A stretch of 64,000 nt of DNA from Rhodanobacteraceae bacterium (GTDB taxonomy: Bacteria; Pseudomonadota; Gammaproteobacteria; Xanthomonadales; Rhodanobacteraceae). Under the pieces are notes generated by a model. The model was not told the DNA's origin, ran no database searches, and saw only the letters and a list, made by a program, of their open reading frames with translations. Positions 1-64,000 of this stretch are shown one piece after another. The stretch lies in assembly GCA_004299705.1 (NCBI GenBank), contig SCQS01000038.1, forward strand, positions 1-64,000. Reading direction: 5' to 3'. The first letter of the stretch is position 1. Each line of letters starts with the position of its first letter. A program made the translations under genes and the position numbers.

Positions 1-242
1 AACCCTGGCAACTGTTCGGGATGAAAGGAAAAACCCGCACCGACCCATGCTTCGTTACGATCTCGCAATCAAGGGGGTATCGGTCTGGTGCGGGGTGCAA
101 CCAACTTACAAGGGGGTCGATGTACCTGCGAATGCAGGTGCATCGGGGGGATGTCCTCGGGCGAAACCCAAAGCCATCACCCTCGTTCCCCCTTCCTGCG
201 GAAGGGGGATGATTTTGTCGTGGCTGCGAGCGAGGAGCAAAG
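1..242. other. Intergenic stretch with one repeat hairpin
   Basis: I see no convincing gene here. The only clear structure is the palindrome at 188-208, a copy of the dispersed CCCCTTCCTGCGGAAGGGG hairpin also found near 35945, 57252 and 61796. A GGAG ribosome-binding site at 234-237 serves the acetyltransferase that follows. Confidence 0.5.
188..208. repeat. Dispersed 21-bp palindrome (family C)
   Basis: This is a perfect inverted repeat, CCCCCTTCC - TGC - GGAAGGGGG. Near-identical copies lie at 35945-35965, 57252-57270 and 61796-61816, all between genes. It could fold as an RNA hairpin, but no T-tract follows, so a repeat is a better description than a terminator. Confidence 0.75.
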
Positions 243-827
243 ATGCCGTTGACGCCGTTGCTGCTGCAGGACGAGTTCGTTGCGCTGGAACCGTTGACGC
301 TCGATCACGTCGCGGGTCTGGAAACCGCCGCGGCCGATGGCGAGTTGTGGGACCTGCGCGTCACCTACGTGCCGCCGCCAGGTGCGATGCGTGCCTATGT
401 CGAGAAGGCACTGGCGATGCAGGCCACCGGCGAATCGCTGCCGTTCGCGGTGCGCGACAGACGCACCGGCACGATCGTCGGCAGCACGCGCCATTACGAC
501 TTCCACGCGGACGTGCCCTGGCTGTCGATCGGCTACACCTGGTATGCGGCCAGCCGCCAGCACACCCACGTCAATACCGCCTGCAAGTTGCTGCTGATCG
601 ATCATGCGTTCGCTGCACTCGACTGCGCCGCCGTGCGCTGGGAGACAGATCTTCTGAACACCCGCTCGCAACAGGCGATCGAGCGGCTCGGTGCGCACCG
701 CGACGGCGTGTTGCGCCAGCACATGCTGCGCCATGACGGCACGGTTCGCGACAGCGTCGAGTATTCGATCATCGCGGCCGAATGGCAAGAGTTGCGGGAA
801 CGCCTCGCGGCCAAGCTCAACGGGTGA
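243..827 (+). CDS. GNAT family N-acetyltransferase (RimJ/RimL-like)
   Basis: The 194-residue protein looks like a single-domain GCN5-related acetyltransferase of the RimJ/RimL type, which transfers acetyl from acetyl-CoA to an amino group. The RimJ/RimL-like layout is visible: an N-terminal 'LEPLTLDHVAGL' segment, a central beta region with 'IVGSTRHYDF' and 'SIGYTWY', and a C-terminal 'NTRSQQAIERLGAHRDGVLR' motif common in acetyltransferases acting on protein N-termini or small molecules. The start at 243 has a GGAG site five bases upstream. It stands alone and converges on plsB. The substrate cannot be told from sequence. Confidence 0.85.
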   Translation: MPLTPLLLQDEFVALEPLTLDHVAGLETAAADGELWDLRVTYVPPPGAMRAYVEKALAMQATGESLPFAVRDRRTGTIVGSTRHYDFHADVPWLSIGYTWYAASRQHTHVNTACKLLLIDHAFAALDCAAVRWETDLLNTRSQQAIERLGAHRDGVLRQHMLRHDGTVRDSVEYSIIAAEWQELRERLAAKLNG

Positions 828-848
828 TCGAAAACCGGGGTTCGTCGG

Positions 849-915
849 GTCGCCAGCAGGCTGGCTCCTACGAAGAGCGCGCAGGCGGGGTTTGTAGGAG
901 CGCGCCTGCGCGCGA
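849..915. repeat. REP doublet (family A, GTAGGAGC type)
   Basis: Two inverted REP units lie between the acetyltransferase and plsB stops. The left unit (849-871) ends GGCTCCTAC; the right unit (894-915) begins GTAGGAGCGCGCCTGCG. Each unit is itself palindromic (CAGCAGGCTGG; GCGCGCCTGCGCGC). The arrangement matches bacterial REP/BIME elements. A diverged copy of the same doublet lies inside hrpB at 19259-19308. Confidence 0.8.
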
Positions 916-944
916 TACGCGCTCGCGAGCGAAATCGTTTTGCG

Positions 945-3464
945 TTATTCGGCCGGCTCCCCGGCGACCACGTCGGGCGTGATCTTCAGAATCGACTGCC
1001 GCACCTCGCGTGCGAGGATCAGGCGCGCGTCGCGTGCGACGTCGCCCAGCACCGCGTCGAACTCCAGTTTGCCATCGGCATTGGTCCAGACGATGCGGCG
1101 TTCGCGCAGCTTCTGGATGAAGCCGCGGAACAGGCTCTTGTCGAAGAATTCCGGCGCGCTCTGCTGGTACAGCAACGACAGCCGTTGCGCCGCGAGCTGG
1201 CACAGGTTTTCGAGTTGCCCCGCAGTCAGCGTGTTCGGGCCGTTCTTCACCAGCGCCGCCACCGCGATGTAGTAGCGTTCGAACGCCTGCAGCAGGCAAT
1301 GCGCGAGCAGGCGCAACTGGTAGGCATCATCCTCGCGGCCCGCGGCATGGTGCAGCAGGCGGCCGTCGCCGCCGCTCGCCAGCAGGCCGCGCTCGATCAG
1401 GAACTCGATCAACGCGTCGATGCGTTTGCTGAAGCCGTCGGCGTCCCATGGCAGGAACAGTTCGGACTGGATGAACGGATACACCGCGCGGCCGAGGCGC
1501 TGTACCGTGTCGCGCGCGATGCGCCGGTTGTTGATGAAGCAGCACGCCACCCACGCGCCGGCCGCGAACAGGTGCAGCACGTTGTTGCGGAAATACGAAA
1601 GCAGGACTGCCTTCTCGCCCTCCACCGCCAGCACGTCGCCCAGCGGGTGCTTGATGCGGTGGATCCAGCCCATCTGTTCGGCATAGCCGATGATGTCGGC
1701 CGGTGCCATCGGCGTGAGGGTGGTGCGTTCGGAGTACGGCAATTCGGTGAGGATCGCCTTCATCAACTCGAGCTGCGCCAGAAGGTCGGCTTCGGCCAGC
1801 GCGTGGCGCGGCGAGGCCAGCAGCGCCAGCGCGATCAGGTTGATCGGATTCACGTCGGCGGCGCGGTTGGTGTTGACCTGGATCTGTTCGCCCAGCCGAT
1901 CCAGCGCGAGATTCAGCCATTCCGGTTTGCTCTCGGGGCTGTCGCCTGCCGCGCGCCACTCCGGATTGGCGGCATCCAGGATTGCATTCAGCTCGATCGG
2001 CTCGCCGAAGTTCAGCGTGACGCGGCCGTAGTGCTGGCGCAGCGCCTTGCGGCCGCCGCGCAGCAGGCCCAGCCAGGATTCCTTTTCCTTTTTCTGCCCG
2101 GACAGTTCGCCGATGTAGGCGCGGCCCTCCATCAGTTTTTCGTAACCGATGTAGACCGGCTGGAACAGCACCGGACGACGCGGCGCGCGCAGGAACGCGC
2201 GCACCGTCATCGACAGCAGGCCGAAGCGTGGCGCCAGCAGGCGCCCGGTGCGCGAACGCGTGCCCTCGACGAAATATTCGATCGGCACCCCGCGTTCCAG
2301 CAGTTGCGCCATGTACTCCTTGAAGATCACCGAGTACAGGGCATTGCCCTTGAAGCTGCGGCGCAGGAAGAACGCGCCGCCTTTGCGCAGGAACGTTCCC
2401 AGCACCGGCAAGTTCAAGTTCACGCCGGCCGCGATGTGCGGCACCACCACGCCGCTTTCGTACAGCCAGAAGGACAGCAGTACGTAATCGGCGTGGCTGC
2501 GGTGGCTGGGCACGTACACGACTTCGTAGCCTGGCGCGATCGCACGCAGGCTGTCGAAGTGGTGCATGGCGATGCCGTCGTACAGCTTGTTCCAGAAGTT
2601 GGAGAGCAGGAACGACACCGAGCGCACGAACGGCGGCGAATAATCCGCCGCGATCTCGTCCATCAGTTTCTGCGCCTGCCGCCAGGCCTTGGCCTGCGGG
2701 ATGTTCTCGCGCGCCGCGGTCGCGGCGATCGCGGCGCGCACGCTTTCCGCATTCAACACCGAGTCCACCACGGTGCGACGGTGCGACAGGTCGGGCCCGA
2801 TCACCGCGGTACGCACGCGCCGGAAGTGCACGCGCAGCACGCGTGCCAGCTTGCGTTGCAGGCGCTCGATGCGTTCGCCCGTCGATTCTTCGCGCAGGTC
2901 GTCCAACGAGATCGGCGGCGAGAAACGCACGATGGTGTCGCGCCCGTTCAGCAGCATCGCCAGCAGGCGCCGGAAGTGGCCGACCACTGCCCAGTTCTCG
3001 GAAAACAGCACACTGAACCAGCCGGATTGCCGATTCGGCGCACGGCCGACGTAGATCGCCACCGGCATCAGTTGCAGGTTGCGCTCGGGCGCGGCTTCCA
3101 GCACGCGCAGCATTTGCCGGATGGTGTCCTGCGCGGCGTGGTCGCGACCGCGCCGCTGGAACCAGCCACCGGTGCCGCGCATCGCGAACATCGCACGGCG
3201 GCGCTTGCCCATGCCCGGCACCCACGCCAGCGGGCTGGGCATGCCGGCTTCGTGGCAGGCGCGCTCCAGGATCAAACTGTCGGAAAAACCGTTGCGCTCG
3301 ATCACGTAGATCACGGGCGTGCCCGGCGCCAGCAGCGTGACCGGCTCGGCCGGATCGCGCTTGATCTTGATCCACGGCGCCAGCAGGGTTCCCCACAGCG
3401 CGCGCCACCAGCCGGCATGCACCAGGGTGTCGCGGGACAGATTTTCGGTCATGACGCGAGCCAT
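945..3464 (-). CDS. plsB: Glycerol-3-phosphate 1-O-acyltransferase PlsB
   Basis: PlsB acylates sn-glycerol 3-phosphate at position 1, the first step of membrane phospholipid synthesis, at the inner membrane. At 839 residues it is close to the usual ~800. The acyltransferase HX4D catalytic motif is present as 'HRSHAD' near residue 320. It is followed by block motifs 'GAFFLRRSF', 'YFVEGTRSRTGR' and 'QPVYIGYEKL', in the order expected for glycerolipid acyltransferases. An alternative ATG at 3452 (MTENL) is possible; neither start has a strong ribosome-binding site. It is apparently monocistronic. Confidence 0.97.
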   Translation of the reverse strand: MARVMTENLSRDTLVHAGWWRALWGTLLAPWIKIKRDPAEPVTLLAPGTPVIYVIERNGFSDSLILERACHEAGMPSPLAWVPGMGKRRRAMFAMRGTGGWFQRRGRDHAAQDTIRQMLRVLEAAPERNLQLMPVAIYVGRAPNRQSGWFSVLFSENWAVVGHFRRLLAMLLNGRDTIVRFSPPISLDDLREESTGERIERLQRKLARVLRVHFRRVRTAVIGPDLSHRRTVVDSVLNAESVRAAIAATAARENIPQAKAWRQAQKLMDEIAADYSPPFVRSVSFLLSNFWNKLYDGIAMHHFDSLRAIAPGYEVVYVPSHRSHADYVLLSFWLYESGVVVPHIAAGVNLNLPVLGTFLRKGGAFFLRRSFKGNALYSVIFKEYMAQLLERGVPIEYFVEGTRSRTGRLLAPRFGLLSMTVRAFLRAPRRPVLFQPVYIGYEKLMEGRAYIGELSGQKKEKESWLGLLRGGRKALRQHYGRVTLNFGEPIELNAILDAANPEWRAAGDSPESKPEWLNLALDRLGEQIQVNTNRAADVNPINLIALALLASPRHALAEADLLAQLELMKAILTELPYSERTTLTPMAPADIIGYAEQMGWIHRIKHPLGDVLAVEGEKAVLLSYFRNNVLHLFAAGAWVACCFINNRRIARDTVQRLGRAVYPFIQSELFLPWDADGFSKRIDALIEFLIERGLLASGGDGRLLHHAAGREDDAYQLRLLAHCLLQAFERYYIAVAALVKNGPNTLTAGQLENLCQLAAQRLSLLYQQSAPEFFDKSLFRGFIQKLRERRIVWTNADGKLEFDAVLGDVARDARLILAREVRQSILKITPDVVAGEPAE

Positions 3465-3611
3465 CGGCGATGCAGGCGTGGTAGGGGGGAATGCGCGAAC
3501 GGAGATTCTCCCATATCCCCCATCAAATCCTTGTGCGGCAAGCGCTTGACCCGCGCTTTCCGGCGTGATGGCCGGTGGTTGCCCGCGCGCCGCCAGAAAA
3601 AAGTCAGGAGC

Positions 3612-4628
3612 TCATCTGCGCGAGGTGCTTGCGGGCGTCGGTGGTGGTTTTGCCGAAGAGCTCGGCGCAGCGATCGGGGCCGGGGTCGCGCTTGCGGCAG
3701 GCAGCGTCGTGCCGTTGGCCGCAGGCGTCGCGGCCGTGGTTGCGGGCGCGGGGTGCGCCGCATGCCACGCATCCAGCAAGGCCTTGTCGTACCAGTGGTC
3801 GGCCACTTTCACCATCGGCCACTGGCCGCTCAGCGGCTGGCCCGCGAGGGTCATGTCGAGCTTGACCGTGGCGTCGTTGGCATCGTTCGCGATGGTGCCG
3901 ATCCGGGCGTTGGTCAGGCTGCCGGCGAGGTCGAGGCCGTAGATGTGCAGCAGGTTTTCGAGCGCGTTCCAGATCACGCCGTAATTGCGCATGGTCTGGG
4001 CGTAGTCGAGCGCGCGCCACTGCTCCAGCGTCTGCACGTGCAACTGGCGCGCGGTGGCGCAGACGAGTGCGATCGCTTTTTTCGCCTTCGACGGATCGCT
4101 GAAGTCGGCGGTTTTGCTCCAGGCGACCAGCGCATTGAATGCCTGCGTGGCCAGTGTCTTTTGCGCCGGGCCGAGTTGCGGCGAGACCGCGATCATCTGC
4201 TTGCCCGCGGCTTCCAGGATGCCGCTCGCGATCGGCATGGTTTCGCCCTTGCCGCCGCGAAGCTTCGCGAGCTGCGGCGCAAGGCGCTTGGCCAGCTTGG
4301 CCTCGGCGTCGGGGGCCGTCAGCATCTGCATGATTTCCGCGAATTGCTGCTGCTGCGTCGCCGTGGCGGGCTGCGGGTGCGCGTGTGCCTTGTCCCACTC
4401 CGCGCGCCACGCGGCGTAGTCGGCGGGCGGCAGGCGGTTTTTCATCAGGCCGTCGAAGTCGCCCATCGCGGTCAGACGCAGGTTGGTCGCGACCGCTTTC
4501 TCGGGGGTGACATTGCTGGGCGGTGGCGGCGCGTGCTGGCAGGCCGCAAGGGTCAGCGCAATCGTGCACACGAGTGCCACCGCAAAGCGGTGACGACGGG
4601 GCGATCGGCTCGGGGTTGCGGTGGGCAT
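3612..4628 (-). CDS. Putative lipoprotein downstream of pyrF
   Basis: I do not recognise a named family. The 338-residue protein starts with basic residues and a hydrophobic stretch ending in a lipobox (LAAC, Cys30), so it is probably a lipid-anchored envelope protein. The body is mostly helical, with conserved-looking phrases such as 'NLRLTAMGDFDGLMKNRLP' and 'HWYDKALLDAW'. The last ~45 residues are a low-complexity Ala/Pro/Thr tail. It begins 38 bp after pyrF on the same strand and is probably co-transcribed with it. Function unknown. Confidence 0.8.
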   Translation of the reverse strand: MPTATPSRSPRRHRFAVALVCTIALTLAACQHAPPPPSNVTPEKAVATNLRLTAMGDFDGLMKNRLPPADYAAWRAEWDKAHAHPQPATATQQQQFAEIMQMLTAPDAEAKLAKRLAPQLAKLRGGKGETMPIASGILEAAGKQMIAVSPQLGPAQKTLATQAFNALVAWSKTADFSDPSKAKKAIALVCATARQLHVQTLEQWRALDYAQTMRNYGVIWNALENLLHIYGLDLAGSLTNARIGTIANDANDATVKLDMTLAGQPLSGQWPMVKVADHWYDKALLDAWHAAHPAPATTAATPAANGTTLPAASATPAPIAAPSSSAKPPPTPASTSRR

Positions 4629-4666
4629 GCGCCGGAGTGTGGCGAGGACGCGCCTGCGGTGCAAGT

Positions 4667-5380
4667 TCAGGCGATGGCGCGCTCGATCTGCCCGGTGATA
4701 GCCGCGGCCGCCGCGCGCGGATCGGGCGCGTTGCGAATGGGTCGGCCGACCACGATGAAATCCGCGCCCTGTGCGAACGCGGTCGGCACGTCCACGGTGC
4801 GTTTTTGGTCGTCGGTACTGGGGCCGGCCGGGCGGATGCCGGGGCACACCGCCAGCAGATCCCGCCCCAGGGCGGCGCGCAGTCGCGGCAGGTCGGCGCC
4901 GGAACACACCACGCCGTCGATGCCGGCCGCCTTCGCGAGTCGCGCACGCCGGATCACCACCTCGGCGGGCTCCCCTGCAACGCCCAGTGCGGCGAGGTCG
5001 TCGGCGTCGTTGCTGGTCAACACCGTCACCGCCAGCAGTTGCAGCGAACCCTTGGCTGCGGCCGCCGCTTCCAGCATCGCGCGGCTGTCGCAGTGGATCG
5101 TCGCGAACGTGGCCGGGCGTTGCGCGAGGCCATGTACCGCGCCGGCGACCGTGGCCGGCACGTCGTGGAATTTCAGGTCGGCGAAGATCTTCTTGCCGCG
5201 CCTCGCGAGTTCGTCGAGCACGTGGAAATAGTCGCCCCCGCTCAGCAATTCCAGCCCGATCTTGTAGAACGACACCGCCTCGCCCAGCCGATCCATCCAT
5301 GCGACCGCGCTGGCGCGGTCCGGCACGTCCAGCGCGAAGATCAGGCGGTCGCGGGCGGGGATGGCGGTGGGGGTCGGCAT
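4667..5380 (-). CDS. pyrF: Orotidine 5'-phosphate decarboxylase PyrF
   Basis: PyrF converts OMP to UMP, the last step of de novo pyrimidine synthesis. The 237-residue TIM barrel shows the family signatures: 'FALDVP' at 15-20, the substrate lysine K40 in 'FYKIG', and the catalytic DLKFHD cluster at 68-73 (D68, K70, D73). A C-terminal phosphate-binding stretch, 'PGIRPAG' followed by '[11 protein letters not shown]', is also present. I chose the ATG at 5380; a GTG one codon upstream (5383) is also in frame. The lipoprotein gene follows it, and the divergent permease gene begins 167 bp away. Confidence 0.97.
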
Positions 5381-5547
5381 CACGCGATTTTACTTGGAAA
5401 GAGAATCCGTTCGAAGCGGCTGTTGGTGAAAAGTCAGGCCATGGATGGCCGCTCTGGTCTGGTGAGTGCTCCGACTCTGAATCTTGCCGGATACAAAACG
5501 GAGCAGCGTTCACGGATGAACGAAAAAATATGCCAGACTCCGTATGA

Positions 5548-6576
5548 ATGAACGATGTCACCCCTACGCCCTCCCGCATCGCCCAATACAGCGCCATCGC
5601 GAGCTATTGCGCGGCGGCCGTCGCCTTGCTGCTGGTGATGTTCCTGCACCTCTTGCCGGCGCTGATCGCGGGCCTGCTGGTGTACGCGGTGGTCGACGCG
5701 CTGGCGCCGCTGCTGGAACGCCGCTGGCCCGGCGGCTGGGCGCGGCAACTGGTGGTGGGCGTGCTGGCGGTGCTGGTGGCGGGTCTGCTGGCCTTGCTGA
5801 TCTTCGGCGCGGTTGCGTTCTTCCGTGCCGAACTCGGCGACCCGAATACCTTGTTCGACCGCATGATGCCGACCATCGACCGCGCGCGCACGCAACTGCC
5901 GGCGTGGATCGTGGCCTACCTGCCAGTCAGCGCCGAGGACTTCCGCTACACCGCGACGCAACTCGCGCGTACCCACTCCGAACAGTTGCAAGTGGCCGGC
6001 AAGGAAACCGCGCACGTGTTCGGGCGCATCCTGGTCGGCCTCGCGCTGGGTGCGCTGGTGGCGCTGACGCATGCGCGCGCGGAACCGGGACATGGGCCAC
6101 TGCGCCGTGAACTCACCGCGCGTTGCACGCGCGTCACGCAAGCCTTCCACGACATCGTGTTCGCGCAGGCGCGCATTTCGGCGATCAACACCCTCTTCAC
6201 CGCGATCTTCCTGCTGATCGCGTTGCCGCTGGCCGGCGTGCACCTGCCGCTGACCAAGACCTTGATCGCGATCACCTTCGTGGTCGGCCTGCTCCCGGTG
6301 ATCGGAAATCTCATCTCCAACACGCTGATCGTGATCGTCGCGCTGTCGGTATCGATGTGGGTGGCGCTGGGCGCGCTGATCTTCCTGATCCTGATCCACA
6401 AGCTCGAATATTTCCTCAACGCGAAGATCGTCGGCCACCGCATCCACGCGCGTGCCTGGGAAATCCTGCTGGCGATGCTGGTGATGGAAGCCGCGTTCGG
6501 CATTCCCGGCGTGGTCGCCGCGCCGATCTATTACGCGTATCTCAAGAGCGAGTTGACGGCATCGCGCTTGATTTGA
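5548..6576 (+). CDS. AI-2E family transporter (PerM/YdiK-like permease)
   Basis: This 342-residue polytopic inner-membrane protein belongs to the AI-2E/PerM family. Visible features are paired N-terminal membrane segments (residues ~20-60 and 65-90), a long soluble middle (~95-200), and a block of C-terminal hydrophobic segments. The segment 'FVVGLLPVIGNLISNTL' is the family's characteristic glycine/proline re-entrant motif. Family members export varied solutes, including the autoinducer AI-2 and Na+(H+), so the substrate is open. It is transcribed divergently from pyrF, and the large composite repeat follows it. Confidence 0.9.
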   Translation: MNDVTPTPSRIAQYSAIASYCAAAVALLLVMFLHLLPALIAGLLVYAVVDALAPLLERRWPGGWARQLVVGVLAVLVAGLLALLIFGAVAFFRAELGDPNTLFDRMMPTIDRARTQLPAWIVAYLPVSAEDFRYTATQLARTHSEQLQVAGKETAHVFGRILVGLALGALVALTHARAEPGHGPLRRELTARCTRVTQAFHDIVFAQARISAINTLFTAIFLLIALPLAGVHLPLTKTLIAITFVVGLLPVIGNLISNTLIVIVALSVSMWVALGALIFLILIHKLEYFLNAKIVGHRIHARAWEILLAMLVMEAAFGIPGVVAAPIYYAYLKSELTASRLI

Positions 6577-7200
6577 TCTGGTCTTCGTTCGTATCGACAT
6601 CCCTGTCTGTTTTCCGTCCGCCTCCCGGGCGGCCGGGTAACTTCTCTTTGCCTGGCCAAAGAGAAGTCACCAAGAGAAAGGCCACCCCGCGAACACGCCC
6701 TTCGCCCATCCATGGGCTACGGGTTCGCTCGCGGGCGCCGGGGTTCGCCGAAGGCACATCCGTGTGCCTGCGGCGAACTGGCGCACTTCCTGTGCGCCAT
6801 CCTTCGGACTTTTCCGTCGTCCACTCGCCGTGTTCGAGGGGCCCCATCGGCGCGCTTCCTGCGCGCGCACACCCGCGAAGCATGTGGATTGATCTCGCTT
6901 CGAGCGAGGCCATGGATGGCCGACATCGAAACAGAGCTTTTTTTGCGCCCTTGCACGACGCCGAGAAGCGCAGCCGATCGCGCGAGCAAGGCGCGCATGT
7001 TTGAGGCCAAGGATGGCCGAGTTCGCGCCGGCGCGCGATCGGCGAGCATCGCAGGGAAGTTTCGCCGACACGATGTCGGCGAAACCGTCGTGCCGGGCGC
7101 ATGGCTTTGGCTACTTTCGCCGTAACGAAAGTAGCTCGCTCGCCGTTGAGGCGAGCGAAACCAAAGCAAAGGGATTTCGTGCTAGCCAAGATCAAAATGG
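6577..7200. repeat. Composite intergenic repeat with fold-back ends
   Basis: This ~0.6 kb stretch contains no credible gene but is dense in short palindromes. The left end has the hairpin TTCTCTTT-N8-AAAGAGAA (6642-6665), followed by CACCAAGAGAAAGGCC. The right end has CTACTTTCG-N6-CGAAAGTAG (7111-7134), followed by GCGAAACCAAAGCAAAGGG. Between them lie CCATCCATGG-like and GGCCATGGATGGCC-like motifs around 6705-6712, 6910-6920 and 7008-7018. Elements with these ends are widespread between genes in Xanthomonadales. Open frames on both strands here look like translated repeat. AAGATCAAAATGG near 7188 recurs in the repeat at 20914-21175. Confidence 0.7.
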
Positions 7201-7274
7201 CTCCCAGCTTTCGGCGCGGGTGAAACCGCGGGCCCGAAAGTTATACTCGCCCACTCCGACCTCGATATGCTGCC

Positions 7275-8585
7275 ATGCTGCGCTTTCTCTACACCGTCGC
7301 GGTGTATCTCTCCACGCCGGTCATTGTCTGGCGGCTGGTGGCACGCGGCTTTCGCTATCGCGATTATTTCCAGCGCTGGCGCGAGCGCTTCGGGCGGTTT
7401 CCCGATCCGGGCTTGCACGATTGCATCTGGGTGCACGCGGTGTCGGTGGGCGAGGTCAACGCGGCGCTGCCGTTGATCCAGGCATTGCGGCGTCGCTATG
7501 CGCCGCGCCCGGTGGTGGTGACCACGGTGACGCCGACGGGTTCGGCGCGGGTACGCAAGTTGTTCGGCGACGAAGTGTTCCATGTCTACCTGCCTTACGA
7601 CCTGCCGAGCGCGGTGACGCGGTTCCTCGATCGCATCCGGCCCGCGCTCGCGGTGGTGATGGAAACCGAAATCTGGCCGAACCTGTTTCACCAGTGCGGC
7701 CGGCGCGGAATCCCGTTGGCGGTGGTGAATGCGCGCCTGTCGGAACGCTCGCTGCGCGGTTATCGGCCGATCCGCGCGCTGGTGCGGCAGGCACTGGGCA
7801 ACGTCACCCTGATTGCCGCGCAGTCGCATGCGGACGCGCGCCGCTATCGCGCGCTGGGCGCCGAATCTACGCGCGTGCAGGTGGCCGGCAATTTGAAATA
7901 CGACATGCCGTTGCCCAAGGGCGCCCGGCTGCGCGGCGCGGAATTGCGCCTGCGCTGGGGCGAGACGCGGCCGGTCTGGTTTGCGGCCAGCACCCACGAG
8001 GGCGAGGAATTGGCCGCGTTCAAGGCGCACCTTGCCCTGTTGGCGCGGATGCCCGACGCATTGTTGCTGATCGCCGCGCGGCACCCGGAACGTTTTCGCG
8101 CGGTCGAGCATGCCGCACGCAATCTCGGTTTCGCGGTGGCCACGCACGGCGCGGGCGATGCCAATCCGGAAACCCAGTGCCTGGTGGTCGACGAGATGGG
8201 CGTGATGATGCGTTACTTCGCCGCCTGCGACCTGGCTTTCGTCGCGGGCTCGCTGGTGCCGATCGGTGGCCACAACGTGCTGGAACCCGCGGCGCTGTCG
8301 CGGCCCGTGGTGGTCGGCCCCTACACCTTCAACTTCGAGGAAATCACCCGCACCCTGATCGATGCCGGGGGCGCGCGCCGGGTTGCCTCCGCGGCGGAAC
8401 TCGGTCCCGTGGTGCTGGAACTGCTGCGCGATCCCGCGGGGCTGGTGCGGATGGGCATCGCGGCGCACGCGGTGTGCGCGCGCGAACGCGGCGCGGTGCG
8501 CCGCACGATGGTGCTGCTGGGCCGGGTGGTCGCGCGTGCGCGCTATCGCGAGGAAAGCGCGCCGGTCATTGCAGCAGGCGGTTGA
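7275..8585 (+). CDS. waaA: 3-deoxy-D-manno-octulosonate (Kdo) transferase WaaA
   Basis: WaaA adds Kdo from CMP-Kdo to the lipid A precursor at the inner face of the inner membrane. It is 436 residues with an N-terminal membrane anchor (residues 1-20). The catalytic-base glutamate is in 'HAVSVGEVNAA' (E60), and 'WPN' follows in the N-terminal half. The C-terminal GT-B half has the nucleotide-binding 'FVAGSLVPIGGHNVLEPA'. The 3' end overlaps the convergent tolC end by 20 bp. With the heptose genes in this window it covers inner-core LPS synthesis. Confidence 0.96.
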   Translation: MLRFLYTVAVYLSTPVIVWRLVARGFRYRDYFQRWRERFGRFPDPGLHDCIWVHAVSVGEVNAALPLIQALRRRYAPRPVVVTTVTPTGSARVRKLFGDEVFHVYLPYDLPSAVTRFLDRIRPALAVVMETEIWPNLFHQCGRRGIPLAVVNARLSERSLRGYRPIRALVRQALGNVTLIAAQSHADARRYRALGAESTRVQVAGNLKYDMPLPKGARLRGAELRLRWGETRPVWFAASTHEGEELAAFKAHLALLARMPDALLLIAARHPERFRAVEHAARNLGFAVATHGAGDANPETQCLVVDEMGVMMRYFAACDLAFVAGSLVPIGGHNVLEPAALSRPVVVGPYTFNFEEITRTLIDAGGARRVASAAELGPVVLELLRDPAGLVRMGIAAHAVCARERGAVRRTMVLLGRVVARARYREESAPVIAAGG

Positions 8586-10002
8586 CCGCTTCCAGATCCT
8601 TCACCGACAAAGTGCCCGCGGAATACTTCAGGTTGAGCTGGTTGATCACCAGCGCGTGGCGCGCCTGCGAGTAGGCGCCGAGCGCCTGGAAATAGGTACT
8701 TTGTGCAATCAGCAGGTTGACGATGGTCTGGGTGCCGATGTCGTAGCCGGCCTGGGTCGCATCGAGCGCGGTCTTGGCCGACTCCACCGCGGCCTTGTTG
8801 GCTTCCACCGAACTGATTCCCGCGGTGATCGCGTTGAAGGCGTTGCGGGTGTTGCTGACCGTGGTGCGGCGATCCTGCTCCAGCACGTCGTCGGCCTGGT
8901 CGCGTTGCGCGATCGCCTGTTTTTCACGCGCGATGATGCCGCCGCCCTGGAACAGTGGCACGGTCAACACCAGCCCCACGGTGGTGTCGTTGCGCTGGGT
9001 ATCGGCGCGCAGCACGTTGGTGACGTTGCTGGGCAGGCCGGCGAGGCCGGCGGTGTTGCCCGGGCCCCAAGCCGGGTTGCGCGAGTAGCTGACCGACGCG
9101 CCCAGCGTCGGCAGGTGCGCCGCGTGCGCAGCGGTAACGTCGTGTCCTGCGGATTCGACCAGGTCGCGTTGCGCCTGCAGTGTTGGGTTGCTGGCCAACG
9201 CGGTCGTGACCCAGTCCTGCATGTTGTTGGGCTGGGGCGGGTTCAGTGGAAGATTCTGGGTCAGAACTTGAAGCGTGCTTGCCTTCTGGCCGGTGATTTG
9301 TTCCAACGCCTGGCGGTCGTTGAACACCAAGTTTTCGGCAGCGATCACCTGCGACGCGGCCGTGTCGTAGGCAGACTTGGCATCGGCCACGTCGGTGATG
9401 GCGGCGAAGCCCACGTCGTATTTGGCCTGGGCCTGATCCAGCTGCTTTTTCAACGAGGACGCGTTGGATTTGGCGTATTTGAGTTGGTCCTCGTCCGTCA
9501 GCACGGTGAAGTACGCGGTGGCCACGCGCAGGATCAAATCCTGCTGCGCCGCGACGTATTGCGACTCGGTTGCGCGGGCGTTGGCCTTGCCCGCGCGCCA
9601 GGTCTCGAAATCGCCCAGGTCGAACAGCACCTGGTTCAGGCCGACCGACTCGGTGCGCGAGCGCAGGCCACCGCTGGAGCCGCGTGAGCTCAGGAATTCC
9701 GGTCCGGTCGGCGTGTCCGCAAGGATGCTGCTCTGGTTGCTGCCGTGGCTGTCGTTGAACGAGACGCTGCCGTTGAGTTGCGGCAGCAGCGGCGCACGCG
9801 AGATGGCGGCGCCGGCCTGGCCGATGCGTTGCTGCGCCTCGGCCTGTTTCAGAACCGGATCGGACTGCAGCGCCTGGCGGTACGCATCCATCAGGTTTTC
9901 GGCGTGCGCGGTGGCCGCCTGGGCGCATCCGAGTGCCACCGCGACAGCCAGGACGCCGGCGCGGATCGCGAAGGAAGGGCGGTACGCTTTGCGTGAGGTC
10001 AT
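8566..10002 (-). CDS. tolC: TolC family outer membrane channel protein
   Basis: This is the outer-membrane exit duct for type I secretion and RND/MFS efflux. The 478-residue protein starts with a signal peptide that appears to be cleaved near 'ATAHA-ENLMDAYRQAL'. It has two OEP repeats with long helical hairpins: 'SDPVLKQAEAQQRIGQAGA' in the first and 'SNPTLQAQRDLVESAG' in the second. Its 'GVLRADTQRNDTTVGLVLTV' strand is typical of the family. It starts 38 bp after pcm, forming a pcm-tolC operon as in related genomes. A TetR gene lies divergently upstream of pcm. The start at 10002 was chosen because it gives a complete signal peptide. Confidence 0.95.
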   Translation of the reverse strand: MTSRKAYRPSFAIRAGVLAVAVALGCAQAATAHAENLMDAYRQALQSDPVLKQAEAQQRIGQAGAAISRAPLLPQLNGSVSFNDSHGSNQSSILADTPTGPEFLSSRGSSGGLRSRTESVGLNQVLFDLGDFETWRAGKANARATESQYVAAQQDLILRVATAYFTVLTDEDQLKYAKSNASSLKKQLDQAQAKYDVGFAAITDVADAKSAYDTAASQVIAAENLVFNDRQALEQITGQKASTLQVLTQNLPLNPPQPNNMQDWVTTALASNPTLQAQRDLVESAGHDVTAAHAAHLPTLGASVSYSRNPAWGPGNTAGLAGLPSNVTNVLRADTQRNDTTVGLVLTVPLFQGGGIIAREKQAIAQRDQADDVLEQDRRTTVSNTRNAFNAITAGISSVEANKAAVESAKTALDATQAGYDIGTQTIVNLLIAQSTYFQALGAYSQARHALVINQLNLKYSAGTLSVKDLEAVNRLLQ

Positions 10003-10040
10003 GCCTGAAAATCCTTGCCGGGGGCGTTGGCGTCCCGTAT

Positions 10041-10706
10041 TCACAAGTTGAAGGTACGAGCCGGCGCGGCGCCGGCGAGATAAGGCACGTCGGTTTCGAA
10101 CAGGCGGTCTTCGATCCAGCCGCCATCGGGGGCGCGTTGCAGCAACACGGCCTGCATCGCGGGTTCGCGGCCGCGGATCACGAACAGCCGGCCCGCGGGC
10201 CGCAGCCAGTCCGTGAAACGCGCGGGTAACGCCGCGACCGCACCCGAGACGACGATCGCGTGGAAGGTCTGCCCGGGCGCGTAGTCGATCAGCGCGTCGG
10301 CGTGCAGGCACTCGACGTTGCCGATGGCCTGCGCCTGCAATTGCGCGCGCGCCGCGTCGACGAACTCGACGCGACGATCGATGCTGGTGACCCGCGCGCC
10401 GAGCTTGGCGAGGCAGGCCGCGAAGTAGCCGCTGCCGGTGCCGATCTCCAGGATGTGCTCGCCCGGAACGGGCAGCACCGCCTGCAGGATGCGGCCCTCT
10501 ACCACGGGTTTCAGCATCACCTCGTCATGGCCGAGCGGCAGGCTGACGTCGGCATAGGCGAGCGCCGCGTAGGGCTTGGGCACGAAGGCCTCGCGCGGCA
10601 GTTTCGATAGCACTTCCAGCACGCGGGCGTCGAGTACTTCCCACGGGCGCACCTGGTTTTCGACCATGTTGCGGCGTGCGAGGGCGAGTTCGGGGGTCAT
10701 GTTCAT
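10041..10706 (-). CDS. pcm: Protein-L-isoaspartate O-methyltransferase family protein
   Basis: The enzyme methylates L-isoaspartyl residues of aged proteins using S-adenosylmethionine, starting their repair. It is 221 residues with the family's N-terminal 'MVENQVRPWEVLD' and 'LPREAFVP'. SAM motif I is 'LEIGTGSGYFAA' (GTGSGY at 89-94). Many proteobacterial relatives lack key isoaspartate-binding residues, so activity on isoaspartate is inferred from family only. A second ATG lies at 10700. It is the first gene of the pcm-tolC operon and diverges from the TetR gene. Confidence 0.9.
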   Translation of the reverse strand: MNMTPELALARRNMVENQVRPWEVLDARVLEVLSKLPREAFVPKPYAALAYADVSLPLGHDEVMLKPVVEGRILQAVLPVPGEHILEIGTGSGYFAACLAKLGARVTSIDRRVEFVDAARAQLQAQAIGNVECLHADALIDYAPGQTFHAIVVSGAVAALPARFTDWLRPAGRLFVIRGREPAMQAVLLQRAPDGGWIEDRLFETDVPYLAGAAPARTFNL

Positions 10707-11069
10707 GTGAATCGGTCATCCATCCGGAAGCAAAGCCCCGAAAGCTTAGGCGCGCATGTCCTCGCGGGCAATGCGTACAGCCTGCGGGTGGCGGTGGCGC
10801 CGACGAAGTGCCGGAAGTCACCGCGCTTGCATGACGGAGATCATCCGGCCTGCCGGACAGATAACGCACGATTCATGCCAAGGCGTACCTTGAAAAAATT
10901 TTCTTGAAATCATATGTATACGTGCAGGTGCCGCGCGCGGTAATGTGTCCGCGGACAGTCTCGCGGACACTGCGGACAGTGGCCGGGGGCTTGACGCCGG
11001 TCAAAATTTGTACTCTGGCGTATAATAACCTTGTGTTCTGAGCGGCCGGAAACGGTTGGATAGTCGAGA
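10707..11069. promoter_or_regulatory. Divergent control region between pcm-tolC and tetR
   Basis: This 363-bp gap has two clear dyads near the tetR side. One is a perfect 12-bp palindrome TGTCCGCGGACA at 10946-10957, inside a run of three GCGGACA direct repeats (10951, 10963, 10973). The other is TTGAC-N4-GTCAA at 10991-11004. A TATAAT hexamer at 11021-11026 could be the tetR -10 box. Its -35 position would fall on the second half of the TTGAC dyad, so bound repressor would block it. I infer autoregulation and possible control of pcm-tolC. Confidence 0.5.
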
Positions 11070-11705
11070 ATGAATGTTTCACCTGAGCGTTGCTGTGGCC
11101 CCGGGCGGCCCAAGGATCTGGAAAAGCGAGCCGCGATCCTGGAGGCGGCCAAGCGGCTGTTTCCGCAGCACGGATTCGAGGGCACCAGCATGGATGCCGT
11201 CGCGGCCGAGGCCGGCGTGTCCAAGCTCACCGTGTACAGCCACTTCGGCGGCAAGGAATCGCTGTTCATCGAAACCATCCGCTGCAAGTGCGACAGCCTG
11301 CTGCCGCGCACGCTGTTCGACGTCGATGTGAACGCGCCGGTGCGTGGCCAGTTGCTGGGCGTCGCACGTGCGTTTTTCGGGTTGATGATGAGTGACGGCG
11401 CGCTGGGTATGCATCGCACACTGGTGGCCAGTTCGCAGCAGTCGCCCAAGCTGGCCAAGCTGTTCTGGGAAGCCGGCCCGATGCAGGTGCAGGCCGCGCT
11501 GGCCGAGATGCTGCAGAAAGAGGTGGCCGCGCACAAACTCGACATCGCCGATACCCGCCGCGCCGCCAGCCAGTTCTTCTGCCTGCTCAAGGGCGAACAC
11601 CACGCGCGCATGCTGTTCGGCTGCGGCCAGCCGACGGCAGCCGAGGCCGAGGCGCATCTGGAAGCGACCGTGGACATGTTCCTGCGTGCGTACGCACCGC
11701 GTTAG
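11070..11705 (+). CDS. TetR/AcrR family transcriptional regulator
   Basis: This 211-residue repressor-type regulator has an N-terminal helix-turn-helix (residues ~20-65; 'ILEAAKRLFPQHGFEGTSMD', 'AGVSKLTVYSHFGGKESLF'). The C-terminal helical domain resembles AcrR-type C domains ('SQQSPKLAKLFWEAGPMQVQ'). TetR proteins bind palindromic operators and are released by a small ligand, often a pump substrate. The gene is divergent from pcm-tolC, and palindromes lie just upstream. Local autoregulation and control of efflux are therefore reasonable, but the ligand is unknown. Confidence 0.93.
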   Translation: MNVSPERCCGPGRPKDLEKRAAILEAAKRLFPQHGFEGTSMDAVAAEAGVSKLTVYSHFGGKESLFIETIRCKCDSLLPRTLFDVDVNAPVRGQLLGVARAFFGLMMSDGALGMHRTLVASSQQSPKLAKLFWEAGPMQVQAALAEMLQKEVAAHKLDIADTRRAASQFFCLLKGEHHARMLFGCGQPTAAEAEAHLEATVDMFLRAYAPR

Positions 11706-11753
11706 CCGTGCGAGCATCCCGATCACGGCACGGATCAGGGATCGAAACAGCTT

Positions 11754-11828
11754 TTTGACACGGATTGACGCGGGTAGAGGCGGATCAGGCGGACAAATCC
11801 GCATTGATCCGTGTTCATCCGTATCAAA
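11754..11828. repeat. Fold-back repeat of the ATCCGTGTTCATCCGT type
   Basis: The ends form an inverted repeat, TTTGACACGGAT (11754-11765) against ATCCGTATCAAA (11817-11828), with one mismatch. An inner GCGGAT...ATCCGC stem lies inside. Sequences reading 'gatccgtgttcatccgt' are common dispersed repeats in many proteobacteria. It sits between the tetR stop and the thiC leader, and it could end tetR transcription as a hairpin but lacks a clean T-run. Confidence 0.55.
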
Positions 11829-11904
11829 CGCCGTTGCCTTTCCCGATGTGTCCCGAGGAATCTGATTGGCCAGCGCCCCGCGAACGTGGTTCAATGGTGA
11901 CTTG

Positions 11905-11982
11905 AAGCGGGGGTGCCGCGCACATCGCGGCTGAGAAACACCCTTCGAACCTGGTTCGGTTAGTACCGATGTAGGGAGCTTC
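11905..11982 (+). promoter_or_regulatory. TPP riboswitch (THI element) of thiC
   Basis: The thiamine-pyrophosphate aptamer core is visible in order: GGGGGTGCC at about 11909-11917, GGCTGAGAAACACCC at 11929-11943, and CGAACCTGGTTCGGTTAGTA followed by CCGATGTAGGGAGC up to 11979. These match the conserved P2-P5 parts of THI boxes. It lies 135 bases before thiC on the same strand. Binding of TPP in the nascent mRNA leader should repress thiC; whether this acts by termination or by start-site masking is not clear. Confidence 0.93.
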
Positions 11983-12101
11983 GCCGCACGACGCCGCAGT
12001 CGTGTGTCCGGCGCCACCGCATTCAAGACGCGAATCCATTCGCAGCTGCCCGCACGCCATGTGTGGACCGTCCACGAAGCGGGTTCCCCGATCTTCCCTG
12101 A

Positions 12102-13994
<1,893 letters not shown>

Positions 13995-14099
13995 TTGGCG
14001 GCGCCCATGCATGCGATCGAGAATGTGTTGGCGCCCTTCACGTGCGCGGCGCTAGAGTGGATTTTCGATACGCAACGCGGGCAACGCAGGAGTACGGAC

Positions 14100-14678
14100 A
14101 TGGCGAGCAAGACCCGGCCGTTTCTCACCGACATCAAGACGCTCCGCAAGCGGGCGCGCGAACATATCCACCGCGGCGCGGTGACCGAGGGTTACAAGGC
14201 TGACCGCGAGACGGTGCTGAAGCTGCTGAACGAGGCGCTGGCCACCGAGATCGTGTGCGTGCTGCGTTACAAGTATCACTACTTCATGGCGTCCGGTATC
14301 AACGCCAAAGCGATCGCGGAAGAGTTCCTGCAACACGCCAACGAGGAACAGGGTCACGCCAACCAGATTTCCCAGCGCATCACCCAGCTCGACGGCACAC
14401 CCAATCTTTCGCCGGACGGCTTGCTGTCGCGCAGCCATTCCGAATACGTGGAAGGCACCGACCTCGTGGACATGATCAAGGAAGACCTGGTCGCCGAGCG
14501 CATCGCGATCGAGAGTTACAGCGAAATCATTCGCTACCTCGGCAGCGACGACCCCACCACGCGTCGGATGATGGAAGGCATCCTCGCGATGGAAGAGGAG
14601 CATGCCGAGGATCTTTCGACCATGCTGGCCGAACTGGGCCACAAGGGCGAACCGGCGCGGACGCGCAAGGCACGCTGA
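14100..14678 (+). CDS. Ferritin-like (bacterioferritin-type) diiron protein
   Basis: This 192-residue four-helix ferritin-like protein has the expected metal ligands: E in 'NEALATEIVCVLRYKYHYF', the EXXH pair in 'HANEEQGHANQI', E in 'EDLVAERIAIESY', and a second EXXH in 'AMEEEHAEDL'. Bacterioferritin and Dps-like relatives store or oxidise iron. This one has a basic ~40-residue N-terminal extension and a basic tail, which could promote DNA binding, but that is speculation. I chose the ATG at 14100; the frame stays open upstream into the thiC end without a better start. Confidence 0.85.
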   Translation: MASKTRPFLTDIKTLRKRAREHIHRGAVTEGYKADRETVLKLLNEALATEIVCVLRYKYHYFMASGINAKAIAEEFLQHANEEQGHANQISQRITQLDGTPNLSPDGLLSRSHSEYVEGTDLVDMIKEDLVAERIAIESYSEIIRYLGSDDPTTRRMMEGILAMEEEHAEDLSTMLAELGHKGEPARTRKAR

Positions 14679-14775
14679 GCCATACAGTTGCGCGTTTGCT
14701 TCGCGGCGGGCGGCATCCCCTCGCCGCTGCGCGGCGATTCCCTTCGTTCCGAAAGGGATGGAGGGTAGTGTGACA

Positions 14776-14821
14776 CTCCTCGCTCTTCATCCCCCTTCGC
14801 AAGCGAAGGGGGAGCGAGGAG
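14776..14821. repeat. Cruciform-type palindromic repeat
   Basis: The inner stem CCCCCTTCGC-AA-GCGAAGGGGG (14791-14812) is a perfect 10-bp inverted repeat. It is enclosed by an outer pair CTCCTCGCT (14776-14784) and AGCGAGGAG (14813-14821). Upstream bases 14733-14765 hold a degenerate relative. Similar CCCTTCGC/GCGAAGGG stems occur at 57144-57161. It separates the ferritin-like gene from the glycosyltransferase gene. Confidence 0.65.
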
Positions 14822-14860
14822 GATGGTCTCGAAGAATGCGCACGTTATGCTTCGCGGCGC

Positions 14861-16435
14861 ATGAATACCGCCGACACATCCGGGGTGCAGTGGCGCTGGC
14901 TCGCGCTGTGGTGCCTGCTGCTGCTGCCGCTGGCGCTGCTGTTTCCGCCGATTCCGATCGACGAGACGCGTTATCTCACCGCCGCCTGGGAGATGTTCAA
15001 CTCCGGGCAGTGGCTGGTACCGACCGTCAATGGCGCGTGGTATTCCGACAAGTCGCCGCTGCTGTTCTGGCTGATCGCGGGCGGCTGGAAGATCGTGGGC
15101 GTGCACACCTGGGTGGCGCGCGTCGAAGCCCTGATCGTCGCGCTCGGCATGTTGTTGACGCTGCGTCGGCTGGCCGTGCGGCTGGGCATGGCTGCCAAGG
15201 GCGCCAACACCGCGATGTGGCTGCTGGCGGGTTGCCTCGGCTTCACGGTGTTCTCGACCGCGATCATGTTCGACCTGCTGCTGTCGTTGTGTGTGCTTGG
15301 CGCACTGCATGCACTGCTGGATCTCGAGGCCGGCAAGTGGGCGCGTGGCAACGTGCTGCTGGGTGTGATGATCGGGCTTGGAATCCTGGCCAAGGGTCCG
15401 GTGATGCTGCTGCACATCGTGGCGCTCGCGGTATTGGCGCCGTTGTGGAGCGAGCTGGCGCGGCAGCACAAGACGCGCTGGTACCTGGCGCTGCTGGTGG
15501 GTCTGCTGATCGGTGTCGTGATCGCGTTGTGCTGGTTGTTGCCGGCGGCCTGGTACGCGGGTCCGAGCTACTGGCAGCCGCTGCTGGACAAGGTCAGCGG
15601 GCGGCTGGAACACAGCTTCGCGCACGCGCGCCCGTGGTGGTGGTACCTGCCGCTGGTGCCGGTGTTGCTGTTGCCGTGGTTGCTGACCTTGCGGGCGCCG
15701 CGCGCGGCGTGGGCCGGACTGTGGCGTGGTCGTTTCGGGCGCTTCCTGTGGTGCTGGTGGGTGGTGCCGTTCGTTGCGTTTTGCGCGATCAGCGGCAAGC
15801 AGATCCATTACCTGTTGCCGCTGCTGCCGGCGTGGGCGCTGGCCGGCGCGTGGTTGCTGCAACAGCAAGGCGCGCGCCTGCGACCGTTGCTGTTCGGACT
15901 GCTGGCGCTGCTGGCGGGCCTCGGCATCGCGACGCTGCCGTGGCAGGCCGCGAAATCATTCCATCTTCCGGTGCAGCCCGCGATCGCCTTGATCGCACTG
16001 GTCGCATTGATCATTGCGATCGGCGTGTGGTGGGTCTGGGGACGCGATGCACGCGGGTTGGCGCTGTCCGCGACCGCGCTGGTGTCGGCGGCGATGCTGG
16101 CCGGCGCGCTGTCGTACCTGCCTGCGCTGGACGTGATTCCCGAAGCCAGGTTCGTGAAGCAGGAATTGCAGGCACGCGTACCGATCGCGCATGTCGAGTG
16201 GCACAACGGCCTGTTCGGCTATACCGGACGCCTGCACCGACCGTTGCCGTGGATTTCCCGCGACAAAATGATCGCCTGGTGCCGTGCGCATCCCGACGGC
16301 GTGCTGTTGACCAGTGACCGCGGCGCGGAACCGGTCGGCGTGACGCCCTTCAAGACCTGGCCGTATTTTCTTTCGGGCGACCACCGCATCGCGGCGTGGC
16401 ATGCGGCGCAGGTACTCGCTGCCGCTTCGCCCTGA
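14861..16435 (+). CDS. GT39/ArnT-like membrane glycosyltransferase
   Basis: This 524-residue polytopic inner-membrane protein is of the GT-C superfamily (family 39, ArnT/PMT-like). Such enzymes move a sugar from a polyprenyl-phosphate carrier to lipid A or other acceptors on the periplasmic side. The first periplasmic loop has the acidic catalytic motif 'PIDETRYLTAAWEMFNSGQW' and then 'WYSDKSPLLFWL', as in ArnT. About eleven further hydrophobic segments follow, and a short C-terminal periplasmic domain ends the protein. It is alone on its strand, with no arn genes nearby. A second member is at 42846-44435. Confidence 0.88.
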   Translation: MNTADTSGVQWRWLALWCLLLLPLALLFPPIPIDETRYLTAAWEMFNSGQWLVPTVNGAWYSDKSPLLFWLIAGGWKIVGVHTWVARVEALIVALGMLLTLRRLAVRLGMAAKGANTAMWLLAGCLGFTVFSTAIMFDLLLSLCVLGALHALLDLEAGKWARGNVLLGVMIGLGILAKGPVMLLHIVALAVLAPLWSELARQHKTRWYLALLVGLLIGVVIALCWLLPAAWYAGPSYWQPLLDKVSGRLEHSFAHARPWWWYLPLVPVLLLPWLLTLRAPRAAWAGLWRGRFGRFLWCWWVVPFVAFCAISGKQIHYLLPLLPAWALAGAWLLQQQGARLRPLLFGLLALLAGLGIATLPWQAAKSFHLPVQPAIALIALVALIIAIGVWWVWGRDARGLALSATALVSAAMLAGALSYLPALDVIPEARFVKQELQARVPIAHVEWHNGLFGYTGRLHRPLPWISRDKMIAWCRAHPDGVLLTSDRGAEPVGVTPFKTWPYFLSGDHRIAAWHAAQVLAAASP

Positions 16436-16586
16436 CCTTCGCCGCATGCGCCGGTGCCCGGAAAGCCCGCTACGACGGCAAGTCGGTGAACGCATGCAGC
16501 TCCGACCCGTTCGGCAAGCGTGCCGGCCAAACGGCCGGGCTGGCGACGTGGCAAACTGACGCGAGACAACTGTCCGGGAGAACGCC

Positions 16587-17306
16587 ATGAGCCGTGTCGC
16601 TGCCGCCATGCTGGTTGCCGTCGGTTTGGTCGTGGGCGGTTGGTTCATCGGAAACGGCTTCGCGCACCGGCACGCGGTGCGCTACGTGGTCGTCAAGGGT
16701 CTTGCCGAACGCAACGTCAAGGCCGACATCGCGCTCTGGCAGATCCATTTCACCGAGACCGGCAACCAGCTCGCCGATGTGCAGGCCCTGATCCAGCGCG
16801 ACGATGCGGCCATCACCGCGTTCCTGCAGACGCACAAGCTCGGCCCGGGCGCGATCGCGTTCCGCAGCGTGCAGGTGACCGACCGCGCGGCACGCAATTT
16901 CGGCAACGAGCAGTACAAGGCACGCTTCGTCGTCACCGGCACCATCATGGTGCGCACGAAGGACGTGGAGGCCGTCGCGGCCGCGGCGCAGGATACCGGC
17001 ACGTTGATCGCGCAGGGCGTGGTGCTGGGCAATCCCGATGGCGGTTTCAACGAAGGCCCGAACTACCTGTTCGACGCCATCAATGCCCTGAAGCCGTCCA
17101 TGATCGCCGACGCGACGAAGAACGCGCGCGCGGCCGCGGAGCAATTCGCCCGCGATTCCGACAGCAGGTTGGGCGGCATCCTGCGCGCCAACCAGGGAGT
17201 GTTCGAGATTCTGCCGCGTGACAAGGCGCCGATGCTGCAACAGGACAAGCAGATCGACAAGACCGTGCGCGTGGTCGCGACGCTGGATTACGAACTGAAG
17301 GATTGA
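16587..17306 (+). CDS. SIMPL domain (DUF541) periplasmic protein
   Basis: This 239-residue protein has an N-terminal membrane anchor or uncleaved signal (residues ~5-24, 'AAMLVAVGLVVGGWFIGNGF') and a single SIMPL/DUF541 domain. Typical phrases are 'VVVKGLAERNVKADIALWQI', 'LQTHKLGPGAIAFRSVQVTD' and 'FNEGPNYLFDAINALKPSMI'. Relatives such as E. coli YggE form oligomers in the envelope and are linked to oxidative stress, but the biochemical role is not settled. It follows the GT39 gene after 151 bp. Confidence 0.88.
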   Translation: MSRVAAAMLVAVGLVVGGWFIGNGFAHRHAVRYVVVKGLAERNVKADIALWQIHFTETGNQLADVQALIQRDDAAITAFLQTHKLGPGAIAFRSVQVTDRAARNFGNEQYKARFVVTGTIMVRTKDVEAVAAAAQDTGTLIAQGVVLGNPDGGFNEGPNYLFDAINALKPSMIADATKNARAAAEQFARDSDSRLGGILRANQGVFEILPRDKAPMLQQDKQIDKTVRVVATLDYELKD

Positions 17307-17457
17307 GCGTGCGCAAGGTCGTCTGGTGCGGCGACCCTGATTCAAGCATGCGGCTCGGCATGCGCGTCAGGCTCGCGGACGTTGGAATGCGCAGGGCCGA
17401 AGCAACGCGGCGCGGCACCGCTGCCGAGCGGATGTTGCCGGCTACACGCGACCGCGA

Positions 17458-20031
17458 TCAGCGGCGCGGCTTGGCACGGTGCGTCGGCGCGGCGGACCAT
17501 GGGTCGTCTGGCCATGGGTGGCGTGGATAACGCCCCTTCAATTCCTTCTTCACCTCGGGGTAGGTGCGATCCCAGAAACCGCGCAGATCCTGGGTGACCT
17601 GGATCGGGCGACCCGCGGGCGACAGCAGGTGCAGCGTCACCGGCACGCGACCGTTCGCGATGCGCGGGGTTTCGGCGAGGCCGAACAACTCCTGCAGTTT
17701 CACAGCCAATACGGGAGAGGGGAGCAAAGCGTTCACATGCGCAGCGGCGTAATCGAGTTTCAGCATGCGTCCGCTCGGAACCACAAGCGCGTCGGGTGCG
17801 GCGTCATCCAGCAGTCTGCGTTGCGGCCACGTCAACAACGCGGTGAAAGCGTCGAAGAGTTCGTTGGACGACATCGCATCCAGCTTGCGCTTGCCGGCGA
17901 GGGCGGGCGCGAACCATTGCTCCAATGATGCGAGCAGGGCAGCATCCGAGACATCCGGCAACCCCACTTCCGGCATCGCCGCACGCAGCCAGGCGACGCG
18001 CGCCCGCACGCGGATGGCCGCATCACTCCACGGCAACACCGCGATACCACGTGCGCGAATCATTGCCAACAGCGCAGGCAGTGCGTCCCCGGAGTTCGCC
18101 GGAACCGCGCGACGCTCCAATACCAGTGCGTTGAAGCGGCGCTCCTCGAAGGCTTCGACGACATCGTTCGCGTTCAGCCGCACCACGCGCTCATGCGTGA
18201 AGCATTGCGGGTAATTGTGTTCCAGCAGCGCGGGGTCGAACGGTGCGGCGGCCAGGATCAGGCTGTCGCGCGTGTCGAAACGTGCTTCGACCACCACCAA
18301 CCATCGTTCGCCGTACAGCACAGATGCTTCGTGCAGACGCGCGCCGCGGCCGTTGGTGAGCTGGTAACGTCGCGGGTCTTTCGCATCCTGCATGGCGATG
18401 CGATCGGGGAACGCGTGCAACAGCAAGTTGCCCACGCTCAGCGTATCAGGCGTGCCGCTGGCACCGTGGCGTACGCCGAGGCGTTTGCGCCAGCCACGCG
18501 CGGCCTGTTCGATGGCGGACAACGCACCGGCATCGGCATCGCGCGCCGCACGCGCGCTGCCGTCACGCCAGGCGTGCAATGCGTGGAGCCGTGTGCGCAG
18601 GTCGTCGTTGAATCCACCGCGCACCGGTGAGCGCGCGTCCAGCAGCGCCAGCAGGTCGGCGACGAGTGCGCGCAATGCATCCGGGGCACGCAACGCCGCG
18701 GCGGCCATGCGCGGGTTCGTGCCGAGTTTCAGCATCTCGCGGCCCAACGGCGTGATGCGCAAATTCCCGTCCAGCGCAGCGAGCCGTTGCAGCAGATCCC
18801 GGGCCGCCGCCAATGCGCCCATGGGCGGCGCGTCCAGCCAAGGCAACGCTGTGGAGGCATCCTCGCCTACGCCCCATGCGGCCAGTTCCAGCGCGAGGCC
18901 GGACAATTCGGCCTGTGCGATTTCCGGCGTGCGCGCGGGGTCGAGGCGTCGGCTTTCGGGCCACAATCGATATGCCACGCCCGGCGCGACGCGGCCGGCG
19001 CGACCGGCGCGCTGATCCGCCGACGCTTGCGGGATGTTGACCGTTTGCAGGCGCGTGAAACCCGAATTCGGATCGAAGCGCGGTTCGCGCGCCAAACCTG
19101 TATCGATCACCGCGCGCACGCCCGGTACCGTGATCGAGGACTCGGCGACGTTGGTCGCCAGGATCACGCGCCGCGTGTCGGGTTCGGCGGCCATCAGCGC
19201 GGCGCGTTGTTCGGCCAGCGACAGTTCGCCGTGCAGCGGCAGGATTTCGACGACGGTTGCCGGCAGGCCGGCTCCTGCGGATGTGGCGCAGGAGCGCGCC
19301 TGCGCGTGACCGTATTCGGCAAGATCCACCAGAATGTGGCGTGCCTGCGCAATCTCGCGCCGCCCCGGCAGGAACACCAGCACGTCGCCATCGGTTTGTT
19401 CCAGCGCCGCTTGCACGGTACGGTGCAGCTGCGCCAGCTCGTTGTCGCCGCGAAGCGCAGGCGGATACTCGATGCGCACCGGAAACGCGCGGCCTTCGCT
19501 TTCCAGCACCGGCGCATCCAGCCACTTGGCGACGCGTGATCCTTCCAAAGTCGCCGACATCACCACGATGCGCAGGTCTGGTCTGAGAGATGCCTGCACA
19601 TCCAGCGCCAGTGTGGCCCCAAAATCACCGGCAAGATGCCGCTCGTGGAACTCGTCGAACACGATCGCGCCGATACCCGGCAATTCCGGATCGTCCTGCA
19701 GCATCCGCGTCAAGATGCCTTCGGTGACGACTTCGATGCGCGTGGCGTCCGACACGCGCGTCTCGAAGCGGATGCGATAGCCAATCGTCTGTCCAACCGC
19801 CTCGCCGCGCTGCGCGGCCATGAACTCGGCCGCCGCACGCGCCGCGATCCGGCGCGGTTCCAGCAGCACGATTTTCCTGCCGGCCAGCCACGCTTCGTCC
19901 AGCAGCGCCGGAGGCACCTGGGTGGTCTTGCCTGTGCCGGGTGGGGCTTCCAGAACCAGACGCGGATGCACTGCCAGTGAAGCGCGGATGCGCGGCAACA
20001 GCGGGGCGACAGGAAATGCTTTGGTGTCCAT
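17458..20031 (-). CDS. hrpB: ATP-dependent helicase HrpB, carrying a REP-derived insert
   Basis: HrpB is a DEAH-type RNA helicase of unassigned cellular role in most bacteria. The 857-residue protein has Walker A 'APPGTGKTTQVP', the DEXH box 'VFDEFHERH', motif III 'VMSATLEG', motif V 'ATNVAESSITVPGV' and motif VI 'QRAGRAGR', followed by the HrpB-specific C-terminal domain. I chose the ATG at 20031 ('MDTKAFPVAPLL') because upstream in-frame sequence lacks helicase homology. Residues ~242-258 ('AQARSCATSAGAGLPA') are encoded by a REP doublet (19259-19308) and look like an in-frame insertion between motif III and the 'ILPLHGELS' strand. Confidence 0.95.
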   Translation of the reverse strand: MDTKAFPVAPLLPRIRASLAVHPRLVLEAPPGTGKTTQVPPALLDEAWLAGRKIVLLEPRRIAARAAAEFMAAQRGEAVGQTIGYRIRFETRVSDATRIEVVTEGILTRMLQDDPELPGIGAIVFDEFHERHLAGDFGATLALDVQASLRPDLRIVVMSATLEGSRVAKWLDAPVLESEGRAFPVRIEYPPALRGDNELAQLHRTVQAALEQTDGDVLVFLPGRREIAQARHILVDLAEYGHAQARSCATSAGAGLPATVVEILPLHGELSLAEQRAALMAAEPDTRRVILATNVAESSITVPGVRAVIDTGLAREPRFDPNSGFTRLQTVNIPQASADQRAGRAGRVAPGVAYRLWPESRRLDPARTPEIAQAELSGLALELAAWGVGEDASTALPWLDAPPMGALAAARDLLQRLAALDGNLRITPLGREMLKLGTNPRMAAAALRAPDALRALVADLLALLDARSPVRGGFNDDLRTRLHALHAWRDGSARAARDADAGALSAIEQAARGWRKRLGVRHGASGTPDTLSVGNLLLHAFPDRIAMQDAKDPRRYQLTNGRGARLHEASVLYGERWLVVVEARFDTRDSLILAAAPFDPALLEHNYPQCFTHERVVRLNANDVVEAFEERRFNALVLERRAVPANSGDALPALLAMIRARGIAVLPWSDAAIRVRARVAWLRAAMPEVGLPDVSDAALLASLEQWFAPALAGKRKLDAMSSNELFDAFTALLTWPQRRLLDDAAPDALVVPSGRMLKLDYAAAHVNALLPSPVLAVKLQELFGLAETPRIANGRVPVTLHLLSPAGRPIQVTQDLRGFWDRTYPEVKKELKGRYPRHPWPDDPWSAAPTHRAKPRR
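19259..19308. repeat. REP doublet inside hrpB
   Basis: On the plus strand GCCGGCAGGCCGGCTCCTGC is followed by a short spacer and GCAGGAGCGCGCCTGCGCG. This is the same inverted REP pair as at 849-915 (GCTCCTAC...GTAGGAGCGCGCCTGCG), lying within the hrpB coding sequence and read in frame. Confidence 0.75.
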
Positions 20032-20091
20032 CGTGGGAATGTGCACTCTATCCCGATATTCTCCACGCTGGATTTTCCCACAGCAGCAACC

Positions 20092-20880
20092 ATGCACCTG
20101 ATCGACATCGGCGCCAATCTCACCCACGACTCATTCCGCCGTGATTTCGATGCGGTGCTGGAGCGCGCGCGCAAGGCCGGCGTGGAGCGAATGGTCGTCA
20201 CCGGTGCCTCGCGCGAAGGCAGCCGGCATGCGCTGGAGCTGGCGCGTGCCCACGCCGGCGTGTTGTTTGCGACCGCGGGCGTGCACCCGCACCACGCGGG
20301 TGATTACGGCGCCGAAACGGACGCGCTGTTGCGCGAGCTGGCGCGCGATCCCGCGGTCGTCGCGGTGGGTGAAACGGGCCTGGATTATTTTCGCGACCTC
20401 TCGCCGCGGCCTGCGCAGCGCGCGGCATTCGAGAAGCAGCTCGCGATTGCCGTGGATTTGCACAAACCACTGTTCCTGCACCAGCGTGACGCTCACGCGG
20501 ATTTTCTCGCGCTGCTGAAAGCCGCCCGCGACCGCGTGCCCGCGGTGGTGGTGCACTGCTTCACCGACGAGCGTCGCGCACTGTTCGATTACCTTGACCT
20601 CGACTGCCACATCGGCATCACCGGTTGGGTTTGCGACGAACGCCGCGGCCTGCACTTGCGCGAATTGGTGCGCGAGATTCCGTCGAACCGTTTGATGCTG
20701 GAAACCGATGCGCCGTACCTGTTGCCGCGCGACATCCGTCCCCAACCCGCGGATCGGCGCAACGAACCGATGTACCTTGCGCACGTCTGTGAAGTGGTGG
20801 CAGGGTTGCGCGGGGAGGATCCGGAAATTACAGCGGCGAATGCCACGCAGGCGTCGGGCGCGTTTTTCGGCATTGCGTAG
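20092..20880 (+). CDS. tatD: TatD family metal-dependent DNase
   Basis: This 262-residue TIM-barrel hydrolase is of the TatD family, 3'-5' exonucleases acting on damaged DNA with divalent metals. It matches TatD proper rather than YcfH or YjjV: the start is 'MHLIDIGANLTHDSFRRDF', then 'TAGVHPHHA', 'VAVGETGLDYFRDLSP', 'FLHQRDAHADF', 'VVHCFTDE', and the hallmark 'LETDAPYLLPRD'. Metal-ligand His, Glu and Asp residues are in place. The start at 20092 aligns with the family N-terminus. It is divergent from hrpB with a 60-bp gap. Confidence 0.95.
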   Translation: MHLIDIGANLTHDSFRRDFDAVLERARKAGVERMVVTGASREGSRHALELARAHAGVLFATAGVHPHHAGDYGAETDALLRELARDPAVVAVGETGLDYFRDLSPRPAQRAAFEKQLAIAVDLHKPLFLHQRDAHADFLALLKAARDRVPAVVVHCFTDERRALFDYLDLDCHIGITGWVCDERRGLHLRELVREIPSNRLMLETDAPYLLPRDIRPQPADRRNEPMYLAHVCEVVAGLRGEDPEITAANATQASGAFFGIA

Positions 20881-20913
20881 GCGAAAGCGCATAGCGCGTT
20901 CAAAACAAACCGT

Positions 20914-21175
20914 CGTCATTCCGGGGCCGGCCAAAGGCCGGAACCCGACTGCGCAGGCAGGATGCCGGAGCGAACATCGGCGTAGCCGATGGCCCGAAGG
21001 GCGAGCCGCAGGGATGCGGTGAGTTTATCCATGTTGATCTTCGTGCCAACGAAGCAAGATCAAAATGGATTACTCGCGCCATCCATGGCGCTCGCCCTTC
21101 GGGCCGCCAAGGCGTTCGCGTTTGCAGTCCTGCAAACGCAGTCCGGATCACCGCTACGCGGTGTCCGGAATGACG
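20914..21175. repeat. Palindromic element with CGTCATTCCGG ends (family D)
   Basis: The 262-bp element is bounded by the inverted repeat CGTCATTCCGG (20914-20924) and CCGGAATGACG (21165-21175). Inside are further hairpins: GGCCGGCC-AAAGGCCGG, TTTGCAGTCCTGCAAA (about 21120-21136) and TTGATCTT...AAGATCAA. A shorter copy with the same ends lies within polA (54712-54821). Translation of the plus strand near both ends gives VVIPGPAKGRNP and SGSPLRGVRND, peptides almost identical to the insert in the PolA protein. No gene is credible in the 313-bp gap around it. Confidence 0.85.
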
Positions 21176-21193
21176 CCAAAGTGTATGTAGACA

Positions 21194-21943
21194 TCAATAA
21201 ATGACACGCCCCGCACGGATCGCAAGATCCCAGCGCACGGGCTTCACCTGCTCAGCGTCGCCCCATGCAGCGACCAGCTCGTCCGCAATTGCCGCGATCG
21301 CGTCATGGCCGGTGGCGCGGGTGTATTTTTGTGCCGCCGACCATGAGGTCAGATAGGCCAGCAGTTGCCGCGCGTTCCAGTCCACGCGCATTTCGAAGGC
21401 GGGCGCCGTGACCGGCGCGAAGGGGATTTCCAGCGACACATAGCCTTCATCGACCAGCCGTCGCTCCGGCGACCAGTATTCGCCGAGGATCGGGTCGTAC
21501 AAATGCGCAACAACCTTGTCGACTCCCGGTGTCACGCTGCAATTCGCATAACACCACGCCGCCAACAACGCGCCGGGCTTGGCGACGCGCCGCACCTCCG
21601 CGATGAACGCGGGCAGATCGAACCAGTGCAGGGCCTGCGCGACGGTGACGGCATCGGCGGAATGTTGCGCCAGCGAAGTATGTTCGGCCGATTCGTTGCG
21701 GTACTCCACGCGCGGGTCGGCGATCGCGTTGCCGACTTGTTTCTCGCTCGGGTCGGTCGCGATCACGTGCCGGAAATGCTTTGCCAGCGCCACACTGGCC
21801 TGCCCGTTGCCGCAGCCGGCATCCCACACACAATCCAGTGCGGGTGCTTGCTGCGCCACCCACGCGAACAACACGTCGGGATAATGCGGCCGCGCCTTGA
21901 GGTACAGGTCGGAGTGGCCGGAGAAGAGATCCTTGAAGTTCAT
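21194..21943 (-). CDS. Class I SAM-dependent methyltransferase
   Basis: The 249-residue protein is a type 11 methyltransferase. SAM motif I is 'VWDAGCGNGQASVAL'; later motifs include 'VIATDPSEKQ', 'DAVTVAQALHWFDLPAFIAE' and 'RVAKPGALLAAW'. The N-terminus 'FKDLFSGHSDLYLKARPHYP' resembles a widespread group of small-molecule methyltransferases with no assigned substrate. Its ATG overlaps the stop codon of the pseudouridine synthase by four bases (ATGA), so the two are translationally coupled. Confidence 0.9.
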   Translation of the reverse strand: MNFKDLFSGHSDLYLKARPHYPDVLFAWVAQQAPALDCVWDAGCGNGQASVALAKHFRHVIATDPSEKQVGNAIADPRVEYRNESAEHTSLAQHSADAVTVAQALHWFDLPAFIAEVRRVAKPGALLAAWCYANCSVTPGVDKVVAHLYDPILGEYWSPERRLVDEGYVSLEIPFAPVTAPAFEMRVDWNARQLLAYLTSWSAAQKYTRATGHDAIAAIADELVAAWGDAEQVKPVRWDLAIRAGRVIY

Positions 21944-22533
21944 CGTGGCGTTCTCGTTCGCGATGCGCGGGAAAGGTGTTCCGATGGCGTGGTTTCGATC
22001 ACCCGCAGCGCACCGGGCGCGAGTTCGCCCAGCGCATGTTCGCCGACGCGCGTGCGGATCAGGCGCAGGGTGGGCAGGCCGACCGCGGCGGTCATGCGCC
22101 GCACTTGACGGTTGCGGCCTTCGCGGATGGTGAGTTCGAGCCACGCGTCGGGCACGGTTTTGCGGAAGCGCACCGGCGGATCGCGCGGCCACAGCCACGC
22201 GGGCGCGCGTTCGATCAGCCGCGCGGTCGCGGGCAGTGTCAAACCATCATTCAATTCGACGCCCGCGCGCAAACGTTGCAGCGCGGTTGCATCGGGCGTG
22301 CCTTCGACTTGCGCGAGATACGTTTTCGGCAATTTGTGGCGTGGGTCGGTGATGCGGTGCGCGAGCGCGCCGTCGTCGGTCAGCAGCAACAAACCTTCCG
22401 AGTCGTAGTCGAGCCGGCCGGCCGGATAGACCTTCGGCGGCAAACCGAATTCGGTCAGCGTGCGACGCGGTGGCGTGCTGCGGTCGGTGAACTGGCACAG
22501 TACGTTGAAGGGTTTGTTGAACGCAATGAGCAT
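21940..22533 (-). CDS. rluE: RluE-like 23S rRNA pseudouridine synthase
   Basis: This 197-residue enzyme of the RsuA family has 'NKPFNVLCQFTD' at the N-terminus. The catalytic aspartate lies in 'AGRLDYDSEGLLLLTDDG', followed by 'KTYLAQVEG' and 'EGRNRQVRRMTAAVGLPTLR'. There is no S4 domain, and the size matches RluE, which modifies U2457 in helix 89 of 23S rRNA. I chose the ATG at 22533. A TTG at 22545 would extend the protein four codons and overlap the upstream gene's stop. It is the middle gene of a three-gene operon. Confidence 0.9.
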   Translation of the reverse strand: MLIAFNKPFNVLCQFTDRSTPPRRTLTEFGLPPKVYPAGRLDYDSEGLLLLTDDGALAHRITDPRHKLPKTYLAQVEGTPDATALQRLRAGVELNDGLTLPATARLIERAPAWLWPRDPPVRFRKTVPDAWLELTIREGRNRQVRRMTAAVGLPTLRLIRTRVGEHALGELAPGALRVIETTPSEHLSRASRTRTPR

Positions 22534-22541
22534 CGTGCGCT

Positions 22542-23645
22542 TCAATGCGTCGAGGACGCGGCCGCGGCCGCCGTGCTCGCTGCCGCGGCGGGATCGGTGG
22601 TGCTGGCATCTTCCGCGTCCGGCGCGATGACGGTGTAACCGCGTGCCTGCAGTGCCGCGAGGTAGCCGTGCGGGTCCAACAGATTGTCCATCGGCAGCAC
22701 CGCAAAACTTTGCGTGTGGCTGGCCAGCGCGGTATCCGCGGCGGTCAGCCAGGTCGATTCGAGGCGGCGGGACAGGTCGGTGACACCGACGGATTTGGCG
22801 ATGATGGTATTGAAGGCGGATTCGCAGGAATCGTCGGTGTCGGCCTGCCGCACCTTGCGCAGGGTCGCGATGTCGCCGGTGGCCCAGGCGTCGGCACTGG
22901 CGCGCAAGGCCGGCAGCCGGTGTTCGACCACGTCGAGGATCTGGTTGAGGCAGGCCGTGCCGTCCAGGCCGGAGGCCTCGAAGGTCTTGACCGCCTGGCG
23001 CGGCTCGTGCACTTCCAGCGTGTAGCGCGGTTTTTCAAGCTTGACCTGGTGCTGCTCGGCGAGCTGCTTGATGGTGTCGTTGATCTTGCCGCTGCTGCGC
23101 AAGCCGTGTTGCTTCAATGCGGCCGAATACAGCTTGAAGCCCGCGAACATGGGCTTCAGGCGCTCGACGCCGCGATCGTCAGCCAGATACTGCTGCCTGG
23201 CGCTGGCCCAGCGCGCATACAGCGCGGGCGGCAGCACCTGCTGCAGGGTCTTGCCGTCCGGATTGCGTTGCGCGTGATAGACCGAGGGCAGCAGAAACAG
23301 TTTGCCCAGCCAGTTGGTGTCGAGCTTGGTCTTGACGCCGGGCGCTTCCAGCACGACCTGCGAGGCGGCGATGGTCTGTGCGACCTGTGCGGAACGCCAT
23401 TCGATTCCGCTCGGCACGGTGCGCACCATACCCATGATCCACAGCACGTGATCGCCGCGGCTGACCTTCCACAGACCAGGGCCGGGTACCACGCCGGTGA
23501 CGGTGACGGCTTGCAGGGTGGTGATCGACGCGGGCGGTGCGGGCGTGGCAGTGGCAGCGCTTGAAGATGCGGCCGGCGCGACGGTCTGTGCCAGCGCGCC
23601 GGCACAGGTGAGCAGCAGGAAGCATGGGGCCAGGGTAATTCGCAT
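22542..23645 (-). CDS. TraB/GumN family exported protein
   Basis: This 367-residue protein has a signal peptide (residues 1-19) and a TraB/GumN (Tiki-like) domain. Family phrases are 'LWKVSRGDHVLWIMGMVRTVP', 'VVLEAPGVKT' and a C-terminal 'SFAVLPMDNLLDPHGYLAALQARGYTV'. In Tiki relatives GX2H and related residues bind metal for proteolysis. Here the usual GXXH near the N-terminus reads 'IMGMVRT', with no histidine, so protease activity is doubtful. An Ala/Ser/Thr-rich tail ends the protein. It heads the operon with rluE and the methyltransferase. Confidence 0.85.
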   Translation of the reverse strand: MRITLAPCFLLLTCAGALAQTVAPAASSSAATATPAPPASITTLQAVTVTGVVPGPGLWKVSRGDHVLWIMGMVRTVPSGIEWRSAQVAQTIAASQVVLEAPGVKTKLDTNWLGKLFLLPSVYHAQRNPDGKTLQQVLPPALYARWASARQQYLADDRGVERLKPMFAGFKLYSAALKQHGLRSSGKINDTIKQLAEQHQVKLEKPRYTLEVHEPRQAVKTFEASGLDGTACLNQILDVVEHRLPALRASADAWATGDIATLRKVRQADTDDSCESAFNTIIAKSVGVTDLSRRLESTWLTAADTALASHTQSFAVLPMDNLLDPHGYLAALQARGYTVIAPDAEDASTTDPAAAASTAAAAASSTH

Positions 23646-23745
23646 GTTGCACAGATCGTCGGCAATGCGCCAAGTTCCCCATTGTCACAGCTTCCGTTGG
23701 CCGCTGGTGTGTTTCGGTAGGGACATGCTCGGCCATGCGCGATGA

Positions 23746-26103
<2,358 letters not shown>

Positions 26104-26130
26104 ACCGGCATCACGGGCGAAAGCCGTCAG

Positions 26131-26700
26131 TCATGCATCCGCGGGTCGTGCATCGTCGTGCTCCAGCAGGGTGAGCACGTGTTGCAAGGTCCCTGCAGCG
26201 AAGGCCGGACGCATGGTTGCCTGATCCATGATCGCAGCCACCCGTAGGCAAGTTCCGACTCCGGCTGCTTCCCCGGCTCCGATGTCCGACCCGCTATCGC
26301 CGATGAGGATCGATCCGCCAAGGTCGAGTCCGAGGTCGCGCTGCGCGGCGAGCAGCATGCCGGGCTTGGGCTTGCGGCATTCGCAATCGCGCAAATAATC
26401 GCCGATGCCGTGCACGGGGTGGTGCGGGCAGTAATAGACGGCATCCAGTCGCGCGTCGCGCTTGCGGAATTCGCTGCGCACCCAATCCATGTAGGCGAGG
26501 AATTGCGATTCGGCGTAATGCCCGCGCGCGATCCCTGCCTGGTTGGTCACCACCACGTTCAGAAAGCCGTTTCGGGTCGATGCACGGCACAGGTCGAAGA
26601 TGCCGTCGATGAAATCGGTACGTTCGGGCGTGCACACGTAGCCGTGGTCGACGTTGATCACGCCGTCCTTGTCCAGGAACAGGGCACGCCGGGCCGTCAT
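26131..26700 (-). CDS. gmhB: D-glycero-beta-D-manno-heptose 1,7-bisphosphate 7-phosphatase GmhB
   Basis: GmhB removes the 7-phosphate from heptose bisphosphate, the third step to ADP-heptose for the LPS inner core. The 189-residue HAD-family enzyme has the nucleophile motif '[10 protein letters not shown]', '[11 protein letters not shown]', a zinc loop with Cys/His in '[10 protein letters not shown]' and '[10 protein letters not shown]', and '[13 protein letters not shown]'. The zinc loop separates GmhB from other HAD phosphatases. It is the last gene of the heptose operon, 141 bp after gmhA. Confidence 0.95.
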
Positions 26701-26841
26701 GCGGCCGCGCCGGAGCGTGCAGCGAGGGCCGCGCGCCGGCGGCGTTCCGTCGTGCCGATCCCGTGGCGGTTCCGGGTTCGCCGGGTCGGCGGCCAGGCCG
26801 CGTGGATGGACGTTGCTGCAATGGCGGCAACGGCGACCCCG

Positions 26842-27441
26842 TCAGTCGTCTTCACGTGGAAACATCCCGCGTTCGATCAGGCTGCAGATCAGGTGCCCGA
26901 GCAGTTCGTGGCCTTCCTGGATCTTCGGGGTTTCGTCGGAAGGGATGCGCAAACACAGCGTGCAGCGGTCGGCCATCGCACCGCCGGAGCGGCCGGTAAA
27001 ACCGATCGTGGCGATGCCCGACTCGTTCGCGGTATCGATGGCCGCGAGGATGTTCCTCGAATTGCCCGAGGTCGAAATCGCGAACAGCACGTCGCCCTTG
27101 CGGCCCAGCGCTTCCAGTTGGCGCGCGAACACGCGCTCGTAGCCGTAATCGTTGCCGATCGCGGTGAGCGCGCTGGTGTCTGTGGTGAGCGCAATGCCCG
27201 GCAAGCCCGGACGATCATAGTTGAAACGACTGACCAGCTCCGCGGCCCAGTGCTGGGCGTCGGCCGCGCTGCCGCCGTTGCCGGCAAACAGGATCTTGTT
27301 GCCGCGCCGCAACGCCGCGACGCAACGCGCGACCACGTCCGGCACCTGCGCACGCAAGGCGGCATCGGCCGAGATCGCGTCGATGAGGCGGCGCGACTTT
27401 TCGAACTCGGCGTCGAGCAAGGCATCCAGGTGAGCCGTCAT
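26842..27441 (-). CDS. gmhA: Phosphoheptose isomerase GmhA
   Basis: GmhA isomerises sedoheptulose 7-phosphate to D-glycero-D-manno-heptose 7-phosphate, the first committed step of heptose synthesis. The 199-residue SIS-domain protein has 'ILFAGNGGSAADAQHWAAEL', 'ALTTDTSALTAIGNDYGYE', 'LFAISTSGNSRNIL' and a C-terminal 'IQEGHELLGHLICSLIE' with the metal-binding Glu and His. Length matches E. coli GmhA (192). The ATG at 27441 was chosen over in-frame upstream codons that lack family similarity. Confidence 0.94.
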   Translation of the reverse strand: MTAHLDALLDAEFEKSRRLIDAISADAALRAQVPDVVARCVAALRRGNKILFAGNGGSAADAQHWAAELVSRFNYDRPGLPGIALTTDTSALTAIGNDYGYERVFARQLEALGRKGDVLFAISTSGNSRNILAAIDTANESGIATIGFTGRSGGAMADRCTLCLRIPSDETPKIQEGHELLGHLICSLIERGMFPREDD

Positions 27442-27520
27442 GCGTCGGCTCCCGTCACGTCTTGAAGCGACTGGGCCTGGGGCGGAACCCGACAGACACG
27501 CAGGATCATCCGCCGCCGCC

Positions 27521-28528
27521 TCAATGGTCGTCCACTTCGAGCAGGGTTCCCGTACGCGGATCGCACACGAATACGTGGCCGGCATCATCGTCGGTTACGC
27601 AGTGGGCGTGTTCGGCGGTCTTGTAGCGCGCGACCGGCGCGAGCGCACCGGCGGCAGTCACGTTGAAAATCGTCAAGGTGGCGGCACGCGCGCCGGGCAC
27701 GTACAGATGATGCAGCTGCGGGCTGTAGCTGATGATGTCGATGCCGGCGCCCGCGCTGGCGACGACCTTGCCGTCCTCGGCCGGGGCGAGCGTCACCACC
27801 TTGCCCTCGCTGCAGGCCACGAACACATGATCGTGCGCTTCGTCCATGGCGATGCCGCGTGAACCCTCGCAGGTGTTGGGCCATTCGGCCAGCACCTTGT
27901 GGCTGGTGAGTTCCATGGACACCGTCTTGCTTTTCCAGAGATTCGAATAGGCGCGATTGCGGGCGTTGTCCACTTCCAGCGATTCGGGGCCGCCGGCGAC
28001 ATGGATCACGGTTTCCGGCGTCAGGGCGGGCTTCGGCGCGACGGACAATTTGAACACCTGGATCTGCTGCTTGCCGGGTTCCGTGACCCAGATTTCATGC
28101 GTGCGTGCCACGTAGCGCACGTAGTCCGGCCCGCCTGCGAGCGGAGTGCGCCCGATGACTTTCCGGGTTTGCGGGTCGATCGTGACCACTTCCGCGGGGT
28201 CGTGGTCGCTCGCGAACAGATAGCCTTCGGCGTAGATGGCCGAGGTGGTGCCTTCGCGATGCTGCCCGGTATTCGCGGTTGGCGCGCTCACGCCATGGAT
28301 GACCGTGAGGGCGTTGTTGGCGGGATCGATCAGGACCAGGTTGCCGGTCGCGCCTGCCGGAACCGTGATGCGATGCAGGGGTGCCGCGTAACCGATGTCA
28401 TCGAACCCGATGCTCTGGTGTCCGTCCGGAATCGCGATGACGGCGTGTGGCGCAAGCGGCGCAGACGCGGCCAGCCCCACCAGCGGAAGCAAAACGAGCA
28501 GTAGTGACGTACACGGCAATGCTTTCAT
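27521..28528 (-). CDS. Secreted YncE-like beta-propeller protein
   Basis: This 335-residue protein has a clear signal peptide (residues 1-22, 'LLLVLLPLVGLAASA') and repeated blades of the YncE/YVTN-type propeller: 'GNLVLIDPANNALTVIHG', 'VVTIDPQTRKVIGRTPLAGG', 'HVAGGPESLEVDNARNRAYS', 'GIAMDEAHDHVFVACSEGKV' and 'GHVFVCDPRTGTLLEVDDH'. It probably acts in the periplasm as a binding or scaffold protein. It sits inside the ADP-heptose operon, between hldE and gmhA, which is not its usual place. A link to LPS or the envelope is possible, but no catalytic motif is visible. Confidence 0.85.
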   Translation of the reverse strand: MKALPCTSLLLVLLPLVGLAASAPLAPHAVIAIPDGHQSIGFDDIGYAAPLHRITVPAGATGNLVLIDPANNALTVIHGVSAPTANTGQHREGTTSAIYAEGYLFASDHDPAEVVTIDPQTRKVIGRTPLAGGPDYVRYVARTHEIWVTEPGKQQIQVFKLSVAPKPALTPETVIHVAGGPESLEVDNARNRAYSNLWKSKTVSMELTSHKVLAEWPNTCEGSRGIAMDEAHDHVFVACSEGKVVTLAPAEDGKVVASAGAGIDIISYSPQLHHLYVPGARAATLTIFNVTAAGALAPVARYKTAEHAHCVTDDDAGHVFVCDPRTGTLLEVDDH

Positions 28529-28550
28529 GTTCGGGGTCTCCGGAAGGGTG

Positions 28551-30041
28551 TCATGGTTGCAGCGGGCTGCGCTGCGCGATGCGCTCGATCAGGCCGGTGG
28601 TGGATTTCCCGGGCACCAGCGGCACCAGCACCACCTTGCCGCCGCCGGCCTCCACCACGTCGCGTCCCACGACCTGGTCGACGCGATAGTCCTGACCCTT
28701 TACCAGAATGTCGGGGCGCACCGCCTGCAGTACCTGCAAGGGAGTGTCTTCGGCGAAGATGGTGACGGCGTCGACGCAGGCGAGCGCGGCCAGCATGGCG
28801 GCACGTTCGCGTTCGGCGACCAGCGGCCGTTCGGCTCCCTTGAGCCTGCGTACCGAAGCATCGCTGTTGATTGCCAGGATCAGCACATCGCCATGCTGCG
28901 CCGCCTGGTGCAGCAGCGAAAGGTGGCCCGCGTGGAGCAGGTCGAAGCAGCCGTTGGTGAACACGATGCGCTTGCCGGCGATCCGCCAGAGCTCCACCTG
29001 GGCCACCAGCTCGTCGAGGGCCATCACCTTGCGGGTGTCACCGCCGCCGAGGAATTCGGCGATTTCGTCAGGCGGGACGCTGACCGCTCCGATCCTGCCG
29101 ACGCTGATACCGGCGGCGGCGTTTGCGATGTGCGCGGCTTCGACCAGCGTCGCGCCGGCAGCAAGCGCCGTGGCCAGCACCGCGACCACCGCATCGCCCG
29201 CGCCGGTCGGGTCGAACAGCGCCCGCCCGCGTGCCGGAATCGCGTGATGAGGGCCCCGGGCCGGCACCACCAGCATCCCGTGTCCGCCGCGTGTGACGAC
29301 CAAGGCATCCGCGCCGACGTCCAGGGCGAGCGATTGTGCGCACGCGGCGATGGCCGCGGTGTCACCGGGCTCGAAGGTCTTGCCCGCCGCCAACCCCAGT
29401 TCGTGGAGGTTGGGTGTGATCAGGTCGGCGCCACGATAGATGCCGAAATCGCGCTGCTTGGGATCCACCACGATGCGGGCACCCGTGGAGGCGGCGATGC
29501 CGCGGACGCGCTCGATCAGCGCCGGCGCGAGCACGCCCTTGGCATAATCGCTCAGGATGATCACGTCCGGCTGCGGGCCTTCCCGCAGGCGCTCGATCAT
29601 CCAATTGGCTGCTTCCACCGAACAAGGCGTGGTGTCTTCCCAGTCGAGCCTGACCAGTTGCTGGTTGCGGGCGAGGCCACGCAGCTTGCGTGAGGTCTGG
29701 CGCGGGCCAACCCGACGCAGCGCGTGGACGTCGATGTCTGCTTCCCGGCACAGGTCGAAGATCTGGCCGGCGGCGGCATCGTCTCCGGTCAATCCCGCCA
29801 GGCTGACGCGGGCGCCCAGGGTGGCCACCTGGCGCGCGACGTTGGCGGCGCCGCCGAGGCGGGCTTCCAGCCGTTGCACGCGCACCACCGGCACCGGCGC
29901 TTCCGGGGAGATGCGCGCGGCGTCGCCGATCGCGTATTCGTCGAGCATGACGTCACCGATGACCCACACGACGAGTCCGTGCATCCTGTCGAAAATGCGG
30001 GTCAGGAAAGACCGGTCGATGCGGGTGGCTGGCTGGTTCAT
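28551..30041 (-). CDS. hldE: Bifunctional heptose 7-phosphate kinase / heptose 1-phosphate adenylyltransferase HldE
   Basis: HldE phosphorylates heptose 7-phosphate at C1 and, after GmhB, adds AMP to give ADP-heptose. The 496-residue protein has both domains. The PfkB-type kinase (~1-330) has 'LGGAANVARQVATLGA', 'PNLHELGLAAGKTF' and the catalytic 'DPTGAGDAVVAVLAT'. The nucleotidyltransferase (~350-490) has 'VFTNGCFDLLHAGHLSLL', including the HXGH motif. The start at 30041 gives a length close to E. coli HldE (477). The gene lies 23 bp after hldD in the same operon. Confidence 0.97.
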   Translation of the reverse strand: MNQPATRIDRSFLTRIFDRMHGLVVWVIGDVMLDEYAIGDAARISPEAPVPVVRVQRLEARLGGAANVARQVATLGARVSLAGLTGDDAAAGQIFDLCREADIDVHALRRVGPRQTSRKLRGLARNQQLVRLDWEDTTPCSVEAANWMIERLREGPQPDVIILSDYAKGVLAPALIERVRGIAASTGARIVVDPKQRDFGIYRGADLITPNLHELGLAAGKTFEPGDTAAIAACAQSLALDVGADALVVTRGGHGMLVVPARGPHHAIPARGRALFDPTGAGDAVVAVLATALAAGATLVEAAHIANAAAGISVGRIGAVSVPPDEIAEFLGGGDTRKVMALDELVAQVELWRIAGKRIVFTNGCFDLLHAGHLSLLHQAAQHGDVLILAINSDASVRRLKGAERPLVAERERAAMLAALACVDAVTIFAEDTPLQVLQAVRPDILVKGQDYRVDQVVGRDVVEAGGGKVVLVPLVPGKSTTGLIERIAQRSPLQP

Positions 30042-30064
30042 GGAGCGGCGGTCCGTCGGCGTGC

Positions 30065-31048
30065 TCAGCGGTAACGGTCGGGCTGCGAGAGGTAATGCTG
30101 GACGTACAACTGCACCCCTTCCTCGATGGACTTGAAGGGTTGCGTGAAACCGGCTTCGCGCAGGCGCTCCATCCGGGCCTGGGTGAAATACTGGTAGCGT
30201 TCGCGCAGCGCTTCGGGCATGTCCCGGTAACCGATGCGCGGCGGCCGGCCGACTGCGGCGAAAAGCGAGCGGATCAGTTCGGCGAAGCTGCGCGCTTGGC
30301 CCGTACCCACGTTGAACAGGCCGTTGACCGCAGGATGGTCGAGCAGCCACAGCACCACGTCCACGCAGTCGCCCACGTACACGAAATCGCGTTTCTGCTC
30401 GCCATCCGCGATGCCGTCGCGATGCGACTTGAACAGCACCACTTCGTCACCGCGGGCCGCGCCGGCGAAGGTCTTGGCGATCACGCTCTGCATCGAGCCC
30501 TTGTGGTATTCGTTGGGGCCGTACACGTTGAAGAACTTGAGGCCCGCCCACTGCGGGGGAATTTCTTCCCGATCCGCGACCGCGCGCGCGACGCGCCGGT
30601 CGAACATCTGCTTGCTCCAGCCGTACAGGTTCAAGGGGCGCAGCCGTGCCAGCGCGGTCCGGGAACCATCGTCGTCGTAGCCCCGCTCGCCGTCACCGTA
30701 AGTGGCCGCCGAGGATGCGTAGATGAAGCGCTTGTCATGGCGCGCGCACCATTGCCAGAGCAGCCACGACAGCCCGAAATTGGTATGCACCACCAGGTCG
30801 CCATCGGTGGCGTCGGTGGCTGAAATCGCGCCCATGTGGACGATGGCATCGAGTCGTTGCGTGTGCCGCTCCAGCCAGTTTTCCAGTTCGCCGGGATGGA
30901 CCACGTCGTGAAGCTCCGCCTTGGCCAGGTTCTGCCATTTGCCCTCCTCGCCAAGGTAGTCGCACACCGCGACCGCGGTGCCACGGTCGCAGAGCGCCGC
31001 GACGATGTTTGAACCGATGAAGCCGGCGCCCCCGGTGACGAGAATCAT
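30065..31048 (-). CDS. hldD: ADP-L-glycero-D-manno-heptose 6-epimerase HldD
   Basis: HldD is an NADP-dependent short-chain epimerase making the final LPS donor ADP-L-glycero-D-manno-heptose. The 327-residue protein has the nucleotide-binding 'MILVTGGAGFIGSN', 'HMGAISATDATDGD', the active-site 'SSAATYGDG' and 'NLYGWSKQMFD' (YXXXK), and 'GLKFFNVYGPNEYHKGSMQS'. I chose the ATG at 31048, which aligns with other HldD proteins and has AAGG seven bases upstream. An ATG at 31063 would add five residues. Confidence 0.96.
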   Translation of the reverse strand: MILVTGGAGFIGSNIVAALCDRGTAVAVCDYLGEEGKWQNLAKAELHDVVHPGELENWLERHTQRLDAIVHMGAISATDATDGDLVVHTNFGLSWLLWQWCARHDKRFIYASSAATYGDGERGYDDDGSRTALARLRPLNLYGWSKQMFDRRVARAVADREEIPPQWAGLKFFNVYGPNEYHKGSMQSVIAKTFAGAARGDEVVLFKSHRDGIADGEQKRDFVYVGDCVDVVLWLLDHPAVNGLFNVGTGQARSFAELIRSLFAAVGRPPRIGYRDMPEALRERYQYFTQARMERLREAGFTQPFKSIEEGVQLYVQHYLSQPDRYR

Positions 31049-31100
31049 GTCGGAACCTTGCATGCGGGCCTGTCGGCGGGGTGGTGGACGCAGGGGTATT

Positions 31101-32264
31101 TCACCGCGCCGGAGAGTCCGGGTCCGGGGTCGCGGAGGGCGCCTCGCGCACCGCGGGTGCGTCTGCCACAGCGAACAACCCGGTCAGGCCCCCCATTATC
31201 CGCGCGACGTCTTCCGGGCTTTTCCCGTTGGTGTCGATGGCCCGGCTGCCGCGTCCGTACGGCGCGTATTTCGACACCTCGGTGACCGAGAACAATCCGA
31301 TGGTCGGGGCCCCCGAAGCGCTGGCCAGGTGCATCACCCCGCAATCGGCGCTCACGAAGCAGGTCATGTTGGCGATGACCGCGGCAACCTCGCGTGGACT
31401 CGGCGACGAGAAGCTGGGCAAATCCATGGCGAGGCGGGGACGCCCATCCGGTGGCGCGATCTCCACGATCGCGGCGCCGGGGTGCTCGGCCTGCAGCGTG
31501 CGGATGAAGCGCCGCCACCAATCGCTGCCGTAAACTTTGGCGCCGGTGGCTTCCGCGAAGACGCCGACGACCGTCCCCGGCTGCTTGCCCTTGGCGTGCA
31601 GCATGCGGTCCAGCACTGCCCGGCCACGTTGGCGCTCGTCTGTTGACAGTCGGATATCCAATGGGGGGTATTCACGGAGCGGGGATGCCGGCTGCGTCGC
31701 CATGCGCAGCATGTGCACGGGCCACTGCGCCATGTGTGCGGGGGCATGCTGCATCCAGGTGGGGTCGGGTTGTTCGGCTGATCGATCCCGCGGCGGGCCG
31801 AGCGCATGCTCCGGTTTGGCCACGCCAACCAGCAGGCGGCCGGATTGGGAGGTTTCGCACGGATCGATCGCGAGGTCGTAATGTGCCTGCCGAAGCTGCA
31901 GCATGGTGCGGGCCAGTGCGACGGGATGCCGCACCATACGCCGGGACAGGTTATAAATGTGCTTCACGTTCGGAAACGCCCGGAACAGCTCGGCCACGTG
32001 TTCGCCGGCCAGGACGATGTCGATGTCGGCGTCCGGAAAGAGGCGCTGGATTTCGGTCACCAGCGGGGTGAGCAGCAGCAGGTTGCCCAGCCTGTGGTTG
32101 GGCCGACAGATCAGGATCCGGTGGATGTTTCCGTCGGACAGGCGGCCCGTTGGCCCCGGGCGCAGGCTGGTTGCGCGAAACAGCGGGCGCATCCCCCAGC
32201 GGACGATGCGTCGCCGCCATTCGCTGTACTGCCCAGGTTCGAGCATGCGTTCACTGCCACCCAT
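31101..32264 (-). CDS. Glycosyltransferase family 9 (heptosyltransferase-like)
   Basis: This 387-residue GT-B enzyme is of family 9, which transfers heptose from ADP-heptose to the LPS core. Visible motifs are 'ILICRPNHRLGNLLLLTPLV' at the N-terminal donor-side loop, 'GVFAEATGAKVYGSDWWRRF', and the C-terminal 'FVSADCGVMHLASASGAPTI' typical of the family. It is the first gene of the heptose operon, so its product probably uses the ADP-heptose made by the genes behind it. The exact acceptor (WaaC, WaaF or WaaQ type) cannot be decided. The ATG at 32264 has AGAGG upstream; a TTG one codon earlier is also in frame. Confidence 0.9.
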   Translation of the reverse strand: MGGSERMLEPGQYSEWRRRIVRWGMRPLFRATSLRPGPTGRLSDGNIHRILICRPNHRLGNLLLLTPLVTEIQRLFPDADIDIVLAGEHVAELFRAFPNVKHIYNLSRRMVRHPVALARTMLQLRQAHYDLAIDPCETSQSGRLLVGVAKPEHALGPPRDRSAEQPDPTWMQHAPAHMAQWPVHMLRMATQPASPLREYPPLDIRLSTDERQRGRAVLDRMLHAKGKQPGTVVGVFAEATGAKVYGSDWWRRFIRTLQAEHPGAAIVEIAPPDGRPRLAMDLPSFSSPSPREVAAVIANMTCFVSADCGVMHLASASGAPTIGLFSVTEVSKYAPYGRGSRAIDTNGKSPEDVARIMGGLTGLFAVADAPAVREAPSATPDPDSPAR

Positions 32265-32417
32265 CAACCACCTCTGGAAAAAATCTTGACAGCGCCCGCC
32301 CAGGTTCCTGATGGCGGAAACCGTCTGGCGCGATCCAAACGTACGAGTTTTGCACGGCCTTGCTGGTTCCGGAGGGGGCGGTAGTGTGACGACCCTCGGC
32401 AGGCTGGCGCCACCCCA

Positions 32418-33098
32418 TCAAAACCGGTGTATGAACCCCACCTGGAAGCCCCCGGGCAACCAGCCGAGGATCAAGGGCGAATTGCGTTTTGCGGCCCAGA
32501 TGCCCACCGCGGTACCGATCGCCCAACCGGCCAGCACGTCGCTCTGCCAATGGCCACGTACCTTGACCCGCGCGACCGCATCGTACAACGGCAGCAGTTC
32601 CAGTGCGTACACGGCCGGGTGGTCATGCCCGTAGGCGACCACGAACGGCGTCACCGCACCGGCGATCGCGGTCACTTCGCCGCTGGGAAAGCTCTGGTAT
32701 TTGATGCCCTGGAAAAATTTGTCTGGATCACTGGTCTGGGAAGGGCGCTCGCGCTGGAAGGTCCACTTCAGACCCTGCGAGATGGCCGACGACACCGCCA
32801 TCGAATCCAGCGAACGCCAGAAGGTGTCGCCGAGTTTGTCCTGATCGCCCAGCAGCAGCGAACCGCCCACCACGGTCGCGATGGTGGCGCCCATCAGGAC
32901 TTTCTGGTCGTGGCGGGCCCAGATGCCACTGTTGTCGTAGGCGATCCGGTGGTCGATTCCGAACGGGCCGCCCGCGGCGAACGCACGCTGCAACGGCATC
33001 ACCGCAACCATGCAGACCAGAAGCAGTACGGAGAACCGCCGTGTGAAGGCGCCCGGCTTCATGTCAGTCATCGTCATCGTGCGACGAACAGACTTCAT
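32418..33098 (-). CDS. PAP2 superfamily phosphatase with PSGE variant motif
   Basis: The 226-residue protein has an N-terminal hydrophobic signal or anchor (~22-42), then a type 2 phosphatidic acid phosphatase domain with several membrane segments. The three-part active-site signature is present with changes. Motif 1 is 'KWTFQRERP' (111-119). Motif 2 reads PSGE (138-141) instead of PSGH. Motif 3 is 'ARVKVRGHWQSD' (176-187), keeping the Arg, His183 and Asp187. Loss of the motif 2 histidine, the acid in the classical mechanism, makes phosphatase activity uncertain. Possible substrates are lipid phosphates such as undecaprenyl pyrophosphate. It stands alone between the heptose and PepSY genes. 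Confidence 0.85.
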   Translation of the reverse strand: MKSVRRTMTMTDMKPGAFTRRFSVLLLVCMVAVMPLQRAFAAGGPFGIDHRIAYDNSGIWARHDQKVLMGATIATVVGGSLLLGDQDKLGDTFWRSLDSMAVSSAISQGLKWTFQRERPSQTSDPDKFFQGIKYQSFPSGEVTAIAGAVTPFVVAYGHDHPAVYALELLPLYDAVARVKVRGHWQSDVLAGWAIGTAVGIWAAKRNSPLILGWLPGGFQVGFIHRF

Positions 33099-33197
33099 TT
33101 ATGCCGGTATTTCCTTAGCGCCCGCTTTGTGCACCCTTTCGCGAGGCTTGCAGGGCCGCCGCGAACGGGACTCGCGGCGGCCTGCCGGTTCAGGTGT

Positions 33198-33746
33198 TCA
33201 CGAATCGGTGCCGGTCAGGGTCGAGTGGAGCTGGCCGTCGTGCATCGATACCCGGTAGTGCGCGACCCGCTTGCCCTGGTTCTGGATCACGTCGACGTCC
33301 ACGTGCGCGTTGCTGCCGTGGCCGGCGGAGTCGGCTTCCAGCGCGGGGCCGTTGCCCACGCGTTCGGCCTGCGCGATGGCCTCGCCGAACGTGAGCCCGC
33401 TGCCTGCCAGGGCGTGTGCGCCCTGTGCGTCTTCGCCGCGCGCCGGCGCGCTGCCCAGTACCTTGCCGGTGGTGGCGTCGATGCGCAGCATCAGCCTGTC
33501 GCCGCCGCGCAGCACGTCGACTTCGTACCAGTGTCCGTGCCGGTTGGCTTCCATGCCGTAGCCGTAGGCGGTGCCGCCGCCGCTTTCGGCGATCTTCACG
33601 GCCTGGGTGGGCGTGACCGGGGCCTTCAGCACCGCGGCCATTTCCATGTGGTCGCCGGCCTCGATGTGGCCGGCCAGTGCCACCGAACTGAAACCGGTGC
33701 CGAGTGCGAGCGCGATGACGATGCCGGTTGCAATGTTGCGATTCAT
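33198..33746 (-). CDS. PepSY domain periplasmic protein
   Basis: The 182-residue protein has a signal peptide (1-24, 'IATGIVIALALGTGFSSVALA') and two PepSY-like repeats: 'TPTQAVKIAESGGGTAYGYG' with 'WYEVDVLRGGDRLMLRIDATTGKVLG', and 'TFGEAIAQAERVGNGPALEAD' with 'HYRVSMHDGQLHSTLTG'. PepSY domains in the periplasm are thought to inhibit proteases or to sense or bind ligands. The gene is divergent from the response regulator, and a CGCTTAG direct repeat lies between them. PepSY proteins often accompany two-component systems, so it may modulate or be controlled by this one. Confidence 0.9.
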   Translation of the reverse strand: MNRNIATGIVIALALGTGFSSVALAGHIEAGDHMEMAAVLKAPVTPTQAVKIAESGGGTAYGYGMEANRHGHWYEVDVLRGGDRLMLRIDATTGKVLGSAPARGEDAQGAHALAGSGLTFGEAIAQAERVGNGPALEADSAGHGSNAHVDVDVIQNQGKRVAHYRVSMHDGQLHSTLTGTDS

Positions 33747-33810
33747 GCTGGGATCTCCTTGGGAAGGAGTGGCCAGCATGCGCCCTGATTCTTCAGTGGC
33801 GCTGTGCGCG

Positions 33811-33828
33811 CGCTTAGGCGGCGCTTAG
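33811..33828. promoter_or_regulatory. Putative response-regulator box (CGCTTAG direct repeat, 11-bp period)
   Basis: CGCTTAGGCGGCGCTTAG consists of two CGCTTAG copies starting at 33811 and 33822, one helical turn apart, the classic spacing for OmpR-type dimers. It lies 56 bp before the regulator start and about 65 bp before the PepSY start. A matching pair (CGCTTAC at 41801, CGCTTAG at 41812) lies 20 bp upstream of the RND outer-membrane gene. I infer autoregulation and pump control by the adjacent regulator. Confidence 0.55.
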
Positions 33829-33883
33829 TGGAGCGTGATGGATGGCGGTGGTAGTTTTTGCATACCGGACGGGAGTGCGATGC

Positions 33884-34549
33884 ATGAAGCTGTTGCTGGT
33901 GGAAGATTCCGAGCGCCTGCGCGACAACCTCTCGCGCGGCTTGCGCGCGGAGGGCTTCACGGTCGATGTCGCCACCGATGGCGTCGAGGCCACGGGTTAT
34001 CTCGCGGGCTTCGGCTACGACCTCATGATCCTCGACCTCGGGTTGCCGCGCCTCGACGGTTTCGGCGTGCTGCGCGCGCTGCCCACCGGCGGCACGCGGC
34101 CGCGCGTGCTGGTGCTGTCGGCGCGCGACCAGGTGGGTGACCGCATCGATGCCCTGAATGCCGGTGCCGACGACTATCTGGTCAAGCCGTTCGCGTTCGA
34201 GGAAGTGCTGGCGCGCCTGCACGCGTTGGCGCGGCGCCCGGCCGAGGTGCAGGCCGACGTGCTGGAGCACGCCGGCGTGCGGCTGGATCCGCAGGCGCAT
34301 CGCGCCTGGGCCGAAGGCACCGCCTTGAATCTGACCCCGCGCGAATTCGCGTTGCTGGAGCTGCTGCTGCGCCATCGCGGCCGGGTGTTCGCGCGCGCCA
34401 CGATCCTGGAACGGATCGCCGGCAGCGAAAGCGAGGCCTCCGATCGCAGCATCGAGGTGCTGGTGTTCGGGCTGCGCCGCAAGCTGGCCGACGCGGGTTG
34501 CGCAAGCCTGATCGAGAACCGCCGCGGCGCGGGCTACCTCATTCCATGA
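33884..34549 (+). CDS. OmpR-family response regulator
   Basis: This 221-residue two-component regulator has a receiver domain (1-115) with phospho-acceptor D51 in 'DLMILDLGLPRLDG', the acidic pocket 'VEDSER', and K~101 in 'DDYLVKPF'. The winged-helix output domain (~125-221) is of the OmpR/PhoB type ('LNLTPREFALLELLLRHRGR', 'SIEVLVFGLRRKL', 'RRGAGYLIP'). It overlaps the sensor gene by ATGA. The direct repeat 56 bp upstream is a plausible self-binding site. Residues before 33884 were excluded because the receiver fold starts at MKLLLVED. Confidence 0.95.
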   Translation: MKLLLVEDSERLRDNLSRGLRAEGFTVDVATDGVEATGYLAGFGYDLMILDLGLPRLDGFGVLRALPTGGTRPRVLVLSARDQVGDRIDALNAGADDYLVKPFAFEEVLARLHALARRPAEVQADVLEHAGVRLDPQAHRAWAEGTALNLTPREFALLELLLRHRGRVFARATILERIAGSESEASDRSIEVLVFGLRRKLADAGCASLIENRRGAGYLIP

Positions 34550-35931
34550 CTGCCACCGCCAAGCGTCGCAAGCGCTTTTCGCTGCGCGCGCGCCTCACCT
34601 GGATGCTGGCGCTGGCGGTGCTGGTGATCCTGGGCGGCGCGGCACGGGTGGTGGACTGGCGCGCGGATACCGAAATGCAGCAGCGCTTCGATGCTTCGCT
34701 GCTGGCGCGCGCGCAATCGCTGGCGGCGCTGGTGCAGATCGAGAACGGCAAGGTCGACGTGGATGCCGACAACGCGGCGACGGCCGTGTTTCCCGGCAAC
34801 GCGGATACCAGTTGGTATGCACTTCAGTGCGGCGGCGCGGTGGTGGCGCGTACGGCCGAGGTGCCGCCGGTGATGGCGGCCGGCGGCGCGCCGCGTTTCA
34901 CCGACGCGTTGATGCCGGGCGGGCGCTTGCTGCGGGTGGTGGCGCTGCGCTTCAAGCCGGCGCATGACGGCGCGGGATTCGTGCCGTACACGCCCACCTG
35001 CGTGCTGCGCTACGGGCTGGACCGCAGGCCGCTGGACGACATCCTGCACACCCTGGATTTCATCCTGCTCGGCAGCTTGCTGGGTGCCTGCGTGTTGGTG
35101 CTGCTGTTGACGCCGTGGCTGGTGCGGCGCGGCCTGCGTCCGCTGTCGGTGCTCGACCACGCGATGGCGGGGATCGGCCCGGACGCGCCGGGCGGACGCC
35201 TGCCCGACAGCGACACCACCGAACTGGCACCGCTGGTCGCGCGCTTCAACGAAGTGCTGGCGCGCATGGACGAGGGGCTGGCGCGCGAGCGGCGTTTCGC
35301 ATCCGGGCTGGCGCACGAATTCCGCACCCGGCTGGCGGAATTGCGCATGCTGGTCGACGTGGAACGGCGTTATCCGAGCGGGCGCGACGTGCACAGCCTG
35401 CTGGGCGAAGTCGGCAACATCGGCAACGAGCTCGAGGCGACCGTGACCGCGCTGCTGCAATTGACGCGGATCGAATCGGGGCTGGAACGGACGCAACGCG
35501 AGGATGTCGTGGTGGAGACGCTGCTGGCGCGCGTCGCCGCGCGGCACCAGGAAAGCGCGCATGCGCGTGGCGTGGCGATCTTGTCGGAGCGCGCGGATGA
35601 CGCCGCCGAGACGCTTGCCGCCGATCCGATCCTGCTGGAAATCGTGCTCGACAATTTGCTCGGCAATGCGGTGGCCTACGCGCCGGCGGGCACGCGGGTC
35701 ACCCTGCGGGCGACACGCGGTGGCATCGGCGTCGGCAATGCCGCGCCGGCGCTGCACCCGGACGACCTCGCCAATTTCGGCCAGCGCTTCTGGCGCAAGG
35801 ACGCGCAAGGCGCCGGCCATGCGGGCCTTGGCCTGGCCCTGGCCGGCGCCGCGGCACGCGCATTGAGGATGTCGCTGGCGTTCGCGCTGGACGACGGCGT
35901 GCTGCGCGCGACGCTGCGCTGGGGTGGATGA
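34546..35931 (+). CDS. Sensor histidine kinase
   Basis: The 461-residue membrane kinase has two transmembrane segments (~17-35 and ~165-185) flanking a periplasmic sensor region of ~130 residues, then HAMP-like and HisKA segments. The phospho-accepting histidine is H257 in 'GLAHEFRTRLAELR', and the ATPase N-box is 'LDNLLGNAVAYAP'. The G1 box is reduced to 'VGNAAPALHPDD', followed by 'FGQRFWRKD' and 'GHAGLGLALAG', a pattern shared by a QseC/CusS-like subgroup. The signal is unknown. It is coupled to the regulator by a 4-bp overlap and converges on the RND gene. Confidence 0.93.
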   Translation: MTATAKRRKRFSLRARLTWMLALAVLVILGGAARVVDWRADTEMQQRFDASLLARAQSLAALVQIENGKVDVDADNAATAVFPGNADTSWYALQCGGAVVARTAEVPPVMAAGGAPRFTDALMPGGRLLRVVALRFKPAHDGAGFVPYTPTCVLRYGLDRRPLDDILHTLDFILLGSLLGACVLVLLLTPWLVRRGLRPLSVLDHAMAGIGPDAPGGRLPDSDTTELAPLVARFNEVLARMDEGLARERRFASGLAHEFRTRLAELRMLVDVERRYPSGRDVHSLLGEVGNIGNELEATVTALLQLTRIESGLERTQREDVVVETLLARVAARHQESAHARGVAILSERADDAAETLAADPILLEIVLDNLLGNAVAYAPAGTRVTLRATRGGIGVGNAAPALHPDDLANFGQRFWRKDAQGAGHAGLGLALAGAAARALRMSLAFALDDGVLRATLRWGG

Positions 35932-35935
35932 CATC

Positions 35936-36050
35936 CCCCTCGATCCCCCTTCCTGCGGAAGCGGGAAGCAAAGCCACACTGCACCGTTACCCCCTTAGGA
36001 ACGAAGGGGGTCGCGCACTGAAGGTGTGCGGGGGGATGTATCGCGCGTGG
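35936..36050. repeat. Paired palindromic repeats between convergent genes
   Basis: An imperfect family C hairpin (35945-35965, CCCCCTTCC-TGC-GGAAGCGGG) is followed by a second stem CCCCCTT...AAGGGGG at 35990-36010, in the 135-bp gap between the sensor kinase and RND pump stop codons. These may act as a bidirectional terminator structure or simply be mobile repeats. Confidence 0.6.
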
Positions 36051-36066
36051 AACACAACAGACCAAT

Positions 36067-39000
36067 TCAAGCCCCTTGGCGTCGCGTCGTCAGCGAATAC
36101 AGTACCGGCATCACCACCAGCACCAGCGGCGCGCCGGTCAGCATCCCGGCGATAATCGCGATCGCCAGCGGCTGCTGCATCTGGGCGCCACGGCCGAGCG
36201 CCAGCGCCAGCGGCAGCAGCGTCAGCACCATCGCGATCGCGGACATGAAGATCGCGCGCATGCGGCCGTGCCCGGCCTCGAGCAGGGCTTCGCGCACGCG
36301 GAACGGTTGCCCGGCGCGGGTCGTGGCCCGCTCGAGATCGGCGAATTCCGAGAAATAGAAAATCGCAAGCTCGGTGACGATGCCGACGATCATGGTCATG
36401 CCCATCATCGAGGAGATGTCGAGTTCCGTGCCCGTGACCCAGAGTCCGATGAACACGCCGCACATCGCGAGCAGCGGTTGGATCAGGATCACGATCGCGG
36501 TGCGGAAACTTTCGTACAGGAACAGCAGCAGCGTGAACACCAGCGCAATCGCGGCGATCAACACGATGGTCATGCCGTGGAAGGCGATCTGCTGCTGCTG
36601 GTAGAGGCCGCCCAGTTCGTAATACATCCCGGTTGGCAGTTCGCCGCGCGCCGCTAGCACCTTCTGGACATCGCGCATGGTGGAACCGAGATCGCGTCCG
36701 GCAATGCGCCCGGTCACCGCGACCATGCGCTTCAGGTTTTCATGGTCGATCTCGGGCTGACCGTGCTGCGGCGTGATCGTCGCGAGGCGCGACAGAGGAA
36801 ACACGTGGCCATGGCCGTCGCTGATCGGCAACGCCTCCAATTGTTGAATTTGCGCGCGGCCGCCCGGCGGCACCCACACCCGCACCCCGACCATCTTCGG
36901 GCCCTGCGGCAATTCGGCGGCCACCGTGCCGGCCACCGCCGCGGCGACCTGGTTGGCGACACTCTTCGGGTCCAGCCCCAGCATGGCGGCCTTGACCGGG
37001 TCGACGTGTACCTCGAGCGCGTCGCCGGCGGGGTTGATGCCGTCGCGCGTGCTTGCCACGCCGCGCACTTTCAGGAGCTGCGCCGCGACCTTTTTCGCCG
37101 TGGCATCGAGTTCACCGACGTTGTCGGAAAAAAGTTTCACCACGATCGGCTGCGGCGCCGAGGTCAAGTCGCCGATCATGTCCTCCAGCAACTGCGAGAC
37201 ATCGACGTCAAGCCCCGGCACCTTCGCCACGACCTCCTCGCGGATGTGTTCCATCACCACCGAAGTCGGAGGTCGATTGCCGCTCTTCAGGCGCACGAAG
37301 ATGTCGCCCCGGTTGGCTTCGGTTAGTCCGCCGCCGAGTTGCAGGCCGGTGCGCCGGGACCAGGTGGAAACGTAGGGGTCGGCACGCAGGATCGCAGCGA
37401 CTTTCAACAACAGGCGATTGGTTTCCTTGAGGGAGGTGCCCGGTTGTGACAAATAATCAAGCGTGAATCCTCCCTGGTCCATCTTCGGCAGGAAGCCCGA
37501 GCCGACCGACTTGAAGGCGAAATAGCCGCCCACGACCAGCGGGATCAGCACGATCAGGAGCAGCGCCGGCCGCGCAATCAAGCGTTGCAGGATGCCGTGG
37601 TAGTAGCGTGCTACCGCCTGCCACAGGCGCGTGGGCGGGCGCTCCTTGGCATGGCGTTCATCGATAAAGCGCTCCGCCAGCAGCGGCACGACGAAGAAGG
37701 TAAGGAAATAGGAGATCACCAGCGCGCTTGCCATCGTCAGCGACAGCGCCTTGAAGAATGCGCCGGTGACGCCGGTCAGGAACGCCAGCGGCAGGAAGAT
37801 CACGATGGTGGCGAGCGACGAGCCGGTCTGCGGATGCGCGAACTCGCGTGCCGCGCCGATGATGCGTTCACCCACCGTCCGGGGCTGCTCCTCGCTGCCG
37901 CTGTCGCGCAGGCGCCGCATGATATGTTCGGTCATCACCACCACGTCGTCGATCAGCAATCCGACCGCCGCGGCCATGCCGCCCAGCGTCATCATGTTGA
38001 AGCTCATCCCGAGGATCTTCAACAGCAAGGTGGTGATCGCGAGCGTGCCCGGCACCACCAGCATCGCGATCAGGATCACCCGGGTGTTGCGCAGGAACGC
38101 GAACAGCACCAGCGCCGCAAGCCCGATGCCGATCAGGATCGCGTCGCGCACGCTGCCCGCGGACAGTCGCACCAGTTCCGTCTGGTCGTACCAGTTCGCG
38201 ATCTGCACGCCCTTGGGCAGTTGCGGCGCGAACGCGGCCAGCTTGGCCTTGACCGCGTTCACCATTGCGAGGCTGTTGGCGGAGGGCTGCTGGAACACCT
38301 GTATCAGGATCGCGGGGCGGCCGTTGGCGAAGGTGCGCACCCACTCGGGCTTGATGCTCTGCTCGACCGTCGCGATGTCGCCGATTCGCACCACGCCGCC
38401 GGGGCCCGCGCGGATCACGACGTTGCTGAGCGCCTTGAGGCTGGCGGGCTGGTTGTTGGCCAGCACCAGGAACAACCGGTAGTGATCGGCGAGGTGACCG
38501 AGCGCGGTGATGTCGGCGGCGCTCGAAACCGCATGCACCACGTCGGCCATGGTCAGGTTCTGGGCGCGCAGCTTGGCGGGATCGACATCAATGTGGAGTT
38601 CCTCGGTCCCTTGGCCCTGCACGTCCACCAGCGCCACGCCCTTGACACCCGAGAGCAAGGGCCGCAGTTGATACTGCGCGATGTCATAGAGCTGGGTCTG
38701 CGTGAGGGTTTTGCTGCGCAGGCTGTAGGCGACCACCGGCTCATCGATGGTCGGATCCATGCGGATCGCGTGGATGGTGGTGCCGGGCGGCAACTGCGGC
38801 AGCACCTGGCTCATCGCGGCATTGACGCTGAGGTAGGCGCGGCTCATGTTCGCGCCCCAGTCGAAGTCGACCACGACCTGCGCGCTGCCGCGGCTGGTGA
38901 TGGATTTCACGTTGCGCACGCCGCGCACCACCCGGATCGCTTCCGCGATCGGACGGGTGACCGCGACCGCCATTTGGCTGGCGGGACGGTCGCCGGCGCT

Positions 39001-39147
39001 GATGTCGACGCGCACGCGCGGGAACGACACGTTCGGGAACAGTGACACCGGCAGGCTGAAGACCGACGTCAGGCCTGCCAGCCCCAGGATCACCACCAGG
39101 AACAGCAGCGAGCGCCGGTGGGTGTAGGACCACTGCGGGATGTTCAC
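36067..39147 (-). CDS. RND efflux pump inner-membrane permease
   Basis: This 1026-residue proton-driven resistance-nodulation-division permease is the inner-membrane part of a tripartite pump. It shows the twofold RND layout: a membrane segment at 11-33, a large periplasmic porter domain, a transmembrane block, and then the repeat. The acidic proton-relay pair D400-D401 lies in 'AAVGLLIDDVVVMTEHI', and 'DTEELHID'-like docking strands are seen. The start is GTG at 39147 with AGAGGG six bases upstream; that site is part of the repeat hairpin at 39154-39174. The substrate is not evident; the paired Asp is more like multidrug than heavy-metal pumps. Confidence 0.93.
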   Translation of the reverse strand: MNIPQWSYTHRRSLLFLVVILGLAGLTSVFSLPVSLFPNVSFPRVRVDISAGDRPASQMAVAVTRPIAEAIRVVRGVRNVKSITSRGSAQVVVDFDWGANMSRAYLSVNAAMSQVLPQLPPGTTIHAIRMDPTIDEPVVAYSLRSKTLTQTQLYDIAQYQLRPLLSGVKGVALVDVQGQGTEELHIDVDPAKLRAQNLTMADVVHAVSSAADITALGHLADHYRLFLVLANNQPASLKALSNVVIRAGPGGVVRIGDIATVEQSIKPEWVRTFANGRPAILIQVFQQPSANSLAMVNAVKAKLAAFAPQLPKGVQIANWYDQTELVRLSAGSVRDAILIGIGLAALVLFAFLRNTRVILIAMLVVPGTLAITTLLLKILGMSFNMMTLGGMAAAVGLLIDDVVVMTEHIMRRLRDSGSEEQPRTVGERIIGAAREFAHPQTGSSLATIVIFLPLAFLTGVTGAFFKALSLTMASALVISYFLTFFVVPLLAERFIDERHAKERPPTRLWQAVARYYHGILQRLIARPALLLIVLIPLVVGGYFAFKSVGSGFLPKMDQGGFTLDYLSQPGTSLKETNRLLLKVAAILRADPYVSTWSRRTGLQLGGGLTEANRGDIFVRLKSGNRPPTSVVMEHIREEVVAKVPGLDVDVSQLLEDMIGDLTSAPQPIVVKLFSDNVGELDATAKKVAAQLLKVRGVASTRDGINPAGDALEVHVDPVKAAMLGLDPKSVANQVAAAVAGTVAAELPQGPKMVGVRVWVPPGGRAQIQQLEALPISDGHGHVFPLSRLATITPQHGQPEIDHENLKRMVAVTGRIAGRDLGSTMRDVQKVLAARGELPTGMYYELGGLYQQQQIAFHGMTIVLIAAIALVFTLLLFLYESFRTAIVILIQPLLAMCGVFIGLWVTGTELDISSMMGMTMIVGIVTELAIFYFSEFADLERATTRAGQPFRVREALLEAGHGRMRAIFMSAIAMVLTLLPLALALGRGAQMQQPLAIAIIAGMLTGAPLVLVVMPVLYSLTTRRQGA

Positions 39148-39153
39148 TTGAAT

Positions 39154-39265
39154 CCCTCTCCCTTCGGGAGAGGGGCAGGGGTCAGAGTACGCACGCGCGC
39201 TGAGGATGGTTTGTGCATATCCGAACCCTCACCCGCCCCTTCGGGGCACCCCCTCCCGAAGAGAG
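39154..39265. repeat. Intergenic hairpin repeats (CCCTCTCCC type)
   Basis: CCCTCTCCC-TTC-GGGAGAGGG (39154-39174) is a perfect 9-bp stem. A second cluster around 39225-39265 contains GCCCCTTCGGGGC and a degenerate CCCTCCC...GAGAGGG. They lie between the membrane-fusion and RND genes. The minus-strand GAGAGGG of the first stem also serves as the ribosome-binding site of the RND gene. Confidence 0.7.
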
Positions 39266-39283
39266 AGGGAAAAAGGACGTACC

Positions 39284-40360
39284 TCATTTCGAGCCACCGC
39301 TTGACGCTTGCGCCTGCACCGGATCGCCATCAGAGATTTCATAGCTGCCGAGCGTGATCACCGGCGCGTGCGGATCCAGTGCGCCTGCCACGCCGACCGG
39401 ACTGCCGTCGGGGGCGAGCACCTTCACGTCCACACGCTTGGCCTTGCCGTGCTCGATCTGGAACAGGTAGCTGCCTTGCGCGTCGTTTTGCAGTGCGTCG
39501 CGCGGGACTGCCCAGGCCTTGAAGTTGGTGGTTGCGATGCTTGCGGACAAGGAGGTGCCGGAAGCAAGCGCGACGTGGCGGTCCAGTGTTGCGACGGCAT
39601 CGACCAGATGGGTTTGCGGATTGACCGCATCGCCGACCATCGCGATGGTGCCGTGCAGCGGCGGCGCGCCTTGCGCGGCGTACACCGGGTGGATCGTCAC
39701 CGGCATGCCAATGCGGACGCCGGCGGCGGCTTCGGGATCGATGCCCAGTTGTGCGGCCAATGCCGAGCTGGGCGCGAACTGGACCAGCGTGGTGCCGGCG
39801 GTCACCCGTTGGCCACGCTGGACCAGCAGCGCGGTGACCACGCCGTCGGCGGGGGCGCGCAAAGTGGTGACGGCTCGCGCGCCGCCGAGTTTGGCCTGCG
39901 CGGCCAGCGCGGCTTCGGCGTCCAGCAGGGTCTGGCGTGCAGCGTCCAGTTGCGCGTTGGTGGCCAGCTTCTGGGCGTGCAGCCGCTCGGTTCGCTTGAG
40001 GCCTTCGCGCGCGACCGTCAAGGCATTCTGCGCCTGCAGGTAGGCGTTGCGCGCGGTCGGATTGATCTCGAATTTCAGCAACACCTCGCCGTGCTTGACG
40101 CGCCGTCCTGCAAGCACCTCGGTCGCGACGACCTGGCCCGCCTGCGGCAGGCTGAGCGAGAGCGCGTTGCGGCTGTCGGCGGCCAGTTGTCCGAACGCGG
40201 CGACTTCGGTGTGGAAGGTTTGCTGGGTTGGCAACACGGCACTCACGTCCGTGGCGGGTTGTGCGTTGTTCGCGGCGTGGTTGCCCGAGCAAGCGGACAA
40301 AAGCAGGATCAGTCCGCAAATGCACGCGAATGCACGCCAATGAAAAGCGGGCAGGCACAT
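39284..40360 (-). CDS. RND efflux membrane-fusion (periplasmic adaptor) lipoprotein
   Basis: The adaptor links the RND permease to the outer-membrane channel. The 358-residue protein has a lipoprotein signal ending 'LLLSAC' (Cys24), then a barrel-sandwich/lipoyl half ('QAGQVVATEVLAGRRVKHGE'), a short coiled-coil hairpin ('YLQAQNALTVAREGLKRTER'), the second lipoyl half ('APADGVVTALLVQRGQRV') and a beta-barrel region. I chose the ATG at 40360, which gives the lipoprotein signal. An ATG at 40399 would add 13 residues encoded by a repeat ('NAKNANKCKAT'). Confidence 0.92.
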   Translation of the reverse strand: MCLPAFHWRAFACICGLILLLSACSGNHAANNAQPATDVSAVLPTQQTFHTEVAAFGQLAADSRNALSLSLPQAGQVVATEVLAGRRVKHGEVLLKFEINPTARNAYLQAQNALTVAREGLKRTERLHAQKLATNAQLDAARQTLLDAEAALAAQAKLGGARAVTTLRAPADGVVTALLVQRGQRVTAGTTLVQFAPSSALAAQLGIDPEAAAGVRIGMPVTIHPVYAAQGAPPLHGTIAMVGDAVNPQTHLVDAVATLDRHVALASGTSLSASIATTNFKAWAVPRDALQNDAQGSYLFQIEHGKAKRVDVKVLAPDGSPVGVAGALDPHAPVITLGSYEISDGDPVQAQASSGGSK

Positions 40361-40406
40361 GGATGTGGCTTTGCACTTATTTGCGTTCTTTGCGTTCATT
40401 TGCGGA
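40313..40406. repeat. Fold-back repeat at the junction of the pump's outer-membrane and adaptor genes
   Basis: Two ~24-bp arms, TCCGCAAATGCACGCGAATG (from 40313) and the complementary-type arm ending CATTTGCGGA (to 40406), form an imperfect inverted repeat. Units of GCAAATGNACGC and GAACGCAAA recur within the arms. The element holds the outer-membrane gene's stop codon (40377) and the adaptor's start codon (40360), so it encodes the tail 'SSANERKERK' and part of the adaptor signal sequence. Confidence 0.65.
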
Positions 40407-41780
40407 CGACATGTTTTGATTGTTTTCGGCAAGCGTAGCGGACGGCCAGTTGCCGACCAGCGCATCCAGCGCGATGGCGGCTTGGTGGGTGTCCTGGTCC
40501 AGCGTCAGCAACGCGGTATCGGCCGCCAGCGAGCTGGCGCGGATCGCGAGGTAGGTCGGCCAGTCGAGTCGTCCCGCGGCGTAGTTGGACTGCGCCGCCT
40601 CGCGCGCCTGGTCCAGTTGCGCCGCGTGCAGGGCCAGGGCCTTGCGTTGACTGCGATCGCTGGCGAGGTCCGCGAGCAAGCGCTGGATATCATTGCGATC
40701 GGTCAGCAGGCGCGCGCTGTAGGCGTCGTGCAGTTGTTGGCGGGTCGCGCGTTCGATCGCGATGTTGCCGCGGTTGCCGTTGAACAACGGCAGCGTCAAT
40801 CCGATCGAGAAACCGGCGCTGGAAATGTTGCTGTTGTCGCGTGCCTTGGTAAATCCGACCGTGATCGCCGGGAATTGGGCCAGGATCGCCGCCCGTAGTT
40901 TTTCGTTCTGGGCACGGTAGCCGGCCTGCAGCGCCAGCAGGTCGGGGCGGCGCCGGGTCATGTCGGCCAACGCGCGTTGCACCTCCGCCTGGTTCGGATC
41001 GACCGAGAACGGTGCGCCGGTCAGATGCAGCGGCACGCTGGCATCGAGGCCCAGCAGGTCGTGCAGATCGTGTTCGGCGAGGTTGAGCTGCCGCTCGGCG
41101 TTGCCCAACTGGTTGCTGACGTCGGAAGCCGCGTTCAGCCCCGCGCCGGCCACCTCGTAGGTGAGGTCGCCCGCGTGCAGGGCTTGTGTCACCGCGCCTT
41201 GCACCGGCGCCAGCGCGGCGCGTTCGCGTTGCAGGCGCGCAACCTGCTTGCGCAGGAAATACACGCGGTCGAACAACGTGCGCGCCTGCGCGATGGTCTG
41301 CCATTCGCTCCACAACAGGTTCAGGTCCACCTCGCGCGCGCCGGCGCGCGCCGACTTCACCCGCGCCGAGCGGGTGACCAGGCTGCCGAGGTCGAAGCTG
41401 AGGCCCTCGTTGAACGCGACGGTGGTGCCGGGCTGGTTGCCGGTCGGGAAGTCGCGCGAATAGTTGACTTGCGGATCCGGCAACAAGCCGGCCGCGTAGG
41501 CCTGGGCGTGCGCCACGCCCGCCTTGTCGCGTTCCAGCTTGAGCTGCGGGTCGTTCGCGATCGCCAGCATCGCGACCTCGGTGACGTCGAGGCCGTTCGC
41601 GGGGTCGAACGGGTAGGCGCGCAGCGCGGGTGTCGGCATCGATGAGGCAGGCACCTTGATGTCGGCGACGTGCTGCGGGCCGTGTCCGTTGTTGAGCGGC
41701 AGGTCGTGAAAAGTCGCGCACCCGGCCAGCAAGGCAAAGGCTGCAACCACGCATACCCTGCCCAAGTCGAGAGTGCGCAT
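40377..41780 (-). CDS. RND efflux outer-membrane lipoprotein channel (OMF)
   Basis: This 467-residue TolC/NodT-type outer-membrane factor has a lipoprotein signal ending 'ALLAGC' and two OEP repeats rich in long helices ('MLAIANDPQLKLERDKAGVA', 'RRRPDLLALQAGYRAQNEKL'). Membrane-barrel strands are seen around 'PDPQVNYSRDF' and 'FSIGLTLPLFNGNRG'. It is the first gene of the OMF-adaptor-permease operon. The last residues are encoded by a dispersed repeat. I chose the ATG at 41780 for the signal; the frame extends upstream through sequence that does not look coding. Confidence 0.9.
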   Translation of the reverse strand: MRTLDLGRVCVVAAFALLAGCATFHDLPLNNGHGPQHVADIKVPASSMPTPALRAYPFDPANGLDVTEVAMLAIANDPQLKLERDKAGVAHAQAYAAGLLPDPQVNYSRDFPTGNQPGTTVAFNEGLSFDLGSLVTRSARVKSARAGAREVDLNLLWSEWQTIAQARTLFDRVYFLRKQVARLQRERAALAPVQGAVTQALHAGDLTYEVAGAGLNAASDVSNQLGNAERQLNLAEHDLHDLLGLDASVPLHLTGAPFSVDPNQAEVQRALADMTRRRPDLLALQAGYRAQNEKLRAAILAQFPAITVGFTKARDNSNISSAGFSIGLTLPLFNGNRGNIAIERATRQQLHDAYSARLLTDRNDIQRLLADLASDRSQRKALALHAAQLDQAREAAQSNYAAGRLDWPTYLAIRASSLAADTALLTLDQDTHQAAIALDALVGNWPSATLAENNQNMSSANERKERK

Positions 41781-42298
41781 CCGGAAATGCTCTCGACGCA
41801 CGCTTACGGCCCGCTTAGCGCCCTGCCGGGCAGGGCTTGCGCGTGCCTTGCATGGACTCGAGAGGGACTTGTGGCTGCCGGCGTCATCGAGTTGCCAGCA
41901 TACGCCGGTCCTCCTTTCCGCAGTCGACACGCATTGCCGGCCGCGGGTCGTCGGACGGCGAGGCGACAGGTTGCTGAAACCCCGGCAAAGCAAAACCAAA
42001 GCGTGGGCGCATCCAATGATTGTTGCACTGTCATTGGTTCGCAACATTTCCATCATCAGGCTGCAACACGGGCCGCCTGCAATGGGCAGCGAACATCAAG
42101 ACGCGTCGAGTGGTTCCCTTGGACGTTCCGGCAAGGGTCGGTTCGCGCTCACCGCTTCAGGCGCCCGGTCGAGCGTAGTCGACATCACCTTCACGAGGAA
42201 GGTGAGCAACGACCGGCCAATCCAGGTGGCTATCGTGCATCCATGACGCCGACCGCCACTCCGTCCCAATCGCTGTGTGAACCGGAGGCCAGGTTGCA
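41781..42298. other. Divergent intergenic region before the RND pump and the LAB_N operon
   Basis: The 518-bp gap holds no credible gene. Close to the pump start are the CGCTTAC/CGCTTAG direct repeat (41801-41818) and the perfect palindrome CCCTGCC-G-GGCAGGG (41821-41835). The rest shows no structure that I can assign, though it must hold promoters for both divergent operons. Confidence 0.5.
41801..41818 (-). promoter_or_regulatory. Putative response-regulator box of the RND operon
   Basis: CGCTTAC at 41801 and CGCTTAG at 41812 are direct repeats with an 11-bp period. They match the CGCTTAG pair at 33811-33828 beside the OmpR-type regulator. The site is 20 bp upstream of the outer-membrane gene's start codon, so it lies at or near its promoter or transcript start. 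Confidence 0.5.
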
Positions 42299-42583
42299 AT
42301 GTCGGAGCATGACTGGCTGGCGCTCGGCCTGATCGGACAAGCGGTCTTCGTTTCGCGCTTCGTCGTGCAGTGGGCGTGCAGCGAGCAGCAACGCCGCAGC
42401 ACGATCCCGATGGCGTTCTGGTACCTGAGTATCGCCGGTGGCGCGCTCTTGTTCGTTTACGCCGTCTACCTGCGCGATCCCGTGTTCATCGTCAGCCAGT
42501 TCGGCGGCGTGATCATCTATTTGCGGAATGTCCAGCTGCGCCGCCGCGAAACCATGGCGCAGGCAGGAGGCGGCAAGCAATGA
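42299..42583 (+). CDS. LAB_N domain small membrane protein, copy 1
   Basis: This 94-residue inner-membrane protein consists only of the lipid-A-disaccharide synthase N-terminal domain (LAB_N), otherwise found fused to LpxB in some bacteria. It has about three hydrophobic helices and the domain phrases 'VSRFVVQWACSEQQRRSTIP' and 'FWYLSIAGGALLFVYAVYLR'. It ends in a TGA overlapping the ATG of its paralogue. Size and topology resemble small multidrug-resistance type subunits such as the ArnE/ArnF flippase, which work as pairs. Since a GT39 transferase follows, a carrier-lipid flipping role is my inference. Confidence 0.88.
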   Translation: MSEHDWLALGLIGQAVFVSRFVVQWACSEQQRRSTIPMAFWYLSIAGGALLFVYAVYLRDPVFIVSQFGGVIIYLRNVQLRRRETMAQAGGGKQ

Positions 42584-42849
42584 CCCTGCCGGACTACAAT
42601 GCAGCGTGGATCGCCTTTGGCTTCCTCGGCCAGCTCTTTTTTGGCTTGCGATTTCTCGTGCAATGGCTCTACAGCGAAAAGCAAGGCAAGAGCCGTGTGC
42701 CCCATGCGTTCTGGTATCTGAGCGTCGTGGGTGGAGCCATCATCCTGACCTACGCGATCCACCAGCATGAGCTTGTTTTCATCATCGGCGAGTCCATCAC
42801 GCTGTTCATATTCCTGCGCAATCTGCATCTGTTGCGGCGGCCCGGATGA
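42580..42849 (+). CDS. LAB_N domain small membrane protein, copy 2
   Basis: The 89-residue paralogue of the preceding gene has 'FGLRFLVQWLYSEKQGKSRV', 'FWYLSVVGGAIILTYAIHQH' and 'LFIFLRNLHLLRR'. Both copies keep the R-F-x-V-Q-W and PxAFWYLS core. It overlaps both neighbours by ATGA, so copy 1, copy 2 and the glycosyltransferase are translationally coupled. A heterodimer with copy 1 is likely, given the equal lengths and coupling. Function as for copy 1. Confidence 0.88.
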   Translation: MTLPDYNAAWIAFGFLGQLFFGLRFLVQWLYSEKQGKSRVPHAFWYLSVVGGAIILTYAIHQHELVFIIGESITLFIFLRNLHLLRRPG

Positions 42850-44435
42850 ACGACATGCGCCACGATGACTCGAGCCCGGAACTTGCGATGACGGATGCGC
42901 ACGCCCGGCCGAACATTGCAGTGCGCGGTCGAATGCCGCTGAGACGTTTCATCGAGTCGCACAGGTTCCCCTTGGTGGCTCTGATCTGCTTCGGGCTGCT
43001 CCTGGGCTTCGCGTTCCAGGGATCGCGCCCCCTTTGGAGCACGGACGAAGGGCGCTACGTCGACGGTGCGCTGCAGATGCTGGATTCGGGCAACTACCTG
43101 ATGCCCGCGTACAGCCCGGACGAACTCAACTTCTCGAAGCCGCCGCTGACCTACTGGGTCATTGCGGCATCGCTCGAGGTTCTCGGGCGCAATACATGGG
43201 CTGCGCGCACGCCGTACGCGTTGGCTTATCTGTTGACGATCCTGCTGTTGTACGAAATCGGCAAGCAAGTCGTTCCGGACAAACCTTGGCTGCCCGGGCT
43301 GGCATACGGATGCTCGGTGCTCCCTTTCTTCGCCGCCAACATCGTATCCACGGATGTCCTGCTGACACTGTTCGAAGCGATGGCGATGCTGGGTTTTGTA
43401 CGCATCGCCTTCGGCAAAACGGAGCATCATCGCAGCGGTCATGTGCTGCTGATGTGGACGGGCTGGGGACTGGCGTTCCTCACCAAGGGCCCGCCGGGAC
43501 TGATTCCCTGGTTGGCGATCATCCCGTTTCTGGTAATCCGGGATGGCTGGCGCGGTTTGGGTCGACTGTTCTCCATGGCAGGCATCGCAGCCTTTCTGGT
43601 CATCGGGTTCGGCTGGTATGCGGTCGTCGTGCTCCGATACCACGGGCTACTTCATTACTACCTCCATCGCCAAATTTACGAACGGATATTCACTGCGGCG
43701 CAGGACCGAAACCCTGGCCCGTTGGGTTGGGCCAAGGTCTATTTGCCCGTGCTGGTTGTGGGCCTGCTGCCGTGGTGGCCGACCGTGGTTCGCCGCGCAC
43801 GCGGATGGTTTCCGGCCAACCGCTGGAAATCATGGCGGAATCATCGCGGCATGGAACTGTTCCTGCTGCTGTGGTTCGGCATTCCCTTCATCGTGTTCTG
43901 CGCCGCCCAGTCCAGGTTGCCGTTGTACATCCTGCCGTTGTTCCTGCCTTTGTCCCTGATGCTTGCGATCGGGCTGCGGCAGCGGGCAGGTTTGCATCCG
44001 GCGCGACAGTGGGCGGGGCTTGCCGTCTGGATGGCCATCCTGCTGGTCGCGAAAGCCTGGAGCTCCTACGGCCTTCACGATGCCAACAGGGACAACCGCT
44101 TGATCGCGCATCAAATCGGTACTGCCGCTGGCCCAACCGAATACAACTCCGTGGTCTTCGTTGAGGCTACGGCGTCGCAGTACGCGATCGAAGAACACAC
44201 CCCTTGGGGCATTCGCCTCTACAACGGCAAGCCCGTCTACGCGATTGCCTGGAGTTCTCCTGCCGGTGCGACAGCACTTTGCCGCGCAATGCATCAATCC
44301 GGCTCGGCGCTATTGGTGCTTGATCCGGGCATCAAATCCGCGCGGATTGGTTCGGAGCTGTCCCGGTGTGCGATCCAGGGCGCCACCACGGTCGGGAGCT
44401 GGCGTCGTCATCCGTTGATGGAGGCCAGGACATGA
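42846..44435 (+). CDS. GT39/ArnT-like membrane glycosyltransferase
   Basis: The 529-residue GT-C enzyme has a ~45-residue cytosolic N-terminus and about twelve membrane segments. The first periplasmic loop has the acidic motif 'LWSTDEGRYVDGALQMLDSG', then 'NFSKPPLTYWVIAASLEVLG' and 'LTKGPPGLIPW', as in ArnT-type transferases using polyprenyl-phosphate sugars. A C-terminal periplasmic region (~420-529) follows. It is coupled by ATGA to the LAB_N pair and followed 35 bp later by an amidotransferase gene. I infer transfer of a sugar to lipid A or another envelope glycan. Confidence 0.88.
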   Translation: MNDMRHDDSSPELAMTDAHARPNIAVRGRMPLRRFIESHRFPLVALICFGLLLGFAFQGSRPLWSTDEGRYVDGALQMLDSGNYLMPAYSPDELNFSKPPLTYWVIAASLEVLGRNTWAARTPYALAYLLTILLLYEIGKQVVPDKPWLPGLAYGCSVLPFFAANIVSTDVLLTLFEAMAMLGFVRIAFGKTEHHRSGHVLLMWTGWGLAFLTKGPPGLIPWLAIIPFLVIRDGWRGLGRLFSMAGIAAFLVIGFGWYAVVVLRYHGLLHYYLHRQIYERIFTAAQDRNPGPLGWAKVYLPVLVVGLLPWWPTVVRRARGWFPANRWKSWRNHRGMELFLLLWFGIPFIVFCAAQSRLPLYILPLFLPLSLMLAIGLRQRAGLHPARQWAGLAVWMAILLVAKAWSSYGLHDANRDNRLIAHQIGTAAGPTEYNSVVFVEATASQYAIEEHTPWGIRLYNGKPVYAIAWSSPAGATALCRAMHQSGSALLVLDPGIKSARIGSELSRCAIQGATTVGSWRRHPLMEART

Positions 44436-44469
44436 CTTCAGCCACCTGTTCCCGACGAGGCATGCGCTG

Positions 44470-46431
44470 ATGTGCGGAATCTGCGGGGTGGTCGATCGGC
44501 GCGCACGCCTGCGCGTCTCCGATATGGAACAAGGTGTCGTCGCCATGCTGGATGCGATCTCGCATCGCGGCCCGCACGGCCATGCCATCGTGGCGCGCCA
44601 GGAACTGGTGATGGCCAGCAACCGCCTGGCGATCCGCGGCATCGACCAGGTACAGCCACCGCTGATCGAGCACGCTGGCAGCGTCGTCGTGGCGTGCAAT
44701 GGCGAGATCGACAACCATCGCGAACTGCGGCAAAAGCTGGCCGGGAGGGGGCACGTGATTGACCTCGACACGGATGTGGCCGTCATCGCGCCGCTGTATC
44801 TGGAATATGGCATGTCGTTCCTGGAACACCTGCAGGGTGTGTTCGCATTGGCCCTGTGGGACGAACGTTGCCGGCGACTGATCCTGGCACGTGACCGTGG
44901 TGGCGAACGGCATTTGTACTATTCGATCACGCACGACCGCGTGGTTTTTGCCTCGGAACTGTCCGCGCTGCGGGCCTTTCATCCTGTGCCGGCGCAACTC
45001 GATGCACAAGGGTTGGCGCAGTTCCTGCGCTCGGGTTACTGCGCGTCGCCGAGAAGCCCGTTGCGTGGCGTCCACAAGGTCGGTCCCGGCGAAATGATCG
45101 TGCTTGAACCCGAGGGCATCATCCAGCATCGGCACTACTGGAGGCTGCCCGCGCAGCGCGCAACACCCGCGCGCCCCTCGCTACGGGATTTCGACAGGTT
45201 GTTCCGCGCGGCGGTCGAGCGTCAGACCGACGTGGATGTCGACTACGGGGTGCTGCTGAGCGGCGGCGTCGATTCCGCGCTGATCACCGCGGTGGCGCGG
45301 GCCGTCAGGCCGGGCAAGCGGCTTTCTGCATATTGCATCCGGTTTGCCGAGGCGTCATACGATGAAGGCGAGCCGGCAGCGCAGGTCGCCCGCGAGCTTG
45401 GCTGCGGGTTCGTGCCGGTGACGGTGTCGGCGGCGGATGTTCCCGGGGCATTGCGGGAACTGGTGCGCGGCACCGGCGAACTGCTCGCCGACCCTGCCTG
45501 GATTCCGATGTCGCTGGTGGCCCGGCGCGCCGCGCAGGACGTACGCATGCTGCTGTCGGGGGAAGGCGCGGATGAATTGTTCGGCGGATATCCAACCTAC
45601 CTGGGTGCGCGTTGGGCGGGGTTCTATGCACGCCTGCCTCGATCGGTTCAATCCGCGGCACGGGCTTGCGTCGAGGCGCTGCCGGACAGTGACAAGAAGA
45701 TGCCCGTCGGTTTTCTTTTGAAGAGATTCGTAAGCGGCCAGGATCTGGGCAACGTGGCACGGCATCTGTTGTGGACGGCGGCAATCCCGCAAGAATGGCT
45801 GAGGCGACTGGGCATCGACCCACCGGTTGACGACTGCCACGATGATGCCGAGCAGGCAGTCGATGCCGTCCAGCGTTACGACTTCGAACATTTGCTTCCG
45901 GATTCCCTGATGGCCAAGTCGGATCGGGGGAGCATGCTGCATGCCGTGGAAGTTCGTGCGCCATTCCTGGATCGAAACGTGATCGAGTTCGCCGCCACGC
46001 TCCCGCTCGCGGCCCGTGTTCGCGGGTTGACCACCAAGCCGTTCCTGAAACGCTATGCCTTGGGCTATCTGCCACGTGCGATCGTGAGGCGTCGCAAACG
46101 TGGGCTGTCGGTGCCGCTCTCCGCTTGGCTGCGTGGTCCGTTGCAGCCCTGGGCGCAGGCCCGCCTGAAGCATGCGACGCTGGCCGACGCCGGCATCGAT
46201 ACGGCTGCCGCGCAACAGCTTTTCCACGAGCACCTGGATCGCCGTGCCGATCACGCCCGCGCGATCTGGACACTGATCGTCCTGAGCGAGTGGCTGGAAT
46301 GGCTGCAGGAAACCAGCCCGGCGCCCTCCGTTGCAGCGTTGCGTGGCCGTGCGGCCCTGCAGCGACAACCGGCAGGCTTTGACGTCGCCGTTGCCCCGCT
46401 TGATGCACCGGACGAAAGCCTGGTCAGGTAA
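44470..46431 (+). CDS. Asparagine synthase (glutamine-hydrolysing) family amidotransferase
   Basis: This 653-residue AsnB-type enzyme has an N-terminal class II glutaminase domain with nucleophile Cys2 ('MCGICG'), 'SHRGPHG', 'ACNGEIDNHRELR' and 'ELSALRAFHP'. The synthase domain carries the PP-loop SGGVDS near residue 262, 'SGEGADELFGGYPTYLG' and 'LDRNVIEFAATLPLAARVRG'. Family members make asparagine, or amidate sugars and peptides in envelope and secondary metabolism. Its place after a GT39 transferase suggests amidation of a glycan or lipid-linked sugar rather than free asparagine, but this is inference. Confidence 0.88.
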   Translation: MCGICGVVDRRARLRVSDMEQGVVAMLDAISHRGPHGHAIVARQELVMASNRLAIRGIDQVQPPLIEHAGSVVVACNGEIDNHRELRQKLAGRGHVIDLDTDVAVIAPLYLEYGMSFLEHLQGVFALALWDERCRRLILARDRGGERHLYYSITHDRVVFASELSALRAFHPVPAQLDAQGLAQFLRSGYCASPRSPLRGVHKVGPGEMIVLEPEGIIQHRHYWRLPAQRATPARPSLRDFDRLFRAAVERQTDVDVDYGVLLSGGVDSALITAVARAVRPGKRLSAYCIRFAEASYDEGEPAAQVARELGCGFVPVTVSAADVPGALRELVRGTGELLADPAWIPMSLVARRAAQDVRMLLSGEGADELFGGYPTYLGARWAGFYARLPRSVQSAARACVEALPDSDKKMPVGFLLKRFVSGQDLGNVARHLLWTAAIPQEWLRRLGIDPPVDDCHDDAEQAVDAVQRYDFEHLLPDSLMAKSDRGSMLHAVEVRAPFLDRNVIEFAATLPLAARVRGLTTKPFLKRYALGYLPRAIVRRRKRGLSVPLSAWLRGPLQPWAQARLKHATLADAGIDTAAAQQLFHEHLDRRADHARAIWTLIVLSEWLEWLQETSPAPSVAALRGRAALQRQPAGFDVAVAPLDAPDESLVR

Positions 46432-46471
46432 CAGACCTCCCGGCGCCGGTACAGCCAATCCACCCAACCCC

Positions 46472-47596
46472 ATGCCACGCCTTCCCATCATCGAGCGCTA
46501 CATTCTGCGCGAGTTCACCTTCAGCAGCCTGGCGGCGGTCGTGGTCCTGCTGGTGATCTTCACGGGCGGCGCATTTGCGGATGTCGTCAACAACGTCGCG
46601 ACCGGCCAGTTGCCTGCCACGGTGATGTTCACGGTGTTGGGCCTCAACCTCGTGAAAACCCTGCAGGCGCTGCTGCCGATGGGGATGTTTCTGGGCATTT
46701 TGCTGGCGCTCGGGCGGATGTATCGCGACAGCGAAATGCATGTGCTGGCAGCCTCGGGTTTCGGGCCGCAAGGGCTGCTGAAGCCGGCTGCGTTATTCGC
46801 CGCGGGTACGGCGATCATGGTGGCACTGGTGTCACTGTGGCTGGCCCCTTGGGCTGCGCGTACGTCTGATGCCGAAGTGGAGCAGGCCAACCGATCGGTG
46901 ATCGCGGCCGGTCTTGAGCCCGGACGTTTCACCAGCCTCTCGGGGCGGGGCGGCATCCTGTTTGCAAACACGATCAGCCCCGACGGAACACGACTCGGCA
47001 AGCTGTTCGTCGAGAGCGAACGCACCGGCAAGAACGGCGTCACCAGCATAAGCGTGATCACCGCCAATCGCGGCACCCTGTTCCATGAGGGCCAAGGCAA
47101 CAATCGATACATCGCGCTGTACGACGGGCATCGTTACGACATTCCCCTGGGCCGGGACAACTGGCGCCTGATGCAATTCCAGCGCAACGACATCGCACTG
47201 TCAGCTCCCGCAGACAATGCCAGCCAGGACGATCCGTACAACCGCCGCACCACCACGTCGCTGGTGGGCGATCACGCCCCGGCCGCGCGCGCCGAGTTGC
47301 AGTGGCGAATCGCGATGCCGTTCGGACCACTGGTGCTGGCGATGCTGGCGCTGCCGATGGCGCGCCAACCACCACGATCCTCGCCGGTGGGACGCATCCT
47401 GATCGCGGTGCTGGCCTATCTCGTCATCATGAACCTGATGACGCTGGCGCGATCTTTCATTGCCAGCGGCAAGCTCACGGCGCCCGTCGGTCTGTGGTGG
47501 GTGCTGCTGCCAGTGTTCATCGGTGCGGCGTGGGTGTTCGCGCGGCAGTACGCGACGCGTACGGCGCGGGTGTCTGGTCGCCGCCTCAAGCAGTGA
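46472..47596 (+). CDS. LptF/LptG family permease
   Basis: The 374-residue protein is a YjgP/YjgQ-family subunit of the LptB2FG transporter that extracts LPS from the inner membrane. It has three N-terminal membrane helices, a periplasmic jellyroll region (~130-265), and three C-terminal helices. The N-terminus ('IIERYILREFTFSSLAAVVV') and 'PMGMFLGILLALGRMYRDSE' resemble LptF more than LptG. No lptG lies next to it, which is unusual, so it may be a specialised paralogue linked to this glycan cluster. It begins 40 bp after the amidotransferase gene. Confidence 0.88.
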   Translation: MPRLPIIERYILREFTFSSLAAVVVLLVIFTGGAFADVVNNVATGQLPATVMFTVLGLNLVKTLQALLPMGMFLGILLALGRMYRDSEMHVLAASGFGPQGLLKPAALFAAGTAIMVALVSLWLAPWAARTSDAEVEQANRSVIAAGLEPGRFTSLSGRGGILFANTISPDGTRLGKLFVESERTGKNGVTSISVITANRGTLFHEGQGNNRYIALYDGHRYDIPLGRDNWRLMQFQRNDIALSAPADNASQDDPYNRRTTTSLVGDHAPAARAELQWRIAMPFGPLVLAMLALPMARQPPRSSPVGRILIAVLAYLVIMNLMTLARSFIASGKLTAPVGLWWVLLPVFIGAAWVFARQYATRTARVSGRRLKQ

Positions 47597-47605
47597 CGTA
47601 CGGAG

Positions 47606-48109
47606 ATGCCCCGCTTCCGTCCGCGCACCAGGCTCGACAAGGCCTTCGCGATCGGCCTGGCCCTCAAGGCCATCGATGCCTTGTTCGAATGCGCCGGCGG
47701 GCTGTGGCTGCTGTTCGTCAGCCCGCGGCAACTTCAGGCATGGGCCGGGATCGTGTTCGCGCCGGAATTGCGCGAAGACCCCAATGATTTCATCGCCACC
47801 CATGCCCTGCATTGGGTCGTGCGGTTCGAGCACGGCGCGGTGCTGTTTGCTGCCATCTACCTGCTGTCGCATGGCGTCGCGAAGGGCATCGTGGTGGCGG
47901 AGATACTGCGCGGCAGGCTGTGGGCCTACCCGGGCTTGATCGTCCTGACGGCGGCTTTCGCCGCGTATCAGATCTATCACATGTCGGTGAGTGGGCTGTC
48001 GTTCGGCTTCGCGGTGCTGACGGTCTTCGACCTGTTCGTGATCGCGCTCACCGTTGCCGAATATGCCAGGTCGAGGCATGCGTCGGCCCGGTATCCGCGT
48101 CGGGACTGA
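47606..48109 (+). CDS. DUF2127 family membrane protein
   Basis: This 167-residue protein has four predicted membrane helices and matches the DUF2127 pattern: 'LDKAFAIGLALKAIDALFEC', 'HWVVRFEHGAVLFAAIYLLS', 'HGVAKGIVVAEILRGRLWAYP' and 'AYQIYHMSVSGLSFGFAVLT'. No function is established for the family. It starts 9 bp after the LptF-like gene and closes the envelope operon. Confidence 0.85.
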   Translation: MPRFRPRTRLDKAFAIGLALKAIDALFECAGGLWLLFVSPRQLQAWAGIVFAPELREDPNDFIATHALHWVVRFEHGAVLFAAIYLLSHGVAKGIVVAEILRGRLWAYPGLIVLTAAFAAYQIYHMSVSGLSFGFAVLTVFDLFVIALTVAEYARSRHASARYPRRD

Positions 48110-48194
48110 TGCGCGGGAGCGCGCGCCGGGCCCGACGTCGCGCCCGTGCAGCATCGATGCCCGCAGGTCCGTGGCGGCGGTGACGGTTACCGGC

Positions 48195-48260
48195 CATGTC
48201 AAGCACGCTTGACATGCATGCGATGCCCGGCTAATGTCGCGTTGTCAAGCATGCTTGACA
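48195..48260 (+). promoter_or_regulatory. Promoter with twin TGTCAAGC-N2-GCTTGACA operators
   Basis: Two 18-bp palindromes, TGTCAAGC-N2-GCTTGACA, occur at 48197-48214 and 48243-48260, 46 bp apart; the first extends to a 10-bp arm (48195-48216). The TTGACA of the first (48209-48214) forms a -35 box, 17 bp from a -10 TAATGT (48232-48237). Transcription would then start within the second palindrome, about 35 bp before the ATG at 48278. This architecture fits tight repression, most simply by the XRE regulator encoded at 48690. Confidence 0.75.
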
Positions 48261-48277
48261 TGGCGGAAGTCGGGGTC

Positions 48278-48690
48278 ATGCGTTACACCAAACGACAATA
48301 CAGCCTGCAGGTTGCCGTGGTGATGGCGATCTACATCCTGCTGATCTTCTTCGAGTGGCCGCGGGTGGGTTCGGTAACGAACCCGGCGCTCAAGGCGGTG
48401 CTCGCGATTTTGCCCGCGTTGCCGGGGTGGTCGTGATCGCGCTGTTGGCGCGGCGGGTGCTGGCGAGCGACGAGATGCAACAGCGCATGCACCTGGTCGC
48501 GCTGAGCGTGGCGACGGGCGTGGTCAGCGCGGCCAGCGTGGTCGGCGGGTTTCTGGCAATGGCCGAGGTCTGGCGCGTCGGTGGCGACATCCTGTTCTGG
48601 GTGTTCCCGGCGCTGTGCGTCACGTATTTCGTGGGCGGGATCATCGCCTCATGGCGGATCACCGGCAGTTGGAAGTTCTGGGCCTGCTGA
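48278..48690 (+). pseudogene. Small membrane protein gene split by a frameshift
   Basis: The reading frame starts at ATG 48278 ('MRYTKRQYSLQVAVVMAIYI') and stops at 48436 after 'ILPALPGWS'. A second frame, open from upstream of the junction, continues 'VVVIALLARRVLASDEMQQR' to the stop at 48690. One extra base in the GGGG run at 48424-48427 would join them into a ~137-residue protein with four membrane helices. Such proteins commonly accompany YozG-like XRE regulators. It may be a true mutation, a sequencing error or a programmed slip. The stop TGA overlaps the ATG of the regulator by one base. Confidence 0.65.
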
Positions 48691-48890
48691 TGAAAAACCG
48701 CTTGCGCGAGTTGCGCGAGAAACACGGCTGGTCGCAGGGCGAGCTGGCCGAACAGCTTGACGTGTCGCGCCAGACCATCAATGCGATCGAGACGGGCAAG
48801 TACGACCCCAGCCTGCCGCTGGCCTTCAAGTTGGCGAAATTGTTCAAGCAACGCATCGAATCGATGTTCGATCCGGACGAGGGGCATTGA
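48690..48890 (+). CDS. XRE family transcriptional regulator (YozG-like)
   Basis: This 66-residue protein is a single helix-turn-helix domain: 'MKNRLRELREKHGWSQGELA' then 'DVSRQTINAIETGKYDPSLP' and 'FKLAKLFKQRIESMF'. This small Xre group usually sits next to a membrane protein gene and controls its own operon. The start overlaps the stop of the membrane gene by one base, and the stop is directly followed by the ATG of the hydrolase. The twin palindromes at 48197-48260 are its likely operators. Confidence 0.93.
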   Translation: MKNRLRELREKHGWSQGELAEQLDVSRQTINAIETGKYDPSLPLAFKLAKLFKQRIESMFDPDEGH

Positions 48891-50495
48891 ATGAAAATGA
48901 ATCCGCGCATGCTGATGCGCATCGTCGCGATCGTGGTCGTGATCGGACTGTTCGGCTGGCAGTGGTGGTCGAAACACCATGCCGTCGTCAAGCTGGATGC
49001 CACGCCGAACCACGCCGCGGCCAGTGTTTCCGCCGTAGTCGCACCGGCCAAGCCCGTGAAACCCGCGCCGCCTGCGACCATCAAGCTGGGCAAGCTGACG
49101 CTGACCGCCTGCGAGCTGGCGCGCCCGCATTCCGCGGTGACCACGCCCGCGTTCTGCACGATGTTTCCGGTGCCGGAGGATCGCGCCGATCCGAAATCGC
49201 GCACGATCGAGCTGAAACTTGCGATCGTGAAAAGCCAGTCGCAGGTGCCCGCCAAGGATCTGGTGACGTATCTGGCCGGCGGTCCGGGGCAGTCGGCCAT
49301 CCAGACCTGGCCTGAAATCGCGGCGGGGCTGGCGCCGCTGCTGAAGCACCACGACGTGCTGCTGCTGGACCAGCGCGGTACCGGCGATTCGCATCCCTTG
49401 AAGTGTCCCGCCGTCGAAAAGCAGATGCGAAAGCAGGCCGACGCCGAGCCGAACATGGCCCAGCAGGTTGCATGGATCGGGCAATGCGCACAGGAAGTCG
49501 AAAAAACTTCCGACCCACGTTTCTATACCACCAGCGACGCTGTCGCCGACCTCGAGGCGGTGCGGCAGGCCCTGGGTGCGCCGAAGCTGGATCTCGTCGG
49601 CGTGTCCTACGGCACGCGCATGGCGCAGCACTATGCGGAAGCGCACCCCGACGCGGTGCGCAGCATCGTGCTGGACGGCGTGGTGCCCAACCAGTTGGTG
49701 CTCGGCGCAACCTTCGCCGAGGCTCTGCAGCATTCGCTGAAGCTGCAGGCCGCGGCCTGCAGCGCAACGCCGGCCTGCAAGAAGGCCTTTGGCGACTGGT
49801 ACGCGACCCTGCACCGGTTGTACGCCAAGCTGAAGGCCGGGCCGGCGCCCAATGTCACCTTCGCCGATCCATCCAGCAACGAGCCGGTGACCCGTGCCCT
49901 GACCGCCGACACCCTGGCCGGCGTGGTGCGGCTGTTTTCCTACAGTGCCGCCACCCAGGCCTTGCTGCCGCTGGCGGTGAACGAAGCCGCGCACGGCAAC
50001 TACGCGCCGCTGATGGGGCAGTCGCAATTGATCACCAGCGACCTGTCGGCCTCGATCGAGGGCGGTATGCAGATGTCGGTGCTGTGCAGCGAGGATGCGC
50101 CGCTGCTGAAGCCGCGCCCACAGGATGCCGACCTGTTGCTGGGCAACCAGTTGATCGACGCGTCCATCGCCGAGTGCAAGGTCTGGCCGCACGCGCTGAT
50201 GCCGAAGGATTTCCACGCGCCGTTCAAGTCGTCGATTCCGACCCTGCTGATTTCGGGCGAGCGCGATCCGGTGACGCCGCCGAGTTACGCGGCAGAAGTG
50301 TTGCAGGACTTGTCGGACGGGCGTTCGTTGGTGGTCAAGGGCATGGGCCACGCCGAGGCCATCAACGCGGGTTGCATGCCGGATCTGATCAACCAGTTCG
50401 TCGACAAGTTGCAGCCGAAAAAGCTGGATGCCGCGTGCCTCGACAAGCTCGGACCGATTCCCGCCTTCGTCAACTTCAACGGAGCCGCGCCATGA
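48891..50495 (+). CDS. Alpha/beta hydrolase, TAP-like peptidase family
   Basis: The 534-residue protein has an N-terminal membrane anchor (~8-27) and an alpha/beta hydrolase fold of the S33/tripeptidyl aminopeptidase-like group, with a TAP C-terminal domain. The oxyanion motif GGPG is near residue 128. 'LLLDQRGTGDS' follows, and the nucleophile serine lies in 'GVSYGTR' (~238). The acid is in 'ISGERDPVTP' (~457) and the histidine in 'GMGHAEA' (~486). All triad residues are present. It probably acts outside the membrane on N-terminal peptides or esters. It is coupled to the ABC ATPase gene by ATGA. Confidence 0.9.
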   Translation: MKMNPRMLMRIVAIVVVIGLFGWQWWSKHHAVVKLDATPNHAAASVSAVVAPAKPVKPAPPATIKLGKLTLTACELARPHSAVTTPAFCTMFPVPEDRADPKSRTIELKLAIVKSQSQVPAKDLVTYLAGGPGQSAIQTWPEIAAGLAPLLKHHDVLLLDQRGTGDSHPLKCPAVEKQMRKQADAEPNMAQQVAWIGQCAQEVEKTSDPRFYTTSDAVADLEAVRQALGAPKLDLVGVSYGTRMAQHYAEAHPDAVRSIVLDGVVPNQLVLGATFAEALQHSLKLQAAACSATPACKKAFGDWYATLHRLYAKLKAGPAPNVTFADPSSNEPVTRALTADTLAGVVRLFSYSAATQALLPLAVNEAAHGNYAPLMGQSQLITSDLSASIEGGMQMSVLCSEDAPLLKPRPQDADLLLGNQLIDASIAECKVWPHALMPKDFHAPFKSSIPTLLISGERDPVTPPSYAAEVLQDLSDGRSLVVKGMGHAEAINAGCMPDLINQFVDKLQPKKLDAACLDKLGPIPAFVNFNGAAP

Positions 50496-51226
50496 TCGAA
50501 GTGAAGGATCTGCACAAGGCCTTCGGCGAGGTGAAAGCCGTCGACGGTGTCACCTTCAGCGCGCGCGATGGCGAGATCACCGGCCTGCTCGGCCCCAACG
50601 GTGCCGGCAAGACCACCACGCTGCGCATGCTGTACACCTTGATGAAGCCCGATTCCGGGCAGGTGCTGGTGGACGGCATCGACGCCGCGGTCGATCCGCT
50701 TGCGGTGCGCCGCCGACTGGGCGTGCTCCCCGATGCGCGTGGCTTGTACAAGCGCCTCACCGCGCGCGAGAACATCGAGTACTTTGCGCGCCTGCACGGC
50801 ATCGAGACGCGGCTGATGCACCAGCGCCGCGACAAGCTGGTGGACGCGCTGGAGATGCGCGACATCCTCGATCGCCGCACCGAAGGCTTCTCGCAAGGCC
50901 AGCGTGTCAAGACCGCGATCGCGCGCGCGCTGGTGCACGATCCACGCAACGTGATCCTGGACGAGCCCACCAACGGCCTCGACGTGATGGCGACGCGCGG
51001 GCTGCGCGCGTTCATGCGCAACCTCAAGGCGGAAGGACGCTGCGTGCTGTTCTCCAGCCACATCATGCAGGAGGTCGCGATGCTGTGTGATCGCATCGTG
51101 GTGATCGCGGCCGGGCGCGTGGTGGCCGACGAGACGCCGGACGCGCTGCGCGCGCAGACGGGCGAGGCCAACCTCGAAGACGCCTTCGTCAAATTGATCG
51201 GCAGTGAAGAGGGGTTGGCTGCATGA
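50492..51226 (+). CDS. ABC transporter ATP-binding protein (NatA-like)
   Basis: The 244-residue ATPase has Walker A GPNGAGKTT (34-42), a signature loop that reads 'FSQGQRVK' instead of LSGGQ, Walker B 'VILDEPTNGLD', and the switch histidine in 'FSSHIMQEV'. This signature variant is typical of the NatA sodium exporter group. With the NatB-like permease behind it, the pair forms an ABC-2 exporter. Its ATG overlaps the hydrolase stop by four bases, so exporter and hydrolase are made together. Confidence 0.93.
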   Translation: MIEVKDLHKAFGEVKAVDGVTFSARDGEITGLLGPNGAGKTTTLRMLYTLMKPDSGQVLVDGIDAAVDPLAVRRRLGVLPDARGLYKRLTARENIEYFARLHGIETRLMHQRRDKLVDALEMRDILDRRTEGFSQGQRVKTAIARALVHDPRNVILDEPTNGLDVMATRGLRAFMRNLKAEGRCVLFSSHIMQEVAMLCDRIVVIAAGRVVADETPDALRAQTGEANLEDAFVKLIGSEEGLAA

Positions 51227-51269
51227 ACTCGGCTATCCAGAAAAAATTGTGCACGCAGGAGAGCGCCGC

Positions 51270-52445
51270 ATGAATTCCGCACTCACCGTTTTCTGGAAGG
51301 AAGTCCGCGAGAACCTGCGCGACAAGCGCACGGTGTTCAGCGCGCTGGTTTACGGGCCCCTGTTCGGACCGATCATGTTCGTGGTGTTGATGAACGTGGT
51401 GGTCAGCAAGCAGATGTCGCACGCCGAAGGGCCCTTGAAGGTGCCGGTGATCGGGGCGCAGTACGCGCCCAACCTGATCGAGGCCCTGAAGCAGCAGGGG
51501 CTGGTGCCCGAGCCGCCGCTTGCTGATCCCGACAAGGCGGTGCGCGATCGCGACACCGACGTGGTGTTGCGCATTCCGGCCGACTACGCCAAGGCCTGGG
51601 CCAAGGGCGAACCCGCGCAGGTCGAGGTGATCTACGACGCCTCGCAGATGGGCAGCAGCACGCCACGCGAGCGGCTGGAAGGCATGCTCAGGAATTACGA
51701 CAGGCAACAAGGCGCGTTGCGCCTGCTGGCGCGCGGTCTGTCGCCCGCGATCGCCGCGCCGCTCGTGATCGGCAAGCGCGACCAGTCCACGCCGCAGTCA
51801 CGCGCGGGCATGATGCTGAGCATCCTGCCGTACTTCTTCGTGCTGGCCATCTACATCGGCGGCATGTACCTCGCAATCGACCTGACCGCGGGCGAACGCG
51901 AGCGGCAATCGCTGGAACCGTTGTTTGCCAACCCGGTCGCGCGCTGGCGGATTCTGTGCGGCAAGTTGGGCGCGATTGGGGCGTTCTCGCTGGCCAGTCT
52001 GGTGCTGACTGCGGTTGCCTTCACCATCGCGGGCTACTTCCTGCCCACCGCCAAGCTCGGCATGGCCTTCGATCTCGGCGCAGCCTTCATCGGCAAGGCC
52101 ATCCTGCTCGAACTGCCGTTGATTGCGTTGTTCGCGGTGCTTGAAACCCTGGTGGCGGCGTTCGCCAAGAGCTACCGCGAAGCCCAGACCTATCTCAGTC
52201 TGTTGATGATCGTGCCGATCCTGCCGTCGATCGTGATGAGCGTGATGCCCGTGAAAGCCGCGCACTGGATGTACGCGGTACCACTGCTTGGCCAGCAGAT
52301 CGGCGTCAGCGACCTGCTACGCGGCAGCCCGGTCCATGCCGGTGACATCGGGCTGGCGCTGGTATGCGGGTTCGCCGCGGCCGTGGTCATCGGCATCGTC
52401 ACCGCGTTCGTGTATCGCTCCGAGCGGCTTGCGATTTCGGCATGA
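51270..52445 (+). CDS. ABC-2 type permease (NatB-like)
   Basis: The 391-residue membrane protein has one N-terminal helix (~20-43), a ~130-residue extracytoplasmic domain, and five or six C-terminal helices, the ABC-2/NatB layout. Phrases such as 'FWKEVRENLRDKRTVFSALV' and 'TAGERERQSLEPLFANPVAR' are typical of NatB. In Bacillus NatAB exports Na+, but related pairs export peptides or drugs. Its operon with a peptidase-like hydrolase is reminiscent of peptide handling. The start at 51270 has GAGAG upstream; it lies 43 bp after the ATPase gene. Confidence 0.92.
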   Translation: MNSALTVFWKEVRENLRDKRTVFSALVYGPLFGPIMFVVLMNVVVSKQMSHAEGPLKVPVIGAQYAPNLIEALKQQGLVPEPPLADPDKAVRDRDTDVVLRIPADYAKAWAKGEPAQVEVIYDASQMGSSTPRERLEGMLRNYDRQQGALRLLARGLSPAIAAPLVIGKRDQSTPQSRAGMMLSILPYFFVLAIYIGGMYLAIDLTAGERERQSLEPLFANPVARWRILCGKLGAIGAFSLASLVLTAVAFTIAGYFLPTAKLGMAFDLGAAFIGKAILLELPLIALFAVLETLVAAFAKSYREAQTYLSLLMIVPILPSIVMSVMPVKAAHWMYAVPLLGQQIGVSDLLRGSPVHAGDIGLALVCGFAAAVVIGIVTAFVYRSERLAISA

Positions 52446-52490
52446 CGCGCGAACTCGACGGATGCCGGCGTCGGCATCCATCGAACTCTG

Positions 52491-52614
52491 GAAATAAAAT
52501 GCCCCGAGAGCCAGGGGGGAGCTCTCGGGGCGGCGATGCCAAACCTGGGGAGGGGTTTGGCACCGGGGGTTCGCTCAGGGAGGTGAGTGAACCGGGACGC
52601 CGTTGCGTGCGTCC
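52491..52614 (-). ncRNA. sX13: sX13-like small RNA downstream of polA
   Basis: Read on the minus strand, three consecutive stem-loops have C-rich loops. They are GGTTCACTCA/TGAGCGAACC (52568-52593) with loop CCTCCC, TGCCAAACC/GGTTTGGCA (52537-52562) with loop CCTCCCCA, and GCCCCGAGAGC/GCTCTCGGGGC (52501-52531) with loop TCCCCCCTG. ATTTTATTT follows the last, giving a terminator. A -35 TTGAAC (52644-52649) lies 16-17 bp from a -10-like CATCTAA (52621-52627), which places the 5' end near 52614 and the length near 120 nt. Size, C-rich loops and position beside polA fit Xanthomonas sX13, which pairs with G-rich mRNA motifs. Confidence 0.75.
52500..52531 (-). terminator. Rho-independent terminator of the sX13-like RNA
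   Basis: The perfect 11-bp stem GCCCCGAGAGC/GCTCTCGGGGC at 52501-52531, followed on the minus strand by ATTTTATTT, ends the sRNA. On the plus strand it could also stop readthrough from the NatB-like gene 55 bp upstream, though no T-run follows there. Confidence 0.65.
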
Positions 52615-52870
52615 GAAGCGTTAGATGGGGTTGCCGGTCGGAAGTTCAAAGTATTTTTTTCGCAGAGTTCAGACAGCGTTCACGCGTCCGGCAAGGCATG
52701 ACTTTCGGCAGGGTTTGGACGTCCAAACGGCGCAACGCCGCGCAGACATATGGGCATGTCATGCGTAACCAAAGACCTGGCTCGCGCTTTGCGTAACATT
52801 GCCACTAAAAAGTCACAATTCGCGAGTGCTGGCCCAGCCACGCTCACGAGAATCAGACCGTTATGGGGCC
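52615..52870. other. Region between the sRNA and polA
   Basis: Apart from the proposed sRNA promoter (52621-52649) I see no gene or strong structure here. Confidence 0.4.
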
Positions 52871-55693
52871 TTAATGTGCCTCGCCCCAATTGGCTCCGAC
52901 CCCGATATCCACCAGCAGCGGCACGCTGAGTTCCGCCGCACCCTGCATACGTTTGCGAACGCCGTCACAAACCGATTCGACGGCATCCGCGCGCACCTCG
53001 AACACCAGTTCGTCATGGACCTGCATCAGCATGTGGGCGTCGTCTTCACGCGACAGTAACCATTGGTCGATCGCGACCATCGCGCGCTTGATGATGTCGG
53101 CGGCGGTGCCCTGCATCGGCGCGTTGATCGCGGCGCGTTCGGCGCCTGCGCGCTGCGCCGCGTTGCGGGATTTCAATGCTTCCAGATACAGCCGACGTCC
53201 GAACAGGGTTTCCACGTAACCGTTGCGTTTGGCCTGTTCACGGGTCGTGTCCATGAACGTCTTCACGCCCGGATAACGTTCGAAGTAGCGCTGCACGTAA
53301 TCCTGCGCTTCGCTGCGCGGTATGCCGAGGCGTTGGGCCAGGCCGTGCGCGCTCATCCCGTACATCAGGCCGAAGTTGATCATCTTGGCCACGCGGCGCT
53401 GGTCGCTCGTTACCTGCTCGGGTGTGACGCCGAACACCTCGGACGCGGTGGCGCGGTGCACGTCCTGGTCGTGCCGGAAGGCGCGGGTCAGGCCGGGGTC
53501 GCCGGACAGGTGCGCCATGATCCGCAATTCGATTTGCGAGTAGTCCGCCGCCAGCACGCGCCAACCTTCCGGTGCGATGAAGGCTTCGCGGATGCGGCGG
53601 CCTTCCTCGGTGCGCACCGGGATGTTCTGCAAGTTCGGGTCGGTGGACGACAGGCGCCCGGTTGCGACGGCGGCCTGGTGGTAGCTGGTGTGCACGCGCC
53701 CGGTGCGCGGGTTGACCATCTCCGGCAACTTGTCGGTGTAGGTCGAACGCAGCTTCGCGTACTGCCGGTAGTCGAGGATCATGCGCGGCAATTCGTGCTG
53801 GTGCGCGATGGCTTCCAGCGCCTCCTCGTTGGTGGATGGTTGGCCGGTCGGGGTTTTCACCGCCACCGGCAGGCCGAGTTCGTCGAACAACAGCGCCTGC
53901 AACTGCTTGGGCGAATCGACGTTGAACTCGCGTCCGGCAAGTTTCTGCATATCGGTTTGCAGCGCGTGCATGCGTTTGCCGAGCCGCTGGCTTTGCTTGC
54001 GCAATGCGTCGACGTCGATCAGCACGCCGCGTTGTTCCATTCGCGCCAGCACCGGCACCAGCGGCATCTCGATGTCGGTGAAGACTTTTTGCAGCGTCGG
54101 TTGTTTTTCGAGTTGCGGCCACAGCGTCTGATGCAGACGCAGCGTGATGTCAGCGTCTTCGGCGGCGTAACGACCGGCGCTGTCGAGGTCGACCTGCGAG
54201 AACGAAATCTGCTTGGCGCCCTTGCCGGCGACGTCCTCGTAATGGACCGTGTCGTAATCCAGCCAGCGCTTGGCCAACGTATCCATGTCGTGGCGGTTGG
54301 CGGTGGCGTTCAGCACGTAGGATTCCAGCATCGTGTCGAACGCAATCCCCTGCACCGCGATGCCGTAGTTCGACAACACGTTGCAGTCGTATTTGGCGTG
54401 CTGGCCGAGCTTCGGGCGCTTGGCGTCTTCCAGGATGGGCCGCAGCGCCTGCAAGGTTTCGTCGCGATCGAGCTGCGCGGGCACGCCGGGGTAATCGTGG
54501 CCCACCGGGATATAGCAGGCACTGCCGGCCTCGACCGAGAACGACAGGCCGACCAGGCGCGCCTGCATCGGATCCAGCGAAGTGGTTTCGGTGTCGAAGG
54601 CGATCAGGTCGGCGTGGCGCAGTTTTGCCAACCACGCGTCGAGTTGTTTCTTCGTGGTGATGAGTTCGTAGTGATCAAGTGCGGAAAGTGCGGAACCGGA
54701 AGTCACACCTTCGTCATTCCGGACGCCGCGAAGCGGCGATCCGGAATCCGGCTTGTTGTCTGCATGTCTTGCAACGGCACTGGATTCCGGGTTCCGACCT
54801 GCGGCCGGCCCCGGAATGACGACGGATTTTGGATCGTCCGTTTCGGGTGTTTCCTTGTCCAGTTCCTTCAACGCCTGCCGAAACTCATAACGCGCATACA
54901 TTGCGCGCAGTGCGTCGACGTCGCGTTCGCGCAATTTCAAATCGCGCGGGCTTTGGTCCAACGCGACATCGGTCTTGATGGTGGCGAGTTGGCGCGACAG
55001 CGGCAGTTGCGTCAGGGTTGCGCGCAGGCTTTCGCCGATCTTGCCCTTCACGTCGTCGGCGTGCGCGATCACGCCGTCCAGCGAGCCATATTCGTTCAGC
55101 CACTTCGCGGCGGTCTTGGGGCCGCACTTGGGCACGCCGGGGATGTTGTCGATCGAGTCGCCCATCAAAGCGAGATAATCGACGATGTGCTCGGGCGGCA
55201 CGCCGAACTTTTCGATCACGCCGTCGCGGTCGAGCTTCGAGTGGGTCATGGTGTTGACCAGCGTCACACGCGGGCCGACCAGTTGCGCGAAATCCTTGTC
55301 GCTGGTGGACACCTCGACCTCGATGCCGTCCCCTGCGGCGTGCGTCGCCAGCGTGCCGATCACGTCGTCGGCTTCGACGCCCGCGACGCGCAGGATCGGA
55401 AAACCCAGCGCCGCGACGATCGCAAGCATCGGCTCGACCTGCGCGCGCAGGTCGTCCGGCATCGGCGGACGGTTGGCCTTGTATTCGGGGTACAACGCGT
55501 CACGGAAAGTGGGGCCAGGCGCGTCGATCACGAATGCGGTGAAATCGGGTTTCGCAGCCAGCGTCGCGCGCAGCATGTTGACCACGCCGAACAGCGCACC
55601 GGTCGGCTCGCCCGCGGCATTGCTGAGCGGTGGCAGTGCGTGAAAGGCGCGGTAAAGGTAACTGGAACCGTCGATCAGCGTGAGCGTGGTCAT
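52871..55693 (-). CDS. polA: DNA polymerase I with a palindromic-element insert
   Basis: The 940-residue enzyme fills gaps and removes primers. The 5'-3' exonuclease domain (1-~285) has 'SSYLYRAFHALPPL' and 'GVEADDVIGTLA'. The 3'-5' exonuclease domain (~340-530) keeps DTE at 367-369 and 'AAEDADITLRL'. The polymerase domain has motif A 'DYSQIELRIMAHLSG', motif B 'KMINFGLMYGM' and motif C 'QVHDELVFEV'. Residues 291-328, from VVIPGPAAGRNP to SGSPLRGVRNDE, are encoded by a family D palindromic element (54712-54821) placed in the linker between the two exonuclease domains. The frame is intact, so the polymerase should work. Confidence 0.97.
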   Translation of the reverse strand: MTTLTLIDGSSYLYRAFHALPPLSNAAGEPTGALFGVVNMLRATLAAKPDFTAFVIDAPGPTFRDALYPEYKANRPPMPDDLRAQVEPMLAIVAALGFPILRVAGVEADDVIGTLATHAAGDGIEVEVSTSDKDFAQLVGPRVTLVNTMTHSKLDRDGVIEKFGVPPEHIVDYLALMGDSIDNIPGVPKCGPKTAAKWLNEYGSLDGVIAHADDVKGKIGESLRATLTQLPLSRQLATIKTDVALDQSPRDLKLRERDVDALRAMYARYEFRQALKELDKETPETDDPKSVVIPGPAAGRNPESSAVARHADNKPDSGSPLRGVRNDEGVTSGSALSALDHYELITTKKQLDAWLAKLRHADLIAFDTETTSLDPMQARLVGLSFSVEAGSACYIPVGHDYPGVPAQLDRDETLQALRPILEDAKRPKLGQHAKYDCNVLSNYGIAVQGIAFDTMLESYVLNATANRHDMDTLAKRWLDYDTVHYEDVAGKGAKQISFSQVDLDSAGRYAAEDADITLRLHQTLWPQLEKQPTLQKVFTDIEMPLVPVLARMEQRGVLIDVDALRKQSQRLGKRMHALQTDMQKLAGREFNVDSPKQLQALLFDELGLPVAVKTPTGQPSTNEEALEAIAHQHELPRMILDYRQYAKLRSTYTDKLPEMVNPRTGRVHTSYHQAAVATGRLSSTDPNLQNIPVRTEEGRRIREAFIAPEGWRVLAADYSQIELRIMAHLSGDPGLTRAFRHDQDVHRATASEVFGVTPEQVTSDQRRVAKMINFGLMYGMSAHGLAQRLGIPRSEAQDYVQRYFERYPGVKTFMDTTREQAKRNGYVETLFGRRLYLEALKSRNAAQRAGAERAAINAPMQGTAADIIKRAMVAIDQWLLSREDDAHMLMQVHDELVFEVRADAVESVCDGVRKRMQGAAELSVPLLVDIGVGANWGEAH
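54712..54821. repeat. Family D palindromic element inside polA
   Basis: The 110-bp segment is bounded by CGTCATTCCGG (54712-54722) and CCGGAATGACG (54811-54821), the same ends as the intergenic element at 20914-21175. Next to the ends it shares GGGGCCGGCC and CGGAACCCG on one side and GCGGCGTCCGG on the other. It is read through in frame and adds about 37-38 residues to PolA. Confidence 0.88.
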
Positions 55694-55776
55694 GTGTCGA
55701 TTGTCGCACGCACCTGCACGCCCGGATAACGCGTTCGCCTGTATGCTTGCACTCCGCAGTGAGGGTGGAGCCGGCC

Positions 55777-56271
55777 ATGAAGACCATGACGTGTTGCTTG
55801 GCGATCGCGCTGCTGCTGGGCATTCCAGCCGCCCAAGCGCAGCAGGTGCTGGCGCATTCCGCCGCGCCGCCTCCGCCCGGTTCGGCGTTGCCCCCGCCCG
55901 GCATCAACGACCCCGGCGCCAAGCCGCAGTCGGTGCCATTGCCAAGCACCGGCATCCCACCTTCGATCGCGCCGGCCGCGCGCGAAAAGAACGGCCACGG
56001 CGACAGCACCAACATCAGCAGCACGCACACCGACGCCAACGGCGACACCATCCAGGAATACAGCCGCAACGGCAGCGTCTACATGGTGCGCGTGACGCCC
56101 AAGCACGGCGTGACCCAGACCTACAAGATCAACAACCCGGGCAGCAACGCGATGCACGACCCCAAGTTGGGGCCGGTGTCGCCGGTGTACTACACGATCT
56201 ACAAGTGGGGTGGCCCGAAGAAACCCGCCAGCAGCGCGACGCCGGCCGGGGCTTCAACGAGCGGGCAGTAA
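55777..56271 (+). CDS. DUF2782-like exported protein
   Basis: The 164-residue protein has a signal peptide (1-21, 'CCLAIALLLGIPAAQA'), a Pro/Ala-rich linker (~25-75), and a short domain 'IQEYSRNGSVYMVRVTPKHG' followed by 'QTYKINNP', which matches DUF2782. Small proteins of this type are found next to polA in related genomes and have no known function. It is divergent from polA with an 83-bp gap. The ATG at 55777 was chosen because it begins the signal peptide. Confidence 0.8.
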   Translation: MKTMTCCLAIALLLGIPAAQAQQVLAHSAAPPPPGSALPPPGINDPGAKPQSVPLPSTGIPPSIAPAAREKNGHGDSTNISSTHTDANGDTIQEYSRNGSVYMVRVTPKHGVTQTYKINNPGSNAMHDPKLGPVSPVYYTIYKWGGPKKPASSATPAGASTSGQ

Positions 56272-56369
56272 ACCGAGTCTAAACCAAGTCAGTCGCGTGC
56301 CCGTCCCTGGTGCTGGCACCGGTCGGCCTTCCTTGGCCGACCTGCGAGCACAGCGCATGCGCGCTGCGC

Positions 56370-57101
56370 TCACACATCGAGTTCGGGGTAACGGCGGAAG
56401 ATCCCGTCGTTGTTGAAAGGGATGCGACGGGTGGAGGCGAGATAGCTCGCGATGTTCGGACGCGCGGCCACGCGGTCGTGCAGGTCGACGCACAACGGCA
56501 GTGACTTTTCCAGCTTGCGCTGCGTGCGCGGGAACGCGTAGCGCAATCCCGCAATGACCTGGAACAGTGAAAGATCCGCGCAACTGGTCGCACTGCCGAC
56601 AAGGAAGCGCTGGCGACCGCGCGCGTTCTCGTCCAACACGCGTTCAAAATAGCCGAGAAATTTCGGCAGGCGTTCGCGCCGCAGGTACGCGCTGTAGCGC
56701 CTGGCTTCTTCGCGCTGATCCTCGTAGTAGAGACTGCCGGCGATCGGATGATGGCTGTTGTGGATCTCGGCCACGAGGTCGGTGATCGTCAGTTGCAACT
56801 GGTGCGCCCACAAGCGGCTCGCCTCGTCGCGCGGCGCAAGGCCCAAGCGTGGCCCGAGGTACAGCAAGATGTTCGCGGTTTGACCGATCAGACGTCGGCC
56901 GGCTTTCAGGAACGGCGGCGCGAACGATGGGTGTCCCGTCGCCGGATCTTCCAGCATCTGCAACAACACCGACGTGCCGCCACCCGATCCTTCGGGCAAC
57001 CGCGCGACGTCCACGTAATCGGCGCCCGCGTCTTCCAGCGCGAGGCGGATGAATTCGCCGCGGCCCTGGATGCCCGGCCAGTAATAGAGTTCGTATTGCA
57101 T
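56370..57101 (-). CDS. Glutathione S-transferase family protein
   Basis: The 243-residue protein has an N-terminal thioredoxin-like domain ('YELYYWPGIQGRGEFIRLAL', with 'IGQTANILLYLG' giving the glutathione-binding Q/T-A motif) and a C-terminal all-helical domain ('RRERLPKFLGYFERVLDENA', 'SCADLSLFQVIAGLRYAFPR'). The N-terminus resembles sigma/alpha-like and fungal-type GSTs rather than beta-class enzymes. It may conjugate or isomerise small electrophiles. It lies where purD is often found after purH, but behind a repeat cluster. Confidence 0.9.
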   Translation of the reverse strand: MQYELYYWPGIQGRGEFIRLALEDAGADYVDVARLPEGSGGGTSVLLQMLEDPATGHPSFAPPFLKAGRRLIGQTANILLYLGPRLGLAPRDEASRLWAHQLQLTITDLVAEIHNSHHPIAGSLYYEDQREEARRYSAYLRRERLPKFLGYFERVLDENARGRQRFLVGSATSCADLSLFQVIAGLRYAFPRTQRKLEKSLPLCVDLHDRVAARPNIASYLASTRRIPFNNDGIFRRYPELDV

Positions 57102-57141
57102 GCTTGCCGACAGCGTAGCAGTTCGCGCTCGTCAACGGCTT

Positions 57142-57272
57142 CCCCCTTCGCTTGCGAAGGGCGGAGCAAAGCGAACGCGCGCGCAGCGCGAGAGGGGGAC
57201 GGCTTCCGGAAATCCGGCGGCATCCCCGAAGCCGCCTTTGGGCGGCTTTGACCCCTTCCTGCGGAAGGGGTG
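57142..57272. repeat. Repeat cluster (families B and C) between purH and GST
   Basis: The first hairpin, CCCTTCGC-TT-GCGAAGGG (57144-57161), runs into a block containing AGCGAACGCGCGCGCAGCG (about 57169-57187) and AGGGGGA. This block recurs at 61700-61744. GCCGCCTTTGGGCGGC (about 57231-57246) and the family C palindrome (57252-57270) follow. Confidence 0.75.
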
Positions 57273-57303
57273 AATGCATTTACGCTTTTCCCGAGTCCCG
57301 AGT

Positions 57304-58887
57304 TCAGTGGCGGAAGTGCCGAGTGCCCGTAAACACCATCGCCATGTCGTGCTCGTCGGCCGCATCGATCACTTCCTGATCGCGCATCGAGCCGCCCGGC
57401 TGGATCAGCGCGCGCACGCCGTTGCTGGCAGCCAGGTCGACGTTGTCGCGGAACGGAAAGAACGCGTCCGAGGCCAGCACGCTGCCTTGCGTGGAAAGCT
57501 TGGCGTCGGCGGCCTTCATCGCGGCGATCTTCACGCTGATCACGCGGCTCATCTGGCCGGCGCCGATGCCGATGGTGGCGCCGTCCTTCGCGAACACAAT
57601 GGCATTGGATTTCACGTACATCGCGACGTGCCAGGCAAACAACAGGTCGCGCAATTGTTCGGCATCGGGCACGCGTTTGGTGACGACCTTGAGGTCGGAC
57701 AACATCAGCGTATCGGCGTCGGAATCCTGCACCAGCATGCCGCCGCCGATGCTGCGCAGCTGTCGCTGCACAGTGGGACCCGCAGCCGACCATTCGCCGG
57801 TGGCGAGCGCGCGCACGTTGGGTTTCTTGCGCAGCGCGGCCAGCGCTTCCTCGTCGAAGGCCGGGGCTACCAGCACTTCCAGGAATTGGCTGGCCAGGAT
57901 GCGTTTCACCAGCGCGCCGTCGAGCGGCCGGTTGAAGGCGATGATGCCGCCGAACGCGGAAGTCGCGTCGCAGACGAAGGCGCGTTCGTACGCGTGCAGT
58001 GGATCCTTGTCCAGCGCGACGCCGCAGGGATTGGCGTGCTTGACGATCACGCACGCCGGGGTCTTGTCGAAGGCCTTGACGCATTCCAGCGCGGTGTCGG
58101 CATCGACGAAGTTGTTGTACGACATCTCCTTGCCCGACAGCACCGTCGCGCCCGCGACCGTGCCGACGGTGGGGCGGCCATCCAGGTACAGCGCGGCGGC
58201 CTGGTGCGGATTCTCGCCGTAGCGCATTTCCTGCGCGCGGCGCAGGGCCAGGTGCAGGGTGGGTGGATAGGCTTCGCCGGGCGCGCCATCGGCGCGCGCC
58301 GACAGCCAGTCCGCGATCATGCCGTCGTAGCGCGCGGTGTGCGCGAACACCTTTGCTGCAAAGCGCCGGCGTTGCTCGAACGAAGTGCCACCGTCGCGGC
58401 GCAGGGTTTCGACCAGTTCGCCGTAGTCGGCGGGATCGCAGATCACCGTGACGCGTTCGTGATTCTTGGCGCCGGCGCGCAACATCGCGGGACCGCCAAT
58501 GTCGATGTTCTCGATCGCGTCCTCGTAGGTCACGCCGGCGTTCGCAACGGTACGCGCGAATGGATACAGATTGACGATCAGCAGGTCGATCGGCGCGATC
58601 GAATGATCCAGCATCACCGCGTCGTCGATGCCGCGACGGCCCAGCAGGCCGCCGTGCACCTTGGGGTGCAGGGTCTTGACGCGGCCGTCCATGATTTCCG
58701 GGAAACCGGTGAGCTCGCTGACGTCGCGTACCGGCACGCCCGCTTGCCGCAAGGCTTTGGCGCTGCCGCCGGTGGAAACGATCTCGATGCCGAGTGCGTG
58801 CAGTGCGCCGCCGATGTCGGCGAGGCCGGTCTTGTCCGAAACGCTGAGCAGCGCGCGACGCGCGGTAACGATGCCCGATCCTGTCAT
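57304..58887 (-). CDS. purH: Bifunctional AICAR formyltransferase / IMP cyclohydrolase PurH
   Basis: PurH carries out the last two steps of IMP synthesis. The 527-residue protein has the N-terminal cyclohydrolase domain ('[20 protein letters not shown]', '[20 protein letters not shown]', 'NLYPFARTV') and the C-terminal transformylase ('[16 protein letters not shown]', '[13 protein letters not shown]', '[13 protein letters not shown]', '[18 protein letters not shown]'). The catalytic K-H pair in 'VKHANPCG' is present. The start at 58887 is just after fis. purD does not follow. Confidence 0.97.
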
Positions 58888-58909
58888 GTGCGAGAGTCTT
58901 CCATTGCAG

Positions 58910-59242
58910 TCAAACGATGCCGAGTTCACGCAATTTCTTGCGCAGCGTCGCGCGGTGGATGCCCAGGACTTCGGCGGCGCGGCTCTGGTTGCCATCGCTC
59001 CACGCCAGCACCTCGCGCAGCAGCGGCGCTTCGATTTCATGCAGCAGGCGTGCGTAGAGGCCCTCGCGGCAGGGCGTGCCGTTCAAGTCCGCCAGGTAAC
59101 GGCGCACGCTGGACGCCATGCATTCGCCCAGCGTCAGGCTGCCGGCGTGCGGCGCGGCTGCGTGGGGAAGTGACTCGGAATGCGGAGCAGGGATATCCAC
59201 TTTGGGCCGAAGCTGGGTGGGCGCGCGGGGTGTGGTGAGCAA
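58910..59242 (-). CDS. fis: Fis family DNA-binding protein
   Basis: Fis is a nucleoid-bending and transcription-activating protein. The C-terminal helix-turn-helix is clear: 'EAPLLREVLAWSDGNQSRAA' and 'EVLGIHRATLRKKLRELGIV'. The N-terminal arm is extended and variable. The start is uncertain: TTG at 59242 gives 110 residues, GTG at 59200 gives 96, closer to the 98 of E. coli. It lies 22 bp before purH, and the two are probably co-transcribed. Confidence 0.92.
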   Translation of the reverse strand: MLTTPRAPTQLRPKVDIPAPHSESLPHAAAPHAGSLTLGECMASSVRRYLADLNGTPCREGLYARLLHEIEAPLLREVLAWSDGNQSRAAEVLGIHRATLRKKLRELGIV

Positions 59243-59296
59243 GAGCGAACAGACGAGTCTAGCAGCGCCGGATCGAACCGCGCAGCCCGCTTCGCG

Positions 59297-60652
59297 TCAT
59301 TCGAAACCGAAGTGGAAGGACACTGCGCGCTTGCCCGGATCGGCCACCTCGAAAGCCACCGCCGCGGTGGTGCCGGGGGCGATGCCGGCGGCGCGACGTG
59401 CGCGGTCGGGCATGTATTCGTCGGGACGGAAGCGGCGCATCGCGACCACGTCGTTGTCGAGGTCGGTGAGTTGCACCACCACCACCGGCCATGGCTGGCG
59501 GAACGCCGCATTGTTGCGGACGGTTGCGGTGATCATCAGCGCGCCTGCGGCGTCCGGATCGGGGCGCACGTCGCGCGACAGCAATTCCAGTTTCGCGACA
59601 TCGCGGATCGGCGGCAGTCGGCAATCCAGCGTGGCGCACGCGTGCAACACCCAAGCCTGGGTCGAGGGGTCGCGGACGAGCGCCACGCGTTGCGCCCACG
59701 CAACCTGCGCCGCCAATGCCAGCGCGAGGATCAGGCAACCCGCTGCCCACAACCAGTCGTTGCGGCGGATGCGGCGCCGACGTGGTGGCACGTAGACCGG
59801 CGTTGTCGAGGTGGCCTCAACGGGTTCGGGTTGCGCGGCGTCGCTGTCTGCCTCATTGCCGAACGATTCGTCGGGCGATGTCGGCCCGGATGTGTCGGGG
59901 GCATCGATGTCGTCGAGTGGGATGGCCTCGGGTGGAAGCAAAGGTGTGGTCGCTGCGTCGTCGACCAGCGCAGCGTTGGTGCCTTCGATGCAGTTCGGAT
60001 CGGGGATATCGACGGGCCTGGGGACAGCGTCGATTCGTGATGGTTCGGGCGCTCTCGCATCCGGGATGTCCAGGGACCAGCGTTCGGTGAAAGGCTCGGA
60101 TTCGGCGGTTGCGTGAATGCGTCCCCCGTAGGCCAGGGTTCCAGCGTCGCCGTCCCTTGGTGTGGGCGAGCTGGAGGCGATCGGAATGTCGTCGAGTTCA
60201 GCGATGGGCAACTGGATCGGCAGGTCGGTGATTTGCCAGGCGGGATCGCCCAAGGTGGCGTCCTGCGGAATGCCGGCCGCGTCCGCGATCAACGCGCGCG
60301 CACGTTCACCCGCCTGCGGGTCGAACCACGCGTCCTCGGGTGTCGCGGTCGCTTCGGGCGATGGTGTTGGGGAGGGCGTTGCTGCCGCGGGGTCGCTGCG
60401 TTTGCGGGCGCGCCGCGCCGCCGCCGCTTCGATGGCATCCGGCGCAATCGCTTCGGTCAGCGTCGGCGTAAGGGTGTCGGTCGCGTGTTCGGGCAGGGCC
60501 GTTTCGGCACTGACCGGCAGGGTGTCGCTCAAGGTGCGCAACGCGTCGAAGCGTTCCTGGCAATGTCCGCAGCGGACAATGCCGAGCGACGCTTGCAGGG
60601 CATCCTCGTCGATCTCGTAGATCGTCAAGCATTGCGGACACTGGGTGTACAT
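59297..60652 (-). CDS. DUF3426 zinc-ribbon membrane protein
   Basis: The 451-residue protein starts with an MJ0042-type zinc ribbon ('MYTQCPQCLTIYEIDE' and 'GIVRCGHCQERFDALR', two CXXC pairs). A long acidic, Pro/Thr-rich disordered region (~45-300) follows. After one membrane helix ('LWAAGCLILALALAAQVAWA') comes the DUF3426 domain ('RDPSTQAWVLHACATLDCRL' to 'KRAVSFHFGFE') at the C-terminus. The role is unknown, but the gene is conserved between prmA and fis in related bacteria. The disordered region is longer than in most relatives I know of. Confidence 0.88.
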   Translation of the reverse strand: MYTQCPQCLTIYEIDEDALQASLGIVRCGHCQERFDALRTLSDTLPVSAETALPEHATDTLTPTLTEAIAPDAIEAAAARRARKRSDPAAATPSPTPSPEATATPEDAWFDPQAGERARALIADAAGIPQDATLGDPAWQITDLPIQLPIAELDDIPIASSSPTPRDGDAGTLAYGGRIHATAESEPFTERWSLDIPDARAPEPSRIDAVPRPVDIPDPNCIEGTNAALVDDAATTPLLPPEAIPLDDIDAPDTSGPTSPDESFGNEADSDAAQPEPVEATSTTPVYVPPRRRRIRRNDWLWAAGCLILALALAAQVAWAQRVALVRDPSTQAWVLHACATLDCRLPPIRDVAKLELLSRDVRPDPDAAGALMITATVRNNAAFRQPWPVVVVQLTDLDNDVVAMRRFRPDEYMPDRARRAAGIAPGTTAAVAFEVADPGKRAVSFHFGFE

Positions 60653-60745
60653 GGAGCGGGAATGGCGACGGGGGACGGGGAAAGCGTAGCAACTATGCAG
60701 CCACGCGGCATGCCGACGCGTCCTTGGGTCACGATCCGGTACGGA

Positions 60746-61654
60746 TTATCCGCCGCACCCGCTGATGCGTACCCAGCCCTCGCGTTGCGTGGTCGCGAGA
60801 TCGCGGAACCCGCAGGCCGCGTAGCGCTCCAGTAGTTCGGGGGCCTGCTCCGCGAGGATGCCGGACAGCGCGAAGGGTGCGCCCGGTCGGCACAACGCGG
60901 CGAAGCGCGGCGCGAGTTCGGTCAATGGCCCGGCGAGGATGTTGGCGACGAACACATCCGCGCGCGCGTCCATCGGAAGTTGGTCGGGCAGGAAAGTTTG
61001 CAGGCGTGCGGCGACGGCGTTGCGCGTGGCGTTGTCATGCGTTGCGGTGAGGGCCTGCGGATCGTTGTCGATGCCGATCGCGTGGGCGGCGCCGAGTTTC
61101 AAGGCCGCGATCGCGAGCACGCCGGAACCGCAGCCGTAGTCGATGATGGTTTTGCCGTCGAGGTCAAGACCATCCAGCCATTCCAGGCACAGCGCAGTGG
61201 TGGGATGCGTGCCGGTGCCGAAGGCGAGACCGGGGTCGAGGCGGACCACGATATTGGATGCATCGATGTCATCCGGTGGTGTGATGTTCCACGGATAAAT
61301 CCACAACCTGCGACCGAATTGCATCGGCTGGTAACGATCCATCCACGCACGTTCCCAATCCTGGTCGGCGACTTCGCGAAGCACCAGGTGGTCGGGTGCG
61401 AGTTCCGGCAACGTGTCGTGCAGGACATGCAGGAGCCCACGGCGATCCGCATCGGCCTCGAACAGCGCCAGCAGCGTCAGCGAGTGCCACAGCGGGGTCT
61501 CGCCCACGCCCGGTTCGAAGATCGCGGCTTCGTCGGGCGTGTCGGCGTCGGCGTCCATCAACGTCACCGACAGCGCGCCGAGGTCTTCCAGCGCGGCTTC
61601 GGCACGCGGTTGTTGTTCAGCGCTGACGGTCAGTTGAAGTTCGAGCCAGGGCAT
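60746..61654 (-). CDS. prmA: Ribosomal protein L11 methyltransferase PrmA
   Basis: PrmA trimethylates lysines and the N-terminus of ribosomal protein L11. The 302-residue enzyme has the N-terminal substrate domain ('MPWLELQLTVSAEQQPRAEA') and the SAM domain with 'LDPGLAFGTGTHPTTALCLE', motif I 'IDYGCGSGVLAIAALKLGA' and the 'NILAGPL' catalytic loop. I chose the ATG at 61654, matching the family start 'MPWLEL'; an upstream ATG at 61669 is also in frame. Confidence 0.96.
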   Translation of the reverse strand: MPWLELQLTVSAEQQPRAEAALEDLGALSVTLMDADADTPDEAAIFEPGVGETPLWHSLTLLALFEADADRRGLLHVLHDTLPELAPDHLVLREVADQDWERAWMDRYQPMQFGRRLWIYPWNITPPDDIDASNIVVRLDPGLAFGTGTHPTTALCLEWLDGLDLDGKTIIDYGCGSGVLAIAALKLGAAHAIGIDNDPQALTATHDNATRNAVAARLQTFLPDQLPMDARADVFVANILAGPLTELAPRFAALCRPGAPFALSGILAEQAPELLERYAACGFRDLATTQREGWVRISGCGG

Positions 61655-61699
61655 GGAGCGATTACCCATTTGGGTTGCTTGTCTTCCCCTTCGGAACGC

Positions 61700-61816
61700 A
61701 GGGCGGAGCGTAGCGAACGCGCGCGCAGCGCGACGAGGGGGATGACCTTGGTCTTCGCCGTGGCGAACATCCCCCCGCGCAGCTTTGCTGCGCGACCCCC
61801 TTCCTGTGGAAGGGGG
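61700..61816. repeat. Repeat cluster (families B and C) between prmA and accC
   Basis: The block GGGCGGAGCG followed by AGCGAACGCGCGCGCAGCG and GAGGGGGATGA (61700-61744) repeats that at 57158-57199. CGCGCAG-CTTTG-CTGCGCG (about 61776-61794) and the family C palindrome CCCCCTTCC-TGT-GGAAGGGGG (61796-61816) follow, ending six bases from the accC stop. Confidence 0.75.
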
Positions 61817-61822
61817 TGAATC

Positions 61823-63199
61823 TCAACTCCCCAACCCGATGCCCTTTTCCTTCTGCTCGCGCAGGCGCTTTTCGAGGTAATGGATGTTGCGGCCGCCGTG
61901 CTTGAAGCCCGAGTCGGCCATGATGCGCTGCTGCAGCGGCAGGTTGGTCTTGACGCCTTCGATCACGGTTTCGCTGAGCGCGGTGCGCATGCGCGCGATC
62001 GCGGTCTTGCGGTCGAAGCCGTGCACGATCAGCTTGCCGATCATCGAATCGTAGTTCGGCGGAATCCGGTAACCGTCGTACAGGTGCGTGTCGATGCGCA
62101 CGCCGGGCCCGCCCGGCGCCTCGAAACGCTTCACGGTGCCGGGGCTCGGCATGAAATTGTCGGGGTCTTCGGCGTTGATGCGGCATTCGATCGCGTGGCC
62201 GTGCGGCACGATGTCTTCCTGCCGGATCGACAGCGGCTGGCCTGAAGCGATCAGCAACTGTTCGCGCACCAGGTCCACACCGGTGATGAGTTCGGTTACC
62301 GGATGTTCCACCTGGATGCGGGTGTTCATTTCGATGAAGTAGAACCTTCCATCCTGGAACAGGAACTCGAAGGTGCCGGCGCCGCGGTAGCCGATGCGCA
62401 CGCAGGCGTCGGTGCAGATCTTGCCGATCCCGGCGCGCATTTCCGGGGTGATGCCCGGCGCGGGCGCCTCTTCCACGACTTTTTGGTGGCGGCGCTGCAT
62501 CGAGCAATCGCGTTCGCACAGGTGGATCGCGTGGCCCTGGCCGTCGGCCAGCACCTGGATTTCCACGTGGCGCGGGTTTTCCAGGAATTTCTCCATGTAC
62601 ACCATGTCGTTGCCGAATGCGGCGCGCGCCTCCGCACGCGTGGTCGCGATCGCGTTGCCGAGGTGCGCCTCGGTGTGTACGTCGCGCATGCCGCGGCCGC
62701 CGCCGCCGCCCGCGGCCTTGATCAGCACCGGATAGCCGATTTCGCGCGCGATCCTGAGACTGCGTTCGACATCGTCGTCCAGCGGGCCGTCGGAACCCGG
62801 CACGCACGGCACGCCGGCCGCCTTCATCGCCTTGATGGCCTCGACCTTGTCGCCCATCATCCGGATCACCGGCGCGGTCGGGCCCACGAAGATGAAACCC
62901 GACTGCTCGACCTGCTCGGCAAAGTCGGCGTTCTCGGACAAAAATCCGTAACCCGGATGGATCGCCGACGCATCGGTGACTTCCGCCGCCGCGATGATCG
63001 CCGGGATGTTGAGGTAACTCTGCGCGGATGGCGCCGGGCCGATGCAGATGGCTTCGTCGGCCATGCCGACGTGTTTCAGATTGCGGTCGGCGGTCGAGTG
63101 CACCGCGACCGTCTTGATGCCCATGGTCTGGCAGGCGCGCAGCACGCGCAGCGCGATTTCGCCGCGATTGGCGATCAATACTTTGTCCAGCATGGGCAT
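61823..63199 (-). CDS. accC: Biotin carboxylase subunit of acetyl-CoA carboxylase, AccC
   Basis: AccC carboxylates biotin on AccB with ATP and bicarbonate, the first half of malonyl-CoA synthesis. The 458-residue enzyme has the family blocks '[18 protein letters not shown]', '[16 protein letters not shown]', the ATP-grasp glycine loop '[11 protein letters not shown]', '[18 protein letters not shown]', '[15 protein letters not shown]' and 'ECRINAEDP'. The ATG at 63199 overlaps the accB stop by one base (TGATG). The ATG at 63193 ('MLDKV') matches the usual N-terminus and is the alternative. Confidence 0.98.
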
Positions 63200-63681
63200 C
63201 AGCCGATCACGAACAGCGGTTGATCGAATTCCACCGCCTGGCCGTTCTCGGCCACGATGGCGACCACGGTGCCGGCGACTTCGGCCTCGATCTGGTTGAA
63301 CATCTTCATGGCCTCGATCACGCCCAGCGGATCGCCGATCTTGACCTGCTGTCCGACCTTGACGAAGGCTTCGGCGCCCGGCGACGCGGCGGCATAGAAG
63401 GTGCCGACCATCGGCGAGCGCACCACCGTGCCTGCAGGCAGGCCGGGTTCCGCAGAAGCCGGAGCGGCAGCGGCTGCCGGTGCGGACGCCGCGGCCGGTG
63501 TTGGCGCCGCGACGGGTGCGGCGAGCATCGGCTGTGGTGCGGCGACCATCTGTGGCGCGACGGCGCCGGCGGTCGGGAAGCGCGACAGGCGCACGACCTC
63601 CTCACCTTCCTTGATTTCCAGTTCGGAGAGGTTCGACTCTTCCAGCAGTTCGATCAGTTTCTTGACTTTGCGCAGATCCAT
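63199..63681 (-). CDS. accB: Biotin carboxyl carrier protein AccB
   Basis: The 160-residue carrier has the AccB N-terminal domain ('[20 protein letters not shown]'), an Ala/Pro-rich flexible linker (~38-80), and the C-terminal biotinyl domain with the biotin-accepting lysine K126 in EAMKM and the bacterial 'thumb' ('[17 protein letters not shown]'). It overlaps accC by one base for coupled translation and lies 61 bp after aroQ. Confidence 0.98.
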
Positions 63682-63742
63682 TGTTGGCCTCTTTGGACTC
63701 CTCCCCTTGGCGGCGGGGGAAGGCTGGGATGGGGGAAACGTG

Positions 63743-64000
63743 CTACGACGTAGCCAGTCGCTTGATCGCGGCGTCCAGCGCGTAGCGATAACTGTCGGCG
63801 CCGAATCCGGCGATGATGCCGGTCGCCAAGTCGGAAAAGTACGACTGGCGACGGAATGCTTCGCGGGCGTGCGGGTTGGAAAGGTGCAGTTCGATGAACG
63901 GAATGGCGACCGCGGCCAGCGCGTCACGCAGTGCCACCGAGGTGTGGGTGAAAGCGGCCGGGTTGATCAGGATGAAGGCGGTGCCGTCGGTCTTCGCCGT
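63743..64000 (-). CDS. aroQ: Type II 3-dehydroquinate dehydratase AroQ (3' part)
   Basis: Only the C-terminal 85 residues are in the window; the start lies beyond 64000. The reading '[20 protein letters not shown]' and '[20 protein letters not shown]' is the signature of type II dehydroquinase, including the catalytic histidine region 'ELHLSN'. The enzyme makes 3-dehydroshikimate in the shikimate pathway. aroQ-accB-accC is a common order in gammaproteobacteria. Confidence 0.95.

Follow-up and report, generated by a model that had tools for sequence, protein, structure and literature searches.

A CGTC-tagged palindromic dimer read in frame in polA, at an interdomain linker used by several kinds of repeat

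Introduction

How does a dispersed palindromic repeat come to be translated within DNA polymerase I (PolA), and what keeps it there? The question is raised by a 110-bp segment of polA in the window, by which we mean the whole 64-kb stretch of DNA that was analysed. A sequence-only reading of the window had proposed that this segment has the same ends as an intergenic element, that it is translated as part of the linker that joins the 5' nuclease to the 3'-5' exonuclease, and that it resembles the Rickettsia palindromic elements (RPEs). REPs with a CGTC tag were defined by Di Nocera, De Gregorio and Rocco in 2013 (PMC3733652), and the available text of that paper suggests both tolerance in flexible linkers and a mutator effect for copies inside genes. 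Here we describe the anatomy of the polA element, its distribution in the genome and in the polA genes of relatives, and the recurrence of other repeats at the same linker.

Results

An inverted dimer is read in frame in a predicted disordered linker of PolA

The polA gene occupies positions 52871..55693 on the minus strand as a 940-aa ORF with the expected Pfam domains (5_3_exonuc_N, 5_3_exonuc, DNA_pol_A_exo1, DNA_polI_exo1 and DNA_pol_A). An sX13 small RNA lies ~270 bp downstream of its stop codon (52495-52604, minus strand), and a TPP riboswitch is present at 11899-11994 on the plus strand; both are Rfam matches above the gathering score.

Inside polA, positions 54712..54821 (minus strand) hold an inverted dimer of a CGTC-tagged palindromic repeat, recognized by its 11-bp ends, its genomic matches and its in-frame reading. 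The 11-mer CGTCATTCCGG is found at 54712-54722 on the plus strand and at 54811-54821 on the minus strand, and again at 20914-20924 (plus) and 21165-21175 (minus), where it bounds another copy of the repeat, 262 bp long and located outside polA (20914..21175, no strand assigned). The common ends claimed for the two elements are thus confirmed. Viewed on the minus strand, two half-elements face each other across a spacer of ~30 bp. The first (CGTCATTCCGGGGCC...GGAACCCGGAATCC) spans 54782..54821 on the minus strand, and the second, in the opposite orientation (CGTCATTCCGGACGCCGC...GATCCGGAATCC), spans 54712..54749 on the plus strand; nhmmer detected them with E values of 2.3e-9 and 2.1e-5, respectively, using a profile built without the copies in the window. 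The stem of both half-elements opens with complementary A-T residues (ATTCC...GGAAT), and the CGTC tag is located at both ends of the dimer. By eye, CCA follows the first half and CCG the second; in the predicted fold, some of this sequence is paired across the spacer. As RNA, positions 54700-54833 have a predicted folding energy of -64.7 kcal/mol (z -4.58), which none of 200 shuffled sequences equalled.

The element starts with the third base of codon 291 and ends with the first base of codon 328; its 110 bp comprise 36 whole codons (108 bp in frame, residues 292-327) and one base on each side. The frame remains open and the Pfam domains of the gene are intact, as in the in-frame insertions of RPEs. 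The peptides VVIPGPAAGRNP and SGSPLRGVRND are both found in the translation of the polA ORF, and the plus strand of the intergenic copy, translated by eye, can be read as VVIPGPAKGRNP and SGSPLRGVRND, in agreement with the sequence-only reading. In an AF2 model of PolA (32 sequences, mean pLDDT 87.8), residues 282-339 (54677..54850, minus strand) are the sole run with pLDDT <50 and have no secondary structure. The residues of the element lie entirely within this low-confidence segment and outside the Pfam domains, that is, in the exposed or unstructured kind of position that is characteristic of RPEs. The proposed location between the 5' nuclease and the 3'-5' exonuclease holds, with a dispersed palindrome in frame in a linker that is modelled as disordered.

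The repeat is dispersed in the genome and present in frame in other proteins

In the 64-kb window alone, CGTCATTCCGG has 4 matches at ≤1 mismatch (all exact) against a shuffled mean of 2.44, which is not beyond chance. The whole genome (G000, 3.62 Mb in 78 contigs) contains 129 exact matches of the 11-bp end (56 + 73) and 0 of the reversed pattern. The census of copies covered the stretches around 100 of the 129 matches and one further place (C68), and 73 places were examined. At least 28 copies in these stretches have both ends within 330 bp, and 17 of the 28 are 103-135 bp long; longer copies, such as that at 20914-21175, contain an extra inner module. The lengths of the 28 copies are spread evenly modulo 3 (10, 9 and 9), and their tags face outward by construction of the search. 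A target-site duplication of ≥3 bp, as expected of a MITE, was found in none of the 28. For the single-ended copies (L068 and L096), the limits of the element are nominal (120 nt). Two further 11-mer matches, in a T2SSE gene (L113) and a cupredoxin-like gene (L092), were judged to be chance matches and not copies of the element.

At least 40 ORFs of ≥150 aa span one of the matched places, and 30 of them, including polA, were scanned with Pfam. Besides PolA, at least four Pfam-supported proteins carry in-frame copies, three of the four between Pfam domains. A GT4 glycosyltransferase (L068:1330-2736, minus strand) has a single half-element from ~aa 248, between its two domains; an ABC-F type protein (L095:985-3006, plus strand) has an 80-bp dimer at aa 336-363, between the ATPase domains; and a helicase with DUF3418 (L096:79-3999, plus strand), which we take to be of the HrpA type, has a repeat at nominal aa 618-658, between HA2_C and the OB fold. 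The fourth protein is a molybdopterin oxidoreductase with the copy inside its main domain. These four proteins indicate that tolerance of in-frame copies, often at domain boundaries, is general in this genome, and PolA is special only partly. An MmeI-like ORF (L067) may also carry a copy. In four other cases the element is more likely 5' of the true start of the gene, since it precedes the Pfam domain (L079, L085 and L098) or is located at its edge (L107).

The dimer is shared with two relatives

The genus set comprised 16 genomes including G000, and the linker was obtained from 15 (all but G008). The same kind of dimer is present in the same frame in G003 (85% PolA identity) and G015 (76%), and the linker of G006 contains an apparent degraded right half, a remnant undetected by the profile. 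A half-element profile built from other genomic copies matched only G000, G003 and G015 among 197 linkers, and the reversed linkers used as a control gave 0 matches. The element is not private to this genome, being present in G003 and G015 with a probable remnant in G006. The same residues in distant PolA proteins whose genomes lack the repeat, which would have spoken against a mobile element, were not found by the profile in the 197 linkers, and a PolA feature conserved in distant relatives is ruled out. The 11-mer itself occurs elsewhere in each of the 16 genus genomes, with 13 to 169 matches.

The elements of G000 and G003 match at 90 of 108 sites without a length difference, while the rest of the gene is 84% identical and its third positions 70%. 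The two have the spacer length and the left flank in common, and AAATCCG is found in the left flank of the elements of G000, G003 and G015. In the right flank, only two bases past the element agree among the three, and these are common among copies. This pattern of flanks and identities makes a single ancient insertion that many species have since lost or replaced as plausible as several insertions; the polA copy may be old, as the common spacer length and left flank of G000 and G003 allow. Since the linker is hypervariable among relatives and unalignable between species, no empty site could be aligned. The elements of G003 and G015 are also predicted to fold strongly as RNA, that of G003 with other pairing, and the intact outer arms of the polA copy in G000 could reflect selection or conversion.

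Several kinds of repeat recur at the PolA linker

Inverted repeats were scored in 210-nt windows of polA genes from the wider family, and a score of ≥13 was taken as strong. The linker window of 31/195 genes reached this score, and so did 9/4136 of the remaining windows in these genes; with a threshold of ≥15, the numbers were 26/195 and 1/4136. The 195 genes consist of 123 from the family (30 at ≥13) and 72 from outside it (one, a Nevskia record), and the linker effect is accordingly a feature of this family in the sample. Eight genes without an anchor, eight duplicate loci and G008 were left out of the 195. Of the eight genes without an anchor, five were scored separately: G001 scored 14 and 19 on its two contigs, L250 scored 12, and L277, L310 and L312 scored 8 each; L161, L175 and L201 have no score.

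MutL and DnaX were the only control genes (30 of each, 45 genomes searched), and their windows scored ≥13 in 1/482 and 4/436 cases, respectively. By eye, none of these five windows is one of the repeats under study; the four DnaX windows come from two genes and are of low-complexity G+C. The DNA upstream of the control genes contains two repeat-like matches (L357 and L371).

Classified by eye, the 31 strong linkers contain GTAG-type REP dimers (15), heptad repeats (9), CCTCTCCC-GGGAGAGG palindromes (4, plus the Nevskia one) and a fifth kind (2), and the kinds of repeat at the PolA linker, assigned in the same way, number at least five. The CGTC dimers (three, with the remnant besides) have short perfect outer arms and for this reason reach scores of only 10-12, which makes them weak on this measure taken alone; 4 of 21 control windows scored at least as high as the G015 linker. 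Within the genus, an intact dimer or a score of ≥13 is found in 11 of 15 linkers (CGTC 3, heptads 7, and G001). A CCTCTCCC-GGGAGAGG palindrome is also located at 39155-39173 of the window; this dispersed kind is found in the polA linker of four other family genomes.

The heptad inverted repeat (e.g., GGGACTC on the left and its complement on the right) occupies the linker of 7 other genus genomes and of G032, which belongs to another genus. Three heptad patterns were tried, and heptads are dispersed in 13, 8 and 7 of the 16 genomes, respectively. The heptad kind in polA differs between species (L034 of G004 and L037 of G009; G004 versus its sister G013). In G009, both heptad arms carry the same irregularity, suggesting that the two were replaced or converted together. 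A CGTC element of G000 (L085, contig C31, ~20301-20506) lies inside a heptad inverted-repeat pair, indicating that two kinds can nest. The linker of G001 contains a further inverted repeat that resembles the fifth kind. The two contigs of this draft (L119 and L123) differ at the linker, each with its own largely matching arms, perhaps because of a strain mixture.

A tree was built from 131 PolA proteins without the linker (128 family members and 3 outgroups). The repeat-kind labels fall on 34 tips with 30 Fitch changes, or on 35 tips with 31 when G001 is labelled; Fitch steps are changes of either sign, gains or losses. Since the tips are related and the changes may be losses, Fisher P values overstate the evidence.

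The GTAG kind in polA follows its genomic abundance

The GTAG kind was counted by the 19-mer GAGCGCACCCTGTGCGCGA in 157 family genomes, of which 52 were positive. Outside the genus of G000, 12 of the 113 genomes examined have the GTAG kind in the polA linker (assigned by eye, not always as the exact 19-mer). These 12 genomes contain 2 to 381 copies, whereas the median for the other 101 is 0. The GTAG kind occupies the linker in 9 of the 18 examined genomes that have ≥50 copies, and in 0 of the 67 that lack copies. Under uniform insertion, the 46 examined genomes that contain copies would yield 0.14 GTAG cases; the 12 observed represent an excess of ~88-fold, a figure that ignores shared ancestry. 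For the CGTC kind in the genus, 0.08 cases are expected and 3 were seen, and a single old event would be unsurprising (P 0.08). The four family genomes with CCTCTCCC in polA (G137, G090, G125 and G061) have 13 to 50 genomic copies, and many genomes without it in polA, including G000 (16), have similar copy numbers.

Discussion

We consider that the PolA linker is permissive, that mobile palindromes enter it time and again and persist there, and that a REP-type, CGTC-tagged dimer has been kept in frame in this way; we give this reading a probability of roughly three in four. It draws on the dispersal of the family, the in-frame reading at a predicted disordered position, the presence of the dimer in relatives, the excess of several kinds at the linker and the tracking of genomic abundance by one of them. 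The mobile palindrome would have entered, as an inverted dimer, the part of polA that codes for the disordered linker joining the 5' nuclease and the Klenow part, arriving by mobilisation and not by conversion. Harmful insertions would have been purged, and the polA insert seems to have been kept because it preserves the frame and falls in a linker where widely differing sequences are tolerated. PolA activity is presumably unchanged, and the insert would do no harm.

The convergence of several repeat kinds on one linker also fits an alternative that we regard as rather improbable, namely selection for the hairpin as such. At the boundary between the two folding domains, an RNA hairpin might slow ribosomes or tune the linker, and different repeats would supply it in different species. 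The intact dimers or strong scores in 11 of 15 genus linkers are in line with such selection, but the hairpin is not obligatory, since G002, G005, G010 and G006 score only 7, 8, 7 and 9, respectively, and 93 of the 128 family tips lack any labelled kind (35 of all 131 tips are labelled). The alternative gains from the heptad arms of G009, which match through their common irregularity, and from the fold of the polA element, which is better than 200 of 200 shuffles. It also gains a little from the strong predicted folds of the G003 and G015 elements and from the two contigs of G001, whose arms differ in sequence but are largely paired in each. However, such repeats have paired arms from the outset, and pairing by itself is poor evidence. 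A related proposal, unlikely though still worth weighing, is that the PolA linker is a true hotspot, in which unrelated palindromes are preferentially kept as a useful hairpin that, for instance, times co-translational folding. If so, selfish repeats would be interchangeable suppliers of one regulatory structure.

A change in PolA fidelity or processivity that favours a mutator state, in the sense of the speculation of Di Nocera et al. on repair-gene REPs (PMC3733652), is very improbable: repair genes are prominent among the decorated genes in the available part of that paper, and the helicase with DUF3418 is decorated here, but so are the glycosyltransferase, the ABC-F protein and the oxidoreductase, and the site of the insert is predicted to be disordered and belongs to no Pfam domain of PolA. 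An assembly error or a chance likeness (a chimeric contig, or coincidental ends in a GC-rich gene) is scarcely credible even in a draft genome where the matches at L092 and L113 were judged to be chance, because the reversed control of 0 in the genome and the profile matches to both halves rule out chance, and the dimer in the same frame in G003 and G015 in effect refutes an assembly error.

Under the preferred reading of repeated entry and survival, short mobile palindromes of at least five kinds repeatedly become protein at one site of a conserved replication and repair enzyme within one bacterial family. The old question of whether in-frame palindromes are tolerated or also useful becomes testable on PolA linkers, of which nature provides a series, some containing hairpins and others not.

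Comparison with known systems

GTAG REPs and REPINs are associated with RAYT transposases. Dimers of the GTAG type were recognized by eye in the linker of 15 other genomes, whereas the tag and the sequence of the window element are unlike theirs. The heptads in the polA linker of 9 related genomes resemble by eye the GGGAATC-type heptad G-quadruplex repeats of Xanthomonas (Rehm et al. 2015, PMC4692102), for which inverted pairs and an under-representation in coding regions are described; they are not the kind in the polA element of the window. The available text of that paper mentions neither polA nor DNA polymerase I.

RPE-4, RPE-6 and RPE-7 resemble the polA element in being in frame in conserved genes, in their solvent-exposed position and in the ATGAC motif, as described in the available part of a Rickettsia japonica paper (PMC3767692). 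They differ in belonging to Alphaproteobacteria and other genes, and they are linked to the polA element only via Di Nocera et al., who equated RPE-6 and RPE-4 with two CGTC-tagged REP families (PMC3733652). Published work thus gives some ground for the likeness to RPEs that the sequence-only reading had noted. The text available from PMC2635572 shows no RPE within DNA polymerase I. Orthologues of one gene carry different RPE kinds in the R. japonica paper, whose authors did not exclude hotspots (PMC3767692), and two Xanthomonas species have different REPs near one recB site (PMC3733652).

The closest match is with the CGTC-tagged REPs (PMC3733652). As described in the available text, these have the CGTC end tag (or TGTC or CCTC), the ATTCC/GGAAT stem opening and an unpaired CCA-like tail, and form spacer-bearing inverted dimers that are mostly intergenic, with some in genes. 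Their dimers are predominantly in the HH orientation, and the super-family is characterized by the lack of a dedicated transposase. The half-elements here are 33-50 nt long with a longer or nested stem, whereas the four described families (1 to 4) have an 8-9 bp stem and a 4-5 nt loop; some copies, e.g., L082 and L095, do show a short loop on a stem of 8 bp when inspected by eye. The polA element is close to the CGTC REPs, and we regard it as a relative and not a member of the four families. Its portrayal as an exceptional case is not supported, given the other in-frame copies in this genome and the REPs within DNA polymerase I and other repair genes published in 2013 (PMC3733652). Several repeat families in one linker are not reported in the available text of Di Nocera et al. 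(PMC3733652), and no account of several repeat families recurring at the PolA linker was found in the open-access literature, among the matches listed. The single polA case is of an already known kind, and the new part is the site, one PolA linker used by several kinds of repeat.
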